DNA from: Yinghuangia soli
GTDB lineage: Bacteria > Actinomycetota > Actinomycetes > Streptomycetales > Streptomycetaceae
DNA length: 64,000 nt
Direction of reading: 5' to 3'
NCBI RefSeq assembly: GCF_021502675.1
Contig: NZ_JAKFHA010000044.1
Span: forward strand, 1 to 64,000
Below the pieces are notes generated by a model, which was not told the origin of the DNA, did no database searches, and was given only the letters and a program-made list of their open reading frames with translations. Of the stretch, positions 1 through 64,000 are shown in pieces. A program made the translations under genes and the position numbers. Position 1 is the stretch's first letter, and every line of letters begins with the position of its first letter.

Positions 1-24
1 GGGTGTCCCGCCCCTCGACGAGGG

Positions 25-45
25 GGCTGCGGCTGCGGCTGCGGC
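25..45. repeat. short hexanucleotide repeat
   Basis: Degenerate GGCTGC units at the left edge of the window. No gene is supported in bases 1-151; the stretch lies beyond the stop codon of the secreted protein gene on the minus strand. Confidence 0.4.
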
Positions 46-151
46 TGTGTCTGGGTCTGCGTCTGTGCCTTGTCGGGCCGCGTCGGCCGACCGTCGCGGT
101 CGGCCGACGCGTACTGCTGCTGCCGGGCCCGTGGCGGGCGTCGGCGTCGGG

Positions 152-448
152 TCAGCAGGTCCGTCCGGTGTAGTACGCGCCCTGGATCTTGGACGCGGAG
201 CCGAGCCACTGCTGGCCCGGGCCGACGCACCGCTCGTAGTCGGGTGCCCACGCGACCTCGACGTGGATGACGATGTTCGAACCGTCGTCGGTGCAGTGGT
301 TGTAGAACGCGTCCGAGCTGGTCTCGAAGAAGCCGCACGGGTTGCGGAGGACGGGCGCGGAGGCGGCGCTCGCCGCGCTCACGCCCGTACCGGCGAGCAG
401 GAAGGCGGAGGACGCGAGGGCGCAGGCCATCAGGCGGCGGAGGTGCAC
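152..448 (-). CDS. small secreted Cys-rich protein, DUF6355-like
   Basis: A 98-residue exported protein. A GTG start at 448 is preceded by a GGGAG ribosome site six bases away. The first 30 residues form a signal peptide (basic VHLRR, hydrophobic core, Ala-rich cleavage region around SAASA). The mature part of about 68 residues has four cysteines, with CGFF, YNHC, CVGPG and a terminal AYYTGRTC. This pattern resembles the DUF6355 family of small actinomycete secreted proteins of unknown role; I rely on memory of that pattern. The four cysteines probably form two disulfides outside the cell. It is divergent from the amine oxidase gene, across a 453-base spacer. Confidence 0.72.
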   Translation of the reverse strand: MHLRRLMACALASSAFLLAGTGVSAASAASAPVLRNPCGFFETSSDAFYNHCTDDGSNIVIHVEVAWAPDYERCVGPGQQWLGSASKIQGAYYTGRTC

Positions 449-830
449 GAGGAACTCCCGGGTCGGAGAGGCGATGCATGCCGACCTGCGGGTCGGCGGC
501 GGGACACCGCACATGATTGCGACGGCGTACGCGGCCGGTCGACGCGGCGGCCCGACGTTCACCCGGTGCAGCGAGCGGGCGTACGCCATCCGGAGCAGTC
601 CGCGGCATGCACTGCCGCGGCGCCCGGTCGAAGGCGGTGTCGGGGCCGGGTCGGGCTGGACCGGGCCCGGGTGCGGCGTTGCCGCGACTGCCGCCTCGGC
701 TGCTGCCTGAGATGTCCCCGCGGACGCCGCCGCGGATCGCGCCGCGGGCGGGTTCGGCGGGTATGCCGCATGCGGGAAAAGTCCTTCGCGATGCGGGACG
801 AGTTCTTCGCGGCGACCGGCGGCAACACCG

Positions 831-860
831 TTGACAACGCTGATGGGTGGGCGCTTCACT
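831..860 (+). promoter_or_regulatory. promoter of the amine oxidase gene
   Basis: A perfect -35 TTGACA (831-836) is followed after 18 bases by TTCACT (855-860), about 40 bases before the ATG at 902. It is the only clear promoter seen in the 453-base divergent spacer 449-901. That spacer otherwise shows GC-rich DNA and a small CCGAC/GTCGG hairpin near 481-496, and no supported gene. Confidence 0.45.
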
Positions 861-901
861 GCCGAGCACTCGAAGCGGAAGTCGTCCCGGAGAGGGAGTA
901 C

Positions 902-2632
902 ATGGCCCCGAAACCCTCAGCATCGCCCCGCCGTTCGTTCACACGCCTGCGTGCCGCAAACAGGGTCGGCATCCCGGACCCGCTGCGCGCCGCGGTCTCG
1001 GTGCACCAGGAGGCCGCCCGACTCGGCATGCCGCCCGCGGAACTCGCCGGACTGCTCGGCGAACAGTCCAAGCAGCGCGCGCAACACGCAGCCGAGGCAG
1101 CGGAATCGACGCCGTCGCGCCGCCGGTTCCTCGCCGGGGCAGGGGCCGTCGCCGCCGCCGCGGCCATCCCTGTTGCCGCGGCAGTCCCGGCCCACGCGGC
1201 CGGCCCGACCGCCCCGCGCGTCGCGGTCGTCGGCGCCGGACTCGCCGGCCTGCGCTGCGCGCACAAGCTCTGGACCGGTCCGCGGCGCATCGCCTCGACC
1301 GTTTACGAAGCCGACACCACGCACATCGGCGGCCGCTGCTGGTCGCTGCGCGGCTTCTTCGCGAACGGCCAAGTCAGCGAGCATGGCGGCTCGTTCGTCA
1401 GCTCCGAGGACCGCGAGATGCTCGGCCTTGCCCGGCGCTACGGCATCGAGACCGAGGTCCACGCGGGCGGCGGGTTGGCCACCGGCGACTACATGTCGTG
1501 GATCAACAATGCGCTCTACACGACGTTCGACAGCGACCTCAACGCGTTCCTGCCGGCGATCAACGCGTCGGCGGAGGCCGCGGGATGGCCGCGCTACGAC
1601 GACTTCACGCCCGAGGCGCTGCGCCTCGACCGCATGTCGGCGCTCGACTACATGGCCGAGATCGGCCTCGACGCCCGTTCCTCGCTCGGCCAGTTCGTGC
1701 AGAGCCGCCTCTTGCAGAACGGCGGTGAGCCGTCGGAGAGTTCCGCCATCAACTTCGTCAGCTTCTTCGCCGGACCGCCGGCCGAGGCGGCGCCCACGGC
1801 GACCTCCACGGCCACGGCTGCGGGCGGCGACGGCGCGCCCGGCGGATTCGACGAGTGGTACCACCTCAAGGGCGGCAACGACCAGGTGGTCACCGGCATG
1901 GCCGCGGAACTGCCGTCCGGCTCGGTGAAGCAGGGGTACGAGCTCATCGCGCTGCGCCGCAACAGCAGCGGCAGCTACACCCTCACGTTCGACAACTGCG
2001 GCCGGATCGTCGACGTGGTGGCCGACCATGTCGTCCTGGCCCTGCCGTTCCGCACCCTTCGCAACGTCGACCTGAGCCGCGCCGGACTGTCCGGTCTCAA
2101 GCGGCAGGCGATCGCCACCCAGGGCATGGGCCACAACGCCAAGCTCGTCCTGCAGCTCGACCGCAAGACCTGGCCCGCCGCGGGCAGCAACGGCATCACG
2201 CTCACCGGCCCCGAGGGCTACCAGACCGCGTGGGACGGCTCGGTCGAACTCGGCGAGACCGGCGCCCCGGCCCTGCTCGTGAACTTCCCCGGCGGCAACA
2301 CCGCCCGCTACCGCTACACCGGCGCCGCACACGGGCCGGCGCCGTCAGCGGACGTGAAGTTCTTCCTCGACCAGATCGAGAAGCTGCTGCCGGGCACTCG
2401 GGCGGCGTACAACGGCCGTGCGTACGAGGACCATTGGTCGGTCGACCCGTGGCACTACGGCGCGTACCACTTCTACAAGGTAGGCCAGTTCACGGCGTTC
2501 GCCGGGTACGAGAGCGTCCAGGAGGGCGGGATCCACTTCGCCGGCGAGCACACCAGCGACTATGGCGCGACCCTGAACGCGGCCGTGGTGACGGGAGAGC
2601 GGGCCGCGGACGAGATCCTGCGGCAGGTCTGA
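902..2632 (+). CDS. Tat-exported flavin monoamine oxidase family protein
   Basis: A 576-residue FAD-dependent amine oxidase that oxidatively deaminates amines or L-amino acids to imine and H2O2. The ATG at 902 has a GAGAGGGAG ribosome site; in-frame codons upstream lack coding character. Residues 1-75 are a long N-region ending in a twin-arginine signal, SRRRFLAGAG, then an Ala-rich core and PAHAAG. The FAD Rossmann motif is VAVVGAGLAGLRCA (about residues 105-118). The C-terminal flavin-contact motif is IHFAGEHTSDYGATLNAA. The Tat signal implies folding with FAD in the cytoplasm before export. The exact substrate cannot be read from the sequence. Confidence 0.88.
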   Translation: MAPKPSASPRRSFTRLRAANRVGIPDPLRAAVSVHQEAARLGMPPAELAGLLGEQSKQRAQHAAEAAESTPSRRRFLAGAGAVAAAAAIPVAAAVPAHAAGPTAPRVAVVGAGLAGLRCAHKLWTGPRRIASTVYEADTTHIGGRCWSLRGFFANGQVSEHGGSFVSSEDREMLGLARRYGIETEVHAGGGLATGDYMSWINNALYTTFDSDLNAFLPAINASAEAAGWPRYDDFTPEALRLDRMSALDYMAEIGLDARSSLGQFVQSRLLQNGGEPSESSAINFVSFFAGPPAEAAPTATSTATAAGGDGAPGGFDEWYHLKGGNDQVVTGMAAELPSGSVKQGYELIALRRNSSGSYTLTFDNCGRIVDVVADHVVLALPFRTLRNVDLSRAGLSGLKRQAIATQGMGHNAKLVLQLDRKTWPAAGSNGITLTGPEGYQTAWDGSVELGETGAPALLVNFPGGNTARYRYTGAAHGPAPSADVKFFLDQIEKLLPGTRAAYNGRAYEDHWSVDPWHYGAYHFYKVGQFTAFAGYESVQEGGIHFAGEHTSDYGATLNAAVVTGERAADEILRQV

Positions 2633-2651
2633 CCCGCGGGCAGTGCGGGTC
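2631..2651 (+). terminator. hairpin at the end of the amine oxidase gene
   Basis: GACCCGC (2631-2637) pairs with GCGGGTC (2645-2651) around a seven-base loop. The hairpin overlaps the TGA stop and is followed by extremely GC-rich DNA with further palindromes up to about 2735. There is no T-run, as is usual in this group. Confidence 0.45.
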
Positions 2652-2797
2652 GGGGCGGGGGGCGCCCGGCGCCGGGCCGGGGCCGGCCGCGGGGCCCCGG
2701 CGGGGCCCCCCGGCGGCCGGAGCACCCCGGGCCTGTTCCGGCGGTGCCCGACTTTTGTTCAAGACCGGCGGCCGCTGGTCCGCGCACCATCGGCTGC

Positions 2798-3667
2798 ATG
2801 ACGGACACCGGTACCAACACCGACACCACCAACAGCGGCACGCATGCTGAACGCGATGCCCACGTGCACACCGCGCACGGCATGCACGTCGTCCAAGACG
2901 GCCCGCGCCAAGCCCCGCCCCTGCTCCTGATCCACGGCTCGGGCGTGGCCGGCATCTCCTGGCAGGCGATGATTCCCGCCCTTGCCGCCCGCCACCACGT
3001 CATCCGCGTCGACCTCCCTGGGTGCGGCCACTCCCCGCCGGCCGACTCGTACGAGGTCACCGACCAGGCCCGCCGCCTCGCGGACCTCCTCGACGACCTC
3101 GGCATCAGCTCCGCGACCGTCGTCGGGCACTCCAGCGGCGGGTACGCGGCCACTGCGCTCGCCGAGCGGCGTCCCGACCTCGTCGGACGCATCGTCCTCA
3201 TCAGCACCGGCCCGAGCGTGGACGCGCTGCTGCCGCAGCCGGCCGTCCTGCGCGTGCTCCTTGCACCGCCGTTCGGGCCGCTGCTGTGGCCGCGCCGCTC
3301 GGACGCCATGATCCGCAAGGGCATCAGCGCCACCGCCGCCCGTCCCGTGGAGATCTCGGACGCGGCGGTCGCGGAGCTGCGTCGCACCACGTACCGGACG
3401 TTCCGCCGGATCATCCGCGCGAACACCGCATACCTCCGGCAACAGGCCGTGCCCGAGCGCCTCGCCGGGCTCGGCATCCCGCTGCTCGTCGTGTTCGGCG
3501 GTGCGGACCCCCGCTGGGACCCGCAGTCCGCGCGCAGTTACACGGCCGTGCCGGGCTCCCGCATCGAGATGCTGCCCGGCGTCGGCCACGTCCCGCTCTG
3601 GGAGGCTCCGGATGCCACCGCCGCCCTGGTCCTGGAGGCCGCAGGAGGTCCGACGGCCGTACGCTGA
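2798..3667 (+). CDS. alpha/beta hydrolase
   Basis: A 289-residue alpha/beta-hydrolase-fold protein. The oxyanion region is LLLIHGSGVAG, the nucleophile elbow is VVGHSSGGYA, the acid is likely in VVFGGADPRWD, and the histidine is in GVGHVPLWE. The ATG at 2798 has no clear ribosome site, so a short or absent leader is possible. The AraC-type gene starts only five bases after its stop, so the two are probably one operon, with the regulator controlling the pair. The substrate is unknown; esterase, lactonase or haloperoxidase-like activity all fit the fold. Confidence 0.82.
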   Translation: MTDTGTNTDTTNSGTHAERDAHVHTAHGMHVVQDGPRQAPPLLLIHGSGVAGISWQAMIPALAARHHVIRVDLPGCGHSPPADSYEVTDQARRLADLLDDLGISSATVVGHSSGGYAATALAERRPDLVGRIVLISTGPSVDALLPQPAVLRVLLAPPFGPLLWPRRSDAMIRKGISATAARPVEISDAAVAELRRTTYRTFRRIIRANTAYLRQQAVPERLAGLGIPLLVVFGGADPRWDPQSARSYTAVPGSRIEMLPGVGHVPLWEAPDATAALVLEAAGGPTAVR

Positions 3668-3672
3668 AGGGC

Positions 3673-4569
3673 ATGATGACGGCGCCGCCACCCGAGCGCG
3701 AGCCCGGCAACGCCGCTGCCATCGGGGCGGCCCTCGACTGGAGCAATGTCGAGGTGGCCGTCCCGCCCCCGACGCCGCCGCTGCGCATCCCCGGCGTGTC
3801 CATGGCCGGATTCCGCCAACTCCGCCCGAAGCAGGGCGAGATCACGATGGTCGCCCATCCGTCCATCACGCTTCTCCTCGACCTGGGCGACGGCGATCCG
3901 CTCCTCTGCCGAGACGGCGCCGCTTCCCGCCGGGGTAGCGTGGCCATCGGCCTGCTCCCCGGCGACCTCAGCTTCCGCGGGTGCCTGGACCAGGGCCTGC
4001 AGATACGCCTGACTCCGATCGCCGCAGCCGCCGTCCTCGGCGGCCTGTCCACCGAACTCACCGGCTCGGTAGCTTCCTTCGCCGACGTCTGGGGCCCGGA
4101 TGCCGGCCGTCTCCACGCCACGCTGCGCGCCGCCGCCACCTGGGACGAGCGCTTCGCCCTCGCCGCGTCCGCGCTGCGCCGCCGCATCGCGGCCGCCCGC
4201 CCGCCGGTCGACGCCGAGGTCGCCTACACCTGGCAGCGCACCCTCCGCACCGGAGGCCGCCGCCGCATCGAGACCCTCGCCGATGACACCGGCTGGAGCC
4301 GTAAACGCCTCTCCGCCCGCTTCGCCGCCCAACTCGGGGTCACCCCCAAGCGCGCCGCCCGCCTGGTCCGCTTCGACCGCGCCGCGCATCTGCTGGCCGC
4401 CGGGCATACCGCCGCCGACACCGCCGCCCTCAGCGGCTACGCCGACCAGCCCCACCTCCACCGCGACGTGAAGTCATTCACCGGACACACCCCGGCCGCG
4501 CTGGCCGCGGCGCCCTGGCTGTCCATCGACGCCACCACCTGGCCGACGGCTCCTGCCGACGCGCGTTGA
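3673..4569 (+). CDS. AraC family transcriptional regulator
   Basis: A 298-residue protein with an N-terminal cupin-like sensor region and a C-terminal double helix-turn-helix. The AraC signature is visible as IETLADDTGWSRKRLSARF, then LLAAGHTAADTAALSGYADQ and HRDVKSFTGHTP near the end. Two start codons lie in tandem (3673 and 3676), with GAAGG just upstream suiting 3676. It follows the hydrolase gene by five bases and is probably translationally coupled to it. It is convergent with the secreted protein gene beyond, and a long hairpin separates them. Confidence 0.85.
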   Translation: MMTAPPPEREPGNAAAIGAALDWSNVEVAVPPPTPPLRIPGVSMAGFRQLRPKQGEITMVAHPSITLLLDLGDGDPLLCRDGAASRRGSVAIGLLPGDLSFRGCLDQGLQIRLTPIAAAAVLGGLSTELTGSVASFADVWGPDAGRLHATLRAAATWDERFALAASALRRRIAAARPPVDAEVAYTWQRTLRTGGRRRIETLADDTGWSRKRLSARFAAQLGVTPKRAARLVRFDRAAHLLAAGHTAADTAALSGYADQPHLHRDVKSFTGHTPAALAAAPWLSIDATTWPTAPADAR

Positions 4570-4637
4570 CGCCCGCGCCCTCGGCCACGGTGGCAAGTTG
4601 CGTCAGATGCCCGCCCCGCAGCGTCGCCGACGGCGTA

Positions 4638-4684
4638 CCGTGCGCGTATTGCGGGTGGGTTGGCGGCCCGCAATACGCGCACGG
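4638..4684. terminator. strong bidirectional terminator hairpin
   Basis: An 18-base perfect inverted repeat: the left arm at 4638-4655 begins CCGTGCGCGTATTG, the right arm is at 4667-4684, and the loop is 11 bases. It lies between the stop codons of two convergent genes (4569 and 4717), so it can end transcription from both sides. Confidence 0.75.
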
Positions 4685-4716
4685 TCACTCACCGTTCCAA
4701 GCTCGGCCCGCGACCG

Positions 4717-5109
4717 CTACGGGTGCAGCTGCCGCCAGCCGCTGCAGCTTCCCGACTGGGCGCACATGCGGACGGACACCTCACCGTTGACGTGCGGCAG
4801 CGTCCCGAGCGGGCCGTTGAACGGGCCGACGGTCTGGCCGCAGGTGTAGCCGGCCGTGGTGAAACGCTTGGTGCCGGAGCCCTCGACGTAGATCTGCAGC
4901 GACGTCCACTGGCTGTTGCAGTCCGTGTCCTTGACGAAGATGCTCTGCGCCCGGACGGCGGTACCGTCGACCACCACGGTGCCCCACGCGTTGCCGCCCC
5001 CGCCGTACTCGTCGAACCAGTGCCCGCCCTGCCCGGCCGCCGCCGGCTGGGCAACGAGCGCAACGGCCGCCGCAGCAGCCCCGGCCACCATGGCCAACTT
5101 CCGGATCAT
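4717..5109 (-). CDS. small secreted protein of unknown function
   Basis: A 130-residue protein with a clear Sec signal peptide (MIRKLAMVAGAAAAAVALVA, cleavage after QPAAA). The mature part is Gly- and Trp-containing, with four cysteines (DCNSQW, YTCGQT, MCAQSGSCSGW) likely paired as disulfides. A GGGGG ribosome site precedes the ATG. I do not recognise the family with certainty; it resembles other small exported Cys proteins of streptomycetes. No genes sit in the 212 bases between it and the next minus-strand gene. Confidence 0.75.
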   Translation of the reverse strand: MIRKLAMVAGAAAAAVALVAQPAAAGQGGHWFDEYGGGGNAWGTVVVDGTAVRAQSIFVKDTDCNSQWTSLQIYVEGSGTKRFTTAGYTCGQTVGPFNGPLGTLPHVNGEVSVRMCAQSGSCSGWRQLHP

Positions 5110-5321
5110 GCGAGATCCCCCTGTCCTCCGACAACGCCTGCCGACGATTCATGACCGGCACCGGCACAAACCCCGGCGCCGGACCCATCGTTGGCGCCCG
5201 GCAACTGCCCCGTCACCCACTTTCGACCTGTACCGAAACGCCACCCGAAGCCTCCGGTTCCGGTTGCCACCGGGTGCGGAAGCCGAGTCCGGTGACCAGT
5301 GCAGGTACGCGGCCTTGGGGC

Positions 5322-5825
5322 CTACACCGGCACCGGATACCAGCGGCGATGCACCCACGGCTCGACAGCGAGCACGCCCACCCCGCCCACCGCCATGACC
5401 GCCGCGGCCGGCAGCGAGACCGATCCGGCCAGCGCCACGCACGCCGCTACCGCGACCGGCCGCAGCATGGTGAGCGGCCCCAGTCCGGCGACGACCGCCA
5501 GAGTGCCGAGTCGGAACGGCCCGCCGAAGTAGCAGAGCAGTGCTGCACCGACGACCGCCGCGTACGGGACGAGCACCCACAGCGCGCGACCGGCCGCCGC
5601 GTCCAGGTCCCGGTACGCGGCATCGGGGTCTGCGGCGGCGAGCAGGATGCCTGCCGCGCACAGCAACGCGACGCAGGCCAGGGCCACCCCGGCGGTCAGC
5701 CCGCGGAGGGCGGCCCGGCGGATCGCGGGCCGGCGGCGGATCCGGGCGTCGCGTCCGGCGTAGGCCCGGAACCCGGCGAATGCGGCGTCGGCGAGGGCGA
5801 TGAGCAGCAGCAGCGCGCTGTTCAT
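5322..5825 (-). CDS. polytopic membrane protein
   Basis: A 167-residue protein with about four or five hydrophobic helices (residues 1-22, 37-60, 78-98, 103-150) and a basic cytoplasmic loop, RDARIRRRPAIRR. Its ATG overlaps the TGA of the upstream methyltransferase gene (ATGA), so the two are translationally coupled. That suggests the enzyme and this membrane protein act on the same, perhaps lipid or prenyl, substrate. No known family is recognised. Confidence 0.72.
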   Translation of the reverse strand: MNSALLLLIALADAAFAGFRAYAGRDARIRRRPAIRRAALRGLTAGVALACVALLCAAGILLAAADPDAAYRDLDAAAGRALWVLVPYAAVVGAALLCYFGGPFRLGTLAVVAGLGPLTMLRPVAVAACVALAGSVSLPAAAVMAVGGVGVLAVEPWVHRRWYPVPV

Positions 5826-6763
5826 CGCGCCCCGGCCAGGCGGCGCGCGGCGCGGCCCAGTCCGGCCCGGAACGGTTCGACCAGGCCGGGCCGTACGCCC
5901 AGCACCGGGCGCAGCGTCGTACAGAAGGGGTTGCTGCGTTCGCGCGGTTCGAAGACCAGCGGCACCAGCGGCGCGGCCGCGGACGCCGCGGTCAGCAGCG
6001 TCGCGTCGTCGTGCGCGCGCCGGGCGGACATCACGCCGTCGTGCCGCCCGAGCGGGTCGCGCATCCGGGCGCGGTGGAACATCCACGCGCCGATCGGCGA
6101 CAGCGCCGTCGTGGCGATGTCGTAGTGGCAGAACGCGGCGGTGTCCGGCCCGGCCTGCGCCGCGAAGAACGCCGGCAGGTCGGGTCCGCGGAAGTGGTGC
6201 AGCAGCCCGGTGGAGACGAACACGGTCGCCGGTACATCGAGGCGGAACGCGTCGGCATGCACGAACCGGCAGCGCAGCCCCTCCGCGTCGGCGAGCCGCT
6301 GCGCCTCATGGACCAGCGCGGCGTGGAGGTCGACGCCGATCAGGTCCACGTCGTCGCCCAGGATGTCGTGCGCGGCCAACCAGCGGACGAGGAAGCCCAG
6401 CCCGCAGCCGACGTCCACGACGCGTATTCGGCCGTCGGGGAGCGGATGGCCGGCGCGTACGGCAGCGATCAGCGGCCGCAGCAGTTCGGCGAGGCGGTCG
6501 CCGATCCGCAGTTCCTGACTGAGGCGCTGCAACTCGGTGTGGACGGCGATCAGGCGGGCGTCGACGGCGGCCTCGTCCAGGATCCCGCCATCGCGTACCG
6601 GCACCGAGCGCAGCAGCCGGACCCCGCGGGAGTCGCCGGCCGCGGCGAGGCGCCGCTCGGCATCGGCCCGGACCACCGGCACCCGGGCAAGGGTGGCAGG
6701 GTCGTGGGCGACGAGCAGGTCGGACACTTCGAGCAGCGGCACCCGGACACGGTACGTCAGCAC
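5822..6763 (-). CDS. class I SAM-dependent methyltransferase
   Basis: A protein of about 313 residues with SAM-binding motif I VVDVGCGLGF, an acidic strand end LIGVDL, and a HADAF/STGLLHHF motif region typical of small-molecule methyltransferases. An N-terminal helical region of about 100 residues precedes the Rossmann core. A GTG at 6763 is chosen because upstream codons would run into the divergent DUF5954 gene; GTG 6742 is an alternative. It is coupled by ATGA to a membrane protein. The methyl acceptor is unknown. Confidence 0.78.
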   Translation of the reverse strand: MLTYRVRVPLLEVSDLLVAHDPATLARVPVVRADAERRLAAAGDSRGVRLLRSVPVRDGGILDEAAVDARLIAVHTELQRLSQELRIGDRLAELLRPLIAAVRAGHPLPDGRIRVVDVGCGLGFLVRWLAAHDILGDDVDLIGVDLHAALVHEAQRLADAEGLRCRFVHADAFRLDVPATVFVSTGLLHHFRGPDLPAFFAAQAGPDTAAFCHYDIATTALSPIGAWMFHRARMRDPLGRHDGVMSARRAHDDATLLTAASAAAPLVPLVFEPRERSNPFCTTLRPVLGVRPGLVEPFRAGLGRAARRLAGAR

Positions 6764-6875
6764 CGCGCAGCCGCCGCAACGTATACCGAGCCGCGCGGCC
6801 GGGGGCGTATCGGATCGGACAGTAATCCCCCAAGGCAGCTGCGCACAGTGCTGCTCCGCGCACACAATGTCGACC

Positions 6876-7904
6876 ATGGGTGGAGACGTGGGTGGGGAAG
6901 AGGAGCCGGTGCTGCCGCCGTGGGTCACGTTGGTCCGGCGGCCCGAGCATCCCGTGGAAGCCGCCGTCGAGGCGGACGCGCGCGACGCCGCCCAGCGGTA
7001 TGGCCACTACGTCATCCGCGGCCCCCTCTTCGGGCTCGCCGTGCAGACGCCGGACGACGGGCCCGGCTGGCGCATCCTGCAGTCCATCACCAGCGGCGAC
7101 GCGCAGTCCGTCCGCGACTCGCTCCTGTCGGTGCTGTGGTTCCGAGCCAAGGACGAGGCCGACGACGTCGCCCAGCGCCGCGAACTCCTCGCCGCCGTCG
7201 GGCGCTTGGAGACCGAGAAGGTCGACGCGCTCACCGCCGTCGGAGTCCGCTACCGCGTGGTCCGCGCCGACGAATTCGTCCGCCTGGACGCGGGCAGGCC
7301 CGAGGCACCGCGCCCCACCGACCCGGAGCCGGCCGAAGCAGACTGGGGCACCCAGCGGCACGGCCCTCCGCTCGACGAAGGCTTCGTCATCGACCCGGCG
7401 CTGCCCGTCACGCCGATGGAGGCCGCGGAGCGCTTCGCTATGGGCGACCTGCACTACGCCGCCCAGCGCTACCCGCCGGACGTCCGCGCCGACTCCGCGG
7501 AGGCGCTGCACACCCACCCGGGGGTCGTGCTGCTCCCGCCCGCGTTCGGCATCCTGCAGCGCACCGAGGATGGCTGGGCGCCCGTCACCGGTCCGCAATC
7601 CACCCCGCAGGAGGCCCGCAAGCAGCTGCACTTCCTCCTGGACTGGCTCTGGCCCCGCATGCCCGCCTTGGGCGGCGCGCACCCCGACGACTACGCCCCC
7701 GCGGCCGCCGCGCTGCGCAAGGAACCCCGCTCCCACAGCTACGAGTTGCTCGGCCGCCAGTTCCTCGTCACCCGCATAGGCCGCGTCGTCCGCATAGGCG
7801 ACGCCGGCCCCGAAGGCCCCCGCCCGTCGGACATCGACGCGACCGACCCGATGGAGAGCCCGCACCCGCCCATGTCCGACGACGGCACCGTGCATTACGA
7901 CTGA
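6876..7904 (+). CDS. DUF5954 family protein
   Basis: A 342-residue cytoplasmic protein. The N-terminal stretch (PVEAAVEADARDAAQRYG, then IRGPLFGLAVQ) and the later WRILQSITSGDAQSVRDSL match what I remember of DUF5954, a streptomycete family of unknown function. The start is uncertain: ATG 6867, ATG 6876 and GTG 6888 are all in frame. CACAAT placed seven bases before 6876 fits a leaderless promoter. It is divergent from the methyltransferase gene and followed by a lipoprotein gene. Confidence 0.75.
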   Translation: MGGDVGGEEEPVLPPWVTLVRRPEHPVEAAVEADARDAAQRYGHYVIRGPLFGLAVQTPDDGPGWRILQSITSGDAQSVRDSLLSVLWFRAKDEADDVAQRRELLAAVGRLETEKVDALTAVGVRYRVVRADEFVRLDAGRPEAPRPTDPEPAEADWGTQRHGPPLDEGFVIDPALPVTPMEAAERFAMGDLHYAAQRYPPDVRADSAEALHTHPGVVLLPPAFGILQRTEDGWAPVTGPQSTPQEARKQLHFLLDWLWPRMPALGGAHPDDYAPAAAALRKEPRSHSYELLGRQFLVTRIGRVVRIGDAGPEGPRPSDIDATDPMESPHPPMSDDGTVHYD

Positions 7905-8021
7905 CGGCAGGCCACTGGAGAAGCTGCGGTGCGCGCTGCCGCGTGCGCCGAGCGAGCCCCCGGGAACTTCAAAAATCGACAAAGCTACGATGGGCCGCCG
8001 CTCCGCCATGGAAGGCCCAAA

Positions 8022-8738
8022 GTGCATCGATCCGCCGTCGCAGCCGCCGTCGCGTGCCTGCTTGCCGTGCCCTTCCTCGGCGCTTGCGGCGATGACGGAA
8101 AGCCCGCGGCACACACGCAGTCGCCTCGCGAGGTCGCCCGGCAGCTGGAGGACGTGATGTCGTCTTTCCGGACCATGACCACTCGAGCGGTGCTGGTCGA
8201 TGACGAAGGCACCGGCCTGGAACTCCACGTCGACGCGGAGTACCGCGCGTCCGGGCAGCCGGGCCGCACCATGCGGCTGACCGGGGCCGGCCTCGCCGGT
8301 GAGCTCACCGTCCGGGACAGCACCGTCTTCGGGCGCGGGAACGGCAGATTCTGGGAGGCGGCCGTCGGCGAGCAGGCCGCAGGGAAGATGCCTGCGGAGG
8401 TCCTCGCCGGGCGTGCCGCCGAGGTGCCGGCCGAGGAAGTGGTGCTGGGACGCTTCGAGCTCCGCCTGGATCCGGTCTCCTACTTGGAGAACGACGCCTT
8501 CACCTGGTCGCTCTCGGCCTCCGCGGACGGCTCCCGGGAGCTCGTCGGATCCAGCGCCTGGGGGAACGTGGCGTTCACCCTTCCCGCACGGCCCGGTCCT
8601 CTCTTCCCGTCGGTGATGACCGTGGACGGGCTCGACCGGGTGAAGGTGGAGTTCCGGGAGTTCGATACGGCCGTGGATCTACCGGCGGAACCGGACGACG
8701 CGGTCGACCTGACCGCATCGGACATCTGGGCCGACTGA
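8022..8738 (+). CDS. putative lipoprotein
   Basis: A 238-residue exported lipoprotein. A GTG at 8022 follows GGAAGG by six bases. The signal peptide ends in the lipobox FLGAC with Cys22 as the lipidation site. The mature part (RQLEDVMSSFRTMTTRAVL, then beta-rich segments and YLENDAFTWSLSASADGS) looks like a single beta-sandwich or half-barrel domain, as in LppX/LprG-type lipid-binding lipoproteins. That comparison is only structural intuition. It is convergent with the Lrp regulator gene. Confidence 0.74.
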   Translation: MHRSAVAAAVACLLAVPFLGACGDDGKPAAHTQSPREVARQLEDVMSSFRTMTTRAVLVDDEGTGLELHVDAEYRASGQPGRTMRLTGAGLAGELTVRDSTVFGRGNGRFWEAAVGEQAAGKMPAEVLAGRAAEVPAEEVVLGRFELRLDPVSYLENDAFTWSLSASADGSRELVGSSAWGNVAFTLPARPGPLFPSVMTVDGLDRVKVEFREFDTAVDLPAEPDDAVDLTASDIWAD

Positions 8739-8757
8739 GGGCTCTGCGTCCCGGCCG

Positions 8758-8803
8758 CGGACCGCCGCCCGGATCGCCCGGTGCGAGCCGTGGCCGCGGT
8801 CCG
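8758..8803. terminator. possible terminator between convergent genes
   Basis: CGGACCGC (8758-8765) and GCGGTCCG (8796-8803) are perfect complements separated by 30 bases. They fill the 69-base gap between the lipoprotein gene and the convergent Lrp gene. Confidence 0.35.
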
Positions 8804-8807
8804 GTGT

Positions 8808-9254
8808 TCAGGGGCGGTCGGGGCCTCGGTACGGGAGGGTCTGGTTGTAGACGACGCTTGTGGTCGTGCTGCCCAGGCCGGCCAGTTCGTCCATGAGGGT
8901 CTCCAGGTGCCCCATGGAGGTGGCGGCGACCTTGAGGGTGTAGCAGTCGTCGCCGGTGGTGCGCAGGCACTCGAGGATCTCGCGGCGTTCGGCGAGGAGG
9001 CGGCGGAGCGGCTCGTGGCGGTTGCCGGGGTATTTGAGGCGGACGACGGCGAGCACCGGGTAGCCGGCCTTCTCCAGGTCGACGACGGCCCGGTAGCCGG
9101 TGATGACGCCCTGCGCCTCCAACTGCCGTACGCGTTCGGTGGTCGCGGACGGGCTGAGGCTGATGCGCCGGCCCAGCTCGCTGAGGGAGATGCGGGCCTC
9201 CGCCTGGAGCTGCGCGATGATCGCCCAGTCGGTGTCGTCGAGGTTTGCGGCCAT
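8808..9254 (-). CDS. Lrp/AsnC family transcriptional regulator
   Basis: A 148-residue regulator. The N-terminal helix-turn-helix is LDDTDWAIIAQLQAEARISL through LGRRISLSPSATTERVRQLE. It is followed by the effector-binding RAM domain with GYPVLAVVRLKYPG and the TGDDCYTLKVAA signature. Such proteins sense amino acids and act as octamers. It is divergent from the LLM oxidoreductase-deaminase operon, its likely target along with its own promoter. Confidence 0.9.
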   Translation of the reverse strand: MAANLDDTDWAIIAQLQAEARISLSELGRRISLSPSATTERVRQLEAQGVITGYRAVVDLEKAGYPVLAVVRLKYPGNRHEPLRRLLAERREILECLRTTGDDCYTLKVAATSMGHLETLMDELAGLGSTTTSVVYNQTLPYRGPDRP

Positions 9255-9311
9255 CCGGGCAATCTACCGGTGGATCCACGGCGGAAGGGCCGGGAAGCCG
9301 GGAGATGTCGG

Positions 9312-9341
9312 TTACCTTGCGCCCGGTCGGCGGGATAGCTT
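9312..9341 (+). promoter_or_regulatory. leaderless promoter of the LLM oxidoreductase operon
   Basis: The -10 TAGCTT at 9336-9341 lies seven bases before the ATG at 9349, so the transcript should begin at or next to the start codon. TTACCT at 9312-9317 could be the -35, 18 bases away. Confidence 0.5.
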
Positions 9342-9348
9342 GGCGATC

Positions 9349-10188
9349 ATGCAACTGGGTGTGAACGTACCGAACTTCGGGCCGGGTACCGACCCCGGCG
9401 TGCTGCGCGAGTGGGCGCGGGTCGTCGAGGGCCTCGGCTTCGACGTCCTCATGGTGTCGGACCACGTCGTCGTCACGGACGACTTCTCCGGACGCTACCC
9501 GGAGCCGTTCTACGAACCGTTCACCACGCTGTCGTGGCTCGCCGGGCTCACCACGCGCGTCCGGCTCGGCACAACCGTGCTGATCCTGCCGTACCGGCAC
9601 CCGCGCCTGGTGGCGCGCATGGCCGCCAACCTGCACGCGCTCAGCGCCGGCCGCCTCGTGCTGGGGGTGGGCGCCGGATGGTCCGCGAAGGAGTTCGCGG
9701 CGCTCGATGTCGCGCATGCGGACCGCGGCGCGCTGACGGACGCCTGCCTGGAAGTGCTCCGCGAGCCGATCGCGCCCGCGTTCACCGACGGGCTGCCGAC
9801 GGTCCCCATCTGGGTCGGCGGCCACAGCCCCGCCGCGCTGCGCCGCGCGATCCGGTACGGCGACGCCTGGCATCCGCTGCGGCTCACCGTCCCGGCGATG
9901 CGCGAGATCCTCGCGGCGCACCCGATGCCGGGCTTCGCCCCGCGCATCGCGTTCAAGCTCACCGCCCAGCCCGTCGACGACCCGGAACGGCCCGCGGGCA
10001 CCGGCACGTTGGACCAGATCCTCGCCGACCTGGAGGAACTGCGGGAGCTCGGCGCGGGCACCGTCGTCCTCGACCCGTACCACCTCGACCCGGACGAGAC
10101 CCGCCGGCCGCACGAGGCCTGGCGCGCGCTCACCGCCGTCGCCACCCAGTACCCCGCCCACCGGGCCGAGCGAGAGGCCGCATCATGA
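9349..10188 (+). CDS. LLM-class F420-dependent oxidoreductase
   Basis: A 279-residue TIM-barrel flavin/F420 enzyme of the luciferase-like family. Typical segments are LGVNVPNFGPG at the start, EGLGFDVLMVSDHVV, TTLSWLAGLTTRVRLGTTVL, and the GAGWSAKEF loop after LVLGV. The absence of a ribosome site and the -10 box next to the ATG suggest leaderless translation. Its TGA overlaps the ATG of a deaminase gene (ATGA). The pair may act on a common heterocycle. The substrate is not identifiable from sequence. Confidence 0.88.
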   Translation: MQLGVNVPNFGPGTDPGVLREWARVVEGLGFDVLMVSDHVVVTDDFSGRYPEPFYEPFTTLSWLAGLTTRVRLGTTVLILPYRHPRLVARMAANLHALSAGRLVLGVGAGWSAKEFAALDVAHADRGALTDACLEVLREPIAPAFTDGLPTVPIWVGGHSPAALRRAIRYGDAWHPLRLTVPAMREILAAHPMPGFAPRIAFKLTAQPVDDPERPAGTGTLDQILADLEELRELGAGTVVLDPYHLDPDETRRPHEAWRALTAVATQYPAHRAEREAAS

Positions 10189-10616
10189 TCACTCCAGCCG
10201 ACGAGGCCCTGCTGCGCCGCGCGATCGCCATCGCGGCCCGTGCCGTCACCCTGGGGGACGGGCCCTACGGCTCGCTGCTCGCTGGCCCGGACGGCGACGT
10301 CCTCATCGAAGCGCACAACACCGTCGCCCGCGACGACGACATCGCCGCCCACCCCGAACTCAAGCTCGCCCGCTGGGCCGCCCGCGAACTCGACCGCGAG
10401 ACCGCGGCGCGCACCACGATGTACACCAGCTGCCAGCCGTGCGGGATGTGCACCGGCGGCATCGTCCGCTCCGGCCTCGGCCGCGTCGTATACGCCCTGT
10501 CCACCGACCAGTTCGTCGCCCTGAACCCCTCCGGCGGCTGGCCGGAAGTCCCCCAGGACGGCCCGGCCCTGTTCGACGAGGCACGCGGCCCGATCGTGGA
10601 CTTCTGCAAGCTGTAG
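10185..10616 (+). CDS. nucleoside/guanine deaminase-like protein
   Basis: A 143-residue cytidine-deaminase-fold enzyme. The zinc site is HPELKLARWAARE (His ligand and catalytic Glu) and TSCQPCGMCTGG (PCxxC ligands). Most relatives have H-A-E or C-A-E; here the middle residue is Pro. It begins inside the stop of the F420 oxidoreductase gene and is probably co-translated with it. It is expected to hydrolytically deaminate a purine, pyrimidine or related heterocycle in the cytoplasm. Confidence 0.86.
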   Translation: MITPADEALLRRAIAIAARAVTLGDGPYGSLLAGPDGDVLIEAHNTVARDDDIAAHPELKLARWAARELDRETAARTTMYTSCQPCGMCTGGIVRSGLGRVVYALSTDQFVALNPSGGWPEVPQDGPALFDEARGPIVDFCKL

Positions 10617-10626
10617 GACGCCCGGC

Positions 10627-10700
10627 GCCGCGCGGCATCCGCCGAACTCGCGCGTTGCCGCGCGGCATTCATGGACCCCGCACGGTGCCGTGCGGCATCC
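10627..10700. repeat. three 30-base-spaced palindromic repeats
   Basis: The element GCCGYGCGGCATYC occurs at 10627, 10657 and 10687, an exact 30-base period. Each copy is partly self-complementary, so the array can form small hairpins. It fills the space between the convergent deaminase and MerR genes and may act as a terminator. Confidence 0.5.
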
Positions 10701-10739
10701 GCGGACGGTTCGCTGTCGGCGTGCCGCGCCTGGTCGCGG

Positions 10740-11210
10740 TCAGTCTGCCGGGGTGGGGGAGGCGGCGGGGGCGGCGGGGCGGCCTGCTGCTTGGGCTAGG
10801 CGGGTGCGCAGGTGGGTCAGGCGGGCGATTTCGGCGTCGAGGGCGGCGAGTCGGCGGTCGACTGCCTCCGCGGCAGGGGATGCGGGGGATGAGGGGGGTG
10901 TGGGGGAGGGCGTGCCGGTGTGCGGGGGTGCTGCCGGGGGCTCCGCCAGGTCCTCGACCACGGCGGTGCAGTGTGGCGGTGCGCCGGCCGCGAGGAGGTC
11001 GAGGCGGGAGGCGAAGCCGCGGACGTCCTCGACGGTGAGTCCGTGCTGCAGCAGTTCGCGGACGGCGCGGATCCTGGCGACGTCGCCCGGTCCGTACACG
11101 CGCTGGCCGGACGGGCTGCGCGGCGGTGCGGGCAGCAGGCCGCGCTGCTCATAGAACCGCAGGGCCCTGGGTGTCGTCCCGGCGGCCGCAGCCGCGTCCC
11201 CGATCCTCAT
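10740..11210 (-). CDS. MerR family transcriptional regulator
   Basis: A 156-residue protein. The N-terminal winged helix is MRIGDAAAAAGTTPRALRFY, EQRGLLPAPPRSPSGQRVY and GDVARIRAVRELLQHGL. A central cysteine (PPHC) lies before a Pro/Ser-rich linker and a terminal coiled-coil (VDRRLAALDAEIARLTHLRT) for dimerisation. It lies 21 bases downstream of the oxidoreductase gene in the same direction, so it probably autoregulates through the palindrome at 12434-12456. Confidence 0.88.
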   Translation of the reverse strand: MRIGDAAAAAGTTPRALRFYEQRGLLPAPPRSPSGQRVYGPGDVARIRAVRELLQHGLTVEDVRGFASRLDLLAAGAPPHCTAVVEDLAEPPAAPPHTGTPSPTPPSSPASPAAEAVDRRLAALDAEIARLTHLRTRLAQAAGRPAAPAASPTPAD

Positions 11211-11231
11211 GCACGCCTCCCGCTCGTACGC

Positions 11232-12278
11232 CTACAACGCCACCACGACTGTGCCGAAGTGGCGTCCCTCGATCAGTTCCTGCAACGCCGCGGGGGCGCG
11301 GTCGATGCCCGGGAGCGCGACGTAGGGGAATCGGATCCGCCCCTCGCGCAGCCAGCCGCCGAAGCGCTCCTCCCATTCGGCGGGCACGTCCGGATGGTCG
11401 GCGCCGCGGTAGCCGCGTACCGACACGCCCTGGACGACGAGCCGGTAGCTGTCGACCTCGGCGGGCGCACTGCCGCCCGCGCGATCCCCGGACAGTTGCC
11501 CGGCCAGCGCACCGACCAGCGCGATCCGCGCGCCCGGCCGTGCGGCGGCCACCGTGGCGGTCAACTGCTCGCCGCCGACGGTGTCCACGACCACGTCCAC
11601 GCCTTCGGGCGCGGCCTTGGCCAGCAGGTCCCCGAACGGCGCGGACCCACGGACGACGACGGCGTCGAACCCGAACTCCGCCCGCAGCCGCTCCGCCTTG
11701 TCTGCCGACCCGGTGCTGCCGATGACGCGGCCCGCACCCGACAACCGGGCGATCTGCCCCGCAAGCACCCCGGTCGCGCCCGCCGCACCGCTGACGAACA
11801 CCGTCTCGCCGTCCCGGACGGGCGCGAGGCGGGTGAGCGCGCCGTACGCCGCCGACCCGCTGGACAGGTGCGCCACCGGGTCGGGGAGCGTCGCGGGAGT
11901 GCAGTGGTCGGCGGGCAGCCGAGCGAACTCCCGCCAGCCGTCGAGGTGGACGACCACCGCCCCGGGCCGGAGCCCCGCGCCTTCGCCGGCCGCGACCACC
12001 TCGCCCACCGCAGGACCGAAGAGCGTGTCGCCGGCCCGCAGCGGCGGCAGGGGCACACCGTCCGTCTCGTCGCCCATCAGCGTCCGCAGCCCTGGGAAGA
12101 CGAGGAAGTGGCGGTTCCGGACGACGACTTCACCAGGTCCTGGGGCCGTGACAGGAACCTCGGCGATGTGCAGATCGGCGGCGGTCGGCAGCCCCCGCGG
12201 CTGCCCGGCGAGCCGGACCTCGCGCGAGATGCGGGGGAGGGGGTGGGGGTGCGCAGGGGAGACGGACGTTGCGGTCAT
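11232..12278 (-). CDS. zinc-independent NADP-dependent MDR oxidoreductase
   Basis: A 348-residue medium-chain reductase of the leukotriene B4 dehydrogenase/CurA type. The GroES-like N-terminus has TAPGPGEVVVRNRHF. The nucleotide-binding motif is VFVSGAAGATGVLAGQIARL. There are no structural zinc cysteines. The ATG at 12278 has an AAGGAG ribosome site. It probably reduces alpha,beta-unsaturated ketones or aldehydes with NADPH. It is followed by a MerR regulator in the same operon; a MerR-type palindrome lies upstream, consistent with induction by reactive electrophiles. Confidence 0.88.
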   Translation of the reverse strand: MTATSVSPAHPHPLPRISREVRLAGQPRGLPTAADLHIAEVPVTAPGPGEVVVRNRHFLVFPGLRTLMGDETDGVPLPPLRAGDTLFGPAVGEVVAAGEGAGLRPGAVVVHLDGWREFARLPADHCTPATLPDPVAHLSSGSAAYGALTRLAPVRDGETVFVSGAAGATGVLAGQIARLSGAGRVIGSTGSADKAERLRAEFGFDAVVVRGSAPFGDLLAKAAPEGVDVVVDTVGGEQLTATVAAARPGARIALVGALAGQLSGDRAGGSAPAEVDSYRLVVQGVSVRGYRGADHPDVPAEWEERFGGWLREGRIRFPYVALPGIDRAPAALQELIEGRHFGTVVVAL

Positions 12279-12433
12279 GGAGGACTCCTTGGGGTGGGGT
12301 GGGGTGTGGTCGGCCGCGCGGGCGGCTGTTCGGTTGACCGGTTGACCGGCAGTGCGACTGACCGGCAGTGCGACCGGACAGCCGGGCCCTGCGGCGCCGG
12401 GCATCCGGCAACCGCCGAGGCGCCGCGGCGACG

Positions 12434-12456
12434 TTAACCCCTGACGTGCGGGTCAA
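12434..12456 (-). promoter_or_regulatory. MerR-type operator of the oxidoreductase-MerR operon
   Basis: TTAACCC and GGGTCAA form inverted arms around an ACGT-containing centre. On the minus strand this reads TTGACC...TTAACG. This shape is typical of MerR-family operators. The 324-base spacer 12279-12602 otherwise contains short GACCGG repeats and the start-proximal promoter of the divergent gene, with no further gene seen. Confidence 0.5.
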
Positions 12457-12590
12457 AGGCAAGCCCGGTGTGCCGGGCGGGGCGGCGCGGTGCCCTACCG
12501 CGGCACGCGCGCCGGCTGCGGGACGCGGCCCTACGGGTGATCTTCTTGTGGGTCGGAAGTTGCCGACCCGGGCGCCGGGGGAGTGCGGCT

Positions 12591-12596
12591 GATACT
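12591..12596 (+). promoter_or_regulatory. -10 box for a leaderless transcript
   Basis: GATACT lies six bases before the ATG at 12603. There is no ribosome-binding sequence at normal spacing, so the serine-hydrolase-like gene is probably leaderless. Confidence 0.4.
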
Positions 12597-12602
12597 GCGC
12601 GC

Positions 12603-13838
12603 ATGAGGATCACCCGTTTGAAGTCGCGCTCGTACCTGGCGGCGGCCGCCGCGTTCGTCGCGTTGTTCGCGCTCGGCGCGCCCGCGGGGCCGGCCGACGC
12701 CGCCGCGGGAAGCGCCCGGTATCCCCGGCTCTGCGTCGGATCGCAGGTGCCGGACAGCGGGCCCGCGCGCGACATCGTGCGGATCGCCGAGCAGGCGAAG
12801 GCCGAGATGGGGCTCAAGTCGGTGATCCTGCGGGTCACGTCCGGCGGCCGCGAGGTCGTCACGACGGCGCTCGGTGAGTCGATGACGGCGGTACCTGCCA
12901 CGCCCGCGATGCACTTCCGCAACGGCAACATCGCCATCAGCTACATGGGGACCGCGCTCCTGCGCTTGGTCGACCAGGGCCGCGTCAACCTGGACGATCC
13001 CGTCTCGCACTGGCTGCCCGGTCTCCCGCCCGCCATGGCGCCGGTGACGCTGCGGATGCTTGCCGCCTCGACCACCGGGCTGATCGACTACGTCAAGGAC
13101 CCGGGCTTCATTCCCGCGGTGGGCGCGAACCCGTTCCGGCAGTGGACGGCCGACGAGCTCGTGAGCATCGCGACCACCAAGGACCTGCTGTACGCCCCGG
13201 GCACCAACTGGAACTACTCGCACGCCAACTTCGTGCTGCTCGGCGCCGCACTGGAGAAGATCACCGGCACCCGGCTGGACCACCTGCTCCAGCAGCAGAT
13301 CATGGGCCCGCTCGGCCTGCGGCAGACGGCCAACAGCTTCACCCCGGAGATCCCCGAGCCCGTCCTGCACGCGTTCACCGCGGACCGCGGGACGTACGAG
13401 GAGACGACGTTCTGGAACCCCTCGTGGACGACCGCCCCCGGCGCGGTGCAGACCACCGACATCTGCGACCTGGCCCGCTCGGCCGAAGCGATCGGCGCGG
13501 GCGAACTGCTGTCCCCGGCTGCGTACCAGCAGCTCCTGAACCCGGGGACGGTCGGCCTGGGGACCCCCACCGAGAAGTGCCCGGCGACCCTCTGCATCGC
13601 GCAGACGCAGAACACTCACTACGGCATGGGCGTGCTGGTCCTGGGCGACTGGGTCTCGCAACACCCGCTGTTCTTCGGCTACTCAGCCACCCAGAACTAC
13701 CTGCCGTGCGCCCGCCTGGCCATCGCGGTCTCGACCACGCAGAACCCGGGCGCGCAGGGCGGGCACACCGCGCACCTGATCGCCCAGCGCATCGCGGCAG
13801 CGCTCGCGCCGGGGCATCCGATCCCGAACTTCGGCTGA
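12603..13838 (+). CDS. secreted beta-lactamase-fold protein, probably catalytically inactive
   Basis: A 411-residue exported protein of the class C beta-lactamase/DD-peptidase family (signal peptide residues 1-34). The order of family blocks is kept: FRNGNIAISY where active members have FR.gSvTK, LVDQGRVNLDDPVSHWLPG, PVTLRMLAASTTGLIDY, and NYSHANFVLLGAALEKITG. But the SxxK serine and lysine are replaced (Asn109, Ile112), the YxN motif is YSH (205-207), and the terminal HxG motif reads GYSATQ. I infer a non-catalytic, perhaps peptidoglycan- or ligand-binding, extracellular protein. An alternative is a divergent active site. Confidence 0.8.
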   Translation: MRITRLKSRSYLAAAAAFVALFALGAPAGPADAAAGSARYPRLCVGSQVPDSGPARDIVRIAEQAKAEMGLKSVILRVTSGGREVVTTALGESMTAVPATPAMHFRNGNIAISYMGTALLRLVDQGRVNLDDPVSHWLPGLPPAMAPVTLRMLAASTTGLIDYVKDPGFIPAVGANPFRQWTADELVSIATTKDLLYAPGTNWNYSHANFVLLGAALEKITGTRLDHLLQQQIMGPLGLRQTANSFTPEIPEPVLHAFTADRGTYEETTFWNPSWTTAPGAVQTTDICDLARSAEAIGAGELLSPAAYQQLLNPGTVGLGTPTEKCPATLCIAQTQNTHYGMGVLVLGDWVSQHPLFFGYSATQNYLPCARLAIAVSTTQNPGAQGGHTAHLIAQRIAAALAPGHPIPNFG

Positions 13839-13839
13839 G

Positions 13840-13872
13840 GCGACGAGGCCACGAGGCCACGAGGCGACGAGG
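13840..13872. repeat. short tandem repeat after the beta-lactamase-like gene
   Basis: Four imperfect nine-base units related to CCACGAGGC just after the stop codon at 13838. A second, looser repeat (GTCGGCGCTT...CCGAGC) follows at about 13915-13975, in the spacer before the convergent Nudix gene. Confidence 0.45.
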
Positions 13873-13988
13873 GACGAAGGGGCAAAGCGAGGAGGCTCGG
13901 AGCGCCGGCGCGGGGTCGGCGCTTTGGCCGAGCGTGGACCGGAAGGCTGCGTCGGCGCTTGGACCGAGCCGTGGGATGCGGCACCGCG

Positions 13989-14549
13989 TCAGCTTGCCGT
14001 GTGGTCGCCAGAGGCGGTGCCCGTGCTGGTGTCGGCGGTGCCGCTGCCAGGGCCGTGGTTCGGGATGGCGTCCATACCCGCGATGTACACCGTCCGGCCG
14101 GACGTCCGCGCCTCGAACGCGGCCGCGACGCGCACGCCCGTGTAGCCGAGCAGCTCCGGCGCCGCCTTCGGCTCCACGAAGGCGGCGTCGTCCAACTCCT
14201 CTTCCTGCAGACGGATGTCCGCGATGCGCGCGGCGTCGAGCGTGCCGCCGTCGAACAGCCACGTGACCATCGGGCGGGGACGCGGCGCGCGCGTCGGCGA
14301 CCAGTGCACGACGAGCAGGTCGCCGACCGGCAGGTCGAGTCCGACCTCCTCGCGCACCTCGCGTGCGCAGGCCAGGTGGGGGTACTCGTCCATCTCGATC
14401 TGGCCGCCCGGGAACAGCCAGTCAGGGCGGTAGTTCGGCTTCACCAGCAGGACGCGGCCCTGCTCGTCGGTAATGAAGGCACCTGCGGACGCGTAGACCG
14501 AGGGGCGCTGCGCGTACCACTCTTCGGGCGTCAGTTTGTCGTCGCTCAC
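13989..14549 (-). CDS. Nudix hydrolase
   Basis: A 186-residue pyrophosphohydrolase. The Nudix box is GGQIEMDEYPHLACAREVREE, fitting Gx5Ex7REVREExG with the catalytic Glu residues present. The start is taken as GTG 14549 because a -10 box (TACGCT) lies seven bases upstream; a GTG at 14594 is possible. A Ser/Thr/Gly-rich tail (GPGSGTADTSTGTASG) follows the domain. The substrate, a nucleoside diphosphate derivative, is not predictable. Confidence 0.85.
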   Translation of the reverse strand: MSDDKLTPEEWYAQRPSVYASAGAFITDEQGRVLLVKPNYRPDWLFPGGQIEMDEYPHLACAREVREEVGLDLPVGDLLVVHWSPTRAPRPRPMVTWLFDGGTLDAARIADIRLQEEELDDAAFVEPKAAPELLGYTGVRVAAAFEARTSGRTVYIAGMDAIPNHGPGSGTADTSTGTASGDHTAS

Positions 14550-14556
14550 GGCCGCG

Positions 14557-14562
14557 AGCGTA
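14557..14562 (-). promoter_or_regulatory. -10 box of the Nudix gene (leaderless)
   Basis: TACGCT on the minus strand lies seven bases before the GTG at 14549. No ribosome site is visible. Confidence 0.4.
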
Positions 14563-14648
14563 GCGGTCCGGCAGGCAGCGAGCGGGATTCGCACACCGCC
14601 CGGGAGGATGTCAGGCGGTCGGTGTGGCCGTGGGCATGTGCGGTGGCT

Positions 14649-15311
14649 TCATTCCTCCGTCGCGTGTGCGGCATCCTCGGCGAAGCGCTCGAACAGCGTG
14701 AGCAGTTCGCGGGGATTCCGCGCAATGGTGGCCTCCACCTCGTCGACGTCGATCGCTATCCGATCCCTCTCCCGGAAGCCAAGCCCCGGGGCGTACAGGA
14801 AGTGCTCACTGCCGGACTTCCAGCAGCTGAACGGGACGCCTGCGGCGTGCATGCGGCAGGTGAGCTGCCATTCCCTGGGCTCGTCGGCGGACACGCGGAC
14901 GCCACGCGCGGCCAACTCCGGCAGGATCTCCTCGTAGGACTGCCGGGACAGGGGGTTCCCCGAGACGGCGATGTTCGTGGCATTGCAGGCAAGCAGTGGG
15001 CCGAGATCGTGCAGCAGGTTCCTCTGCACGGTCAGCACCGAGAGATTGGCGAACCGGTCGATGCCGTCGAGGTCCCGCAGGCCACTGTCCTGGACGGTCA
15101 GTGATATCAGCTGATCCATCCGGGGAAGGCCGGCGAGCGACACCGGGTCGCAGCCGTCGAGGATCAGGACCTCGAGCGCCGGGAAGTTGCGCACGCCGTT
15201 CAGCGACGCGGCGTTGCTGATACGCAGGTCGGTGATCGCCTCCGTGCCACGGCCTCTCAGCCGTTGACGCAGCCGCGCGCGCTCCAGCCCCTCCCGGACC
15301 TGCGGCTCCAT
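14649..15311 (-). CDS. leucine-rich-repeat-like protein
   Basis: A 220-residue cytoplasmic protein with three or four LRR-type units in residues 25-130: ITDLRISNAASLNGVRNFPA, LEVLILDGCDPVSLAGLPRM, LISLTVQDSGLRDLDGIDRF, LSVLTVQRNLLHDLGPLLAC. The C-terminal half has a different character, with an acidic end. LRR domains usually bind proteins. The only ATG (15311) has no ribosome site at normal distance; an AGGAG lies about 20 bases upstream. It sits close to transposase scraps and an immunity-type gene, which may mean an eroded toxin-antitoxin or effector neighbourhood. Confidence 0.68.
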   Translation of the reverse strand: MEPQVREGLERARLRQRLRGRGTEAITDLRISNAASLNGVRNFPALEVLILDGCDPVSLAGLPRMDQLISLTVQDSGLRDLDGIDRFANLSVLTVQRNLLHDLGPLLACNATNIAVSGNPLSRQSYEEILPELAARGVRVSADEPREWQLTCRMHAAGVPFSCWKSGSEHFLYAPGLGFRERDRIAIDVDEVEATIARNPRELLTLFERFAEDAAHATEE

Positions 15312-15435
15312 CGGGTATTCGAAGTGCTCGATGACGTATCACTCCTGGGGTGCGTATCGGGTCGTGATCCATCTGTGGGATTCACCCACGCGATGAGATC
15401 GGATCTGGTGGATCGTGTGCGTTAAGCGAGCGCAA

Positions 15436-15573
15436 ATGACATATGTTGACTGCGAGTTCAGTGCACCCTATCTGCCGATCGGCGAGCACGGCCCCTACCC
15501 CGAGCGGCTATGGCAGGAGGCCGGCGAGGTCGCTCGCGGGGGTCGTGGCATAGCGGGTGGCGATGCGGCGTCC
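15436..15573. pseudogene. two transposase scraps (IS5-like)
   Basis: On the plus strand, 15436-15522 encodes SAPYLPIGEHGPYPERL, which matches the N-terminal motif of IS5-type actinomycete transposases (normally continuing into a FEGVIWRFR-type segment). On the minus strand, 15508-15573 encodes GRRIATRYATTPASDLAGLL before a stop, resembling the family's C-terminal RIATRYDKT..S..A end. The pieces point in opposite directions and join within about 20 bases. The 301-base spacer 15312-15612 holds nothing else I can support. Confidence 0.5.
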
Positions 15574-15612
15574 GGTGGCGGCGTGCCGGTGTGGTCGACG
15601 AGGATGCTTCCC

Positions 15613-16164
15613 GTGGTCGACGAAAACCGCGAGATCATTCTGAGCAAGCAGGACCTTCGTGCGGTCGCCGGTTATGCCGCCGAGAGCGCGCAGGAAGTCC
15701 TGGAGATCTTTGAGAGCGCCCACCCGGCCGACGCGCGGCCTCGCGACGCGATCGACGCCGCATGGACGTTCGCTCGAGGTGGCGAACGCGGGAAGTCCCA
15801 GCGTGATAGCGCCTGGGCAGCACACAAGGCGGCCCGAGACGCGGACACCGCCTCTGCGGGCGATGCAGCCCGAGCAGCGATGAGCGCGGCATCTGCTGCG
15901 TACTTGCATCCCCTGGCCGACGCTCATCAGGTGAAGCACATTCTGGGGGCAGCGGCCCACGCGGCGAGAGCGGCCGAACTGGCGGCGGGCGGAGACCGGG
16001 CTGTCGGTGCTGATCACATCGAGAAAGCTCGCCGGCGCGCGGCAGCAGACGTCGTCGACGTGCTCAGGCGCTACCCTCCGGCACCTGCCGGCGGAGGGCG
16101 CGTCGGCGAACTGCTCCGCGAGCTGGATGCGGCCCTCCGAAGCCGTCACCAAGACCCGGAGTGA
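15613..16164 (+). CDS. Imm5-like putative immunity protein
   Basis: A 183-residue all-helical protein: LSKQDLRAVAGYAAESAQEV, FESAHPADARPRDAIDAAW, AAYLHPLADAHQVKHILGAA, HAARAAELAAGGD and VDVLRRYPPAPAGG. I recognise this as the actinomycete putative immunity protein family (Imm5-like), thought to neutralise polymorphic toxins; the function is by family only. A GAGG ribosome site nine bases before GTG 15613 supports that start; ATG 15604 is in frame. No toxin gene is adjacent, only transposase fragments, so it is an orphan. Confidence 0.72.
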   Translation: MVDENREIILSKQDLRAVAGYAAESAQEVLEIFESAHPADARPRDAIDAAWTFARGGERGKSQRDSAWAAHKAARDADTASAGDAARAAMSAASAAYLHPLADAHQVKHILGAAAHAARAAELAAGGDRAVGADHIEKARRRAAADVVDVLRRYPPAPAGGGRVGELLRELDAALRSRHQDPE

Positions 16165-16381
16165 TCACGACTCGATACACGCCGTAGCTCTCTCGGCTTG
16201 CGGGGCGGGCGGGCAGCCGTCGGCCTGTCTTCGGCGCGAACGGGACTGTCTCACGCGCTCCGCTGCGGCCTCGGCTCAAGACGGCGGTCGACTCTGGTGA
16301 CGGTCGATGCTGCCGAGCTGCCGAGCTGCCGGCGGTGAGTCGAGGCCGTTGCGCCTGCGGCGTCCGCTGCCCGGGCCGGGG

Positions 16382-17482
16382 TCAACTGCGCCATGCCGGG
16401 CCGCGGATCACGTCCGAAGAGTCGGCGACGCATGCGGTGCCGTTGGCGATCTCGTCGGCGTCGAGGTCCCAGCCGACGACGCCGTCGCCGCGCCGGTCGA
16501 TCTCGATCATCCGGGCCTGCTCGGTGGTGTCGCCGGCCTCGACGTTGCAGACGACGACGGAGGCCCACGAGCGGCCGTCGAATGCGTTGGCGAGCGCGGC
16601 GACCGGCAGGGCGACGACGGTGAGAACGAGGGCCGACCACTGGCCGACCGCGGTGATCCGGCGGCGGCCGGACGAGGTCTGCTGGTGGCGTACGGCCCGC
16701 CCGCGCTTGTCGCGGCCCCGGCGTCCGGTGCGGTATTCGGCGATGACGCCGACCCGCAGCGCGCACGCGGTGACGCCGGTGGCCAGGGCCCACCACGGCC
16801 CGAAGAACACCGCCATCAGGACGGCGAGGGAGATCGGCACCGCGCAGGCGAGGCCGAGCAGCCGTGCCAGCGCGACGCGGTCGTCGCCGTGCGGGACAGC
16901 ACCGCGGGCCGCGAAGTACGCGAAGCTCACCCGGGAGCCGACCACCGCGACGAGGGCGGCGAGCAGGGCGTCCCCCAGCACCATGCCGACCAGGACGTCG
17001 GGCCAGTTGGCCGGGCCCATGGCCGTGATGACATCGCGCGTCTCGGTCCCGCCGCCGACCGTCCACGCGAGCTTGACCATGGGGAGGGCGATGAGCAGGA
17101 CGAGCAGGACGTAGTGCCCGGGGCCGCCATGGCGGTCCGCGGTGCGCTCCTCGGCTTCGCGGTGCGCGGCGTGGGCGGATGCCGGTTCGAGGGCAGGGCG
17201 GGACGTCTGGCCTGGGGCCGGGCCCGACTCCGGGCCCGACTCCGGGCCGGACTTCGGCTCGGAGTCGGGGGCGACTGCGGGGCTGACCGGCCGTTCGGGG
17301 GCGGGGCCGGGGGCGGACGCAGGATCGGAACGCCCTTGCGAAGCCTTGCCCGTAGGTCCGTCGGGGGCGGTGCCGGGTGCCTGCGCGCTGTTGTCGCGCT
17401 CCGTGTGCTCCGCGGGTTCGTCGCGCTCGTTGTGCTCGGCATGCTCCGCGCGCTCGGCATGTTCGTCGTGCTGGTCGTCCAC
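16382..17482 (-). CDS. membrane protein with a disordered N-terminus
   Basis: A protein of about 366 residues. The first ~115 residues are low-complexity and acidic/Pro-rich (DDQHDEHAERAEHAEHNERD, repeated SGPESGPESGP). About five transmembrane helices follow (YVLLVLLIALPMVKLAW; VLVGMVLGDALLAALVAVVG; LLGLACAVPISLAVLMAVFF; WALATGVTACALRVGVIAEY; WSALVLTVVALPVAALANAF) and a C-terminal domain of about 70 residues, probably extracytoplasmic, with two cysteines. GTG 17482 is a guess; codons upstream also lack stops. The family is not recognised. Bases 16165-16381 before it hold no gene. Confidence 0.6.
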   Translation of the reverse strand: MDDQHDEHAERAEHAEHNERDEPAEHTERDNSAQAPGTAPDGPTGKASQGRSDPASAPGPAPERPVSPAVAPDSEPKSGPESGPESGPAPGQTSRPALEPASAHAAHREAEERTADRHGGPGHYVLLVLLIALPMVKLAWTVGGGTETRDVITAMGPANWPDVLVGMVLGDALLAALVAVVGSRVSFAYFAARGAVPHGDDRVALARLLGLACAVPISLAVLMAVFFGPWWALATGVTACALRVGVIAEYRTGRRGRDKRGRAVRHQQTSSGRRRITAVGQWSALVLTVVALPVAALANAFDGRSWASVVVCNVEAGDTTEQARMIEIDRRGDGVVGWDLDADEIANGTACVADSSDVIRGPAWRS

Positions 17483-17776
17483 ACGGACCAGCGTGGCGGG
17501 CGCCCGGGCGGGCCGCGTCCGGCGACACGCGGCACCGGCGTCCTCCGCCCGTCCGGGCGAGTCCGACGGCTGGTGGCGGCGGTCCTCGCGGAGGTCGGTC
17601 GGCTTCGTGCGCGTATGCCGCCGATGCCCGGCTGCGCACTGGCCGCCCGCGTAAGGCTCTGGCAGGGTGTACGCGGTGCCGCCCAGGCCGGGGCCAGGCG
17701 GACGAGGCCAGGTCCCGGGGCAGACCGGACCTGCCCGCAGTGCCCGACCCGGCGGCGCCGGCTCATGGGGGCAGCC

Positions 17777-18553
17777 ATGCACGAGGCACGTCAGGCGCAG
17801 CAGTTCGGGTACGAGGTCTCGCCGCGGCCGGCGGCCGATTCGCAGCCGGCGCGCGAGGTCGAGGGCCGGATGCGCGCGATCAAGCGCGACGCGGACCGGC
17901 ACGCGCGGAAGCTCGCCCTGCTGGCCGGAGTGACCCTCGCGGCGGTGCTCGCCGTACAAGCCGTACCGATGGCGATCGGACCGGCCCTCGCCGCCACGGT
18001 GTTCCTCGGGCTCATGGCCTTGCTCTTCCTGGTCATGTTCGCCGCGACGCGCGGCAGCGGCAGGCAGGCGATCAAGGCGATCGAGGACCGCAACCGGCTG
18101 CTGTCCGGGCACGCCTGGCAGGTATGGCCCTGCCGGGTGGAGCAACGTGCCCACGAGAGACCAAAGTTCACGGCCAAGCGCATGGACGAGGTGATCGGCG
18201 TCGAGTCCTTCCGGGATTTCCGGGACGGAGCCGCCGGCCACCGCATCCACCTGCTCGCCCCGGACGGTGCGGTGTTCCGTACGTACTTCGGGGTCATGTC
18301 GGACGACGCCTGGCACGGCATGGCCGATGGGCTCGGCGCCGTGTGGGTGTGCGGCGATCTGCGTTTCACGACGTTGATGTGGACGCCGGGCGCGGAGCGC
18401 ATGTGGCCGGCGACGCCGGAGTCCTCCGTTCCGGAACTGGAGACGATCGGTGTCACCGAGGACCGGACAGGCGACCGGATGGCCGAGCCGGGAATCGTGG
18501 ACGACATCACTCGCAGCGCGGCCCGTTCAGCGCTGTCGCTGTGGCTGGGCTGA
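17777..18553 (+). CDS. membrane-anchored protein of unknown function
   Basis: A 258-residue protein. A GGGGG ribosome site supports ATG 17777; ATG 17765 is in frame. A basic N-terminal helix is followed by two close transmembrane segments (about residues 50-95: LALLAGVTLAAVLAVQAVPM, LAATVFLGLMALLFLVMFAA). The rest is a cytoplasmic alpha/beta region with IHLLAPDGAVFRTYFGVM and WVCGDLRFTTLMW, ending in an acidic tail. It is divergent from the other membrane protein gene; the 294-base spacer has no clear gene. No family is recognised. Confidence 0.7.
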   Translation: MHEARQAQQFGYEVSPRPAADSQPAREVEGRMRAIKRDADRHARKLALLAGVTLAAVLAVQAVPMAIGPALAATVFLGLMALLFLVMFAATRGSGRQAIKAIEDRNRLLSGHAWQVWPCRVEQRAHERPKFTAKRMDEVIGVESFRDFRDGAAGHRIHLLAPDGAVFRTYFGVMSDDAWHGMADGLGAVWVCGDLRFTTLMWTPGAERMWPATPESSVPELETIGVTEDRTGDRMAEPGIVDDITRSAARSALSLWLG

Positions 18554-18637
18554 GGAGTAGGCCAGGGCCCGTGGTCAGTACGAGCGGTGGCTGGGCAGGC
18601 TGCCGGTTCCGCGTCGCTGTGGCGGTCAACGGCGTTT

Positions 18638-18760
18638 ACTGACCGTCGACTTGCAGCCCCCTGCCCGGCCACGGCGTTGTACGCCCACTGCGCGCACCGG
18701 ACGCCGTCGTGGTTCGTGGACCACAGGCCGATGGCGTCGCCGTCGCGTTCACGCGGGTGT
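18638..18760 (-). pseudogene. decayed peptidoglycan-binding-like fragment
   Basis: The minus strand reads DAIGLWSTNHDGVRCAQW then AYNAVAGQG in one frame. After a one-base shift in a GGGG run it continues LQVDGQ followed by a stop. The pattern V.C.QW..N...G.GL.VDG is that of peptidoglycan-binding or similar secreted repeats. No complete gene surrounds it, so it looks like a frame-shifted remnant. Confidence 0.3.
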
Positions 18761-18786
18761 CTCGGTGCCGGGTCGCTTTCCCTGGG

Positions 18787-19158
18787 TCACACGTCCCTGC
18801 TGCGGCGTTCCCGTATGCGGCTGCTCGTGCGCGCGGCGCCGCGGCGCGGGGGCCGCCGGCCATCGTGTCGGCTCCCGGATATCCGTCCGCGCCGTCCGCC
18901 CCGAGGCCGCACCCGGCTCAGCGTCACCAGTGCTGCGCCGCCCGCTACCAGCCCAGCGCCGACGGCGAACGCGATGCCCCACTCGGGCGCGCGTACGTCG
19001 GTCCGCAGCGCCTCGCCGACCCGGCCGAACGGGAACCCCGCCGCGGCGAACCGCCACAGGCCGAGCGCGCACAGCGGCACGGCGTGCGCGGCCCACATCA
19101 CCCAGCGCGGCGGGGCGGGGCCCTCGGGCGGCGGCGGGGCGGCGGGGATGGTGGTCAC
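18787..19158 (-). CDS. small membrane protein, possibly truncated
   Basis: A 123-residue protein. GTG 19158 follows GGAGG. A Pro-rich N-terminus leads into two hydrophobic helices (WVMWAAHAVPLCALGLWRF and GIAFAVGAGLVAGGAALVTL), then a very basic Arg-rich tail. Similar streptomycete proteins, from memory, continue with two further helices, so this copy may be shortened after the second. It shares an 80-base divergent spacer with a TetR gene and is the likely target of that repressor. Confidence 0.6.
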   Translation of the reverse strand: MTTIPAAPPPPEGPAPPRWVMWAAHAVPLCALGLWRFAAAGFPFGRVGEALRTDVRAPEWGIAFAVGAGLVAGGAALVTLSRVRPRGGRRGRISGSRHDGRRPPRRGAARTSSRIRERRSRDV

Positions 19159-19204
19159 GGGTACCTCCGGGGTGCCGGGGGGCGGGCGCAATTACAGAAC
19201 TCTT

Positions 19205-19232
19205 AGTTCCGAAACTAGTAGTTCCGTATGAT
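19205..19232 (+). promoter_or_regulatory. TetR operator and leaderless promoter, copy 1
   Basis: AGTTCCGAAACT (19205-19216), three bases, then AGTTCCGTAT (19220-19229) running into the -10 TATGAT (19227-19232), six bases before the ATG at 19239. The same 12+3+10 arrangement recurs at 21256-21283 and 21392-21419. Confidence 0.65.
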
Positions 19233-19238
19233 GGCAGA

Positions 19239-19850
19239 ATGGCAATCGAGGGGCAACGCGCAGGCCGGCCGCGCGACGACCGGGTGGACGCGGCGATCGT
19301 CGCCGCCACCCGCGAACTGCTGGCCGAAGTCGGTTACGCGGGCCTGACGATGGACGCGGTGGCGGCCCGGGCGGGCGTCGGCAAGGGGGCGATCTACCGC
19401 CGCCACGCGGCCAAGGCCGAGATGGCGTTCGCCGCCACGGTGTACGGGATGGATCCGCGGACCTTCGCTGACACCGGCTCGCTGCTCGGCGACCTCACCG
19501 CGCTCGCCGAGGCGGTCGCGGGGGACCTGGGCGACCCCGCCGCGTCCCGCGCGATCATGAGCCTGCTCGGCGAGATCGGCGACGACACGGCCTCGGTCGC
19601 GCAGTTCCTCAAGGCCTGCGTCGAGCCGGAAGTCGCGCGGCACCTGGAAATCCTCGAGCGCGCGGCCGACCGCGGCGAACTCGCCGCCCCGCCGGACGCC
19701 GAACTGGTCCACTCGGTGGTCGGCGGCACGGTGATGGCCTGGCTCCTCGTCCACCACCGGGCCCCGGACGGGCTCGCGGAGAAGCTGGCCCGGTTCATGC
19801 ACGCCGCGCTCACCGGGGCGGCGCCGCCGCGCGAGAGTGACGGTGTCTGA
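19239..19850 (+). CDS. TetR/AcrR family regulator (paralogue A)
   Basis: A 203-residue repressor. The N-terminal helix-turn-helix is VDAAIVAATRELLAEVGYAG, LTMDAVAARAGVGKGAIYRR. The C-terminal domain is of the TetR_C type with MSLLGEIGDD. It is about two-thirds identical to the regulator at 21426 (shared AGRPRD.RVDAAIVAATRELL and DTGSLLGDLTALAE), so the two are a duplication. It is leaderless, with its operator overlapping the -10 box, implying autorepression and control of the divergent membrane protein gene. Confidence 0.9.
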   Translation: MAIEGQRAGRPRDDRVDAAIVAATRELLAEVGYAGLTMDAVAARAGVGKGAIYRRHAAKAEMAFAATVYGMDPRTFADTGSLLGDLTALAEAVAGDLGDPAASRAIMSLLGEIGDDTASVAQFLKACVEPEVARHLEILERAADRGELAAPPDAELVHSVVGGTVMAWLLVHHRAPDGLAEKLARFMHAALTGAAPPRESDGV

Positions 19851-19994
19851 CGGGAACTCGCCTGGTAGGCAAGGGGGATGGCTGTCAGGAGGGCGAAGGC
19901 GCTCGAACCTGCGATGCTCGGGCGCCAGGTCGACCCGGCCCGCTACCGGGGCCTGGCTCGCTCCCCCTTCGCGCCCTGAGGCTGAGCCTGAGAC

Positions 19995-20408
19995 CTACAA
20001 GCCCGCGGCGGAGCCGACGTCGTTCATCTGCACCCCGCCGCCCGGCTTGGCGGTCAGGAATCCCTGACCGCGCACCGCCACCGTCCAGGCCGACCGGACG
20101 TCATCGGCCGGCACCCGAAGCCGCCGTCCGTCCGCGAACAGCACGCGGAGCGTCCCCTGATCGGACACCTCGACCTCGGCAACAACCTGACGTACCAGCT
20201 CGACCGCCTTGGCGAGGTTCGTCTGCGGCCAGGCCGCCACCCTGTAGCTGCGTTGGTCGGCGACAAGTTCCGCCCAGGTGCAGAGCGCGATCTCGTGCGA
20301 CCCGATGCGGAGACTCAGCTCGTGGTCGACGACCACCTGGCTGACGCCCAGCCCGCGGAAAGCGGGTACGCGCCAACCGTCGTCCACCCGCACGATGCCC
20401 TGATCCAT
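19995..20408 (-). CDS. DUF6188-like protein
   Basis: A 137-residue cytoplasmic protein. It opens DGWRVPAFRGLGVSQVVVDHELSLRI (given here in two parts: DGWRVPAFRGLG, SQVVVDHELSLRI) and closes with GTLRVLFADGRRLRVPADD, AWTV and LTAKPGGGVQMND. This is the layout of the small DUF6188 family of actinomycetes, whose function is unknown. A -10 TACGGT lies six bases before the ATG, so it is probably leaderless. Bases 19851-19994, between it and the convergent TetR gene, hold imperfect inverted repeats only. Confidence 0.66.
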   Translation of the reverse strand: MDQGIVRVDDGWRVPAFRGLGVSQVVVDHELSLRIGSHEIALCTWAELVADQRSYRVAAWPQTNLAKAVELVRQVVAEVEVSDQGTLRVLFADGRRLRVPADDVRSAWTVAVRGQGFLTAKPGGGVQMNDVGSAAGL

Positions 20409-20414
20409 GCCGTC

Positions 20415-20420
20415 ACCGTA
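20415..20420 (-). promoter_or_regulatory. -10 box of the DUF6188-like gene
   Basis: TACGGT on the minus strand lies six bases before the ATG at 20408. No ribosome site is seen, consistent with a leaderless transcript. Confidence 0.4.
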
Positions 20421-20525
20421 GCGAGCGGTCGGCCGCCGCGGCCGCGGATTTTCCTGCGACTGAGTGATCGCGGGCCGCCCGTGAACGCCATCGCGGCCGC
20501 GCCGCGACGACGTCAGGCGAAGGCG

Positions 20526-21128
20526 TCAACCCGCCTTCCGCTTCGCCGCGTTCGCCTGCCACTCGCGGCCGATCGAGCGCATCAGCGCCGGGTAGACCCC
20601 GATGTACCGGAACGGCTTGATGGCGGCCATGTACGCGGTACCGAAGAACCCGTTCGGTTTGACCAGGACGGCCATCTGGCCGCGGTAGCCGCCCGACCCG
20701 TCCGGGACCCAGCCGATGTGCATCACGCCGTGCACGGTCTTGTTGCCCATCTCGGAGGCCCACTCGTCGTCCGTGAGGTACACGGAGGTGAACGGGGATG
20801 CACCGAGGTCGGGACCGCGGGGGCCGTCCCGCAGATCCTCCGGAAGGCGGTCGCGCAGCGACGGCAGGCGGGAGCCGACGCCGGCATCCGCCTTGTCCCA
20901 GCCGAGCAGCTTCCCGAGTCTCCAGCGGATGGCGAACAGTGCGCGGGAGACGGGGCCTTCGCCGTTCACTCCGCCGCTGACGCCGTCGGTGACCTGGCGT
21001 ACCAGCCACACGAAGTCGTCGGGGCCGCCGGGGGTGGGCAGTGCCCATACGTCCTCGACCGTGAAGTCGCCCGCGATCTCGTGGATGCGCCAGGGGCGTT
21101 CGGCGTGGGCGGTACGGGGAAGCCGCAT
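20526..21128 (-). CDS. DUF2867 domain-containing protein
   Basis: A 200-residue protein: FTVEDVWALPTPGGPDDF near the start, then ALFAIRWRLGKLLGWD, FTSVYLTDDEWASEMGNKTV, VMHIGWVPDG, KPNGFFGTAYMAAIKPFRYI and MRSIGREWQ. These blocks fit DUF2867, a lipocalin/SRPBCC-like domain often linked to short-chain reductases. A GAGAGGA ribosome site supports ATG 21128. Its promoter is the minus-strand half of the compound operator at 21240-21289, giving a leader of about 100 bases, so it should be controlled by the TetR pair. Confidence 0.8.
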   Translation of the reverse strand: MRLPRTAHAERPWRIHEIAGDFTVEDVWALPTPGGPDDFVWLVRQVTDGVSGGVNGEGPVSRALFAIRWRLGKLLGWDKADAGVGSRLPSLRDRLPEDLRDGPRGPDLGASPFTSVYLTDDEWASEMGNKTVHGVMHIGWVPDGSGGYRGQMAVLVKPNGFFGTAYMAAIKPFRYIGVYPALMRSIGREWQANAAKRKAG

Positions 21129-21239
21129 GTGCGGGTCCTCTCCAAGTGGTCGTGCTCTCGGTGGCGTGGGGGAGGGTCGACAGCACGCCGCCCACGGCAC
21201 CGGGGCTGCGGCCGCCACGGGCATGGCATCCCTTCGCTC

Positions 21240-21289
21240 AAAATACCGAACTGCTGGTTCCGGAACTCGTAGTTTCGTATTTTGACAGA
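21240..21289. promoter_or_regulatory. bidirectional TetR operator, copy 2
   Basis: The central palindrome GGTTCCGGAACT (21256-21267) is flanked three bases away on both sides by AGTTTCGTAT (plus, 21271-21280) and AGTTCGGTAT (minus, 21252-21243). Each runs into a TATTTT -10 box. On the minus strand it drives the DUF2867 gene; on the plus strand it faces a dead TetR fragment. Homology continues outward, so about 74 bases form an imperfect inverted repeat. Confidence 0.65.
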
Positions 21290-21346
21290 AGGGTGCCCTC
21301 CGGACAACGGCCGGGGTGGCCGTGACGGCGGCCTGCGGCGCACGTC
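21290..21346 (+). pseudogene. fossil 5' end of a third TetR paralogue
   Basis: Directly after the promoter copy at 21271-21289, where the two intact TetR genes have ATG, this copy has AGG. It is followed by codons giving VPSGQRPGWP, aligning with AIEGQRAGRP and ATDGPRAGRP of the paralogues, then a TGA. It looks like the remnant of a duplicated regulator lost by start-codon mutation and decay or deletion. The rest of the 297-base spacer 21129-21425 is promoter DNA. Confidence 0.45.
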
Positions 21347-21391
21347 CATGCGCGGCCCGCCACGTCGGCGTCCCGTGCCGACCCGGTCCAT

Positions 21392-21419
21392 AGTTCTGAA
21401 ACCAGGGGTTCCGTATACT
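21392..21419 (+). promoter_or_regulatory. TetR operator and leaderless promoter, copy 3
   Basis: AGTTCTGAAACC (21392-21403), three bases, GGTTCCGTAT (21407-21416), and the -10 TATACT (21414-21419) lying six bases before the ATG at 21426. Spacing is identical to copies 1 and 2. Confidence 0.65.
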
Positions 21420-21425
21420 GGCCGG

Positions 21426-22013
21426 ATGGCAACCGACGGGCCACGCGCAGGGCGGCCGCGCGACAACCGGGTGGACGCGGCGATCGTCGCGGCCACCCGC
21501 GAACTCCTGGCCGAAGTCGGCTACGCAGGTCTGACGATGGATGCCGTCGCAGCCCGCGCCGGGGTCGGAAAAGCGGCCATCTACCGCCGCTACTCCACCA
21601 AGCCGGAGGTCGCCTTCGCGGCCGCCGTCCACGGCGTCGACCTCCGCCCGCCCGGCGACACGGGCTCCCTGCTCGGCGACCTGACCGCGCTCGCCGAGGT
21701 GATCGTCGGCCATCTGAGCAATCCGGCCGCGTCCCGCGCGCTGATGAGCCTCCTCGGCGAGATCGGCAACGACCCGGAACTCACCCGCCAGTTCCTCACG
21801 ACCTTCGTCGAACCCGAAGTCGCCGGCAACGCCGAACTCCTGCAGCGCGCCGTCGACCGGGGCGAACTCGCCGAGATGCCCGACGTGGAGCTGTTCCACT
21901 CCGCCTTCGGCGGCGCCGTCATGGCCTGGCTCCTCGTCCACCACCGCCCCCCGAAGGGCTTCCCCGAACGCCTCGCCCGCTTCATGCATGCCGCCCTCAC
22001 CGGCGACACGTAA
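21426..22013 (+). CDS. TetR/AcrR family regulator (paralogue B)
   Basis: A 195-residue repressor closely related to the protein at 19239. The helix-turn-helix LTMDAVAARAGVGKAAIYRR is nearly identical, so both should read the same operator. The ligand domain diverges more (IGNDPELTRQFLTTFVEPEV), suggesting a different inducer or heterodimer formation. It is leaderless. It is convergent with the next TetR gene. Confidence 0.9.
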   Translation: MATDGPRAGRPRDNRVDAAIVAATRELLAEVGYAGLTMDAVAARAGVGKAAIYRRYSTKPEVAFAAAVHGVDLRPPGDTGSLLGDLTALAEVIVGHLSNPAASRALMSLLGEIGNDPELTRQFLTTFVEPEVAGNAELLQRAVDRGELAEMPDVELFHSAFGGAVMAWLLVHHRPPKGFPERLARFMHAALTGDT

Positions 22014-22140
22014 CCCTGATCGTGCCGGCCGTCGTGGACGTCGGCATCGTCCTCGCGAACCGCGCGACCCTGCCCGAGAGCTGCCGCATGACCGGTCGGA
22101 TCCGGCAATGCCGAGTCCGGATGCTGTGTTGCCGGGATGT

Positions 22141-22719
22141 TCAGCCGAGAAGCGCGCGCAGTGCCGTGTCGGCGACGCGGCTCAGTTCGGTGCGGGTGCG
22201 TCCGGCGGCTGCTTGGACGGCGATGCCGTCGGAGATGGTGTGGACGAGTGCCGCCAACTCGGCCGCCGTGTAGCCGGGCGGCAGGTCGTCGGCCTGTTCC
22301 AGGCGTTTGCGCAGTGCCGCCTCGCCGGCCTTTCGTACGGCGACCGCGTTCCGCCGGACGGGCTCCGAGTCGGGTCCTCCGGCGTGGACGCTCTTGACGC
22401 ACAGGCATCCGCGCGAGCCGCCATGGCCCGCGGTGAGCTCGATCGCGCCGTGGATCAGGAGCCGGACGACCTCGTCGGCGGTGGGCGCGTCCAGCGCGGC
22501 GGCGGCGTAGCCGCCGGGGCCTTCGAGGTAGCGCGCGAGGACTGCGCCGAAGAGCTCCTCCTTGTTGCCGAAGGCGGCGTAGAGGCTGGGCTTGTTGATG
22601 CCCATGGCGGTGGTCAGGTCGGTCAGCGAAGTGCCCTCGTAGCCCTGGCGCCAGAAGACCTCGAGGGCGCGGTCGAGCGCGGTGTCGGCGTCGAATGCGC
22701 GCGGGCGTCCGCCGGGCAT
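22141..22719 (-). CDS. TetR/AcrR family regulator
   Basis: A 192-residue repressor of a different subgroup: GRPRAFDADTALDRALEVFW, RQGYEGTSLTDLTTAMGINK and PSLYAAFGNKEELF, then a C-terminal domain with GCLCVKSVHAGG, which holds a closely spaced Cys pair. A GGGAGGA ribosome site precedes the ATG. It is divergent from an oxidoreductase gene, with two matched operators in the 102-base spacer, implying control of both genes. Confidence 0.9.
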   Translation of the reverse strand: MPGGRPRAFDADTALDRALEVFWRQGYEGTSLTDLTTAMGINKPSLYAAFGNKEELFGAVLARYLEGPGGYAAAALDAPTADEVVRLLIHGAIELTAGHGGSRGCLCVKSVHAGGPDSEPVRRNAVAVRKAGEAALRKRLEQADDLPPGYTAAELAALVHTISDGIAVQAAAGRTRTELSRVADTALRALLG

Positions 22720-22737
22720 GTGTCCTCCCTAGTTTTA

Positions 22738-22802
22738 TACCTATCGGTACGTTACCTCTTGCGCCCGGCCTTGCTCCGCCTCTAGTTTCATACCGTTCGG
22801 TA
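22738..22802. promoter_or_regulatory. paired TetR operators
   Basis: TACCTATCGGTA (22738-22749) and TACCGTTCGGTA (22791-22802) are near-palindromes, each within a longer direct repeat starting CTAGTTT. They lie 53 bases apart between the divergent TetR and Gfo/Idh/MocA genes, one next to each start. Confidence 0.65.
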
Positions 22803-22821
22803 CATAACTGGGGAGTGAGTC

Positions 22822-23901
22822 ATGATCCGAGTCGGAGTCGTCGGGGCGAGCGGATGGGCGGACGGGTCGCACTTGCCCGCTCTCACCGGGCTGCCCGAGT
22901 ACAAGGTGACCGCGGTCGCGACGACCAACCAGGCCAGCGCGGACCGCGTGGCCGCCGCGCACGGCGTCCGGCACGCCTTCGCGGACGCCGCCGAGCTCGT
23001 CGCCCACCCCGACGTCGACCTGGTCGTCGTCTCGGTCCGGGTGACGGGGCACGCCGCGGTGATCCGGGCCGCACTGGACGCGGGCAAACACGTCGTGTCC
23101 GAGTGGCCGCTCGCCGTCGACGAACGGGAGGCGCGCGAACTGGCCGAAGCAGCCGCGGCATCAGGCGTCCACCATGCGGTCGTCCTGCAGGGCCGCCACT
23201 CCGCGAGCGCCGCATTCGCCGCCGACCTGCTCGCCGAGGGCCGCATCGGGACGCTTCAGTCGGCCGCGCTCATCGCGGCAGGCGACCCCTTCGGAGGGAG
23301 CAGCATCCCCGCCGAACTCGCCTGGAGCCTCGACCCCGCGGCCGGCAACTCGATCCTCACGATCATGGCCGGCCACTTCCTGGCGACCCTGGAACGCGTC
23401 GCCGGCCGCTTCACCGAGGTCTCGGCGCGACTTCCTCGCGTGCACGAACGCGTCCGGATCGGCGACACCGACCGAACCGAGGCGAACGCAACCCCCGACC
23501 AGGTACTGGTGCACGGACTGCTGGAGGGCGGCGCCACCGCGTCGGTGACCATCCACGGCGGCAACGGGCGCACCCCGGACGGCTTCCTCCTCAAGCTCGC
23601 AGGAAGCACCGGCACCCTCACCGCCACGCCCGCGGAACCAGGGTCGTTCATCCACTGGAGCGACTGGGAGATCCGGGTCGACGGCGAACTCCTGGCAGTG
23701 CCGGAGTCGTACCGGACCATCCCCGCCGGCATCCCTGCCGGCCCGCCCGCCAACATCGCCGCACTTTACCGGGAGGTCGCCGCCGCCTTGACCGAACAGC
23801 GCCGTCCCGAACCCGACTTCGCCGCCGGCCTGCGCCACCACCGGCTCCTCGCCGCGATCGAACGTGCCGCAGCCACCACGGCCCCGCAGCAAGTCCCGTG
23901 A
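22822..23901 (+). CDS. Gfo/Idh/MocA family oxidoreductase
   Basis: A 359-residue NAD(P)-dependent dehydrogenase. The Rossmann motif is IRVGVVGASGWADG. The DVDLVVVSVRVTGH strand and the AGKHVVSEWPLAV motif (the family's catalytic-lysine EKP-type segment, here EWP) are present, followed by the C-terminal beta-sheet domain. It acts on sugars, cyclitols or related polyols, or biliverdin-like substrates. A GGGAG ribosome site precedes the ATG. It is divergent from and probably repressed by the TetR at 22141. It is related to the protein at 50141. Bases 23902-24147 after it contain no gene. Confidence 0.88.
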   Translation: MIRVGVVGASGWADGSHLPALTGLPEYKVTAVATTNQASADRVAAAHGVRHAFADAAELVAHPDVDLVVVSVRVTGHAAVIRAALDAGKHVVSEWPLAVDEREARELAEAAAASGVHHAVVLQGRHSASAAFAADLLAEGRIGTLQSAALIAAGDPFGGSSIPAELAWSLDPAAGNSILTIMAGHFLATLERVAGRFTEVSARLPRVHERVRIGDTDRTEANATPDQVLVHGLLEGGATASVTIHGGNGRTPDGFLLKLAGSTGTLTATPAEPGSFIHWSDWEIRVDGELLAVPESYRTIPAGIPAGPPANIAALYREVAAALTEQRRPEPDFAAGLRHHRLLAAIERAAATTAPQQVP

Positions 23902-24147
23902 AGCTGTCGCGCATCCCACCGGGCAGGTAAGCCGCAACGGTCGCGGCCGAGCCTGGTGACGTGGTGACGCGGTGGCGCACGAAAGGGGCCCACGGCGGCG
24001 AATGCAGGCCCACGTACGGCAGGAAGGGGCCGACGCGCCGTCGGTACTTGCCGTCGGCACGTCGATGGACACCCTTCACTGCCGTCGTGGCACCCTGCCG
24101 CCTCGACCGGTGCGCGGCGGGTCAGCCGCCGAGAGCCGTCAGCGGGC

Positions 24148-26787
<2,640 letters not shown>

Positions 26788-26803
26788 AATACCTTCCAGG
26801 TGG
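26788..26803. promoter_or_regulatory. catabolic-island operator, copy 1
   Basis: AATACCTTCCAGGTGG with a palindromic core, ACCT-TCC-AGGT, immediately before the GH3 start codon and in the divergent GH3/TetR spacer. It matches the copy at 30718-30733 at 14 of 16 bases. Confidence 0.6.
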
Positions 26804-26848
26804 CATGTTTTCACTGTCGAGTGCGGGATCTCAAGGAGCAGGGCGGCA

Positions 26849-27472
26849 ATGGCGGAGCAGAAGGGGCGTCGCGGGTCGTACGCCAGCGGGCTCGCGAGGC
26901 GCGAGGAGATCGTCGTGGCCGCGCTCGAACTGTTCGCGGCGCGCACGTACGACGCTGTGTCGCTGCGCGAGGTGGCCGCGAAAGTGGGGATCACCCACAG
27001 CGGCGTGCGGCACCACTTCGCCTCGAAGGAGGAACTGCTCACCGCGGTCCTGCACTACAACGACCAGGTGTCCCTCACCCCCGATCCGGACCACGAGATC
27101 AGCGGTGTCGACTGGATCCGGGCGAGCGTTGACCTCGTCGCGTTCAACGCCCAAAAGCCTTTGGTGATCCGGCTGTTTGCGACGCTCTCGGTGCAGGCGA
27201 CCGATCCGGAGCACCCCGCGCACAACTACTTCGTCAAGCGCTACCGGGTCGCCCGGAGCCTGGTCGCCCGGGAGCTGGAGTACGCGCGGACGCAGGGCGA
27301 CATCCGGGCGGACACCGACCCGGAAGCGGCCGCGGAGTCGCTGCTGGCGACCATGGACGGGCTCCAGATCCAGTGGCTGCTGGATCCGGAGCACGTCGAC
27401 ATGGTCAGCGCCTACCGGCAGTTCGTGGACCGCTTCCTCACCTATCTGACGTCGACCGGCGCGGCGGACTGA
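26849..27472 (+). CDS. TetR family regulator of the glycoside island
   Basis: A 207-residue repressor: REEIVVAALELFAARTYDAV, SLREVAAKVGITHSGVRHHF and ASKEELLTAVLHYND, then a helical ligand domain. An AAGGAG-type site lies upstream of the ATG. It is divergent from GH3 and convergent, with a one-base gap, with the GH78 gene. The shared operator at two promoters makes it the best candidate for controlling glycosidases and transporter, with the glycoside or aglycone as inducer. Confidence 0.88.
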   Translation: MAEQKGRRGSYASGLARREEIVVAALELFAARTYDAVSLREVAAKVGITHSGVRHHFASKEELLTAVLHYNDQVSLTPDPDHEISGVDWIRASVDLVAFNAQKPLVIRLFATLSVQATDPEHPAHNYFVKRYRVARSLVARELEYARTQGDIRADTDPEAAAESLLATMDGLQIQWLLDPEHVDMVSAYRQFVDRFLTYLTSTGAAD

Positions 27473-27473
27473 C

Positions 27474-29861
27474 CTACCGCACACCGTCCGATGCGACGGA
27501 CCGGCCGCCGGCGAGCGGGATGCTGTGCCGTCCCGCGGCGTATTCTCCGCCGCCGTGCCGGAACGGGACGGGGCTGTCGACGTCCAGGCGCGTCCCGGTC
27601 ACCGCGACCGCGATCAGCCCGGCCGGGCACGGAACTTCGCCGGACGCCGAGTCCAGCGCGCCGAGCGCCGGCTCGATGCGCGCCACGCCGAACCCCGGCT
27701 CGGCAGGCTCGACGCCCAGCACCCGGACCACCAGGTCGCGGGTCGGGGTCGAGGACCAGCCGTGGCTGACCGTGCCGCCGTACCAGGTCTCGGACCACGA
27801 GGTCGCGCAGCGCTCCAGTGCGGCCGTCCAGTCCAGGCACAGCCCCGCGACGAGGTCGGCGCGCCCGGCGGCGGCGAGTGCGTCGTGCACGACGTACCGG
27901 AAGAACGGCTGGGCCCGGACGACCTGCTTGTCGGTGTCCCACCAGGGCTCCGGGTGGCCGATGCGCAAGTAGGCCCCGCCGACCGGGAGATCGCCGCCAG
28001 GGACCGCAGGGGCGTCGGGGCTGCTGAACGCCGCATCGACGTGCGCCGCCGTGTCGGTGAGGACCTCGACCAGGCGCGCCCACCGCTCCCGCGGCGCGAG
28101 CCCCCCGACGATCGCCGCCGCCTGTGCATGCTGCGAGGCCGCCGTCCCGCGGCCCCCCTCGGTGAGGGAGTCCGCGTACCGGCCCCGCTCGGCGTCCCAC
28201 AGGAGTTCGAACCCGGCGGCGAGCTGCCGGTGCATGCCGCGCGCCCACGCGGCCCGGCCCTCGTCGCCGAGCCATGCGGCCATTTCGGCGAACTCCTGCA
28301 GCGCCCGGCCCCACAGACCGCACAATGCCGCGCAGACGCCGTCGGTGGTGACCGACGCCCAGTCGATCAGCACCCAGCCGAACACGTCCTCGAGCAGGCC
28401 GTCGGCATTGCGGAACGGCAAGAACCAGCGCAGGACGCCCTCGACCGCGGGCAGCAGCCCGCCGATCTCGTCGCGGTCGCCGACGTACCGGTACGAGTTC
28501 CACACCGCGTGCACCCAGTGCAGCGACCAGTCCGGGATGACCGTGAAGTCGGCGTACTCGACGTCGCCGGCCACGGCCATCGGGAGCATGCCGTCGCTGC
28601 GCGGCGACGCGGCCATCCGCGGGTACCAGCGGGCCAGCCGCCAGTCGGAGTTCGTCGCGAAGTCCACCATCTGGTGGACCACCGCGTCGCCGACCCAGGC
28701 GCGCTGCTCGCGGGTCGGGCAGTCGATGTACGCATCGGCGGAGCACAGCGTGACAGTGCGGCGGCCGATCTCCCAGATGCGTTCCAGGACCGGGTCCGAG
28801 CACCGGAAAGCGGCCCCGCCCGTCACCGGGTAGGTGCGGGTGCGAACGCCGATGCCGTGCACGGTCACCCCGTCGCCGGCCTCGACCAGCGCGCCGTGCA
28901 GGCCGTACAGGTCGAGGGATTCGGCGGTCCGCCGGGTGCCGTCGAGGGTGACGGTGAAGCAGGCGTCGTGCTCGCCCGGCGCCGGCTCGCCGCCGGCGAG
29001 GAACTCCGCGACGCGGACGGTCACGGACGCCCCGGGCGGCCCGGAGGCGTCCACGACCAGCGTGCCGGACTCGATCCGGTCGGCGACGTACGCCCCGGCC
29101 GCCGTCCGCCGCAGCGCCACCTCGACGGGCGCCGCCTGCGCGATGGGACGGGCGCCGAGCGGACCGCCCGGGAAACTGGGCGGCTCGGCGCGCCCGGGCT
29201 CGCCGGTGGTCATCGCCCGCCGCGCGGTCGCGGCCGGCCAGCCGGCATCCCCGCACGAGTCGCCGGCCTGGCCGCCCGCCCCGGTGGAGGCGAGGGCCGT
29301 GCACCAGGCCGCCGGCAGCACCCGGCAGTCGACGTGCTCCTCGCCGCGCCCGGACAACCGGTCCACGACGTTGTCCCCCCACCCCGGCAGGACGCGGGCC
29401 TGCCAGCTTTCGTCGGAGACGAACCAGCCGTCCGCAAGGCGTGCTTCGAGGACGAACGCGCCCTCGTGCAGGTCGTTCGCGAGCGGCGACGGCGGCATCC
29501 ACCACGGCTTCGGGCCGTCGTAGCGCCAGGCCAGCACCGCGACCGCATTGGCGCCGGGGCGCAGGTACGGCGCCAAGTCGACGTCGTCGTACGGCTGCTG
29601 CCGGGGGTTGGCGCGTACCGGGCCGCGGGACACCTCGGTGCCGTTGACCCACAGGGCGTACCGCGACAGCGCGGCCATGCGGGCCGGCACCCGGTCGGGT
29701 ACCGACGCCAGGTCCAGGGTGCGCCGGAGCGCGACGACCTCGCGCCCGCCGCCGGGCGCCCGTTCCGCGGCCCAGATCCACCGCCCGCGCCACCGTCCCG
29801 GCGGGAAGGCGTGCGATCCGGGTGCCGGTATCGGTGCCCGGTCTGCGAGGGAGTTCGTCAT
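27474..29861 (-). CDS. GH78-type alpha-L-rhamnosidase
   Basis: A 795-residue protein. The N-terminal beta-sandwich (RWIWAAERAPGG; YALWVNGTEVSRGPVR) is followed by an (alpha/alpha)6 barrel with the family signature YIDCPTREQRAWVGDA and VIPDWSLHWVHAVW, and a late SETWYGG/SHGWSSTPT block. GH78 enzymes invert and release terminal L-rhamnose. There is no signal peptide, so action is cytoplasmic. Its ATG overlaps the hydrolase TGA (ATGA), so the two are translationally coupled. Some GH78-like proteins act on other sugars, so the exact sugar remains inferred. Confidence 0.82.
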   Translation of the reverse strand: MTNSLADRAPIPAPGSHAFPPGRWRGRWIWAAERAPGGGREVVALRRTLDLASVPDRVPARMAALSRYALWVNGTEVSRGPVRANPRQQPYDDVDLAPYLRPGANAVAVLAWRYDGPKPWWMPPSPLANDLHEGAFVLEARLADGWFVSDESWQARVLPGWGDNVVDRLSGRGEEHVDCRVLPAAWCTALASTGAGGQAGDSCGDAGWPAATARRAMTTGEPGRAEPPSFPGGPLGARPIAQAAPVEVALRRTAAGAYVADRIESGTLVVDASGPPGASVTVRVAEFLAGGEPAPGEHDACFTVTLDGTRRTAESLDLYGLHGALVEAGDGVTVHGIGVRTRTYPVTGGAAFRCSDPVLERIWEIGRRTVTLCSADAYIDCPTREQRAWVGDAVVHQMVDFATNSDWRLARWYPRMAASPRSDGMLPMAVAGDVEYADFTVIPDWSLHWVHAVWNSYRYVGDRDEIGGLLPAVEGVLRWFLPFRNADGLLEDVFGWVLIDWASVTTDGVCAALCGLWGRALQEFAEMAAWLGDEGRAAWARGMHRQLAAGFELLWDAERGRYADSLTEGGRGTAASQHAQAAAIVGGLAPRERWARLVEVLTDTAAHVDAAFSSPDAPAVPGGDLPVGGAYLRIGHPEPWWDTDKQVVRAQPFFRYVVHDALAAAGRADLVAGLCLDWTAALERCATSWSETWYGGTVSHGWSSTPTRDLVVRVLGVEPAEPGFGVARIEPALGALDSASGEVPCPAGLIAVAVTGTRLDVDSPVPFRHGGGEYAAGRHSIPLAGGRSVASDGVR

Positions 29862-30700
29862 CGGGGGCCCTCCAGTCGTTCGAAGTGGGCCCGGACCGCG
29901 GCCAGCCACGCTTGCGGCTGCTCGGTCTGCGGGCTGTGCTTGGCGCCGTCGACGACCACGAGGCGGGCGCCGGGTATGCCGTCGACCAGTTGGCCGGCGC
30001 CCCGGCGCAGTGCCTTGTCGCCCGCGCCGACGAGCACCGTGGTCGGGCAGGCGATGCCGCCGAGCCGCGCGGTGAGCGGCGGGTAGCTGCGCAGCGCCCG
30101 GGCGAACGCGGCGAAGGCCTCGGGATCGGTGGCGAGGAACGCCGCGGCCTGCCGGTCGCGCTGCTCCGCGGTGAGGGCGCCGCGCGCGCCGCCGGCATCG
30201 GCGGACCGGGGCTTGGGGAGCAGCTTCGCGAGCGTGCCGACCACCCCCATGCCCCGGCGGCGGACCAGCATTTCAAGCGGGCGCATGAGCAGCGACAGCG
30301 GTCCGCCCGAGGGTTCCGGCGCGGTGTCCATCAGCACGAGCGAGCGCACCCGGTCCGGGTGCGCCAGTGCGTACCGCTGCGCGACCACGCCGCCCATGGA
30401 ATGGCCGAGCAGGTCGACCGGCCCGAGGCCGAGCGTGTCCAGAAACGCGCCCAGGTCCGCTTCCAGGGCGTCGAACGAATAGGCCTCGGCGCGCCCGGGT
30501 TTGGCGCTGCCGCCGTGTCCGCGGTGGTCGTACGCCAACACCCGCCGGTCGGCCGCGAGTTCCGGCAGCACGCCGGACCAGTCCGCGGTGCTGCCGACGA
30601 ATCCGTGCAAGAGGACGAGGGGTTCGGTGCCCGGTGCGGGGCTGCCGTGGTCCTCGTAGTTCAGGGCGGTGTCACCCGCGGTGAGCTGGGCGTTCGTCAT
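29858..30700 (-). CDS. alpha/beta hydrolase
   Basis: A 280-residue alpha/beta hydrolase: LVLLHGFVGSTADWSGVLPE, YDHRGHGGSAKPG, the nucleophile elbow LLGHSMGGVVAQ, and a late GAKHSPQTEQP histidine region. The start is ATG 30700; ATG 30721 in frame would put the operator at the very start. It is coupled by ATGA to the rhamnosidase and may remove an acyl group from, or open a lactone in, the same glycoside. Confidence 0.84.
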   Translation of the reverse strand: MTNAQLTAGDTALNYEDHGSPAPGTEPLVLLHGFVGSTADWSGVLPELAADRRVLAYDHRGHGGSAKPGRAEAYSFDALEADLGAFLDTLGLGPVDLLGHSMGGVVAQRYALAHPDRVRSLVLMDTAPEPSGGPLSLLMRPLEMLVRRRGMGVVGTLAKLLPKPRSADAGGARGALTAEQRDRQAAAFLATDPEAFAAFARALRSYPPLTARLGGIACPTTVLVGAGDKALRRGAGQLVDGIPGARLVVVDGAKHSPQTEQPQAWLAAVRAHFERLEGPR

Positions 30701-30717
30701 GCCGTCATGAAACCCTT

Positions 30718-30733
30718 CCATCTGGCAGGTATT
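30718..30733. promoter_or_regulatory. catabolic-island operator, copy 2
   Basis: On the minus strand AATACCTGCCAGATGG, in the 111-base divergent spacer between the hydrolase-rhamnosidase operon and the transporter operon. It could therefore control both, together with the GH3 promoter copy. Confidence 0.58.
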
Positions 30734-30811
30734 GGATGTTAGCATCGCCGCGCTTCGCTGTGACGCCTATTTCTCCGCGAAGGCAAATTCCAGGCACCGC
30801 CCAGGAAAGGG

Positions 30812-32131
30812 ATGCGTGGCATGCGACCAAGACTCCGGGTCTCCGTTCCCGCCGTGGCCGTACTCGTGGCCGTCACCAGCTGCTCGGTCAGCAGCGGGAC
30901 CCCGAAGGAGACGAGCAGCACGGGCGGCGGCCAGGCCGCCGCCGCGCCCGCCCGGGGGGTCACCGCCACGACCGTCAAACTGGGCGTGGCCGGCACCGAC
31001 CCCGCGGCGCTCAAGGCGGTCGGCATACCCGCCGACGGCCCGGCCACCAAGGACCTCTATACCGCGTGGATCGCCGCGCAGAACAAGCGCGGCGGCATCG
31101 GCGGCCGGCAGATCGAGCTGGCCTTCCAGCCGTTCCTGCCGATCGGCCCGGCCGCGGCGCAGTCCGCCTGCGTCGCACTCGCCAAGGACCAGGGCGTGTT
31201 CGCCGCGATCGGCATCTTCACCGGCGACACCCCGCTCTGCTTCACCCAGACCGAGGGCGTCCCGTACATCGGCCTGTGGGGCCAGTCCGCCGACCGCGAC
31301 GCGAAGTCCACCAAAGCGCCGTTCCTGGCCGTCGAGATGGCCGACGACCGGCAGCGCAAGGCCGGCGTCCAGGCGCTGCTCGACCAGGGGCTGCTGACCG
31401 GGCGCAAGGTCGCGCTGTACTGGGAGGCGCAGGACGACGCGGTCACCAAGGACGTCGTCAAGCCGCTGCTGAAGGCGGCCGGCGTCGACGTCGTCGTCGA
31501 GACGCCGCTCCCGAACCTCGGCACCGACCAGGCCGCGCAGAACCAGGCGCTGGACACCATCGTGGAGAAGCTGAAGTCCTCCGGGGCCGACACGGTGCTG
31601 AACACCTCGAACTTCGCCGGCCTCATGAACGCGTTCCAGCGCAAGAGCTGGCTGCCCCGGCAGATCCTCGCGACCTCGCAGCAGGCCCTCAGCCCCGCGG
31701 TCATGCAGACCACCGGCATCAAGCCCGCGACGATGGCGCCGCTCGTCGTCGCGGCGCCGTACGCCCCCACCAAGGCCGAACTGGTCGCCGACCAGGGCCT
31801 GGTGCAGTGCGTCACCGAGTACAACGACGCCTTCCCGGCCGCCCGGGTCGACCCGGCGGCGGCGTCCGCGGAGACGCTGAGCGGCATCGCGCACCAGTGC
31901 GCGGCGTTCCGCCTCTTCGTCCAGACCACCGACAAGGCCGGCAAGGACATCACCCTCGACGGCTGGAAGGCGGCCGCCGAAGGGCTCGGCAAGCTCACCC
32001 TGCCGGGCGTCCCGATGGGGTCGCTGGCCCCGGGGAAGCACAGCGTGGGCGACGCCGTCGGCGTGTACAAGTTCGACCCGGCGGCCGCGCAAATGGTGCC
32101 CACCGGTCCGGCTGCGGCCGCAGCCGGCTGA
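30812..32131 (+). CDS. substrate-binding lipoprotein of a branched-chain-type ABC importer
   Basis: A 439-residue periplasmic-binding-fold type I protein. An AGGAAAGG site precedes the ATG. The lipobox is AVTSC with Cys24. Family blocks: TTVKLGVAGTDPAALKAV, WIAAQNKRGGIGGRQIELAF, LAKDQGVFAAIG and GRKVALYWEAQDD. This class (LivJ/HAAT) binds amino acids, amides or aromatic acids. Here the catabolic setting suggests an aglycone or phenolic glycoside. It is first in the operon with two fused transporter genes. Confidence 0.88.
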   Translation: MRGMRPRLRVSVPAVAVLVAVTSCSVSSGTPKETSSTGGGQAAAAPARGVTATTVKLGVAGTDPAALKAVGIPADGPATKDLYTAWIAAQNKRGGIGGRQIELAFQPFLPIGPAAAQSACVALAKDQGVFAAIGIFTGDTPLCFTQTEGVPYIGLWGQSADRDAKSTKAPFLAVEMADDRQRKAGVQALLDQGLLTGRKVALYWEAQDDAVTKDVVKPLLKAAGVDVVVETPLPNLGTDQAAQNQALDTIVEKLKSSGADTVLNTSNFAGLMNAFQRKSWLPRQILATSQQALSPAVMQTTGIKPATMAPLVVAAPYAPTKAELVADQGLVQCVTEYNDAFPAARVDPAAASAETLSGIAHQCAAFRLFVQTTDKAGKDITLDGWKAAAEGLGKLTLPGVPMGSLAPGKHSVGDAVGVYKFDPAAAQMVPTGPAAAAAG

Positions 32132-32163
32132 CGCGTTCCGGGACCTGGGCGGAAGGGCCGACC

Positions 32164-34458
32164 ATGAACGACCGCACGACCCGCGAGGACGGACTCGCGG
32201 ACCTCGCGGGTGCGTTGCTGCACAGCGAGGCGAATTCCGAGGCGGGATCCGAGGCGAGGGCCGGAGTGAAGGCCCGTGCGAAGGCCGGAACGAGAGCCGC
32301 GGCGCGATCCGGAGGGCCCAAGGCCGATCCCGGGGAGCCGGCCGGCGGTCTCCTCGGGGACGACAGCGAACCCGCGACGCTGCGCGCCGGCCTGCGCCGG
32401 GCCGGACCGGCGACGTTCGCCGTGCTCTTCCTGCTGACCTCGCTGGACGAACTCGAGGGCGCGGCCCTCGGGGTGCTCGCGCCCGACATCCGCGACAGCT
32501 TCGGCATCAGCGACGGGATGATCGTGTTCCTGTCCGTCGCCGCCGGGGCGTTCATCGTGATCGGCGCGGTGCCGATGGGCTGGGTCGCCGACCGGTTCCG
32601 GCGCGGCCCGATCGTCGGCGCGGCGAGCGCGTTCTTCGCCGCGATGGTGTTCGCGTCCGGGTTCGCGGTCAACGCCTTCATGTTCTTCTGGACCCGCTTC
32701 GGGGCCGGCATCGCCAAGTCCAATCAGGGGCCCGTGCAGGGGTCGCTGCTCGCGGACACGTACCCCATCGGCATCCGCGGCCGGATCGGTGCGGCCATCG
32801 GCGTCGGCGGGCGGCTGGTCGGGGTGCTCAGCCCCCTGATCGTGGGCGGCATCGCGGCCGCGTTCGGCGGCGACGACGGCTGGCGCTGGGCGTACTTCCT
32901 GCTCGGCCTCCCGGTCGCGGTGGTCGCCGCCGCGGCGTTCTTCCTGCCCGAACCGGTACGCGGGCGCTGGGAGAAGGCCGCGGTCGTCGGAGAAGTCGTG
33001 GTCGACGAGAAGCCCCCGCCCATCTCCGTCGAGGCGGCGTTCGCGCGGCTCGGACGCATCCGGACCCTGAAGACCGTGGTCCTCGCCTTCGCCGCGATGG
33101 GATTCGGCCTCTTCACCGCTCCGGTCCTCGGAAACCTCTACCTGGAACAGCACTTCGACCTCGGCGTGTTCGGCCGCGGCGTGGTCGGCACGGTCGGCGG
33201 AGCCGCCGGTCTGCTCGTCCTGCCGTTCGTCGGCCGGTACTACGACCGGCAGTTCCGGCACGACCCGTCCCGCGCGCTGCGGCTCATCGGCCTGCTCACC
33301 CTGCCGTCCGCGTTCTTCCTGCCCTTCCAGTACTACGCGCCGAACGTGGAACTCTTCACGCTGTTCAGCATCGGGCCGGTGGTCCTGCTGTCCGCGGCGT
33401 TCGCCATGATCGGGCCCCTGCTCCAGACGATCGTCCCGTACCGGCTGCGCGGCATGGGCTCCGCGATGGGCTCGGTGTACGTGTTCTTCATCGGGGCGAC
33501 CGGCGGTGCGCTGATCGCGTTCCCGCTGATCAACAGTTTCGGTATCCGGGCTGCCGTGCTCACCACGATGATCCCCTCGACGATCGTCGGCGGCCTGCTC
33601 ATCCTGCGCAGCTCGTGGCTCGTCAAGCGCGATCTGGCGAACGTGGCCGAGGAGTTGCGCGAGGAGTACGAGGAGCACCAGCGGCGTACGGCGGCCCCGG
33701 ATGACGTCCCGGTCCTCCAGGTCAGCGGCGCGGACTTCTCCTACGGACAGGTCCAGGTGCTGTTCGGCGTCGGATTCGAGGTCCGCCGGGGCGAAGTCCT
33801 CGCGCTGCTCGGCACCAACGGCGCCGGCAAGAGCACCGTGCTGAAGGTGGTCTCGGGCCTGGCCACCCCCGAGCGCGGGGTGGTCCGGTTGAACGGCCGC
33901 ACCATCACCTACGTCTCGCCCGAACAGCGGGTCCGGCTCGGCGTCGTGTCGCTCACCGGCGGTGCCGGGGTATTCCCGAGCATGTCGGTCCGGGAGAACC
34001 TGGAACTGGGCGCCTTCGTCCACCGCGGCGACCCGGCCGACGTCGCGCGCCGCATCGAACGCGTCCTGGAGATCTTCCCCCAGCTGCGCGACAGGCAGCG
34101 CGAGCGGGCCTCGACCCTCTCCGGCGGGCAGCAGCAAGTCCTCGCCCTCGCGCTGGCCCTGCTGCACGACCCCGAGGTCCTCCTGATCGACGAACTGTCC
34201 CTGGGCCTGGCCCCCGGCGTCGTCGCCGAACTCCTCGCCGTCGTCCGGCGGCTCCGCGAATCCGGGCTCGCGATCGTCATCGTCGAGCAGTCCCTCAACG
34301 TCGCCATGTCCATCGCGGACCGCGCGGTCTACCTGGAGAAGGGGCGGGTCCGCTTCACCGGCTCCGCCGCCGACCTCGCGGCGGGCGACATCGCCCGGGC
34401 GGTCTTCTTCCGCACCGAGGAGGACGCGCTCGGCGCGCGCGGGGGAGAGGCGACATGA
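32164..34458 (+). CDS. MFS permease fused to a LivF-like ABC ATPase
   Basis: A 764-residue fusion. Residues 1-75 are a low-complexity cytoplasmic leader. About 75-495 form a 12-helix major facilitator domain (DELEGAALGVLAPDIRDSFG, MGWVADRFRRGP, FGAGIAKSNQGPVQGSLLAD). From about 520 there is an ATPase with Walker A GTNGAGKST (550-558), signature LSGGQQQ (652-658) and Walker B VLLIDELSLGLAP. The ATPase resembles LivF. A GGAAGGG site precedes the ATG. The stop overlaps the next gene (ATGA). In a standard branched-chain importer LivF is a free subunit; here it is tethered to an unrelated permease. Confidence 0.88.
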   Translation: MNDRTTREDGLADLAGALLHSEANSEAGSEARAGVKARAKAGTRAAARSGGPKADPGEPAGGLLGDDSEPATLRAGLRRAGPATFAVLFLLTSLDELEGAALGVLAPDIRDSFGISDGMIVFLSVAAGAFIVIGAVPMGWVADRFRRGPIVGAASAFFAAMVFASGFAVNAFMFFWTRFGAGIAKSNQGPVQGSLLADTYPIGIRGRIGAAIGVGGRLVGVLSPLIVGGIAAAFGGDDGWRWAYFLLGLPVAVVAAAAFFLPEPVRGRWEKAAVVGEVVVDEKPPPISVEAAFARLGRIRTLKTVVLAFAAMGFGLFTAPVLGNLYLEQHFDLGVFGRGVVGTVGGAAGLLVLPFVGRYYDRQFRHDPSRALRLIGLLTLPSAFFLPFQYYAPNVELFTLFSIGPVVLLSAAFAMIGPLLQTIVPYRLRGMGSAMGSVYVFFIGATGGALIAFPLINSFGIRAAVLTTMIPSTIVGGLLILRSSWLVKRDLANVAEELREEYEEHQRRTAAPDDVPVLQVSGADFSYGQVQVLFGVGFEVRRGEVLALLGTNGAGKSTVLKVVSGLATPERGVVRLNGRTITYVSPEQRVRLGVVSLTGGAGVFPSMSVRENLELGAFVHRGDPADVARRIERVLEIFPQLRDRQRERASTLSGGQQQVLALALALLHDPEVLLIDELSLGLAPGVVAELLAVVRRLRESGLAIVIVEQSLNVAMSIADRAVYLEKGRVRFTGSAADLAAGDIARAVFFRTEEDALGARGGEAT

Positions 34459-37286
34459 ACAGCCAGGTCCTCTTCGACGGCCTCGTCAACGGCCTCGCCA
34501 TCGGCCTGATCGCCCAAGGCATCGTCCTGGTCTACCGGTCCACCCGCGTCATCAACTTCGCGGTCGGCAACCTCGGCGTCCTCGCGGCCGCCCTGCTGCC
34601 GCTCGTCTGCCTCAACTACGGCTGGCCGATCTGGGCGGCTCTGCCGGCCGCGCTCGTGGTCGGCACGCTGACCGGCACGCTGGTCGAACTGTCGGTGATC
34701 CGCCGCCTGTTCACGGCACCCCGGGTCACGGTCCTGATCGCGACGATCGGCGTTTCCCAGGCCGCCGTCGCCGTCGTGGCCGCCCTGCCCGACGTCCGCA
34801 ACGCGCTCAGCGCGCAGTACCCGGTCCCGGTCCAGGGGACCTGGTCGGTCGGCGGCGTCACCGTCACCGGGGCGCAGGCCTCCGTCCTGGTCGTCGTCCC
34901 GCTCGTGGCCGGCGCCCTCTCGCTGCTGCTCAACCGCACCACCGTGGGACGCGCGGTCACCGGCTCGGCGGACAACATGCCGCTGGCCCGGACCCTCGGC
35001 ATCAACCCGAAGCTGATCTCCACCCTGGTGTGGACCATCGCCGGACTGCTCTCCAGCCTCGCGATGATCCTCGTGTCCGGGCTGTCCGGGGGCGTCACCG
35101 CGGTCACCGACCTTGGCCCCGGCACCATGATCCGGGCGCTCGCCGCGGCGGTCGTCGCGGGCATGGTCTCGTTCCGCTGGTCGATGCTCGCAGGCGTCGC
35201 GATCGGCGTGCTCCAGGCGTACGTCCGCTTCGAGTACGTCACCGAGCCGGGCCTGGTCGACCTGCTGCTGCTCGGCGCCGTACTGGCCGCCGTATGGGCG
35301 TACGCCCGCCGCGACGACCGGGCCCGGTCCGAGACCGTGGCGTTCGGCCCGCGCGTCCGTGCGGTGCCGGAACACCTGCGGCGCATCTGGTGGGTGCGGC
35401 ATCTGGGCCTGCTCGCCGCGCTGCCGGTGGCCGCCGCCGCGGTGCTCCTCCCGCTGGTCGTCACGCAGTCGTCGCGGCACCTGCTGTACGCCACCGTCCT
35501 CGCGTACGCGATCTGCGCGTGCTCACTGACCGTGCTCACCGGCTGGTCCGGCCAACTCTCCCTCGGCCAGATGGGGTTCGCCGGACTCGGCGCGCTGACC
35601 GCGGCACTCCTGACGCGCGGCCTCACCATCGGGCTCGGCGGGGACACCCGGCTGATCGTCGAACCCCTGCCGTTCCCGGTCGCCATCCTGGCGGCCGCCG
35701 CGGGCACCGCGCTGCTCGCCGCGGTCATCGGGTTCGCCGCACTGCGGGTCGAAGGGATGCTGCTGGCGATCAGCACGTTCGCGCTCGGCACCGCCGCGGT
35801 CGGCTTCCTGTACCGGATGGACATCTTCGGCGCGGGCACCGGCGACTCGGTGGCGTTCCCCCGCGGCACGCTGTTCGGCCTGGACCTGTCTCGCGAACGC
35901 ACCTACTACTACGTGCTCCTGGCGGTTTTGGCCCTCGTGGTCGCGCTGCTGTCCCGGCTGCGGCGCACCGGCCCCGGGCGCCGCATGATCGCGGTGCGCG
36001 ACAACCCCGACGCGGCGGCCGCCGCCACCGTGCGGCCCGTCCGCACCAAGCTCGTCGCGTTCGCACTGTCCGGAGCCCTGGCCGGGCTCGGCGGCGGACT
36101 GCTCGCCGGCGCCGTCCAGTCCGTGCCGGTGACCGAGCGGTTCTTCCAGGTCGGCGACTCGCTGATGCTGGTCGCCATCGTGGTGATCGGCGGACTGGGC
36201 TCGGTATGGGGGCCGGTCCTCGGCTCGGTGTGGGTGATCGGGCTGCCGGCCTTCTTCCCCGGCAACGAACTGGTGCCGCTGTTCGCCTCCAGCCTCGGGC
36301 TGCTGGTCCTGCTGATGTACTTCCCCGGCGGGCTCGTGCAGATCGGGTACGCCCTGCGCGGCACCGTGCTGGACCTTGCCGAGCGGCGCCTGGGCGCGGC
36401 AGGGGCGGACGTCGCGGCAGCGCGCGTGCCCAGGCCGGCGCGGGCGCCTGCCACGGCCCGCGCCGAACGCCGGGAGCGTCCTGAACCCGCGTCGGGAAAG
36501 CCCGTGTTGGAGGTCCGCGACGTCACCGTGCGGTTCGGCGGGAACACCGCCGTCGACGGGGTGGGCATGCAGGTCCAGGCCGACGAGATCGTCGGCCTGA
36601 TCGGCACCAACGGCGCGGGCAAGTCGACGCTGCTCGGCGCGATCGGCGGCTTCGTCCCCGCGTCCGGGACCGTGGAACTGCTCGGACACGACGTCTCCGG
36701 CTGGTCGCCTGCCCGGCGAGCGGCCCTCGGCCTCGGGCGCACCTTCCAGGCCGCCCGGCTGTTCCCCGAACTCACCGTCCGCGAGACGGTCCTCGTCGCG
36801 CTCGAGGCACGCGGCCGGTCCGGACTGGCGGCCACGGCCGCCTTCCTGCCCGGCGCCGTGCGCGCCGAACGCCGGCGGCGCGCCGAAGCCGCCGACCTGA
36901 TCGACCTGGTCGGCCTCGGCCCGTACGCGGACCAGGCGGTGGCCGGCCTGTCGACCGGCACCCGGCGCATCGTCGAACTCGCCAACCTGCTCGCACTCGA
37001 CGCGCGGGTGCTGTGCCTCGACGAGCCCACCGCCGGCGTCGCGCAGCGCGAAACCGAGGCCCTCGGCCCGCTGCTGCTCCGGCTGCGGCGCGAACTCGGC
37101 GCGGCCATGGTGGTGATCGAGCACGACATGCCGTTCCTGATGTCCTTCAGCGACCGGCTCTACTGCCTCGAAGCCGGGCGCGTCATCGCCGAGGGAACAC
37201 CCGAACAGGTGCGCAGCGACCCGGCGGTCATCGCCGGCTACCTGGGCACGGACGACCGCGCCATCGACCGGTCGGGCGTGGTCTGA
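34455..37286 (+). CDS. LivH-LivM-LivG triple fusion of a branched-chain-type ABC importer
   Basis: A 943-residue protein that joins both permeases and one ATPase. Residues 1-290 are LivH-like (GLAIGLIAQGIVLVYRSTRV; ITGLINPK-type segment TLGINPKLISTLVW). About 300-630 are LivM-like (GWSGQLSLGQMGFAGLGA; IAVRDNPDAAAA). An Ala/Arg-rich linker follows, then from about 690 LivG-like ATPase with Walker A GTNGAGKST (717-725), signature LSTGTRR in place of LSGGQ, and VLCLDEPTAGVA. It starts inside the preceding stop codon. With the binding protein and the MFS-LivF fusion it makes a complete importer in three genes. Confidence 0.9.
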   Translation: MNSQVLFDGLVNGLAIGLIAQGIVLVYRSTRVINFAVGNLGVLAAALLPLVCLNYGWPIWAALPAALVVGTLTGTLVELSVIRRLFTAPRVTVLIATIGVSQAAVAVVAALPDVRNALSAQYPVPVQGTWSVGGVTVTGAQASVLVVVPLVAGALSLLLNRTTVGRAVTGSADNMPLARTLGINPKLISTLVWTIAGLLSSLAMILVSGLSGGVTAVTDLGPGTMIRALAAAVVAGMVSFRWSMLAGVAIGVLQAYVRFEYVTEPGLVDLLLLGAVLAAVWAYARRDDRARSETVAFGPRVRAVPEHLRRIWWVRHLGLLAALPVAAAAVLLPLVVTQSSRHLLYATVLAYAICACSLTVLTGWSGQLSLGQMGFAGLGALTAALLTRGLTIGLGGDTRLIVEPLPFPVAILAAAAGTALLAAVIGFAALRVEGMLLAISTFALGTAAVGFLYRMDIFGAGTGDSVAFPRGTLFGLDLSRERTYYYVLLAVLALVVALLSRLRRTGPGRRMIAVRDNPDAAAAATVRPVRTKLVAFALSGALAGLGGGLLAGAVQSVPVTERFFQVGDSLMLVAIVVIGGLGSVWGPVLGSVWVIGLPAFFPGNELVPLFASSLGLLVLLMYFPGGLVQIGYALRGTVLDLAERRLGAAGADVAAARVPRPARAPATARAERRERPEPASGKPVLEVRDVTVRFGGNTAVDGVGMQVQADEIVGLIGTNGAGKSTLLGAIGGFVPASGTVELLGHDVSGWSPARRAALGLGRTFQAARLFPELTVRETVLVALEARGRSGLAATAAFLPGAVRAERRRRAEAADLIDLVGLGPYADQAVAGLSTGTRRIVELANLLALDARVLCLDEPTAGVAQRETEALGPLLLRLRRELGAAMVVIEHDMPFLMSFSDRLYCLEAGRVIAEGTPEQVRSDPAVIAGYLGTDDRAIDRSGVV

Positions 37287-37399
37287 CAGCCCACCGCCCG
37301 CACGGGCCGCCCGACCATCCCGTACGCCCCGAACACCTGGGCATTCCCCGCAACCCGGGCATCCCGCGCCCGATTCCCCTGAGCACGGAGGGCAGAGCC

Positions 37400-38341
37400 A
37401 TGCCACTGGACCCACCGATCCGCGCCCTCGTCGACGCACTTGCCGCCGCCGGGGCGGCCGAACGCGAAGCCGCGGACCTCGACGAGCGACGGCGGATGTC
37501 CGCCGCCACGATGGTCCTTGCCTCCACCGGCCGCGGCCCGGGCGTCGTCGCCACCGAGCACCGCATCCCCGTGCACGGCGGCGAGATCGCCGTCCGCGTG
37601 CTGCGCCCAGCCGAACTGGATTCCCCGGCACCGGCGTTCTACTTCCTGCACGGCGGCGGCTGGGCGCTGGGCAACCTCGACACCGGCGAGGTCGAGTGCG
37701 GGCCGATGGCGGCCATGGTGCCCTGCGTCGTGGTGTCCGCGGACTACCGGCTTGCGCCGGAACACCCGTTCCCCACGCCGCTGGAGGACTGCATCGCGGG
37801 CTACCGCTGGCTGCACGAGAACGCCGCCGAGCTGGGCATCGACCCGGCCAGGGTCGCGGTCGGCGGCGCCAGCGCGGGCGGGAACCTGGCCGCCGCGCTG
37901 TGCCTCGCGGCACGCGATCGGGGCCTGCCTGCCCCGTGCCTCCAACTCCTCGACGTCCCCGCGCTCGATCTGACCCCGCTGCCGGTCGCCGAAGACGAGC
38001 CGTCCGACGGCCTCACCGCGAGCGCCGTCAACGAGTACGCCGCCTGGTACCTGGGCGAGCACGGCGACCCGAAGGACCCGCTGGCCTCGCCGCTGCACGC
38101 CCCCGACCTGAGCGGCCTGCCGCCCGTCGTCCTCACCGTCGCCGAACTGGACGTGCTGTGCGACCAGGGGGAGCGGTACCTGGCCCGGTTGCACGAAGCG
38201 GGCGTCCCCGGCGCTGCGTTCCGGGTGTCCGCGCACGGGCACGGGACGTGGATCATCCCGATCACGGCGACGTTCACCCTCGTCCGCGAGGTGCGCGCCG
38301 CAGCGCTGCGGCACGCGTTCGCGGGGTCGCTCGCGCCCTGA
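37400..38341 (+). CDS. alpha/beta hydrolase of the HSL (lipase-like) family
   Basis: A 313-residue cytoplasmic esterase. The oxyanion motif is FLHGGGWALG, the nucleophile VGGASAGGNLAAAL, the acid likely VAELDVLCDQ and the histidine SAHGHGTW. A GGAGG site precedes the ATG. It lies 113 bases after the transporter fusion in the same direction, so it probably belongs to the island and may hydrolyse ester groups on the imported compound. Confidence 0.86.
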   Translation: MPLDPPIRALVDALAAAGAAEREAADLDERRRMSAATMVLASTGRGPGVVATEHRIPVHGGEIAVRVLRPAELDSPAPAFYFLHGGGWALGNLDTGEVECGPMAAMVPCVVVSADYRLAPEHPFPTPLEDCIAGYRWLHENAAELGIDPARVAVGGASAGGNLAAALCLAARDRGLPAPCLQLLDVPALDLTPLPVAEDEPSDGLTASAVNEYAAWYLGEHGDPKDPLASPLHAPDLSGLPPVVLTVAELDVLCDQGERYLARLHEAGVPGAAFRVSAHGHGTWIIPITATFTLVREVRAAALRHAFAGSLAP

Positions 38342-38415
38342 CCTGCCGCCCGCGTCCGGGCCGCACCCCCGTGGCGGCCCGGACGCGCGTACCACCCCGG
38401 ACCCGCATCCCGGAA

Positions 38416-38434
38416 CCGGAACTCTCTATTCCGG
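38416..38434. promoter_or_regulatory. inverted repeat upstream of the CocE-type hydrolase
   Basis: CCGGAA (38416-38421) and TTCCGG (38429-38434) with a seven-base spacer, about 65 bases before the start codon of the secreted hydrolase. It could be an operator. Its half-site resembles the TTCCG halves at 19205-21419, but the spacing differs. Confidence 0.35.
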
Positions 38435-38499
38435 ATGTGCCGGCAAGACGCACCACCCAGCCCTTGTCCCGCCCTGTCTCGCGACCCTGGGAGGTCACG

Positions 38500-40500
38500 G
38501 TGCTCCACCAGTTGCTCCACCCCGCCCGTACCGGACGAACCGGAAGACGGCGCAGCCCGTTCGGCCGCCTGCGCAGGCGGATCGGCGCCCTCCTGGCCGG
38601 CGTCCTCGTCGCGACCACCGCCCTCGCCGGGTCGGGCCCGGCCGCCACCGCGTCGCCCCCGGCCGCCAGCCCGGTGGCCTACGGGATCAGCGCGCAGAAG
38701 GGCGTGGCCGTCACCATGGCCGACGGCACCGTGCTGCGCGCGGACATCTACACACCCGCGCTCCCCGGCACCACCACCGCGGCGCCCGGGCCGTTCCCGG
38801 TGCTGCTGAACCAGACCCCGTACGGGCGCGGCCTCAAGCAGGCCGAACTGGCGTACTTCGTCCAGCGCGGCTACATCGCGGTCGCCGTCGACGTCCGCGG
38901 CACCGGTTCGTCCACCGGATCCTGGTCGCCGTTCGCGCCGATCGAGGCGCAGGACGGCGCGGCGCTGGTCGACTGGGCGGCGGCCCTCCCGTCCGCGGAC
39001 GGCGGCGTCGGCCTGTACGGCGACTCGTACACCGGCATCAACCAGATCACCACCGCGGGTGCGGTCGGCCCCGGCTCGCCGCTCAAGGCCATCTTCCCGG
39101 TCGTCGCCGGCAACGACCTGTACCGCGAGCTGGTGACGATGGGCGGGCTGCCGAACGCCGAGTTCATGCCGTTCTGGCTGCTCTACACCGGGCTCGGCAA
39201 CCTGACCAACCCGATCACCGACGCGCTCAACGGCGGCTCGCCGCAGAACATCCTCGACACGCTCGCGCTCGAACTGCAGCACATCAACGGAATCGCCACG
39301 GCCAACCTGCCCATCCTCAACGGCCTGATGACCGGCGGCGAGCACTCCTACGACGGCGCCTTCTGGCAGGCCCGCCGCCCCGCCGACCAGCTCGCGAACG
39401 TGGTCGCCAACGGCGTACCGGCCTTCCTCGTCGGCGGCTGGTTCGACCTGTTCCAGCGCGGTGCCCTGATGAACTACTCGGGCCTGCAGAACGCGTGGGC
39501 CGGCCGTCCGGTCGGCGCCCCCATGGTGGCGGGCCAGCAGGTCACCGACCGCTACCAGCTCCTGATGGGCCCGTGGTACCACGACCCGCGCCAGGACCCC
39601 GCCTTCGACCTGTCGGCTCTGCAACTGCGCTGGTACGACCGCTGGCTGAAGGGCATGGACACCGGCATCACCGGCACCGCCAACCCGCTGCACGTCAAGG
39701 AACTGGGCTCGAACCGCTGGCTCGACACCCGGAACTACCCGTTCACCGAGGCGACCGCGTCGCGCCTCTACTTCGACAAGGGCCGCACCGGCACGGCCGG
39801 CTCCTCGGCGAACGACGGCCTGCTGACCCCGACCCCGCCCACCTCCGGCGGCTCCGAGTTCATCACCTGGACGGCGTCGAACAACCCGTGCACACGCTCG
39901 TCCACGCAGTGGTTCGGCGGCTTCCTCCGCAACCCGGCGTGCGACGACTCGAACCTCGCCCGGGAGAGCGGACCCAACGCACTCGTCTACACGACCGACC
40001 CGGTGACCGAGACCACGGTCCTCGCCGGCCCGATCGGCGCCACCCTGTACGCGTCCGCCAACACCAACGAGACCCAGTTCGTCGCGACCATCACCGACGT
40101 CGGCCCCGACGGCTCCTCCGTCCCGCTCAGCACCGGCGCCCTGGTCGGCACCCACCGCGCGGTCGACCCCGCGCGCAGCTGGTACGCCCCGGACGGGTCG
40201 CTCCTGATGCCGTACCACCCCTCCACCCAGGCGTCCGCGACCCCGGTCCCCGCCTTCCAGACCACCCGCTACGACCTGGAGGTCTTCCCGACCTTCGCGT
40301 CCCTCGCCCCGGGCCACCGCCTCCGCGTCGTCATCACCACGGCGGACACGCCCCACCTGTCGGCCACCACACCCCAGACGTTCAAGCTCCTCGCCGGCGT
40401 CTACCAGCTCAAGTCGGGGCCGGGCACCCCGTCCTCGATCACCGTCCCCCTGGCCCCGGCCGCCAATTTCGGCACTCCCTGCACCAGCGTCTGCCCGTGA
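38500..40500 (+). CDS. secreted CocE/NonD family hydrolase
   Basis: A 666-residue X-Pro dipeptidyl-peptidase/cocaine-esterase type serine hydrolase. GTG 38500 follows GGGAGG. The signal peptide (about residues 1-50: basic stretch, LLAGVLVATTALAGSG, ATASP) implies export. Motifs: LNQTPYGRGLKQ, VAVDVRGTGSSTGSW, nucleophile GLYGDSYTG, then GGWFDLF and the histidine region LMGPWYHDP. The jelly-roll C-terminal domain is visible as RYDLEVFPTFASLAPGHRLR. It probably cleaves esters or N-terminal prolyl peptides outside the cell. Confidence 0.88.
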   Translation: MLHQLLHPARTGRTGRRRSPFGRLRRRIGALLAGVLVATTALAGSGPAATASPPAASPVAYGISAQKGVAVTMADGTVLRADIYTPALPGTTTAAPGPFPVLLNQTPYGRGLKQAELAYFVQRGYIAVAVDVRGTGSSTGSWSPFAPIEAQDGAALVDWAAALPSADGGVGLYGDSYTGINQITTAGAVGPGSPLKAIFPVVAGNDLYRELVTMGGLPNAEFMPFWLLYTGLGNLTNPITDALNGGSPQNILDTLALELQHINGIATANLPILNGLMTGGEHSYDGAFWQARRPADQLANVVANGVPAFLVGGWFDLFQRGALMNYSGLQNAWAGRPVGAPMVAGQQVTDRYQLLMGPWYHDPRQDPAFDLSALQLRWYDRWLKGMDTGITGTANPLHVKELGSNRWLDTRNYPFTEATASRLYFDKGRTGTAGSSANDGLLTPTPPTSGGSEFITWTASNNPCTRSSTQWFGGFLRNPACDDSNLARESGPNALVYTTDPVTETTVLAGPIGATLYASANTNETQFVATITDVGPDGSSVPLSTGALVGTHRAVDPARSWYAPDGSLLMPYHPSTQASATPVPAFQTTRYDLEVFPTFASLAPGHRLRVVITTADTPHLSATTPQTFKLLAGVYQLKSGPGTPSSITVPLAPAANFGTPCTSVCP

Positions 40501-40516
40501 CACCGGCACCCTGACC

Positions 40517-40555
40517 GCTGCGGCCGCCCCGGACCACCCCCGGGGCGGCCGCAGC
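40517..40555 (+). terminator. strong terminator after the CocE-type gene
   Basis: A 16-base perfect stem: the left arm at 40517-40532 starts GCTGCGGCCGCC, the right arm is at 40540-40555, with a seven-base loop (ACCACCC). It lies 16 bases after the stop codon. Confidence 0.78.
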
Positions 40556-40651
40556 CCATGCCCCGCGCTCGCCCGGCCGTGAGGATGTCAGATCCGCCGC
40601 CCAGCGCCAGAATGGTGCTAATTGTCACTTTTTGTCAGATCGGAGACGGCG

Positions 40652-41023
40652 ATGGCGGATCTCAAGTTCGAGCAGAAGCGCCCGATGTCACGCCTCGAGG
40701 CGGCGGATCAGCTCATGGCGTTCGCCGAGGCACTGCGCGAGGGCGGGGAAACCGACGTCGACCTCGGCTCCGGGACGCTCAGCCTGCGCATCCCCGACGA
40801 CCTGCGCAGCGAGATCGAGATCGAGGTAGGCGACGGGGAGATCGAACTGGAGATCGAGTTCAAGTGGCCCATCCGGCGCACCCCCGCAGCGCCGTCGCCG
40901 ACCCCGAGCAGCACCAAGGAAACCCCGGCAAGGCGCAAGCGCACCCCCGCCAAGCCCGAGCGCAGCACCCCCGGCACCGGCCGGAAGACGAACACGAAGC
41001 GCTCCGCCACAAGAAAGTCCTGA
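40652..41023 (+). CDS. amphi-Trp domain-containing protein
   Basis: A 123-residue protein. Residues 1-75 match the amphi-Trp domain (LKFEQKRPMSRLEAADQLMA, FAEALREGG, LSLRIPDDLRSEIEIEVGDG, EIELEIEFKW), a small bacterial and haloarchaeal domain of unknown role. A basic Lys/Arg/Thr/Pro tail resembles histone-like tails and may bind nucleic acid. A GGAG site precedes the ATG, and two TTGTCA hexamers lie in the preceding 35 bases. Confidence 0.8.
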   Translation: MADLKFEQKRPMSRLEAADQLMAFAEALREGGETDVDLGSGTLSLRIPDDLRSEIEIEVGDGEIELEIEFKWPIRRTPAAPSPTPSSTKETPARRKRTPAKPERSTPGTGRKTNTKRSATRKS

Positions 41024-41065
41024 GCCTTCTCGGGCGACCTCGGCTCGCCGGCCGAATGCGGCGGA

Positions 41066-41272
41066 TCAGGGGCCGGGTGCCACGGCCGCCGTGAGGATCT
41101 GGCGTGTCGCCGCCGAGGCGCGTGATCCCGGAACCGCGAGGGAGCCCGCCGCCTCGGCGTCCTCGACCAAGAGCGCGGCGGCCAGGCCTGAATCGGTACG
41201 CACGTGCGTACGGCTGCCGTGCAGCACCGCGGTGAGTCTGCGCCGCGCCTCGGCCCGGAGTTGCCGGCCGGC
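41066..41272 (-). other. open in-frame extension after a TetR stop codon
   Basis: Directly after the TGA of the TetR gene (41273) the same frame stays open for 68 codons with protein-like composition (LRAEARRRLTAVLHGSRTHV, GLAAALLVEDAEAAGSLAVP). It could be an eroded C-terminus or chance openness in GC-rich DNA. The region 41024-41272 holds nothing else I can support. Confidence 0.25.
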
Positions 41273-41965
41273 TCACGAAGCGCGCAGCAGGCCTGTCAGT
41301 ACTCCCGTCACGATGCGTGTGAACAGGGCGTCCACTGACTCCGAGTCGGTACCCGTGGAGGCGAACGCAGCTGCCAGGTGGGGGTGTTCGCCGTCGGAGG
41401 CGACGTGGGTCAGGTATGCGGCCTGGGCCTGCTGCCACTCCGGGATCCCCTGGCCGGCCTGGGCCTGGGTGATCTCGGTGCGGGTGAGTGCCGAGACGAC
41501 GGCGCTCAGTACGGCGATGGCTTCGAGTTTGTCGCGGGTGGGCACGTCCAGGTCGGCGACGGCGCCGAGGGCGTGTTCGAGGTACGCGACGGTGTTCGGC
41601 CCGAGCGGCGTGCGTGTCGCCGTGGCGTCGAGGAGCCAGGGGTGCGCCAGCGTCACGCGCCTGGACTCGCGGGCCAGGGCCAGCAAGTCGGCGAGCCAGT
41701 CGCCGGTGCGCGCCGGGTACCGGATCTCGGCGTGGGCGCGGTCGACCATGAGTTCGACGAGCTCTTCGCGCGTGGTGACGTACCGGTAGAGCGATGCGGG
41801 CCCCGCGCCGAGGGCATCCGCGACCGCGCGCATCGTGACGGCGGCCAGCCCCTGGGCATCGGCGAGGGCGACGCCGGCCGAGGCGAGGGCGTCGCGGTCG
41901 TAGCCGGGGGCCGGTCCGCGCGAGGCGCGTTCGGGGCGGAGCCAGATGCTGTCGGCGGCGGGCAC
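41273..41965 (-). CDS. TetR/AcrR family regulator
   Basis: A 230-residue repressor: DRDALASAGVALADAQGLAA, VTMRAVADALGAGPASLYRY and VTTREELVELMVDRA, then a TetR_C ligand domain. GTG 41965 has a GAGGAAGG site. It is divergent from an alpha/beta hydrolase gene with two related operators between. TetR/hydrolase divergent pairs usually detoxify or degrade the inducer. Confidence 0.88.
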   Translation of the reverse strand: MPAADSIWLRPERASRGPAPGYDRDALASAGVALADAQGLAAVTMRAVADALGAGPASLYRYVTTREELVELMVDRAHAEIRYPARTGDWLADLLALARESRRVTLAHPWLLDATATRTPLGPNTVAYLEHALGAVADLDVPTRDKLEAIAVLSAVVSALTRTEITQAQAGQGIPEWQQAQAAYLTHVASDGEHPHLAAAFASTGTDSESVDALFTRIVTGVLTGLLRAS

Positions 41966-41981
41966 GACTGCCTTCCTCTTT

Positions 41982-42040
41982 CTGCGAACGATGTATGCAG
42001 TAGGCTATCGGGAAGTAACTGCGAACGCTGATCGCAGTTA
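41982..42040. promoter_or_regulatory. duplicated TetR operator
   Basis: CTGCGAACGATGTATGCAGT (41982-42001) and the stronger TAACTGCGA/TCGCAGTTA inverted repeat (42016-42024 and 42032-42040, seven-base spacer). Both contain CTGCGAACG followed by a GCAGT half, so two copies of one operator flank the divergent promoters. Confidence 0.68.
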
Positions 42041-42061
42041 TTGAGAGGAAGGGAGACCACC

Positions 42062-43000
42062 ATGACCACGGACGCCCTCGCCCGGACCCCGCGCGTGTGG
42101 ACCGCGACGCAGTACGCCCGAAACGGGGGTGTCGACATCGCGTACGACCGCCTCGAGGGCTCGCACGGCGAGCCGCTCCTCCTCGTCATGGGCCTGGCGA
42201 CCGCCCGCTTCTGGTGGCCCGCGGGCCTGTGCGACGCGTTCGCGGACGCGGGCTTCGAGGTCGCGCGCTACGACCAGCGCGATGCCGGCGAGTCGACGCG
42301 GCTGCCGGAGACGAAGACCGGCAACCCGTTCAAGGCCCTGTTCGGCAAGCGCGGGGAGGCGTACACGTCCGAGGACATGACCGACGACGCCATCGCCGTG
42401 ATGGACGAGCTGGGCTGGGAGAAGGCCCATGTCTTCGGGCACTCGATGGGCGGCCTCATCGCCCAGCGCACCGCACTGCGGCACCCCGACCGGGTGCTGA
42501 GCGTCACGTCCTCGGCGGCGCTGCCCAGTGACGTCGCCGGGCTTGGCGTGCTGCGCTACCTGCGTTTCGGCCTGCTGGCCAAGCTCGCACGCACCAAGTT
42601 CCCCGAGGGGCGCGAGGGCGATATCGAGGCGTCACTCGCGGTGTGGCGCGGGATCGCCTCCCCGGGCTACCCGTTCGACGAGGAGGCGGCCCGCGCGTGG
42701 GTCGAGGCCGAGGTCGACAGCGGGCCGCGCGACAAGAAGGCGCAGAGCCGGCAGATCGGCGCGCAGTGGCACGGCGCCAAACTGGCGGAACTGCGGCACC
42801 CGACCCTGGTGTTGCACGGCGAAGACGACCCGATCCTCAAGGTGCGGGCCGCTCACGCCACCGCGAAGGCGGTACGCGGCGCCCGCCTCGTCACCTTCCC
42901 CGGTGTCGGCCACGACCTGCCTGCCGCGCTGTGGAGCGGAGTGGCCGCGGAGGTCGCAGGCGTGGCCGGACTCGCGTCCGACCGCGGAGCGGGCCGCTGA
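42062..43000 (+). CDS. alpha/beta hydrolase
   Basis: A 312-residue alpha/beta hydrolase: LLLVMGLATARFWWPAGLCD, YDQRDAGESTRLP, nucleophile VFGHSMGGLIAQRTAL, acid in LVLHGEDDPILK and histidine PGVGHDLPAALW. An AAGGGAG site precedes the ATG. It is related to epoxide hydrolase/aclacinomycin methylesterase-type enzymes. It is probably induced through the adjacent TetR repressor when its substrate is present. Confidence 0.87.
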   Translation: MTTDALARTPRVWTATQYARNGGVDIAYDRLEGSHGEPLLLVMGLATARFWWPAGLCDAFADAGFEVARYDQRDAGESTRLPETKTGNPFKALFGKRGEAYTSEDMTDDAIAVMDELGWEKAHVFGHSMGGLIAQRTALRHPDRVLSVTSSAALPSDVAGLGVLRYLRFGLLAKLARTKFPEGREGDIEASLAVWRGIASPGYPFDEEAARAWVEAEVDSGPRDKKAQSRQIGAQWHGAKLAELRHPTLVLHGEDDPILKVRAAHATAKAVRGARLVTFPGVGHDLPAALWSGVAAEVAGVAGLASDRGAGR

Positions 43001-43036
43001 ACTGCCGGTCTCTGCTTGGGCTTGCGACAAGACGGT

Positions 43037-43114
43037 GGTCCCGCCGCCGCTTCCGGGGCGGGCGACGGGACCGGGTGGAGCTTCAGGCGTCCCCTCCCGG
43101 GGGTGTCCCGGGAG
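43037..43114. terminator. two terminator hairpins between convergent genes
   Basis: GGTCCCG/CGGGACC (43037-43043, 43066-43072) and CTCCCGG/CCGGGAG (43094-43100, 43108-43114) lie between the stop codons at 43000 and 43125. Each can serve one direction. Confidence 0.6.
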
Positions 43115-43124
43115 CGGTGGTGCT

Positions 43125-43886
43125 TCAGGGGGCCCAGGGGCCGAGCATCTCCTTGACGGCGTCCGTCGCCGCGAACTGCAGGAGCGGGCCGAACGTGATC
43201 CGGCCGACGCCGAGGCGGCGGAAGCGCTCGAGGTCGTGTTTGACGGGGTGGGCCGTGGAGTTCACCGGGACGGAGACCGCGCCGACCACGGCTGCGAGCA
43301 GTTCGTCATTGTCCTGGATGCGCACGGGATAGAGGCTGTCGGCGCCGGCCTGCTCCATGGCGCGCAGCCGTTCGATCGCTTCGTCGAGGACGCCGGCCGG
43401 ATCCGGCGCGTGGATGAACAGGTCGGTGCGCCCGTTGACCCAGATGGGGATCCCCGCGTCGTCGGCCGCGGCACGCAGTCCGGCGATGTAGGCGGCGTGC
43501 TCTTGCGTGCTGCGTACGCGTCCGCCTTCCGAATGCACGGTGTCCTCGACGTTGAGGCCGACGCCGCCGACCTCGGTGAGACCGGCGATGAGGTCCGCGG
43601 GCTGCTGCCCGTACCCGGCTTCGAGGTCCACGGACACCGGGACATCGACTGCCGCGATGATCGGCCTGACCGCAGCGAGCACCTCCTCGAAGGTCTGCCC
43701 CTCCTGGTCCTTGGCTCCCCGGGAATCCGCCAGCGGATGACTGCCGATCGTCAGCGCCGGGAACCCGGCGGCGACCGCGGTCCGCGCCGACCACACGTCC
43801 CAGACGGTCGGCAGTACGAGCGGCTGGTGTTGGGCATGCAACTGGCTGAGGCGTCGAGCGCGCTCGACGGTGACGCGTGAGTCCAT
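43125..43886 (-). CDS. isocitrate lyase/PEP mutase superfamily protein
   Basis: A 253-residue TIM-barrel enzyme: LVLPTVWDVWSARTAVAAGF, ALTIGSHPLADSRGAKDQEG, VPVSVDLEAGYG (metal-binding Asp/Glu), GVGLNVEDTVHSEGG and GRTDLFIHAPD. The superfamily makes or breaks C-C or C-P bonds next to a carboxylate. This subgroup lacks the KKCGH isocitrate lyase motif and is usually called oxaloacetate decarboxylase-like or carboxyphosphonoenolpyruvate-mutase-like. A -10 TAGCGT seven bases before the ATG suggests leaderless expression. Confidence 0.86.
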   Translation of the reverse strand: MDSRVTVERARRLSQLHAQHQPLVLPTVWDVWSARTAVAAGFPALTIGSHPLADSRGAKDQEGQTFEEVLAAVRPIIAAVDVPVSVDLEAGYGQQPADLIAGLTEVGGVGLNVEDTVHSEGGRVRSTQEHAAYIAGLRAAADDAGIPIWVNGRTDLFIHAPDPAGVLDEAIERLRAMEQAGADSLYPVRIQDNDELLAAVVGAVSVPVNSTAHPVKHDLERFRRLGVGRITFGPLLQFAATDAVKEMLGPWAP

Positions 43887-43893
43887 GCCATGG

Positions 43894-43899
43894 ACGCTA
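43894..43899 (-). promoter_or_regulatory. -10 box of the PEP-mutase-family gene (leaderless)
   Basis: TAGCGT on the minus strand, seven bases before the ATG at 43886. Confidence 0.4.
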
Positions 43900-44002
43900 C
43901 CCCCCGGATCACGGCATCGGGCGCTTCGACCTGGTGCGGGGGACATATGTGCGGGGGCCGTGCGGACACGTTTGCTCTGTGTCCCACGGCCCCCGGGGCC
44001 TC

Positions 44003-45277
44003 TCAAGCGGCCTTGGTCAGGGTGGACCGGTCGGGCCGGGCTGTGTGTCGAGCGGTCTCTGCGAGGGTGTCCACCGCCGGTCGGGCGTCCTGGCGCGGCC
44101 ACAAGAGGAGTGCGGCGACGGTGCCGGCCGCGGCAAGGCCGGCGAGGAGGGACCAGGTGACGGTGAAGCCGGCGTTCGTGCCGAGCCATCCCGCGATGGG
44201 GTAGGTGATCAGCCAGGCCAGGTGCGACAGGGAGAACTGGGCGGCGAAGACCTCGGGGACCGCGTTCGGGGCGACGGACGCCCTCAGCACGCTGCCCGTC
44301 GGCGTGACGATCAACGCCATCCCGATACCGATCACGGCCCAGACGACTGCGGTACCGGCTCGGGTGGCCAGGCCCGAGGCGACGAGCGCGACTGCGGCGA
44401 TCGTGCCGCCGACGAGGACGCCGGCGCCGGTCAGCATGACCGAGCGGGCGGCGACCCGGTCGAGCACGCGCGGCAGCGCCAGAGCGGCCAGAAGGGTGCC
44501 GCCGCCGGAGGCGGCCAGCATCCAGCCGACGTCCGACTGCGAGCCGCCGAGGTTGTCGCGTACGTGGTTCACGGTGTTGACGATGACGATCGAACCCGCC
44601 GCCGCCACCACGAGGTTGAGGGCCAAGAGGCCGCGCAGCCGAGGCGTCGTGAAGAAGGTCCGGATGCCTGCGGCTGCCTTGTCCCACGCCCGGGTGTGCG
44701 CGCTGGGGCGGGCGTCGGGGATGCGCGTGGGAAGGATGAGCAGCGCCGAGACGAGGAAGCCGGCGGACGTGCCGAGGAAGAGCCGGTCGAAACTCATGAA
44801 CGCCAGGGCCACGGCCGTCAGTACGGGGCTGAGCAGGCTCTCCATCGTGTACGCGACCTGCGAGGCGGAGAGTGCCCGCGTGTAGTCGGACTCGTCGGTG
44901 ACGACGTCGGGGATGACGGCCTGGAAGGTCGGAGTGAACGCCGCCGAGGCCGCCTGGAGCACGCCGATCAGGACGTAGATGTGCCAGACCTCGGTGACGA
45001 AGGGGAGAGCCAGGACCACCGCTGCGCGCACGACGTCGAGGAGGACCAGGACCGTCCGTCTGGGGAAGCGGCCCACGTAGGCGGCGGCCGGCGGGGCGAT
45101 GAGCACGTACATGACCATCTTCACGGTCAGGGCGGTGCCGAGCACGATGCCGGCGTCCGGGCCGGCGAGCTCATAGGCGAGGAGTCCGAGGGCGACTGTG
45201 GTCAGACCGGTGCCGAACAGGGCGATGAGCTGGGCGCTGAAGAGGTAGCGGTAGTCGCGGATCGCGAAGAGGCGCAT
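44003..45277 (-). CDS. MFS exporter, NreB-like (nickel-type)
   Basis: A 424-residue, 12-helix transporter. Segments RDYRYLFSAQLIALFGTGL, TVALGLLAYELAGPDAGIVL, VWHIYVLIGVLQAASAAFTP and TFQAVIPDVVTDESDYTRAL match what I know of NreB-type nickel/cobalt resistance exporters. AAGGAA precedes the ATG; an in-frame GTG at 45358 has its own AAGGAG and would add 27 residues. Upstream lie a DUF156-type palindrome and a tiny His-containing open frame. Metal specificity is inferred, not shown. Confidence 0.8.
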   Translation of the reverse strand: MRLFAIRDYRYLFSAQLIALFGTGLTTVALGLLAYELAGPDAGIVLGTALTVKMVMYVLIAPPAAAYVGRFPRRTVLVLLDVVRAAVVLALPFVTEVWHIYVLIGVLQAASAAFTPTFQAVIPDVVTDESDYTRALSASQVAYTMESLLSPVLTAVALAFMSFDRLFLGTSAGFLVSALLILPTRIPDARPSAHTRAWDKAAAGIRTFFTTPRLRGLLALNLVVAAAGSIVIVNTVNHVRDNLGGSQSDVGWMLAASGGGTLLAALALPRVLDRVAARSVMLTGAGVLVGGTIAAVALVASGLATRAGTAVVWAVIGIGMALIVTPTGSVLRASVAPNAVPEVFAAQFSLSHLAWLITYPIAGWLGTNAGFTVTWSLLAGLAAAGTVAALLLWPRQDARPAVDTLAETARHTARPDRSTLTKAA

Positions 45278-45359
45278 GGCGGGTTCCTTGGGGCGTGGGG
45301 TGGTGCGCGGCTTGGGGGCGGGGCGCGTGGGCCGGGACAGCGGCGTGCGTTCGTACACA

Positions 45360-45419
45360 TCAGTGGTGCTCCTTGCGGTGAGTGCGTGATCCGGGCGGGT
45401 TGCTGGTGTCCATCCTCAT
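45360..45419 (-). CDS. putative leader peptide upstream of the exporter
   Basis: A 19-codon open frame, MRMDTSNPPGSRTHRKEHH, starts four bases after a -10-like TATACG inside the palindrome at 45425. It ends in HRKEHH and overlaps the GTG 45358 region, whose AAGGAG lies within its last codons. It could couple translation or sense metal, or be accidental. Confidence 0.3.
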   Translation of the reverse strand: MRMDTSNPPGSRTHRKEHH

Positions 45420-45424
45420 GAAAC

Positions 45425-45445
45425 GTATACCCCCAGGGGGTATAC
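45425..45445. promoter_or_regulatory. DUF156 (CsoR/RcnR/InrS)-type operator
   Basis: A perfect inverted repeat with ten-base arms GTATACCCCC and GGGGGTATAC around one A. The G-tract/TA design is that of DUF156 metal-sensor operators. It overlaps -10-like boxes on both strands, upstream of the NreB-like gene. No DUF156 gene is in the window. Confidence 0.65.
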
Positions 45446-45493
45446 TGGCAAGAGTCTGCGGCGCCGAGGAACGCAGTCCGAGGCGGAGCCGGA

Positions 45494-46093
45494 TCAGCCT
45501 CTGCCGTGCGGGATCGCGAGTGCGGCTCGGACGGTCGCTTCGATCGTCCGTCCGGCGTCGTCCCGGGCGAGCCGCCTGGCGGCGACTTCGTCCGCTGCCA
45601 GGTGGATCAGGCCGTAGGTCGTGGCGACGAGCCAGTCCCGCGGCAGGTCGGTACGGAAGTCGCCTTCGTCCTGGCCGCGTCCGATCAGTGCGTCGACGCG
45701 GCCGAGCATCACCTCGTGCCGCCGGCGGACGCCGGACTCTCCGAAGGTGAGAACGGCCGCGGCCCGCAGGCCGAGGCAGCCGTCGAGTACCTGCCAGGAG
45801 GCCCGGACCAGGCGGCTGAGAGCGTCGGCTGCTGTCCCGGATTGCGGTTCGGCGGCGTCGAACGCCTGCTGGGCGTGCGTCAAGGTGTCGTGCAACACGG
45901 CTTCCAGCAGCTCCTCGCGCGACGAGAAGTGTCCGTACAGCGTGACCCGTCCGACGCCCGCCGCCTGCGCGATCTCGGTCATGCTGGCGGACGGGTTGCG
46001 GCCGAAGCACTCCCGGCCGGCCTTGATGATCGCGGCGAGGTTGCGTTCGGCGTCGGCGCGGCGGCGCTGGTCAGGGGTCACGCGAGGAGCCAT
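45494..46093 (-). CDS. TetR/AcrR family regulator
   Basis: A 199-residue repressor: RRADAERNLAAIIKAGRECF, SMTEIAQAAGVGRVTLYGHF, SSREELLEAVLHDTL, then a helical ligand domain with GCLGLRAAAVLTFGE. It lies 112 bases downstream of the DHA2 exporter gene in the same direction and upstream of the NreB-like gene. It most likely controls the DHA2 exporter, a common pairing. The ATG is preceded by only a weak ribosome site. Confidence 0.87.
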   Translation of the reverse strand: MAPRVTPDQRRRADAERNLAAIIKAGRECFGRNPSASMTEIAQAAGVGRVTLYGHFSSREELLEAVLHDTLTHAQQAFDAAEPQSGTAADALSRLVRASWQVLDGCLGLRAAAVLTFGESGVRRRHEVMLGRVDALIGRGQDEGDFRTDLPRDWLVATTYGLIHLAADEVAARRLARDDAGRTIEATVRAALAIPHGRG

Positions 46094-46119
46094 GGTCGAA
46101 GCCTATGTGCGAGTCCGAT

Positions 46120-46216
46120 CAGTGGACGTGCCGAGTCGGCGGGCGCGCCGGGTTCAGTGGACGTGCCGAGTCGGCAAGCGCGCCGGGTTCAGTGGACGTG
46201 CCGAGTCAGTGGACGT
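46120..46216. repeat. 35-base tandem repeat at the end of the DHA2 gene
   Basis: CAGTGGACGTG recurs at 46120, 46155, 46190 and 46206. The first three are 35 bases apart with the same following CCGAGTCGG...GCGCGCCGGGTT. The last copy contains the stop codon region of the exporter gene (its HVH-stop on the minus strand), so the 3' end of that gene appears to have been copied repeatedly. Confidence 0.75.
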
Positions 46217-47663
46217 GTCGAGGACCGTCTCTGACCGGCAGTGGTGCGCGCGGCGCGAGGGCCAGCATGACCAGCGCGGCCAGCGCGGCGGCCGCGGCGC
46301 AGCCGAGGAACGCGTCGGTGTATCCCTCGACCGTTGCCGACGCAGGCGTGAGCGAGGCGGCGGCCGCCGCGGAGACCAGTGCCACGCCCAGCGCGCCGCC
46401 GAGTTCGTGGAAGGTGTTGACCAGCCCGGACACGAGCCCGGCTTCGCGGTGGTCGACGTGCGCCATCGCGGTCGTCGTCGCCGCGACGAAAGCGGGCCCG
46501 ACTCCGACTCCGGCCAGGATGAGACCGGGCAGGATGTCCGCGAGGCCTCCGTCGGCCGGAAGCTGCGTCAGCCACGCGGCACCAACCGCTGTGATCGCCA
46601 GACCCGTTGCGGCGATCGGTCCGGGACCGAAGCGTGTCAGCAGGTTTGCGGCCAAATGCGCTCCCAGGCCTACAGCTATGGCGACCGGCAGGAATGCCAG
46701 GCCGGTTCGCAGGGCACTGAGTCCGACGACCTGCTGGAGGTACAGCGAGCCGAGGAAGAACGAGCTGATCAGCAGTCCGGTGGCGACCAGCATGGTGAAC
46801 GCACCGGTCACCACAGCCCGTCGGGTGAGCAACGCGGGCTTCAGCAGCGGCTCTTGCGTCGCGCTCTCCACGGCAAGGAAGACGGGGTACAACACGGCGG
46901 CCCCCAGGATCGGGAGCCAGACGGTCATGTCGGTCCACGAGTTGTCGCCGTAGCGGGTGACTCCGAGGATCAGGAGGGCTGTCGCGGCGGTCACCAGAAT
47001 CGCGCCGGGAATGTCGAGGCGGCCGGACCGCTCGGAGCGTCGAGCCTCCGGCACGAGGGCCAGTACGGCGACGAACACTGCTGTGCCCACAGGTACGTTG
47101 ACGAAGAAGATCCATTCCCAGCCGGGCCCCGAGGTGAGGAGTCCGCCCACGAGGACCCCGGCGGCGGATCCCGTCGCGCCGACACCGGCCCACACGCCGA
47201 GCGCCTTGTTGCGCTCGGCGCCGCGGAAGGTGGTCGTGACCAGCGCCAGGGCGGCGGGCGACAGCAGCGCCGCTCCGACGCCTTGCGTCATGCGCCCGGC
47301 GATCAGCAGGGCACCGCTGTCCGCCAATCCGCTGACCAGCGACGCCGCGGTGAACACCACGAGCCCGGCCAGGAAGGTGGTGCGCCGGCCGAGCACATCG
47401 GCCAACCGCCCGCCGAGGAGCATGAGTCCGCCGAAGACGAGCGCGTACGAGGTCACCACCCACGTGAGTGCCTCGCGCCCGAGGCCGAGGTCGTCGCCGA
47501 TGCTCGGCAGGGCGACGTTCACGACGGTGATGTCAAGGATCAGCATGAACTGGGCAAGGCACAGCAGGACAAGAACCAGCCACGGGTGCCGAGGGGTTGC
47601 CTCGGTCACCGGCGCCGCCGCCACCTTTTCCGGATGGTGCTGATGGTGCGCATCGTGGCTCAC
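46206..47663 (-). CDS. DHA2-family MFS drug exporter with a His-rich N-terminus
   Basis: A 485-residue, 14-helix exporter of the EmrB/QacA type: MLILDITVVNVALPSIGDDL, LLGGRLADVLGRR, GPGWEWIFFVNVPVG and AGLVSGLVNTFHELGGALG. The N-terminus SHDAHHQHHPEK has five His in nine residues and could bind a metal. The ATG lies close to a GGAGG-like site. A near-perfect inverted repeat at 47730-47749 lies in its promoter region. It probably exports a cationic drug or dye, with the downstream TetR as repressor. Confidence 0.88.
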   Translation of the reverse strand: MSHDAHHQHHPEKVAAAPVTEATPRHPWLVLVLLCLAQFMLILDITVVNVALPSIGDDLGLGREALTWVVTSYALVFGGLMLLGGRLADVLGRRTTFLAGLVVFTAASLVSGLADSGALLIAGRMTQGVGAALLSPAALALVTTTFRGAERNKALGVWAGVGATGSAAGVLVGGLLTSGPGWEWIFFVNVPVGTAVFVAVLALVPEARRSERSGRLDIPGAILVTAATALLILGVTRYGDNSWTDMTVWLPILGAAVLYPVFLAVESATQEPLLKPALLTRRAVVTGAFTMLVATGLLISSFFLGSLYLQQVVGLSALRTGLAFLPVAIAVGLGAHLAANLLTRFGPGPIAATGLAITAVGAAWLTQLPADGGLADILPGLILAGVGVGPAFVAATTTAMAHVDHREAGLVSGLVNTFHELGGALGVALVSAAAAASLTPASATVEGYTDAFLGCAAAAALAALVMLALAPRAPLPVRDGPRHVH

Positions 47664-47729
47664 GGGAGGCTCCTCGCATCAGAATAAGTCGAACAGTGAT
47701 GTCTGACTTAAGCTAACGCGCTGAGGCAT

Positions 47730-47749
47730 CTCAGACAATGGTGTTTGAG
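47730..47749. promoter_or_regulatory. inverted repeat upstream of the DHA2 exporter
   Basis: CTCAGACA (47730-47737), ATGG, TGTTTGAG (47742-47749): seven of eight paired positions match. A further TGTCTGACT half lies at 47699-47707. This is the only structure seen in the 222-base divergent spacer and is a likely repressor site. Confidence 0.55.
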
Positions 47750-47885
47750 TTAGGGGAATCGCCGACGCGCGGGGCGTCGTCCTTCTTCTGCGTCGAAGCG
47801 TCTTGCGCGACGAGGAGTTCGGCGGCCTCGCCTGGCTGCGGCGTCGGGGGTGTGGTGTGCTGGAAGAGTCCCCTGGAGCACAATC

Positions 47886-48722
47886 GTGCGAGTCTTCCCG
47901 GCACACATCGCTGCGACCGCCCCCCGGCCGGTGGAACGACCGCTGTCGGCAGGCGTATTGCTTCCGGTGCGCAAGCTCGTGGCCGCTTGGTCGGGCATCG
48001 TGGCCGTCGCCGCGCTTGCCTGGGTGCTGACCGCGGGCCAGGCCCGGGACATGGGCATCGAACCGGGCACGATGGGCATGGCGTTGCCGCTGTTCCTGGT
48101 GATGTGGGTGGGCATGATGGCGGCGATGATGCTGCCGTCGGTCGCGCCCGTCGCGGTGACGTGGACGCGAGCCATCGCCCGCCGGACGAACGGCGCAGAG
48201 CGCGTGCTGCGCACCGGCACCTTCCTGTCGGGCTATCTGCTGGTATGGACGGCGTTCGGGCTGCTCGCGTACGGCGGACTGGCCCTGACCGGCGACCTGG
48301 TCGAGGAGCACCGGCAGGCCGGACGCTGGATCGGCGCCTCGGCGTTCGCGCTGGCCGGGCTCTACCAACTCGGCCCGCTCAAGGACATCTGCCTGCGGCA
48401 CTGCCGCAGCCCGATGGCACAGCTCATGCGGTACGCGAACTTCCACCCGCGGGCGAGGGACTTCCGGGTGGGCGCGCACCACGGGGCATACTGCCTCGGC
48501 TGCTGCTGGGCGCTCATGGTGGTGCTGATCCCGCTCGGTGTCATGAACATCGCCGCGATGGCCGGGATCGCCGTGCTGATCTTCCTGGAGAAGCTGTGGC
48601 GGCACGGCCCGCTGCTCGCACGGGTGGCCGGCATCGGGTTTCTGGTGGTCGCGGTGCTGGTGCCGTTCCAGAGCTGGATGCTCCCGGGGCTTACCACGTC
48701 CGGCGGCGGCATGACCATGTGA
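47886..48722 (+). CDS. DUF2182 integral membrane protein
   Basis: A 278-residue membrane protein. GTG 47886 follows GGAG by seven bases. The family core is seen as MALPLFLVMWVGMMAAMMLP, SVAPVAVTWTRA, GYLLVWTAFGLLAYG, LAGLYQLGPLKDICLRHCRS, and GAHHGAYCLGCCWALMVVLI with conserved Cys/His. DUF2182 proteins are predicted metal-binding membrane proteins. They are repeatedly found beside DUF1326 genes, as here, but the function is unknown. Confidence 0.85.
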   Translation: MRVFPAHIAATAPRPVERPLSAGVLLPVRKLVAAWSGIVAVAALAWVLTAGQARDMGIEPGTMGMALPLFLVMWVGMMAAMMLPSVAPVAVTWTRAIARRTNGAERVLRTGTFLSGYLLVWTAFGLLAYGGLALTGDLVEEHRQAGRWIGASAFALAGLYQLGPLKDICLRHCRSPMAQLMRYANFHPRARDFRVGAHHGAYCLGCCWALMVVLIPLGVMNIAAMAGIAVLIFLEKLWRHGPLLARVAGIGFLVVAVLVPFQSWMLPGLTTSGGGMTM

Positions 48723-48864
48723 TCACGTTGCCCGCCGCGGGCTTCCCTCTCTGCCGGTCGGGGCGGAGGATTGACCTGAGGCCGTTCCCGAGGAACGGAC
48801 TCGGGAGCGGTCGGCCTGTATTCCTCCCTCGATCCGTGCGGGAGGAGGATAGGAGGGCGGCCCG

Positions 48865-49524
48865 ATGACCGATCAAGCCACTGCCGAAGCCGTCCGATGG
48901 CATGTGGTCGGCGATTGGTTCGACACGTGCAAGTGCGCCATCCCGTGTCCCTGCACGTTCGCGCAGCCGCCGACGTACGGCGATTGCGAGGGGGTGCTCG
49001 TCTGGCACATCCGCGAGGGCAGCTACGGCGACGTGCGGCTCGACGGCCTCAATGTCCTGATGCTGGGATCCTTCACCGGCAACGTGTGGACCGGTGAACA
49101 TACCGACCCCTACGCCGCCGTCTTCCTCGACGAACGCGCCGACGAGCAGCAGCGCGCCGCCTTGGGCGCGATCTTCGGCGGCGAAGCGGGCGGCTGGCCT
49201 GCGCAGTTCGGTGCGATGTTCCAGCCGGAGATGCGCGGCATGGAGTTCGCGCCGATCCATGTGCGGATCGACGACGACCTCGGGACGTGGAGCGCGGAGA
49301 TCCCCGGAAAGGTCACCGCGAGCGCCGAGGCCCTCGGCGGGCCCACCACGCCCGATGGTGCCCGCGTCCAGGTCCTCAACGCCCCCGGCGCCGAGGTCGG
49401 ACCCGGGCAGGTGGCCACGTGGGGCCGCGCCACGACCGACCGCGCCGACGCCTTCGGCTTCGCGTGGGACCGCGCCGGAAGGTCGAGCAAGTACTTCCCC
49501 TTCGACTGGACAGGCCCGGACTGA
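48865..49524 (+). CDS. DUF1326 domain-containing protein
   Basis: A 219-residue cytoplasmic protein. The signature is at the start: WHVVGDWFDTCKCAIPCPCT with the Cys-rich CxCxxPCPC motif. It continues ALVVGG-type segments such as GVLVWHIREGSYG, LNVLMLGSFTGNVW, and the late YFPFDWTGPD. The Cys cluster could bind metal. A strong GGAGG site precedes the ATG. It follows DUF2182 by 142 bases, probably as one operon; the pair's widespread linkage suggests a joint role. Confidence 0.86.
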   Translation: MTDQATAEAVRWHVVGDWFDTCKCAIPCPCTFAQPPTYGDCEGVLVWHIREGSYGDVRLDGLNVLMLGSFTGNVWTGEHTDPYAAVFLDERADEQQRAALGAIFGGEAGGWPAQFGAMFQPEMRGMEFAPIHVRIDDDLGTWSAEIPGKVTASAEALGGPTTPDGARVQVLNAPGAEVGPGQVATWGRATTDRADAFGFAWDRAGRSSKYFPFDWTGPD

Positions 49525-49577
49525 CGAATCGGGTGCATGGGTGAGCGAACGGTCGGGTGCTGCGCGGCCCCGGACGA

Positions 49578-49629
49578 GGTCAGCTGCCGCGGGTCCAGGC
49601 GGGGGTCAGCTGTCGCGGGTCCACGCGGG
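49578..49629. repeat. 26-base tandem duplication at the end of the NTF2-like gene
   Basis: The 26-base unit at 49578-49603 is repeated at 49604-49629 with two mismatches. The second copy encodes the last residues and stop of the NTF2-like protein (AWTRDS), the first an untranslated echo (AWTRGS). Confidence 0.75.
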
Positions 49630-50022
49630 CATGATGCGGATCTCGCGGATGCGCCAGCCTGCCGGGGTCCGGATTGCGGTCAGCTGCTGGCGCAGGCCGC
49701 CGGTGAAGTGCGGGGCTTCGCCGTCGCGGTAGTAGTACGTGATGCCGTTCGTGCGGACGGCGGCCTGGTCGCCGTCGAGGTCGACCAGGACGTCGGTGGT
49801 CGTGTGCTGGGTCTGCTGCCCCTCGACCTCGTTCCGGCGTATGAACCCGACGACGTCGCCGATGCCGTGGAGTTCGCCCCCGCGCGGCGAGTGGACCGCC
49901 ACGTCGCCGGCGAAGACGGTGGCGGCGTCGTCCCACCGCTTCTCGTCGAGCAGCAGCGCGAAGCGGCTGATCAGGTCGGTGATCTCGAAGCGGTCGGCGA
50001 TCGCGGTGTTGTCGGTGGACAT
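49606..50022 (-). CDS. SnoaL/NTF2-like protein
   Basis: A 138-residue cone-fold protein: ADRFEITDLISRFALLLDEK, RWDDAATVFAGDVAVHSP, TTTDVLVDLDGDQAAVRTNG, GWRIREIRIMPAWT. This subfamily includes small hydratases, isomerases and cyclases such as SnoaL and scytalone-dehydratase-like enzymes. A GAGGAAA site precedes the ATG. It lies 118 bases after the Gfo/Idh/MocA gene, in the same direction and probably the same operon. Confidence 0.85.
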   Translation of the reverse strand: MSTDNTAIADRFEITDLISRFALLLDEKRWDDAATVFAGDVAVHSPRGGELHGIGDVVGFIRRNEVEGQQTQHTTTDVLVDLDGDQAAVRTNGITYYYRDGEAPHFTGGLRQQLTAIRTPAGWRIREIRIMPAWTRDS

Positions 50023-50140
50023 GGTTTTCCTCGGTGGGTTCGGAGGGCGGTGGGGGTGGCGGGGGTGCCGGGGGTGGCGGGGGTCGGCGGGGTGTCCCTG
50101 GGCGGGACTTGCTGCTCCGGGCTGACCGGCCAAATGCGTG

Positions 50141-51229
50141 TCAGCGCAGGTGCAGGCGTGTGCCCGTGGACGCGGATTCGCGGATGGCGTCGAGTACGCG
50201 GTGGATCGAGGCCGCGGTGCCGAAGTCGGGAGTGATCGGTTCGCCGCTGCGGATGCCGCGGGCGAGGTCGGTGTAGACCTCGGCGACGTTGCCGACCGCC
50301 ACCGGCGCGTCGGGCAGGAGACGGCGTGCGGGGATCGGCAGCCGGACCTGCGTACCGGGGCCGTCGGATGCGTGGAGGGTGAACTCGGGGCCGACCAGGG
50401 AGTCGTCCGAGGCACGCAGCACGAGGCGGCCGGTGCGGCCGTGCACCTCGATGCGGAACCCCTCGCCGGCGGGGCCGCCGGTCATGAAGTGCGCCGAGGC
50501 CGCCGCGCCGGATTCGAGGAGCCCGTTCACCACGATCTGGTCCGGGGAGGTCACCGCGAGCTGCTCCGAGGTCTCCTCGAGCGTGATGGTGGTGATGCGG
50601 GTCGCCAGGGTCGCCGAGAGTTCCGTGAAGTCGCCCAGCGCGGAGCGGAACATGTCGAGCGAGTGGCCGCCCACGACGGCGACGTGGTTGACGCCCTTGG
50701 TCGCGTCGAAGAGGTCCGCGTAGCGGCTGGACCAGACGTCCGGAGAGGCCAGCGAATAGGAGAGCGAGGCGGACAGCACCTCGCCGATCCGGCCGTCCGC
50801 CACCAGGTCGTGCAGGTGCCGGACCGCGGGGTGGTTGCGGCTTTGGAGGCCTACCGCGTGCTGGACGCCTGCTTCCGCCGCCTGGGCCCGGAGGCTCTCG
50901 GCCGAGGCTGCGTCGAGGGCGAGCGGCCATTCGCAGTAGACGTGCTTTCCGGCGGCGATCGCCGCCGCCACGAGGCCGTCGCGGCGCGGCAGTTGGACGC
51001 CTATCACGACGAGGTCGACGTCAGGGTGGGCCATCAGCGCGTACGGGTCGTCGAACGCGTGCGCCGCGCCCCAGACGTCCGCCGCGGCCCGGGCGGACTC
51101 CGTACTGGTCCCGGCGACGGCGGTGATCGTGTAGTCGGGGAGGGCGCTCAGCGCGGGCAGGTGTACAGCACGTGCCCAGCCGCGCGTGGCGTGCGCGCCG
51201 ACGATGCCGACCTTGATGGTGTCTGTCAC
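50141..51229 (-). CDS. Gfo/Idh/MocA family oxidoreductase
   Basis: A 362-residue dehydrogenase with Rossmann motif IKVGIVGAHATRGWA, DVDLVVIGVQLPRR and AGKHVYCEWPLALDAASAES. It is clearly related to the protein at 22822 (shared VHLPALSALP.Y, AGKHV..EWPLA). GTG 51229 follows AAGGAAG. It is divergent from a LysR gene that probably controls it; the NTF2-like protein follows and may act on the same substrate. Confidence 0.87.
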   Translation of the reverse strand: MTDTIKVGIVGAHATRGWARAVHLPALSALPDYTITAVAGTSTESARAAADVWGAAHAFDDPYALMAHPDVDLVVIGVQLPRRDGLVAAAIAAGKHVYCEWPLALDAASAESLRAQAAEAGVQHAVGLQSRNHPAVRHLHDLVADGRIGEVLSASLSYSLASPDVWSSRYADLFDATKGVNHVAVVGGHSLDMFRSALGDFTELSATLATRITTITLEETSEQLAVTSPDQIVVNGLLESGAAASAHFMTGGPAGEGFRIEVHGRTGRLVLRASDDSLVGPEFTLHASDGPGTQVRLPIPARRLLPDAPVAVGNVAEVYTDLARGIRSGEPITPDFGTAASIHRVLDAIRESASTGTRLHLR

Positions 51230-51541
51230 AGGGGACTTCCTTGGTGGGAACGGGTGTTCTCGGACGGGGTCGGCGGGTGGCCCCGGATCCGGGCGTCCGC
51301 GGACGCTCGGTGCGGCCGGGCAGTGCGGACGCCGGGTGCGGCCGCGCGGTGCGGCCGCCGGCTTGAGGCCGCGGCTGCCGTGCCGGTCGAGGCGGGTGCC
51401 CGCCGACCGCCGGATTCCGGTGCTGCTCCACTGTCCGATCCGGCGCAGGCCATGATCAACGGGTAATCCCTGAACCCAGCGTTCACTCATACTTAGAGCT
51501 CACCGCGAGCGACCGAAGGCTCTTCGGATCCCGCACCCGTC

Positions 51542-51636
51542 GTTAAGTCGGAATGAACGCTCGGGATATCGTTTTGCCTGACCACAGGGAGTCAGGCGGC
51601 GGACGAGCGCTCTTGACTGTTAATTCCTGATGAACG
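51542..51636. promoter_or_regulatory. putative LysR binding motifs in a divergent spacer
   Basis: GTTAAGTCGGAATGAACG (51542-51559) and GTTAATTCCTGATGAACG (51619-51636) are related 18-mers 77 bases apart. A TGAAC-5-GTTCA repeat lies at 51471-51485. They occupy the 431-base spacer 51230-51660 between the oxidoreductase and LysR genes, in which I see no gene. Confidence 0.45.
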
Positions 51637-51660
51637 ATCCGAGAGAGGGGGTGAGCGTCC

Positions 51661-52566
51661 GTGGAACGCCACGAGATGGAGATATTCCTGACCCTGGCCG
51701 AGGAACTGCACTTCGGCCGCACTGCCGAGCGCCTGCGCGTATCGAGCGCAATGGTGAGCCAGACCGTCAAGAAGGTCGAGCGCCGCATCGGCGCCCAGTT
51801 GTTCGAGCGCACCAGTCGCAAGGTGGTGCTCACCCCGCTTGGCCAGCGGCTCCGCGCCGACATGCGGCCGCACTACGACGGCCTCAACGAGGCCATCAGC
51901 CGGGCCACCGAGGCAGCGCGCGGCATCCACGGCGTCCTGCGGGTCGGGTTCCTCGGCGTGCAGTCGGGACTGACAGCACACCGGGCCGCCGACATGTTCC
52001 AGGCCCGGCACCCCAACTGCGCCGTGGAGTTCACCGAGATCCAGGTCTCCGACTACGTGACACCGCTGCGCACGGGCGCGCTGGACATGCTGGTGACCCT
52101 TCTGCCCCTCGACGAACCGGACATCTCGGTCGGTCCTCTGGTGGTGGAGGGCGCCACGTTCGTGGCCGTGCCGACGTCCAGCCCGCTCGCCGCACGTACC
52201 GAGTTGTGCATGGACGACCTGGCCGGGTACGCGTTCCCGAGCCTCTCCGACCGCGTCCCGGCGTCCTGGGCAGACCGCCTGCTCCCGCGGAGCACGCCGA
52301 ACGGCGGGGTCATCCACCGCACCGGGCAGCAGTGTTCGACGTACCAGGAGATGCTCGCCCTGGTCGTGGCCGGCAAGGCGGTGGTTCTGGGCGACGCCCA
52401 GGTCACCCGCTACTACCAGCGGCCCGAGGTCACCCACGTGCCGATCCATGACGCTCCGACGCTGAACCACGCGCTGATGTGGTCGTCCGCGTCTGAGAAC
52501 GCCCGGATGCGCGCGTACGCCGATGCGGTACGCGAGCTGAAGGCGACCTGCGCTTCGGAGCTGTAG
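51661..52566 (+). CDS. LysR family transcriptional regulator
   Basis: A 301-residue regulator: MEIFLTLAEELHFGRTAERL, RVSSAMVSQTVKKVERRIGA, QLFERTSRKVVLTPLG winged helix, then a type 2 periplasmic-binding-like effector domain (LRVGFLGVQSGLTAHRAADM). GTG 51661 has an AGAGGGGG site; ATG 51676 is in frame. It is divergent from the Gfo/Idh/MocA-NTF2 operon, its likely target. It is convergent with the HelR gene. Confidence 0.9.
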   Translation: MERHEMEIFLTLAEELHFGRTAERLRVSSAMVSQTVKKVERRIGAQLFERTSRKVVLTPLGQRLRADMRPHYDGLNEAISRATEAARGIHGVLRVGFLGVQSGLTAHRAADMFQARHPNCAVEFTEIQVSDYVTPLRTGALDMLVTLLPLDEPDISVGPLVVEGATFVAVPTSSPLAARTELCMDDLAGYAFPSLSDRVPASWADRLLPRSTPNGGVIHRTGQQCSTYQEMLALVVAGKAVVLGDAQVTRYYQRPEVTHVPIHDAPTLNHALMWSSASENARMRAYADAVRELKATCASEL

Positions 52567-52633
52567 CACATCGGGGCCTGTCCGGCGGTGGTGATCGGCC
52601 TGCGACTCCTTTCGGGGGCGCGGCGAAGTGCCG

Positions 52634-54850
52634 TCAGGACGCCTGCATCTGGTGCCCCGCGGGCTGCGGTGAGGCCTCGTGCGGGCGCATGGCGAGGGGC
52701 AGCGGGGCGGCGTGGACGATGTGGAGGCGGGAGACCGCCCGGGTCAGCGCCACGTACAGGCGGTTCAATCCGCGCGCTTCGGCGTCGACGATGGATGAGG
52801 GCTCGACGAGAACGACGTGGTCGTACTCGAGGCCCTTGGCGGCGGTGGCCGGGACCACGGTGAGTCGGGTGCCGGGGGAGTCCGGGTTGAGGGCATCGGG
52901 ACCGAAGGAGTCCGGGCCGAAGGAGTCCAGGCCGAGGGAGTCGGGGCCGGAGGCGTCCGGGACGAAGGCGTCCGAGTCGAATGCGTCCGGGCCGAATGCG
53001 TCCGGGCCGGAGGCGGGGAATCCGGCGGCGCCGAGGGCCCGGCGGAGGCGGGCGGATTCGGTGTCGGCGGCGATGACGCCGATCGAGCCCGCGTGTCCCA
53101 TCGCCGCGGCCACGGCCGCGACGGTGGCGGCGGTCGCGTCGTCGGTTGCCTCGATGGTCAGGTCCCCGTCGCGGCGCAGGGACCGGGCCGGGGGCACGTC
53201 CGCGTCGAGGTGGCGCAGGACGCGGTTGGCGAGGTCGGCCACCGGGCCGGGGATGCGGAATCCCATGGTGAGCGGGGTGACGACGGCGTCCGGCTTGCCC
53301 AGATGGGCGAGGAGCTCGGGCCAGTCGCGGGCCGCCCACGGGGTGGTGGCCTGGGCGAGGTCGCCGAGGACGGTCACGGAGGCGAACGGCGACCGGCGGG
53401 CGATCGCGCGGGCCTGCATGGGGGAGAGGTCCTGCGCTTCGTCGACGACGATGTGGCCGTATCCGGCGGGGCGTTCGATCAGGCCGGCGAGTTCGTCGAG
53501 CAGCACGAGGTCCGCAGCGGACCACCGGGCCGACCTGGGGGAGCGCGGCGGCCTGGGCCAGGCGAGGGCCTCTTGCTCGACGGGGGTGAGGATGCCGTCG
53601 GCAGCGGCGGCCAGGGTTTCCGGGCGGCCGAGCAGGTCGGCGAGGACCGCCTCCGGGTGGGCGGCCGGCCAGACGGCATCGAGGAGGCCGGTGAGCGGGC
53701 GCGCCCGGGCGATCTTCTGCAGCCAGGTGCTGGTGCGCGGCCCGGCCCGGCGCTCGGCCTGCTGCTCGACGGCCCGGACGATGCGGCTCCGCACGCGCTC
53801 CCGCCCTGCTGCGTACGGGAGTTCCTCGGTACGTACGTCCCGGATGATCCGCGCGACCTCGTCTTCGGCGACGCGCCAGCGATAGGAGCCGTCCGGGAGG
53901 ACGAGCGCGGAGGCCGCATGCGCGGTCACGCGTGCGTAGAGCGCGCCGTGGAGCACTTCGGCCATGCGGGCGTCGTGCTTGAGGGCCGCTGCGGCGTCGC
54001 TGTCGTACGCCGTGACGGGGTGGCGGGCGATTTCGTCCTCGAGAGTGGCCTGCCGTACCCCCGTTTCACCGAGCGCGGGCAGCACGGCGGAGATGTACGA
54101 GAGGAAGGCCCGGTTGGGGCCGAGGATCAGCATGCCGCCGCGCCGGATGCGCTGCGGGTGGGTGTAGAGCAGGTAGGCGGCGCGGTGCAGCCCGACGGCG
54201 GTCTTGCCCGTGCCCGGTGCGCCCTGGACGCAGACGGACGTGGCGAGTTCCGCGCGGACCAGGTCGTCCTGCTCGGGCTGGATCGTGGCGGCGATGTCGC
54301 GCATGGGACCGACCCGGGGGCGCTCGATCTCGCCCGCGACGATGCTGCTCTCGCGTGCCTCGCCGTCGCCGAGGTGCTCGTCCTCCAGGCCGGTGAGGTC
54401 GGCCGAGTCGCCGCGGCTCGCCGGTGACCAGCCGAACCGCCGGCGTACGGCCACGCCTTGCGGGTCCCGCGCGCTCGCCTGGTAGAACATCCGCGCCACC
54501 GGCGCCCGCCAGTCGACGACCATGGGCGGGGCCGACGGGTCGTGGGCGATGCGTACGCGCCCGACGTGGTACGCCTGCCCGGCGTGATGCCCGGCGGCCT
54601 GCGGGTCCGCTTCGAAGTCGACGCGCCCGAAGAACAGCGGCCCCTTCGGAAGCTCCCGGAATTCCTTTGCCTGGCTCCGGAGTCGGTAGCCGAGCACCTC
54701 GGCGTCGGCGCCGGAAGCGAAGGCGGATTCGCCGACGGTCACCAACTCCTGCGCGCCATCGACCATGGCGTCCAGGGCCGCCCGGCAGGCGTCGTGGTAG
54801 GTGCGTTCCGAAATCAGGGCGTCAGCGAGTGCGGGGTCGTCGTGTGCCAT
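52634..54850 (-). CDS. helR: HelD/HelR-type RNA polymerase-recycling helicase
   Basis: A 738-residue UvrD-like superfamily 1 ATPase. The N-terminal coiled-coil-type region (ISERTYHDACRAALDAMVDG) and FFGRVDFEADP...VVDWRAPVARMFYQ are typical of HelD proteins. Walker A is GAPGTGKTA (210-218), Walker B IVVDEAQDLSPMQ; a late LYVALTRAVSRLHIVH follows. HelD/HelR removes stalled RNA polymerase and in some actinomycetes protects against rifamycins. Residues ~613-659 are a stretch of nine degenerate (G/S)PD(A/S)F pentapeptides, not usual for the family. TATTGT six bases before the ATG suggests leaderless expression; a palindrome lies just upstream. Confidence 0.85.
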   Translation of the reverse strand: MAHDDPALADALISERTYHDACRAALDAMVDGAQELVTVGESAFASGADAEVLGYRLRSQAKEFRELPKGPLFFGRVDFEADPQAAGHHAGQAYHVGRVRIAHDPSAPPMVVDWRAPVARMFYQASARDPQGVAVRRRFGWSPASRGDSADLTGLEDEHLGDGEARESSIVAGEIERPRVGPMRDIAATIQPEQDDLVRAELATSVCVQGAPGTGKTAVGLHRAAYLLYTHPQRIRRGGMLILGPNRAFLSYISAVLPALGETGVRQATLEDEIARHPVTAYDSDAAAALKHDARMAEVLHGALYARVTAHAASALVLPDGSYRWRVAEDEVARIIRDVRTEELPYAAGRERVRSRIVRAVEQQAERRAGPRTSTWLQKIARARPLTGLLDAVWPAAHPEAVLADLLGRPETLAAAADGILTPVEQEALAWPRPPRSPRSARWSAADLVLLDELAGLIERPAGYGHIVVDEAQDLSPMQARAIARRSPFASVTVLGDLAQATTPWAARDWPELLAHLGKPDAVVTPLTMGFRIPGPVADLANRVLRHLDADVPPARSLRRDGDLTIEATDDATAATVAAVAAAMGHAGSIGVIAADTESARLRRALGAAGFPASGPDAFGPDAFDSDAFVPDASGPDSLGLDSFGPDSFGPDALNPDSPGTRLTVVPATAAKGLEYDHVVLVEPSSIVDAEARGLNRLYVALTRAVSRLHIVHAAPLPLAMRPHEASPQPAGHQMQAS
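52871..53010. repeat. 15-base repeat array inside helR
   Basis: About nine imperfect 15-base units (GCCGAAGGAGTCCGG-like on the plus strand) encode the pentapeptide array of the helicase in frame. Confidence 0.8.
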
Positions 54851-54856
54851 CCCCCG

Positions 54857-54894
54857 ACAATAATGCAACCCAGTAACATTTGTAACTTGGTTAC
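54857..54894 (-). promoter_or_regulatory. helR promoter and TetR operator
   Basis: On the minus strand the -10 TATTGT (54862-54857) lies six bases before the helR ATG. The palindrome GTAACTTGGTTAC (54882-54894) plus an extra GTAAC half (54873-54877) lie just upstream, next to the TetR stop codon. Confidence 0.6.
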
Positions 54895-54898
54895 TTTT

Positions 54899-55540
54899 TC
54901 AAGCAAGCTGCGGAAGCCCCACCCCCAACTGCGCGAAAGCCGACTCGGCCGCCGCGACGGCTTCGGGGTAGAGCGCGTCCGCGGTGCTCCCCGCGGTGAT
55001 CCGCCGCCAGTTCTCCTGCGCGAGGACGCGGTGCACGGCGACAATCTGCGCCGCGGCCAAACGCGCGCGGAGACCGCTGCCCGCCTCGCCGCCCATCTCG
55101 CCGCCAAGCGCGTCGGCGAGCGCGGCCTCGTCCTGTTCCAGGTGCGTATGCAGCCGCGCCACCAGCGCCGGCGTCCCGTACAGGAGGCGGTGGAAGGCGA
55201 GCACCTCGGCGTCGTCGTTCAGACCGGTGACCGGATCCCGCCGAGCGAGCCCGTCCACGAATGCGCGCCCCAGCACCCCCAGCGGCGAGACCCCGGCCGG
55301 ACGCTGCTCGACCAGCCGACCCGACTCGCCCTCGTGGTCCGCCAGCCGGTGCAGGACCAAATCCTCCTTGGACGCGAAGTACCGGAACAACGTCGGCTTG
55401 GACACCCCGACAGCCGCCGCGATGTCGGCGACGGTCACCTGCTCGTAGCCCTTCTCCATGAAGAGCCCGATAGCCGTATCCGACAGCTCCCGATACGTCT
55501 GCCGCTTCTTCCGCTCCCGCAGCCCGCCCACGTCGCCCAT
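54899..55540 (-). CDS. TetR family regulator upstream of helR
   Basis: A 213-residue repressor: RQTYRELSDTAIGLFMEKGY, EQVTVADIAAAVGVSKPTLF and RYFASKEDLVLHRLADHE, then a ligand domain. A -10 TACGCT (minus strand, 55553-55548) lies seven bases before the ATG, so it is probably leaderless. It ends 48 bases before helR in the same direction. The palindrome between them suggests it represses helR, perhaps releasing it when an RNA-polymerase-targeting compound binds. Confidence 0.87.
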   Translation of the reverse strand: MGDVGGLRERKKRQTYRELSDTAIGLFMEKGYEQVTVADIAAAVGVSKPTLFRYFASKEDLVLHRLADHEGESGRLVEQRPAGVSPLGVLGRAFVDGLARRDPVTGLNDDAEVLAFHRLLYGTPALVARLHTHLEQDEAALADALGGEMGGEAGSGLRARLAAAQIVAVHRVLAQENWRRITAGSTADALYPEAVAAAESAFAQLGVGLPQLA

Positions 55541-55547
55541 ACCCAAG

Positions 55548-55553
55548 AGCGTA
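55548..55553 (-). promoter_or_regulatory. -10 box of the TetR gene upstream of helR
   Basis: TACGCT on the minus strand, seven bases before the ATG at 55540. Leaderless arrangement. Confidence 0.4.
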
Positions 55554-55725
55554 CGCAGCCCCGCCGTTGCGACTCGGCAACATCGTCCACTGAAGATCCG
55601 CGTGACCGTCGGAGTCGACGGAGGCCGCTCCGACCGCTGCCCGTCCGACGCGCGCCCCGTCGAGACTGGGCATTTCCTGGGTCTCACTCTGGGCATTTTG
55701 TGGGCACGTCTGGGACGCTGGTGTC

Positions 55726-56691
55726 ATGCCGACCGACGACATGACCGCCAGGCCCACCACCTCCCGCGAGGACGGGTTGGCGGCCGAAGTCCGGACGCTG
55801 CTGCGCACCGGTCTCCCGATCCGCCTCGCGGCCGGGCCGCGCCTGCTCGGACTGCGCGGAGTGCAGGCCCGGGCGCGACGCCCGGACGACCCGTCCAGCC
55901 TGGCCCGCGCGCTGGACGGCCTGCTGCGTGAACAACTCGACCGCCTGGAGAACACCGGACTCGCCGAGGCCTCACGTCTGCTGTTCGGCGCCGAGGCCGC
56001 GACTTCCGGGGCGACGCTGACCGCCCGCCGACAGGCCGCGGCCGACGCCTCCGGCTACGAGGTGCACCACTTCCGCAAGCGCATCGAGCCGAAGCTGATC
56101 GACCTGGTCGCGTGGCAACTGCGCCGCGACAGCGACACGTTCATGGCCCGTCATGCCACCGCGCCCGAACTACGCGCCGCCACAAGGCCATTGGTGCTCC
56201 CAGCGGACGTTTTCGCGTGGGAGGCCGTCGAGCATCAGCATGCTCTCGCCCGCCTGTGGGGCGCGGTCTACCTGCTGCGCGCCGAACTCCTTACCACCGC
56301 CCGTCTTGCCAGCATGGATGCCCCTGCCACCGAGACGGACGCCGCGGCGACGCGGGCGCTGTGGCGGCATGCCCTCGTCCTGGCGGCCGCTGCCGAGTAC
56401 CGCGCCGCGTACGGCGCAGCCCTTTTGGACCGCGCCGGCGACACCGATCTCGGCCCGGACCAGATCGCCGCGTACGCCGGATGGACACCACCCCTGAGCC
56501 CGGCCGCCGACCTGATCCTGGTCCGACTCGCGGACCCCGACGGCAGCCTTGCGGACTTCACCGCACGCCTGGACGCCGCCCGAGGCGGCTCCGAACTCAC
56601 CGCCGACTGGCGGCGCGCCCTATCCGGCCGCGACCGCGACACCGACCCGAACACCCTGCCTGCCGCAGCTCCGGAGGGATCCACGCCATGA
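55726..56691 (+). CDS. uncharacterised helical protein, first gene of the aaRS-like/ASCH cassette
   Basis: A 321-residue, mostly helical protein with no signal or membrane segment. Residues ~25-130 (LAAEVRTLLRTGLPIRLAAG, LLREQLDRLENTGLAEASRL, TARRQAAADASGYEVHHFRK, RIEPKLIDLVAWQL) resemble a helical domain at the N-terminus of several actinomycete regulators and effector-associated proteins (the R..AA...G....HFRKR.EPKL pattern). The rest is Ala-rich helices (HALARLWGAVYLLRAELL; ALWRHALVLAAAAEYRAAYG). GACGCT six bases before the ATG may be its -10. Its TGA overlaps the next ATG, so it is co-translated with the P-loop protein. The function is unknown. Confidence 0.75.
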   Translation: MPTDDMTARPTTSREDGLAAEVRTLLRTGLPIRLAAGPRLLGLRGVQARARRPDDPSSLARALDGLLREQLDRLENTGLAEASRLLFGAEAATSGATLTARRQAAADASGYEVHHFRKRIEPKLIDLVAWQLRRDSDTFMARHATAPELRAATRPLVLPADVFAWEAVEHQHALARLWGAVYLLRAELLTTARLASMDAPATETDAAATRALWRHALVLAAAAEYRAAYGAALLDRAGDTDLGPDQIAAYAGWTPPLSPAADLILVRLADPDGSLADFTARLDAARGGSELTADWRRALSGRDRDTDPNTLPAAAPEGSTP

Positions 56692-57260
56692 GTCTGGAAG
56701 ACCTGCTAGCCCCCACGACTGAGCCGCGGCGCTACGTCGTGACCGGCGGCCCGTCGGCAGGGAAGGAAGCTGTACTTGCCGAACTCCACGCCCGCGGCGT
56801 ACCCGCGAGTGAGGACGAACCGGCCCGGGAGATCTACCGCCGGCACCGCGATCGCCTCGGTCGGCACCTCCAGGTCGCCGACCGCCGCGCCTACTCCCGC
56901 GACGTTCTCGCAGCGTTCGTCGCCGAGTACTGCGACCACAAGGCCGGCCTGCGGTTCTACAACCGCGGCATCCCCGACGGCTATGGCTGGGACGCCTTCT
57001 TCGGGCTTGGCCCGTACCCCGACCTCGAAGAGGCGACCCGGATCTACCGCTACGACGCGGTCTTCGTCCTCGACCCGCTGGACGACTTCGACTCCGAGGA
57101 CGACCTGGTCTTCGCGCAGGAGCGCGAGATCCGGCGCGTCCATGAGCTGATCGTCCAGGGCTATTACGACGCCGGCTACCGCCCCATCTTCGTCCCTGCC
57201 GACGAACCGGGCCGCCGCGTCGACTTCATCCTTGCCCAACTCCCCGTTCCCAGCACCTGA
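56688..57260 (+). CDS. P-loop NTPase, AAA_28/nucleotide-kinase-like
   Basis: A 190-residue protein. The P-loop RRYVVTGGPSAGKEAVLAEL has Lys26 but Glu27 where most have Ser/Thr. It is followed by FYNRGIPDGYGWDAFFGLGP and YDAVFVLDPLDDF (Walker B-like), then IRRVHELIVQGYYDAGYRPI. This layout matches AAA_28 proteins related to the NadR ribosylnicotinamide-kinase domain. It may phosphorylate a nucleoside-like or aglycone substrate. It is coupled by ATGA to the upstream gene and lies 33 bases before the aaRS-like gene. Confidence 0.8.
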   Translation: MSLEDLLAPTTEPRRYVVTGGPSAGKEAVLAELHARGVPASEDEPAREIYRRHRDRLGRHLQVADRRAYSRDVLAAFVAEYCDHKAGLRFYNRGIPDGYGWDAFFGLGPYPDLEEATRIYRYDAVFVLDPLDDFDSEDDLVFAQEREIRRVHELIVQGYYDAGYRPIFVPADEPGRRVDFILAQLPVPST

Positions 57261-57293
57261 CCCGGCGCGACCACACACCCTGAAGGGGCGGCC

Positions 57294-58757
57294 ATGCCCG
57301 GCACGGATCCCGTGGAGATCATCAGCCCGAACAACGTCCTGGCCAACGCGATGCTGCGCAGTGTCGACATGGTCCGCCCCCGGCTGCAGGCGACGAACCC
57401 TGACCGGGTGGCGTTCTGCGTCGGGACGCAGATCAACGGCGCGCCGCACCTGGGGACCTCGCTCGTACACACCGCGGCGTTCCTGCTCGCGAAGGCCACC
57501 AAGCGGACTTTCAACGTCGACGCGATCGTCCGCTTCGGCGCGCTCGACAACGCCCCCTATGACATCCGCCTGGACCCGGAGACCCACCACGCCTACCAGC
57601 AGACCTACTTCCACGCGCTCGGCGGGGATGTGGTCGACGACCTGATCGCCAAGTACTACCGGGGCATGTTCGACTCCTTAGCCGATGCCACCGGCGTCGA
57701 CTACGAGCTCGAGACCTACTCGGCCCAGCAGGCCACCCCTGCGTTCCGCCATGAGTTCTTGGCGACGCTGGGCCGCCTGGACCAGATCCGCTGGCCTCTC
57801 GCTCCCTCCCATGGCCAAGTGCACATGCGGCTCCCGTGCCCGGCGTGCGGGTGGGCGGAGAAGCGCGCGGAACGTACCCGCCTCGCGGCCGCCGGTTCGG
57901 GCGGGGCTGCGTTCACGGCCGTGTGCACCGACCACGGCGACTACCGCGTGGACGTCACCGCCGACACCGACACCTACCTGGACCTCGCAACCCTGTACCG
58001 GAACCTGGTCAAGGAGCGCCTGGCCGCCCGCGACCACGTCACCCTCTCAGTGATGGTCAAGGGCGGGGACTGGGCGTACGGCTGCCAGCTCGTCGACGAG
58101 GCTTTCGCGCAGTTGCCCGGCCTGCCCCCGCCACCGCAGGTGTTCACCCCGATGGTGCTGACCGACACGGGCGCGAAGCTGTCGAAGTCGCTGATCCGCG
58201 ACGGCAAGGTCCCGCCCCCGCCGGGCGCGCGGCCGTGGATGCTCGACACCACCGAATGGGAGGGCGACACCGACTCCTATGTGGACGCCATGGTCTGGCT
58301 CGTCGGCCGCATGGTCGCCGACCCCAAGCACTTCTACCGGTCCTACACCACCAAGGAACTTGACCGCGTCATGACCGCCCGCCCCGTCCCCAGCACCGCG
58401 ACCCGCGCCCGCGAGATGAACCTCTACCGCCGCTACTTCGACCTCGTCGCCGACGGCAGCAAGACCATCGAGGTACGAGTCCAGTACCCCAATCTGCGCA
58501 CACTGGAGGCCGGCGACCACATCCGGTTCGTATGCGGCCGTGACAGCGCTCTGACCCGCGTGGTCCGCGTCGCCCGTTACCGCACCTTCGAAGAGATGAT
58601 CGACACCGAGGGGCCCGAACACGTCAACCCGACCAGCCCGCGCGACCAGCAACTCGCGAACATCCGCCGCATTTACGGTCCGGAGAAGGAAGCCCTCGGC
58701 GTCCTCGCCATCGAGATCACCCTGATCACGGACCAGGACACCGCACCGGCCGCTTGA
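57294..58757 (+). CDS. class I aminoacyl-tRNA-synthetase-like domain fused to an ASCH domain
   Basis: A 487-residue protein. Residues ~35-345 look like a class I synthetase catalytic core, nearest in feel to class I LysRS: HIGH-like PHLGTS (51-56), a zinc knuckle CPAC (182-185) with CTDH (211-214), and KMSKS-like GAKLSKS (293-299). No anticodon-binding domain follows. Instead residues 375-475 form an ASCH domain (MNLYRRYFDLVADGSKTIEV, LEAGDHIRFVC, YRTFEEMIDTEG, GVLAIEI), a fold that binds RNA or nucleosides. AAGGGG precedes the ATG. It is too short for a housekeeping synthetase; I infer a dedicated adenylating, nucleotide- or tRNA-directed enzyme. Confidence 0.78.
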   Translation: MPGTDPVEIISPNNVLANAMLRSVDMVRPRLQATNPDRVAFCVGTQINGAPHLGTSLVHTAAFLLAKATKRTFNVDAIVRFGALDNAPYDIRLDPETHHAYQQTYFHALGGDVVDDLIAKYYRGMFDSLADATGVDYELETYSAQQATPAFRHEFLATLGRLDQIRWPLAPSHGQVHMRLPCPACGWAEKRAERTRLAAAGSGGAAFTAVCTDHGDYRVDVTADTDTYLDLATLYRNLVKERLAARDHVTLSVMVKGGDWAYGCQLVDEAFAQLPGLPPPPQVFTPMVLTDTGAKLSKSLIRDGKVPPPPGARPWMLDTTEWEGDTDSYVDAMVWLVGRMVADPKHFYRSYTTKELDRVMTARPVPSTATRAREMNLYRRYFDLVADGSKTIEVRVQYPNLRTLEAGDHIRFVCGRDSALTRVVRVARYRTFEEMIDTEGPEHVNPTSPRDQQLANIRRIYGPEKEALGVLAIEITLITDQDTAPAA

Positions 58758-58888
58758 TCGACGAACCAAGCAGAGGCGAACAGTTCGGCGCCGGTGAGAT
58801 CGAGGCCGCAGCGTGGCCAGATGGCTTGCTCGTGTTCTCACACGGTCGGGGCCGGCGCCATTCATGGGCGAGGGGCGCTCTCGCTGAG

Positions 58889-59413
58889 CTACCCGCTGCC
58901 CGGCGGGAGTGCAAGGGGAGCTGACAGCCTCACCCCTTCATAGCGGGCCAGGGCTTCGCGGGAATCGGGGACGAAATCCCACCGGCGGAGGGCAGACGCG
59001 AACTCGTCAGGGGCGAGCCACGCATGCCAGGTGATCTCCGAGGCGTCCGGCGTGATCATGTCGGTGAGGACGGCTTCGTGGAGGCCGAGCCAGTACGGGC
59101 TGATTGCTCCGTCGCACAGGAACTTGACGACGAGGCGCGCGTCGGTTCGCACGCCGAGCTCTTCGGCGATCTCCCGTGCGGCTGCGGCCTCGTAGGACTC
59201 TCCGACGTCTACGGCGCCGCCGATGAGCCAGTTGTAATACCTGGGGAAGCGGGACGCGTCCGCAGGCCGCCGGTGGACGAGGATCCGGCCGTCGGCGTCG
59301 CGGCACACGGTGGTGGCGATGCGGTGGAGCCACCGATTCCGGATGGCCTCGGCCCGCCCCACGACGCCCAGCACCCGATCCGTCTCGTCCACGCGCTCGA
59401 CCAGTTCGCCCAT
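58889..59413 (-). CDS. Nudix hydrolase (isopentenyl-PP isomerase-like subgroup)
   Basis: A 174-residue protein with a full Nudix box, GAVDVGESYEAAAAREIAEE, and the upstream LVERVDETDRVLGVVGRAEA leader shared by the YfcD/IDI-like Nudix subgroup. It lies convergent with the aaRS-like gene, 131 bases away. It could hydrolyse a nucleotide made by that cassette, or be unrelated. ATG 59413 has no obvious ribosome site; the frame is open further upstream. Confidence 0.82.
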   Translation of the reverse strand: MGELVERVDETDRVLGVVGRAEAIRNRWLHRIATTVCRDADGRILVHRRPADASRFPRYYNWLIGGAVDVGESYEAAAAREIAEELGVRTDARLVVKFLCDGAISPYWLGLHEAVLTDMITPDASEITWHAWLAPDEFASALRRWDFVPDSREALARYEGVRLSAPLALPPGSG

Positions 59414-59580
59414 GGCCGCCACGATCTCAGAGGCGGCAACCGAGGGTGCGGACTGGTACGGAAGTACCCGCACAGGCGGAGGGAGATTCCCCTTGTTGCC
59501 CGGCGGTTGCCCGTATTCGCTGGTCAGAGCGCGGCCGCATGCCGCCAGGGGCATGGTCGGCGGAGCGGGGGCGAGGGCTT

Positions 59581-60570
59581 ATGGGGGCACCACGTTCTAC
59601 GGTGGGGGCGCGGCCGACGGTACGTCGGGCGGCCAAGGCGGTCGGGTGCCTCGGCATCGCGGCCGTTGCGCTCGTGGCGTTCTTCTACGGGATGGCTTGG
59701 CTGGCGTACCACGAAGCCACCACGGGCCCGCACTACGACATCGCGGACAGTGAACTCGCGCCGGTACGCGAACTCGTCGAGGTGATCGCCCCCGGTACGG
59801 CCGTCCGGTTCGAGCGGGATGAGTGCACGGCGGGGGAGGACGGCGAGACGAGCGAGAACGCCACTTCGCGGACGCCTGTCTCCGGCGACCCCGTCGAGTT
59901 GGGACGGCGCCTGCACGACGCGGCGCGTGCCCGCGGATGGCCGCTGTACGAGGTGCGCGGGGCCCTTACCGGTTACGCGGACGGCGGCCGCTTCACGGTA
60001 GCCGTCGCGCGCACCCCGCAGGGCGGCGCTGTGGTGCTGACCGCCGTGGCGTCGTCGGCGTGCGATGGGGGAGCCCCCGCGCTGCCAGGGGACGAGGTCA
60101 AGGGTGGCGACGTCGTGGGGCCGGTCGTCACCGACAAGCAACGCGCGGCCGCAGTATCGGTCGTCGACGCGGCGATGCCTGTGCTCGGCGCGATCCATGC
60201 GTTGCTGCCGGAGCGGTTCACCAGCCTCGACGCCGCGGCGCCTGCGCTCGCCGGAGGCCCCGAGCCGAGCACCGCGCACTGCCAGGTGCGGACCCCGGCG
60301 GTCGGGGTCACCTCGTCGGTGCACCTGCCGTACGGCCATGTCGCCGCGCCGCCGGCCACTCCGGCGACGCTCGCCGATGGCCTTGGCCGGGTCGCGGCGG
60401 AGCACGGTTGGACGCGGACGCCGGGCAACGACCCGCTGCGCATCCAATGGACCAAGCAGGTCGGCGGGCTCAGCCTCACTCTCGATGCGCAGTTCCGGAT
60501 CTTCGACCGGCTGAACACGATCTACGTGATGGTCGGCGTGACTTCCTCGGTGTGTACGCCGTACGGCTGA
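59581..60570 (+). CDS. membrane-anchored exported protein of unknown function
   Basis: A 329-residue protein with a basic N-terminus, one transmembrane helix (about residues 20-42: VGCLGIAAVALVAFFYGMAW) and a large extracytoplasmic part. The latter seems to be a duplicated domain, with ELGRRLHDAARARGWPLYEV early and LADGLGRVAAEHGWTRTPGN late, each after a Cys-containing segment. GAGGG precedes the ATG. It is divergent from the Nudix gene; the 167-base spacer has no other gene. The family is not recognised. Confidence 0.7.
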   Translation: MGAPRSTVGARPTVRRAAKAVGCLGIAAVALVAFFYGMAWLAYHEATTGPHYDIADSELAPVRELVEVIAPGTAVRFERDECTAGEDGETSENATSRTPVSGDPVELGRRLHDAARARGWPLYEVRGALTGYADGGRFTVAVARTPQGGAVVLTAVASSACDGGAPALPGDEVKGGDVVGPVVTDKQRAAAVSVVDAAMPVLGAIHALLPERFTSLDAAAPALAGGPEPSTAHCQVRTPAVGVTSSVHLPYGHVAAPPATPATLADGLGRVAAEHGWTRTPGNDPLRIQWTKQVGGLSLTLDAQFRIFDRLNTIYVMVGVTSSVCTPYG

Positions 60571-60645
60571 TGGTGTTCGACCCCGGGGACGTTCGCGGGG
60601 CTCCTCGATCGGGGGTCCGGGGGATCCGGCCACCCGGGGAGGAGC

Positions 60646-60672
60646 GCCGCGGGGCGGGGACCGCCCCGCGGC
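60646..60672. terminator. strong hairpin between convergent genes
   Basis: GCCGCGGGGCGG (60646-60657) and CCGCCCCGCGGC (60661-60672) form a 12-base perfect stem with a GGA loop. It lies between stop codons at 60570 and 60782, followed by CCCTTTCCCCC. Probably a bidirectional terminator. Confidence 0.72.
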
Positions 60673-60781
60673 CGGATTCCGTAGGCCCTTTCCCCCTCTA
60701 GGGCACGGCATCCTCCGGTGGAACACCCATGCCCACGTCATCGTGGGACGGGGCGCTCGTCAGCCGGGCGTGGTGCTGCGC

Positions 60782-61150
60782 CTACGCGTCCTTCCAGGCG
60801 GAGCAGGTGATGCCCCAGAAGCCCTCCTCGCAGACCTGGAAGGCGGTCGTGGAGTTCCTGACGTTCGCGTTGCCGCAGCCGGCCGCCGATCCGTTCGAGT
60901 CGCGCACGGTCTGCACGTTCGGGAAGTCGATGGGGTTCTGGAACTTGGCGAACACCCCGTTGCCGTCCTTCTCCATGTCGCACACCTCGACCCAGCGGCC
61001 CCAGGGGTGGGTGGCCGTCTCGATCGAGGCGTAGTCGGCCCCCTGGTACTGCCGGATGTTCGCGGCGTTCGCGGGGCTCGCGCCCGCGACGGCGAGCGCG
61101 CCGGCGGCGACCGCGGCGAATGCGCTGAAAGCAATCCTTCTGCGTGCCAT
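60782..61150 (-). CDS. small secreted protein of unknown function
   Basis: A 122-residue protein with a signal peptide (MARRRIAFSAFAAVAAGALA, cleavage near ANAAN). The mature part of about 92 residues has four Cys (VCDMEKDG, AGCGN, QVCEEGFWGITC) and aromatic residues. It is similar in size and layout to the exported proteins at 152 and 4717, though not obviously homologous. A GGGGAGG site precedes the ATG. Confidence 0.76.
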   Translation of the reverse strand: MARRRIAFSAFAAVAAGALAVAGASPANAANIRQYQGADYASIETATHPWGRWVEVCDMEKDGNGVFAKFQNPIDFPNVQTVRDSNGSAAGCGNANVRNSTTAFQVCEEGFWGITCSAWKDA

Positions 61151-61327
61151 GGTGTTTCCTCCCCGTGATGGTGTCTCCGCCGGGCCCGGTCCCGCGGCCC
61201 GACTCCGCCACTGTCGGCGCGGGTGCTCGGGGCGGCCAAGCCTTTCGATCCAGATGCAAACGTCACCGCAGCGTCAGGACGTCGCTACGTTGGTCCGGGT
61301 GACTGACACCGACGCCACGGGGGCGCC

Positions 61328-62335
61328 ATGCTTCGGTTTCACTTGGCCACGGACGACCTGAACCGGCTCCGCATCAGCGACCGGCTCGACCCCATGTGGG
61401 AGATCGCGTTCAGCCTGCATCTCCTGCAGAACCGCGAACTCGCGCTCGTATTTGACCCCTGGCGGCACGAGGTACGCGCGGAACTGGACGCCGCCGGCCT
61501 TACTGGTGCCGTCGCCGACCTGGCCCGCCTGTACCCGTGGGCGGACCACTTCCCCGACTTCCTCGTCCCGCAGGACAACGCCGGGGACGTGGAGTCCGGC
61601 GTCGACCGGCTGCTCTCCACCCCGCGGCGCCGACTCTGCGAAGAACTCGCCGAACTCGCCACACAGAAAAGGCCGTTGCCCGGCTGGACGCGTGAGGTGG
61701 CGCAAGGCGACGCGGGAACCCTCAAGCGCCTCGGCGGCCTGCTGCGCCGCTACCACGCGATCGCGGTGGCACCGTACGCGGCAGAGGCCGCACGGGCGTT
61801 CGCCGCGGACCGGGCGCACCGCGCCGAGGCGATGCTGTCCGGCGGCGTCACCGGGCTGCTGGCGAGCTTCCCGCCGGAGCTGATGGCGTGGGGCGACGAC
61901 ACGCTGACGACGCCGTGCCCGATCGACTGGGCGTTCCATCCGAACGGCCGCTCGATGAACCTGGTCCCGTCGTTCTTCTGCGGCCTGCACCCGACCGCGA
62001 TGAAGAGCCCCGCGCTCCCGCTCACCCTCACGTATCCGGTGTCGCGGCCGCTGGACTGGCTGGCGCGAGGCCGGAACGAGGGGGCCGCGTCGGTGCTTCC
62101 GCTGGCCCGGCTGATCGGCGCCGCGCGGGCGGCCGCACTGGACGCCGTCGGCAGCGGTACGAACACTTCACGCCTGGCGGACGCCATCGGCGTGTCCATC
62201 GCCACTGCGAGCCGGCACGCGGCCGTGCTGCGCGAAGCCGGCCTGATCACCTCGGAACGCCGCGGCCAGTCGGTGATCCACGTCCGCACGCAACTGGGGA
62301 CCGCGCTGCTCGACGGCCGCATTCCCGCGGTCTGA
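61328..62335 (+). CDS. DUF5937/ArsR-type transcriptional regulator
   Basis: A 335-residue regulator. Residues 1-240 form the DUF5937-like sensor region (MLRFHLATDDLNRLRISDRL, DPMWEIAFSLHLLQ). The C-terminus is an ArsR winged helix: NTSRLADAIGVSIATASRHA, AVLREAGLITSERRGQSVIH. GGGGG precedes the ATG. No metal-binding Cys cluster is visible. Targets are not evident; no gene is divergent at its start within 170 bases other than the secreted protein gene at 61150. Confidence 0.84.
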   Translation: MLRFHLATDDLNRLRISDRLDPMWEIAFSLHLLQNRELALVFDPWRHEVRAELDAAGLTGAVADLARLYPWADHFPDFLVPQDNAGDVESGVDRLLSTPRRRLCEELAELATQKRPLPGWTREVAQGDAGTLKRLGGLLRRYHAIAVAPYAAEAARAFAADRAHRAEAMLSGGVTGLLASFPPELMAWGDDTLTTPCPIDWAFHPNGRSMNLVPSFFCGLHPTAMKSPALPLTLTYPVSRPLDWLARGRNEGAASVLPLARLIGAARAAALDAVGSGTNTSRLADAIGVSIATASRHAAVLREAGLITSERRGQSVIHVRTQLGTALLDGRIPAV

Positions 62336-62358
62336 CCTGCCGCCGGGCCGGTTGTACG

Positions 62359-62382
62359 GCGGCCCTGGTCGTGCAGGGCCGC
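62359..62382. terminator. hairpin terminator
   Basis: GCGGCCCTG (62359-62367) pairs with CAGGGCCGC (62374-62382), loop GTCGTG, in the space between the convergent regulator gene and the SCO4402-like gene. Confidence 0.62.
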
Positions 62383-62461
62383 TGAGGCTGGGAGCTTCCC
62401 GCGTCCGACACTGGTCACCGCGGCGGTCTGGGTGGTCCGGGTGTGCTCGTGAATCGACCGG

Positions 62462-62911
62462 TCAGGCATCGCTTTCGGATGCGATCCGGTCGGCAACAGG
62501 TGGCCAGCGGTGCCCCGCATTGTGCAGTGCGTCGAGCGCCGCGAGGTCGTTGGCCACGAGCACCTGGGCCAGCCGGGCTGCTGCCGCCATCACGGCGGGC
62601 CAGCCCGGTGCGTCCAGATAGACCTCGTCGCGTGCGTCCGCGCCGACCGCGTCCTGCACGGCGCCGTAGGCGGCACCAAGGTGCGCCATCAGGTCGACTT
62701 CCTCCTCGGTGCGCAGGGACTGCCCCAGCCACGGCCGCGGATCGTCCGCATCGCAGAAGTCGTCGAACAGCACGTGCACCGTGTAGTCGAGGTTCTCGAA
62801 CCGCGTCGGATCGAGCCACACCTCGCGCTGCCACGTCGGACTGGCCAGTGCCACGACCGCCGGCACGAGATGAAGGCGATAGACCGGCAGTGCGATTCCG
62901 TGATCAGTCAC
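62462..62911 (-). CDS. SCO4402-like family protein
   Basis: A 149-residue acidic cytoplasmic protein: LPVYRLHLVPAVVALASPTW, QREVWLDPTRFENLDYTVHV, LFDDFCDADDPRPWLGQSLR and APGWPAVMAAAARLAQVLVA. I recognise this as the small streptomycete SCO4402-type family of unknown function. TACCTT six bases before GTG 62911 suggests a leaderless transcript. Confidence 0.72.
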   Translation of the reverse strand: MTDHGIALPVYRLHLVPAVVALASPTWQREVWLDPTRFENLDYTVHVLFDDFCDADDPRPWLGQSLRTEEEVDLMAHLGAAYGAVQDAVGADARDEVYLDAPGWPAVMAAAARLAQVLVANDLAALDALHNAGHRWPPVADRIASESDA

Positions 62912-62917
62912 GGAGCG

Positions 62918-62966
62918 AAGGTACTCGTCCCGTGAACGCGGTCGAACGGATCCTGGTCGACCAGGA
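62918..62966. promoter_or_regulatory. divergent promoter region with a palindrome
   Basis: The minus-strand -10 TACCTT (62923-62918) serves the SCO4402-like gene. A perfect 16-base palindrome, TCCTGGTCGACCAGGA (62951-62966), lies just upstream in the 182-base spacer shared with the split-barrel gene. Confidence 0.5.
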
Positions 62967-63093
62967 CCGGATCCGACCGAAGGGGCCGGGCGTAGGCCGT
63001 TCGGCCCTGGGGTGGCGGCGTACAGGGAGCGACGGTGGGGAGATCAGGGCGGTGCTTCCCGGACCGTCCGCAGCAGAGCAGAGGGGATCCGTC

Positions 63094-63642
63094 ATGGACA
63101 CGAATGCTCCGGCGCCACCGTGGAGCGGCCCGGCGGCGCCGCATGGTCTTGCCAGTACGGCCGGTACGGCCGGGACACGGCCCGTCGAGCGGCGGCGGTC
63201 GGCCGCGTACGAACGCACGGCGGTGAGCGGCGCTGCGCAGGCCGTGATGGCCGAGCTGGGGCGGACGGAGGCCCTGGAACTGCTGACTGCGGCGCGTGTG
63301 GGCCGGGTGGTGTTCACCGACATGGCGCTGCCGGCCGTGCGGCCGGTGAACTTCGCGGTGTGCCGGGGGGACGTGGTCTTCCGGGTCGCCGCCGAGTCAC
63401 GGCTGGCGACTGCCCTCGACAAGGCCGTCGTGGCCTTCGAGGCCGACGACCTGGACGCCTGCGGCCGGGCGGGCTGGAGCGTGGTCGTCACCGGGCTGGC
63501 AGAACTAGTCGAGCCGGGAGATGAGTTCGACTACCTGGCCGCTCGCCTGCCGGAGCCGTGGGCGCCGGGCCCGCACGAGTGCGTGGTCCGGATCCGCACC
63601 GAACTGGTGACCGGACGCCGCATCACCCGCCTCGCGGGCTGA
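63094..63642 (+). CDS. pyridoxamine 5'-phosphate oxidase-like FMN/F420-binding split-barrel protein
   Basis: A 182-residue protein. After a Pro/Ala-rich, disordered leader of about 50 residues, the split barrel reads ALELLTAARVGRVVFTDMAL, PAVRPVNFAVCRGDVVFRVA, AESRLATALDKAVVAFEADD and GWSVVVTGLAELV. Such actinomycete proteins bind FMN or F420 and often belong to stress or dormancy regulons. GGGGAT precedes the ATG. It is convergent with nothing and followed by the partial gene. Confidence 0.85.
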   Translation: MDTNAPAPPWSGPAAPHGLASTAGTAGTRPVERRRSAAYERTAVSGAAQAVMAELGRTEALELLTAARVGRVVFTDMALPAVRPVNFAVCRGDVVFRVAAESRLATALDKAVVAFEADDLDACGRAGWSVVVTGLAELVEPGDEFDYLAARLPEPWAPGPHECVVRIRTELVTGRRITRLAG

Positions 63643-63773
63643 GAAGGCCGGGGCTGGGCACGGGGGCGGCCGCCCCGCCGTCTCCACTCGTCTTCAATCC
63701 TGCCGGGCCCATTTGGCGGGGCGTGTCGGCTTGCTGTGGAAGGGTTGCCGTCCGCGTCGGAGGAGGGTGTCGA

Positions 63774-64000
63774 GTGGGTGCCGTGCCAACGCTGGGCGAA
63801 CGCGTCCGGCATCGTCGCATCGACGTATTCGAGGCGGCTGTTCGTGATGCGGTGATGGAGGGCCCGAGCGGTGACGCCGTATTGGCGGCTGCATTGGACG
63901 ACCTGCCGCGCAGCCGCCATCTCGAGGTCGTCGTCGCGCTGGGGGACGCCCAAGGCACGCATGGGCCGCGGGCATTGCGGGCTGTGCTCGCTTCACCCGC
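63774..64000 (+). CDS. unknown protein, 3' end beyond the window
   Basis: An open frame of 75 codons running off the right edge. GTG 63774 follows AGGAGGG by six bases. The product starts VGAVPTLGERVRHRRIDVFE, then AAVRDAVMEGPSGDAVLAAA, LDDLPRSRHLEVVVALGDAQ, GTHGPRALRAVL. High third-position GC in this frame supports coding. Helical, Ala-rich units suggest a HEAT-like repeat protein, but this is a guess. Frames on the other strand here are less convincing. Confidence 0.6.
   Translation, partial: MGAVPTLGERVRHRRIDVFEAAVRDAVMEGPSGDAVLAAALDDLPRSRHLEVVVALGDAQGTHGPRALRAVLASP

Follow-up and report, generated by a model that had tools for sequence, protein, structure and literature searches.

Textbooks present MFS carriers and ABC importers as distinct classes of transporter, each sufficient in itself and drawing on a different source of energy. 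The operon described here, which lies in a 64,000-nucleotide stretch of the Yinghuangia soli genome (the window; contig 39 of a 9.7-Mb genome), joins the two in a single protein, and so raises a question: what is an MFS domain doing on the ATPase of a Liv-type importer? An earlier note on this DNA had proposed that one importer has been rebuilt as two large fusion proteins, consisting of (i) a LivF-like ATPase fused to a 12-helix MFS domain, and (ii) LivH, LivM and LivG joined in a chain of 943 residues. It had also reported that the two genes overlap by ATGA, and that the LivG signature reads LSTGTRR instead of LSGGQ. These observations stand: both open reading frames are uninterrupted, the overlap can be read directly in the DNA, and LSTGTRR occupies residues 832–838 of the 943-residue chain. 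The features of the operon are collected in Table 1.

Table 1. Coordinates (in the window), strand and supporting evidence for features of the operon.
Feature	Position	Strand	Evidence
Liv-type substrate-binding lipoprotein, 439 aa	30812..32131	+	profile of relatives, AF2 model alignment
MFS-LivF fusion protein, 764 aa	32164..34458	+	uninterrupted ORF, Pfam, NCBIfam, AF2 model, structure alignment
12-helix Spinster-like MFS domain, residues 82-483	32407..33612	+	AF2 helices, VIA-align, profile match
Helical spacer, MFS to ATPase, residues 487-510	33622..33693	+	helix in AF2 model
LivF-type ATPase domain, residues 516-749	33709..34410	+	Pfam, motifs, 1ji0 alignment Z 30.9
ATGA gene overlap, 4 bases	34455..34458	+	read in DNA
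LivH-LivM-LivG fusion protein, 943 aa	34455..37286	+	uninterrupted ORF, Pfam
LivH-type permease domain, ~residues 1-290	34455..35324	+	BPD_transp_2; UrtB match at 5-276 (NCBIfam)
LivM-type permease domain, ~residues 312-640	35388..36374	+	BPD_transp_2 at 347-594
LivG-type ATPase domain, ~residues 682-935, with BCA_ABC_TP_C tail	36498..37259	+	Pfam, NCBIfam
Clade-specific LivG signature LSTGTRR	36948..36968	+	LSTG[TSM]RR in 43/44 related LivG domains

Three adjacent genes on the + strand encode, in order, a binding protein, MFS-LivF and LivH-LivM-LivG; the binding-protein gene is an addition to the earlier account. Pfam places MFS_1 at residues 88–441 (E 1.3e-32) and ABC_tran at 535–677 (E 1.6e-28) of the 764-residue chain, and finds two stretches of BPD_transp_2, ABC_tran and BCA_ABC_TP_C in the 943-residue chain. 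The best NCBIfam models for the first ATPase are UrtE and LivF, and the nearest for the second is LivG, all under their curated cut-offs. With two BPD_transp_2 domains, a LivG-type ATPase (carrying BCA_ABC_TP_C), a LivF-type ATPase and a Liv-type binding protein, the operon encodes a full set of Liv/HAAT importer components and, in addition, one MFS carrier.

The fusion could have been produced by an assembly error or a frameshift, but nothing was found in favour of this. Recurrence of the junction rules it out and leaves the probability of an artefact practically nil. Among 48 matches at E 1e-20 in the window genome, three are MFS-LivF genes (100, 61 and 60% identity), and the remaining 45 match in the ATPase part only. 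A LivH-LivM-LivG chain and a binding protein adjoin each of the two further copies, as they do in an Embleya NBC_00888 plasmid record and in a Catenulispora genome. Within the taxonomic order of the window, 2 of 147 genomes (own genome counted, six genera sampled) are positive at E 1e-90. A sample of the phylum yielded at least 28 matches to the MFS domain at E 1e-30 in 15 of 296 genomes (own included, five candidates scored per genome); no free-standing close relative of the MFS domain was found among them. In the own genome, the next MFS protein scores no more than 41.5 bits, down from 828. Scanning contigs with the MFS domain gave 17 loci, from Embleya, Yinghuangia, Streptomyces, Catenulispora, Frankia and metagenome assemblies; for genomes of other phyla, the coverage was this same scan, which used a strict pattern.

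Beside the window, 46 entries found via the MFS domain were read (L039, L041–L060 and L089–L113). One Catenulispora contig appears twice among them, as L043 and L054, giving 45 distinct loci besides the window, and 46 with it. The MFS domain is N-terminally joined to LivF in all 46, with the junction intact throughout. Together with the three copies in the own genome, these 45 other loci, drawn from many assemblies, exclude chance or sequencing error. The loci are all actinobacterial as far as they could be placed. An acidobacterial origin, given in the record title of L052, was rejected: the phylum assigned to its genome has members that also turned up in the search of the window's own phylum. 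Spread by plasmids has little support, as the MFS domain matched a single Embleya record (in two places) among 72,556 plasmid records. The operon also occurs on a 3.8-kb metagenome contig titled Bifidobacterium breve (L049), perhaps a stray one.

The loci show two main arrangements. In 31 of 46, MFS-LivF is accompanied by LivH-LivM-LivG as a single chain (in one of these, L110, LivG is split over two frames), while in 12 the proteins are LivH-LivM and MFS-LivF-LivG. The other three comprise a locus with a separate LivG (L111), one with no LivG in 12 kb (L112), and L049, whose contig ends inside LivH. Hence, LivG changes chain, and the MFS-LivF union is the constant.

Since the loci had been collected via the MFS domain, a reverse search was run with the LivH-LivM-LivG chain. 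It returned at least 20 places in 12 of 292 genomes at E 1e-110, a lower bound because three candidates were scored per genome. MFS-LivF adjoins 17 of the 20 chains found. In the first of the other three (L124), a plain LivF is encoded on the opposite strand at a distance of ~5 kb, and the 12 kb read contain no MFS domain; the L124 LivG carries the LSTGTRR of the clade, and the genome holds three MFS-LivF genes elsewhere. In the second (L130), LivF (10785–11483, - strand) lies behind a membrane region of ~400 residues that the MFS profile fails to recognise, and which looks like either an MFS domain that has decayed or another kind of membrane domain at that position. No LivF was found on the third contig (L131, 7.8 kb). 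The LivH-LivM-LivG match contains one TGA in L130, and likewise in L108. The expectation that MFS-LivF and the LivH-LivM-LivG fusion are constantly associated thus holds in part: most of the chains have MFS-LivF as a neighbour, but in the 12 loci of the second arrangement LivG sits behind MFS-LivF instead, and the L124 chain has only a plain LivF in 12 kb.

How does the operon compare with known systems? It shares with the HAAT/Liv importers (LivJ/K-H-M-G-F, UrtABCDE) a Liv-type binding protein, two BPD_transp_2 domains, LivG and LivF ATPases and BCA_ABC_TP_C, and differs from them in the MFS domain at the N-terminus of LivF and in the joining of H, M and G into one chain, or of G behind F. 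Fusions of the permease LivM to the ATPase LivG are a common kind in actinobacteria; they too place permease and LivG in one chain, but there LivF bears no MFS domain. Several of the other LivG matches in the own genome lie in stop-to-stop frames of 596–770 aa, which would fit LivM-LivG fusions. The MFS-LivF fusion is conserved in some actinobacteria. No description of one was found in the open PMC literature by title or abstract start, and passages of PMC7997004 contain nothing on such a fusion. Its description may also help annotation, as an MFS-LivF gene would easily be named after one half only.

The MFS domain most closely resembles the Spinster (Spns) lipid transporters. Searched against the PDB, its profile matches HnSpns best (6e8j, E 1.1e-10), followed by EfpA, EmrB and SPNS2. 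An AF2 model of the MFS-LivF chain, of moderate confidence (pLDDT 71.8, pTM 0.70; residues 168–187 below 50), contains, by our own grouping of its helices, twelve segments long enough to cross the membrane within residues 82–483, and a further helix that leads to the ATPase. Structure alignment with VIA-align places SPNS2 (8ex5, Z 35.1, rmsd 3.2 over 390 residues) and Spns1 (9boi, Z 35.0) at the top, but SV2A (9pc9, Z 34.0) and OxlT (8hpk, Z 33.7) score only slightly lower. For the ATPase part, the alignment is with 1ji0 from Thermotoga maritima.

Passages of PMC9440201 describe, for HnSpns, Glu129 as the main protonation switch and Asp41 as the second, Arg122 as the RxxxG residue, and Asp87-Arg91-Asp142 as a gating charge relay. 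By alignment, these correspond in the window protein to K185 (Glu129), E98 (Asp41), R178 (Arg122) and D143-R147-D198 (the relay), although pLDDT is below 50 around R178 and K185 in the model, and residue equivalence there is drawn from the sequence alignment. The window protein has motif A and the equivalents of the whole relay and of R122. Across the 46 sequences, D143 is kept in 41, R147 in 46, D198 in 45 and R178 in 40, and an acid stands at position 98 in 38; R241, R338, R429 and D490 are invariant. The residues counted in this way are gating and switch residues, rather than a mapped cavity. Position 185 (Glu129) holds a base (Lys or Arg) in 34 of 46 proteins and an acid in two, making the usual proton coupling doubtful. 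Judged by these alignments, the gate is mostly kept, while the proton switch is mostly replaced by a base. As the Glu129 position mostly lacks its acid, we class the domain as Spinster-like rather than as a member of Spinster proper. Its fusion to an ATPase is a further difference; the best profile and top fold matches, and the mostly kept motif A, R122 and D142 equivalents, are what the two have in common.

The MFS domain and the ATPase are separated by a spacer of nearly fixed length. Measured from Asp490, which directly follows the last MFS helix, Walker A is 58–60 residues away in 44 of 46 proteins, the outliers having 49 (L106) and 55 (L112); the sequence of the spacer varies widely despite its near-constant length. 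The LivM-LivG joint spans 76–100 residues in the chains measured (29 of 31), and the LivF-LivG joint 60–95 (10 of 12 measured), with loose motif anchors that may add scatter to both ranges. The near-uniform length, together with the helix seen in the model, argues that the MFS domain occupies a defined position on the ATPase.

Two further explanations draw on this spacer and on the altered switch. Firstly, LivF may power the MFS domain, or control its gating, by binding and hydrolysing ATP, in place of the proton switch that has been lost. The basic residue in 34 of 46 proteins, within a gate network that is mostly kept, and the almost fixed spacer length would fit. However, no precedent was found in the open PMC literature (titles and abstract starts), LivF must also serve LivH/LivM, and two proteins have shorter spacers; we regard such ATP driving as distinctly improbable. 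Were it true, one ATP cycle of the rigidly attached ATPase would work two unrelated machines at once, a Liv-type importer and a Spinster-like carrier. Secondly, the MFS domain may be a sensor (transceptor) that binds a solute and controls how active its partner ATPase is. The near-constant spacer would suit this too, as would gating residues that are largely kept while the proton-switch position has changed, but other explanations fit these features equally well, and a sensor seems to us improbable.

Evolutionary comparisons bear on whether the MFS domain still transports. Its dN/dS is 0.084–0.294 in eight pairs, within the range of LivF, LivH, LivM and LivG in the same pairs; the estimates come from simple Nei-Gojobori counting on G+C-rich DNA, so only the relative values count. 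The MFS domain is under purifying selection. Patristic distances of the MFS domain track those of the four importer domains LivF, LivH, LivM and LivG (r 0.88–0.93), compared with 0.89–0.94 for the importer parts among themselves (46 entries, window left out and the duplicate L043/L054 included), a correlation that joint inheritance of the operon block alone could give. The motif A Asp is lost in a subclade of five (L095, L102, L103, L108 and L110), four of which (not L095) have also lost the TM4 Arg; this Arg is missing in L091 and L093 as well. MFS transport may therefore be lost in places, and the carrier of that subclade may be inactive.

These losses lend themselves to another explanation: that the MFS domain is a non-transporting anchor or scaffold, which keeps LivF beside the permease and fixes the stoichiometry. 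A Glu129 position that is non-acidic in 44 of 46 proteins, the loss of the motif A Asp and TM4 Arg in the subclade, and the retention of a membrane region without a recognisable MFS in L130 all agree with an anchor, and a near-constant spacer fits a docking part. Most members nevertheless keep motif A, the R91–D142 relay and the TM4 Arg, which is unexpected of an anchor, and L124 makes do with a plain LivF, though its genome encodes three MFS-LivF proteins elsewhere. Overall, we consider an anchor unlikely.

The ATP sites of the two chains were compared by their motifs. The window LivF has Walker A GTNGAGKST, signature LSGGQQQ, IDE, and VEQ at the position of the H-loop His; the window LivG has LSTGTRR and EHD. 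In related loci (L043 and L054 both counted, window left out), a pattern search finds LSGG in 38 of 46 LivF domains and catches another stretch or nothing in the rest (L041 reads MSGGQQQ), while VEQ occurs at the H-loop His position in 46 of 46. LSTG[TSM]RR occurs in 43 of 44 LivG domains, and EHD in all 37 listed of the 44. Six of ten other LivG proteins of the own genome read LSYGDQR, LSYGERK, LSHGQRQ, LTYGEQR, LAYGQQR and LSLGQQK; in the remaining four, no LSGGQ was found by the pattern, which would catch it. A LivG without LSGGQ is thus ordinary here, and LSTG.RR marks the clade. That LSTGTRR denotes a dead or damaged ATPase was rejected, given these six non-LSGGQ proteins and the LSGGQQQ of the window LivF. 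From the motifs and general knowledge of ABC proteins, the one canonical site would pair LivG, which supplies Walker motifs and His, with LivF, which supplies LSGGQ, and would perform most of the ATP hydrolysis; the other site, with Gln for His in LivF and LSTGTRR in LivG, would be degenerate.

To the reading that we prefer—a complete Liv-type ABC importer with a working Spinster-like MFS carrier held at a fixed distance on LivF—we assign an even chance. Domain content, conservation, purifying selection, retained gating residues and the constancy of the spacer speak for it; the mostly basic Glu129 position, the motif loss in the subclade, L124 with its plain LivF, L130 without a recognisable MFS and the moderate confidence of the AF2 model speak against it. 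Under this reading, the LivH-LivM-LivG and MFS-LivF chains would assemble 1:1, and the binding protein would deliver its solute to LivH/LivM, as in the usual cycle of the Liv family. Each complex would hold one MFS carrier, docked via LivF through the near-constant spacer. From its selection and gating residues, the MFS domain probably transports, and it would then co-operate with the importer; one guess among several is that it moves a related or product solute, in parallel with the imported one or in exchange for it. A conserved MFS and ABC pair in an apparently fixed complex offers a direct test of whether a secondary carrier can be coupled mechanically to ATP hydrolysis, or whether uptake and export of related solutes are placed next to each other.

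Which solutes these may be was approached through the binding proteins and the neighbouring genes. Alone, the window binding protein has no Pfam or NCBIfam match at E 0.01. A profile of 14 such proteins matches the Liv-type binding protein 4gnr in the PDB (E 6.5e-6), and an AF2 model (pLDDT 83.4) aligns to Liv-type binding proteins at Z ~28. Binders of fatty acids, aromatic acids and amino acids all lie within ~3 Z units, so the binding protein allows no choice of substrate; literature on a Thermomonospora curvata fatty-acid binding protein yielded nothing useful. The window-type binding-protein profile was matched in 33 of 53 related loci, the misses including L048, L049, L052, L089, L110 and all 12 loci of the MFS-LivF-LivG arrangement. 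Eight of those 12 (L096, L097, L098, L101, L105, L106, L109 and L113), and also L111, have a neighbouring protein of 567–615 aa. All nine stay below the Pfam cut-offs, but their profile matches that of the window-type binding proteins with an hhalign probability of 97.7 (E 1.4e-12); they resemble binding proteins of large size and may form a group not yet described.

Among the neighbours of related loci (137 of 178 called proteins scanned) are binding proteins, hydrolases, amidohydrolases, CoA-transferases and others; we could see nothing that unites the families listed (25 of 57 and 25 of 64). In the window itself, GH3-type, alpha-L-rhamnosidase-type and alpha/beta-hydrolase genes lie just upstream on the - strand (24148–30745), and an Abhydrolase_3 gene and an S15/PepX-type gene lie downstream (37400–40500). 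This suggests a cluster for glycoside or ester breakdown around the transporter. The GH3, rhamnosidase-type and hydrolase neighbours hint at phenolic or triterpenoid glycosides, the substrates put forward in the earlier note, as candidates. A TetR gene is also present among the window neighbours.
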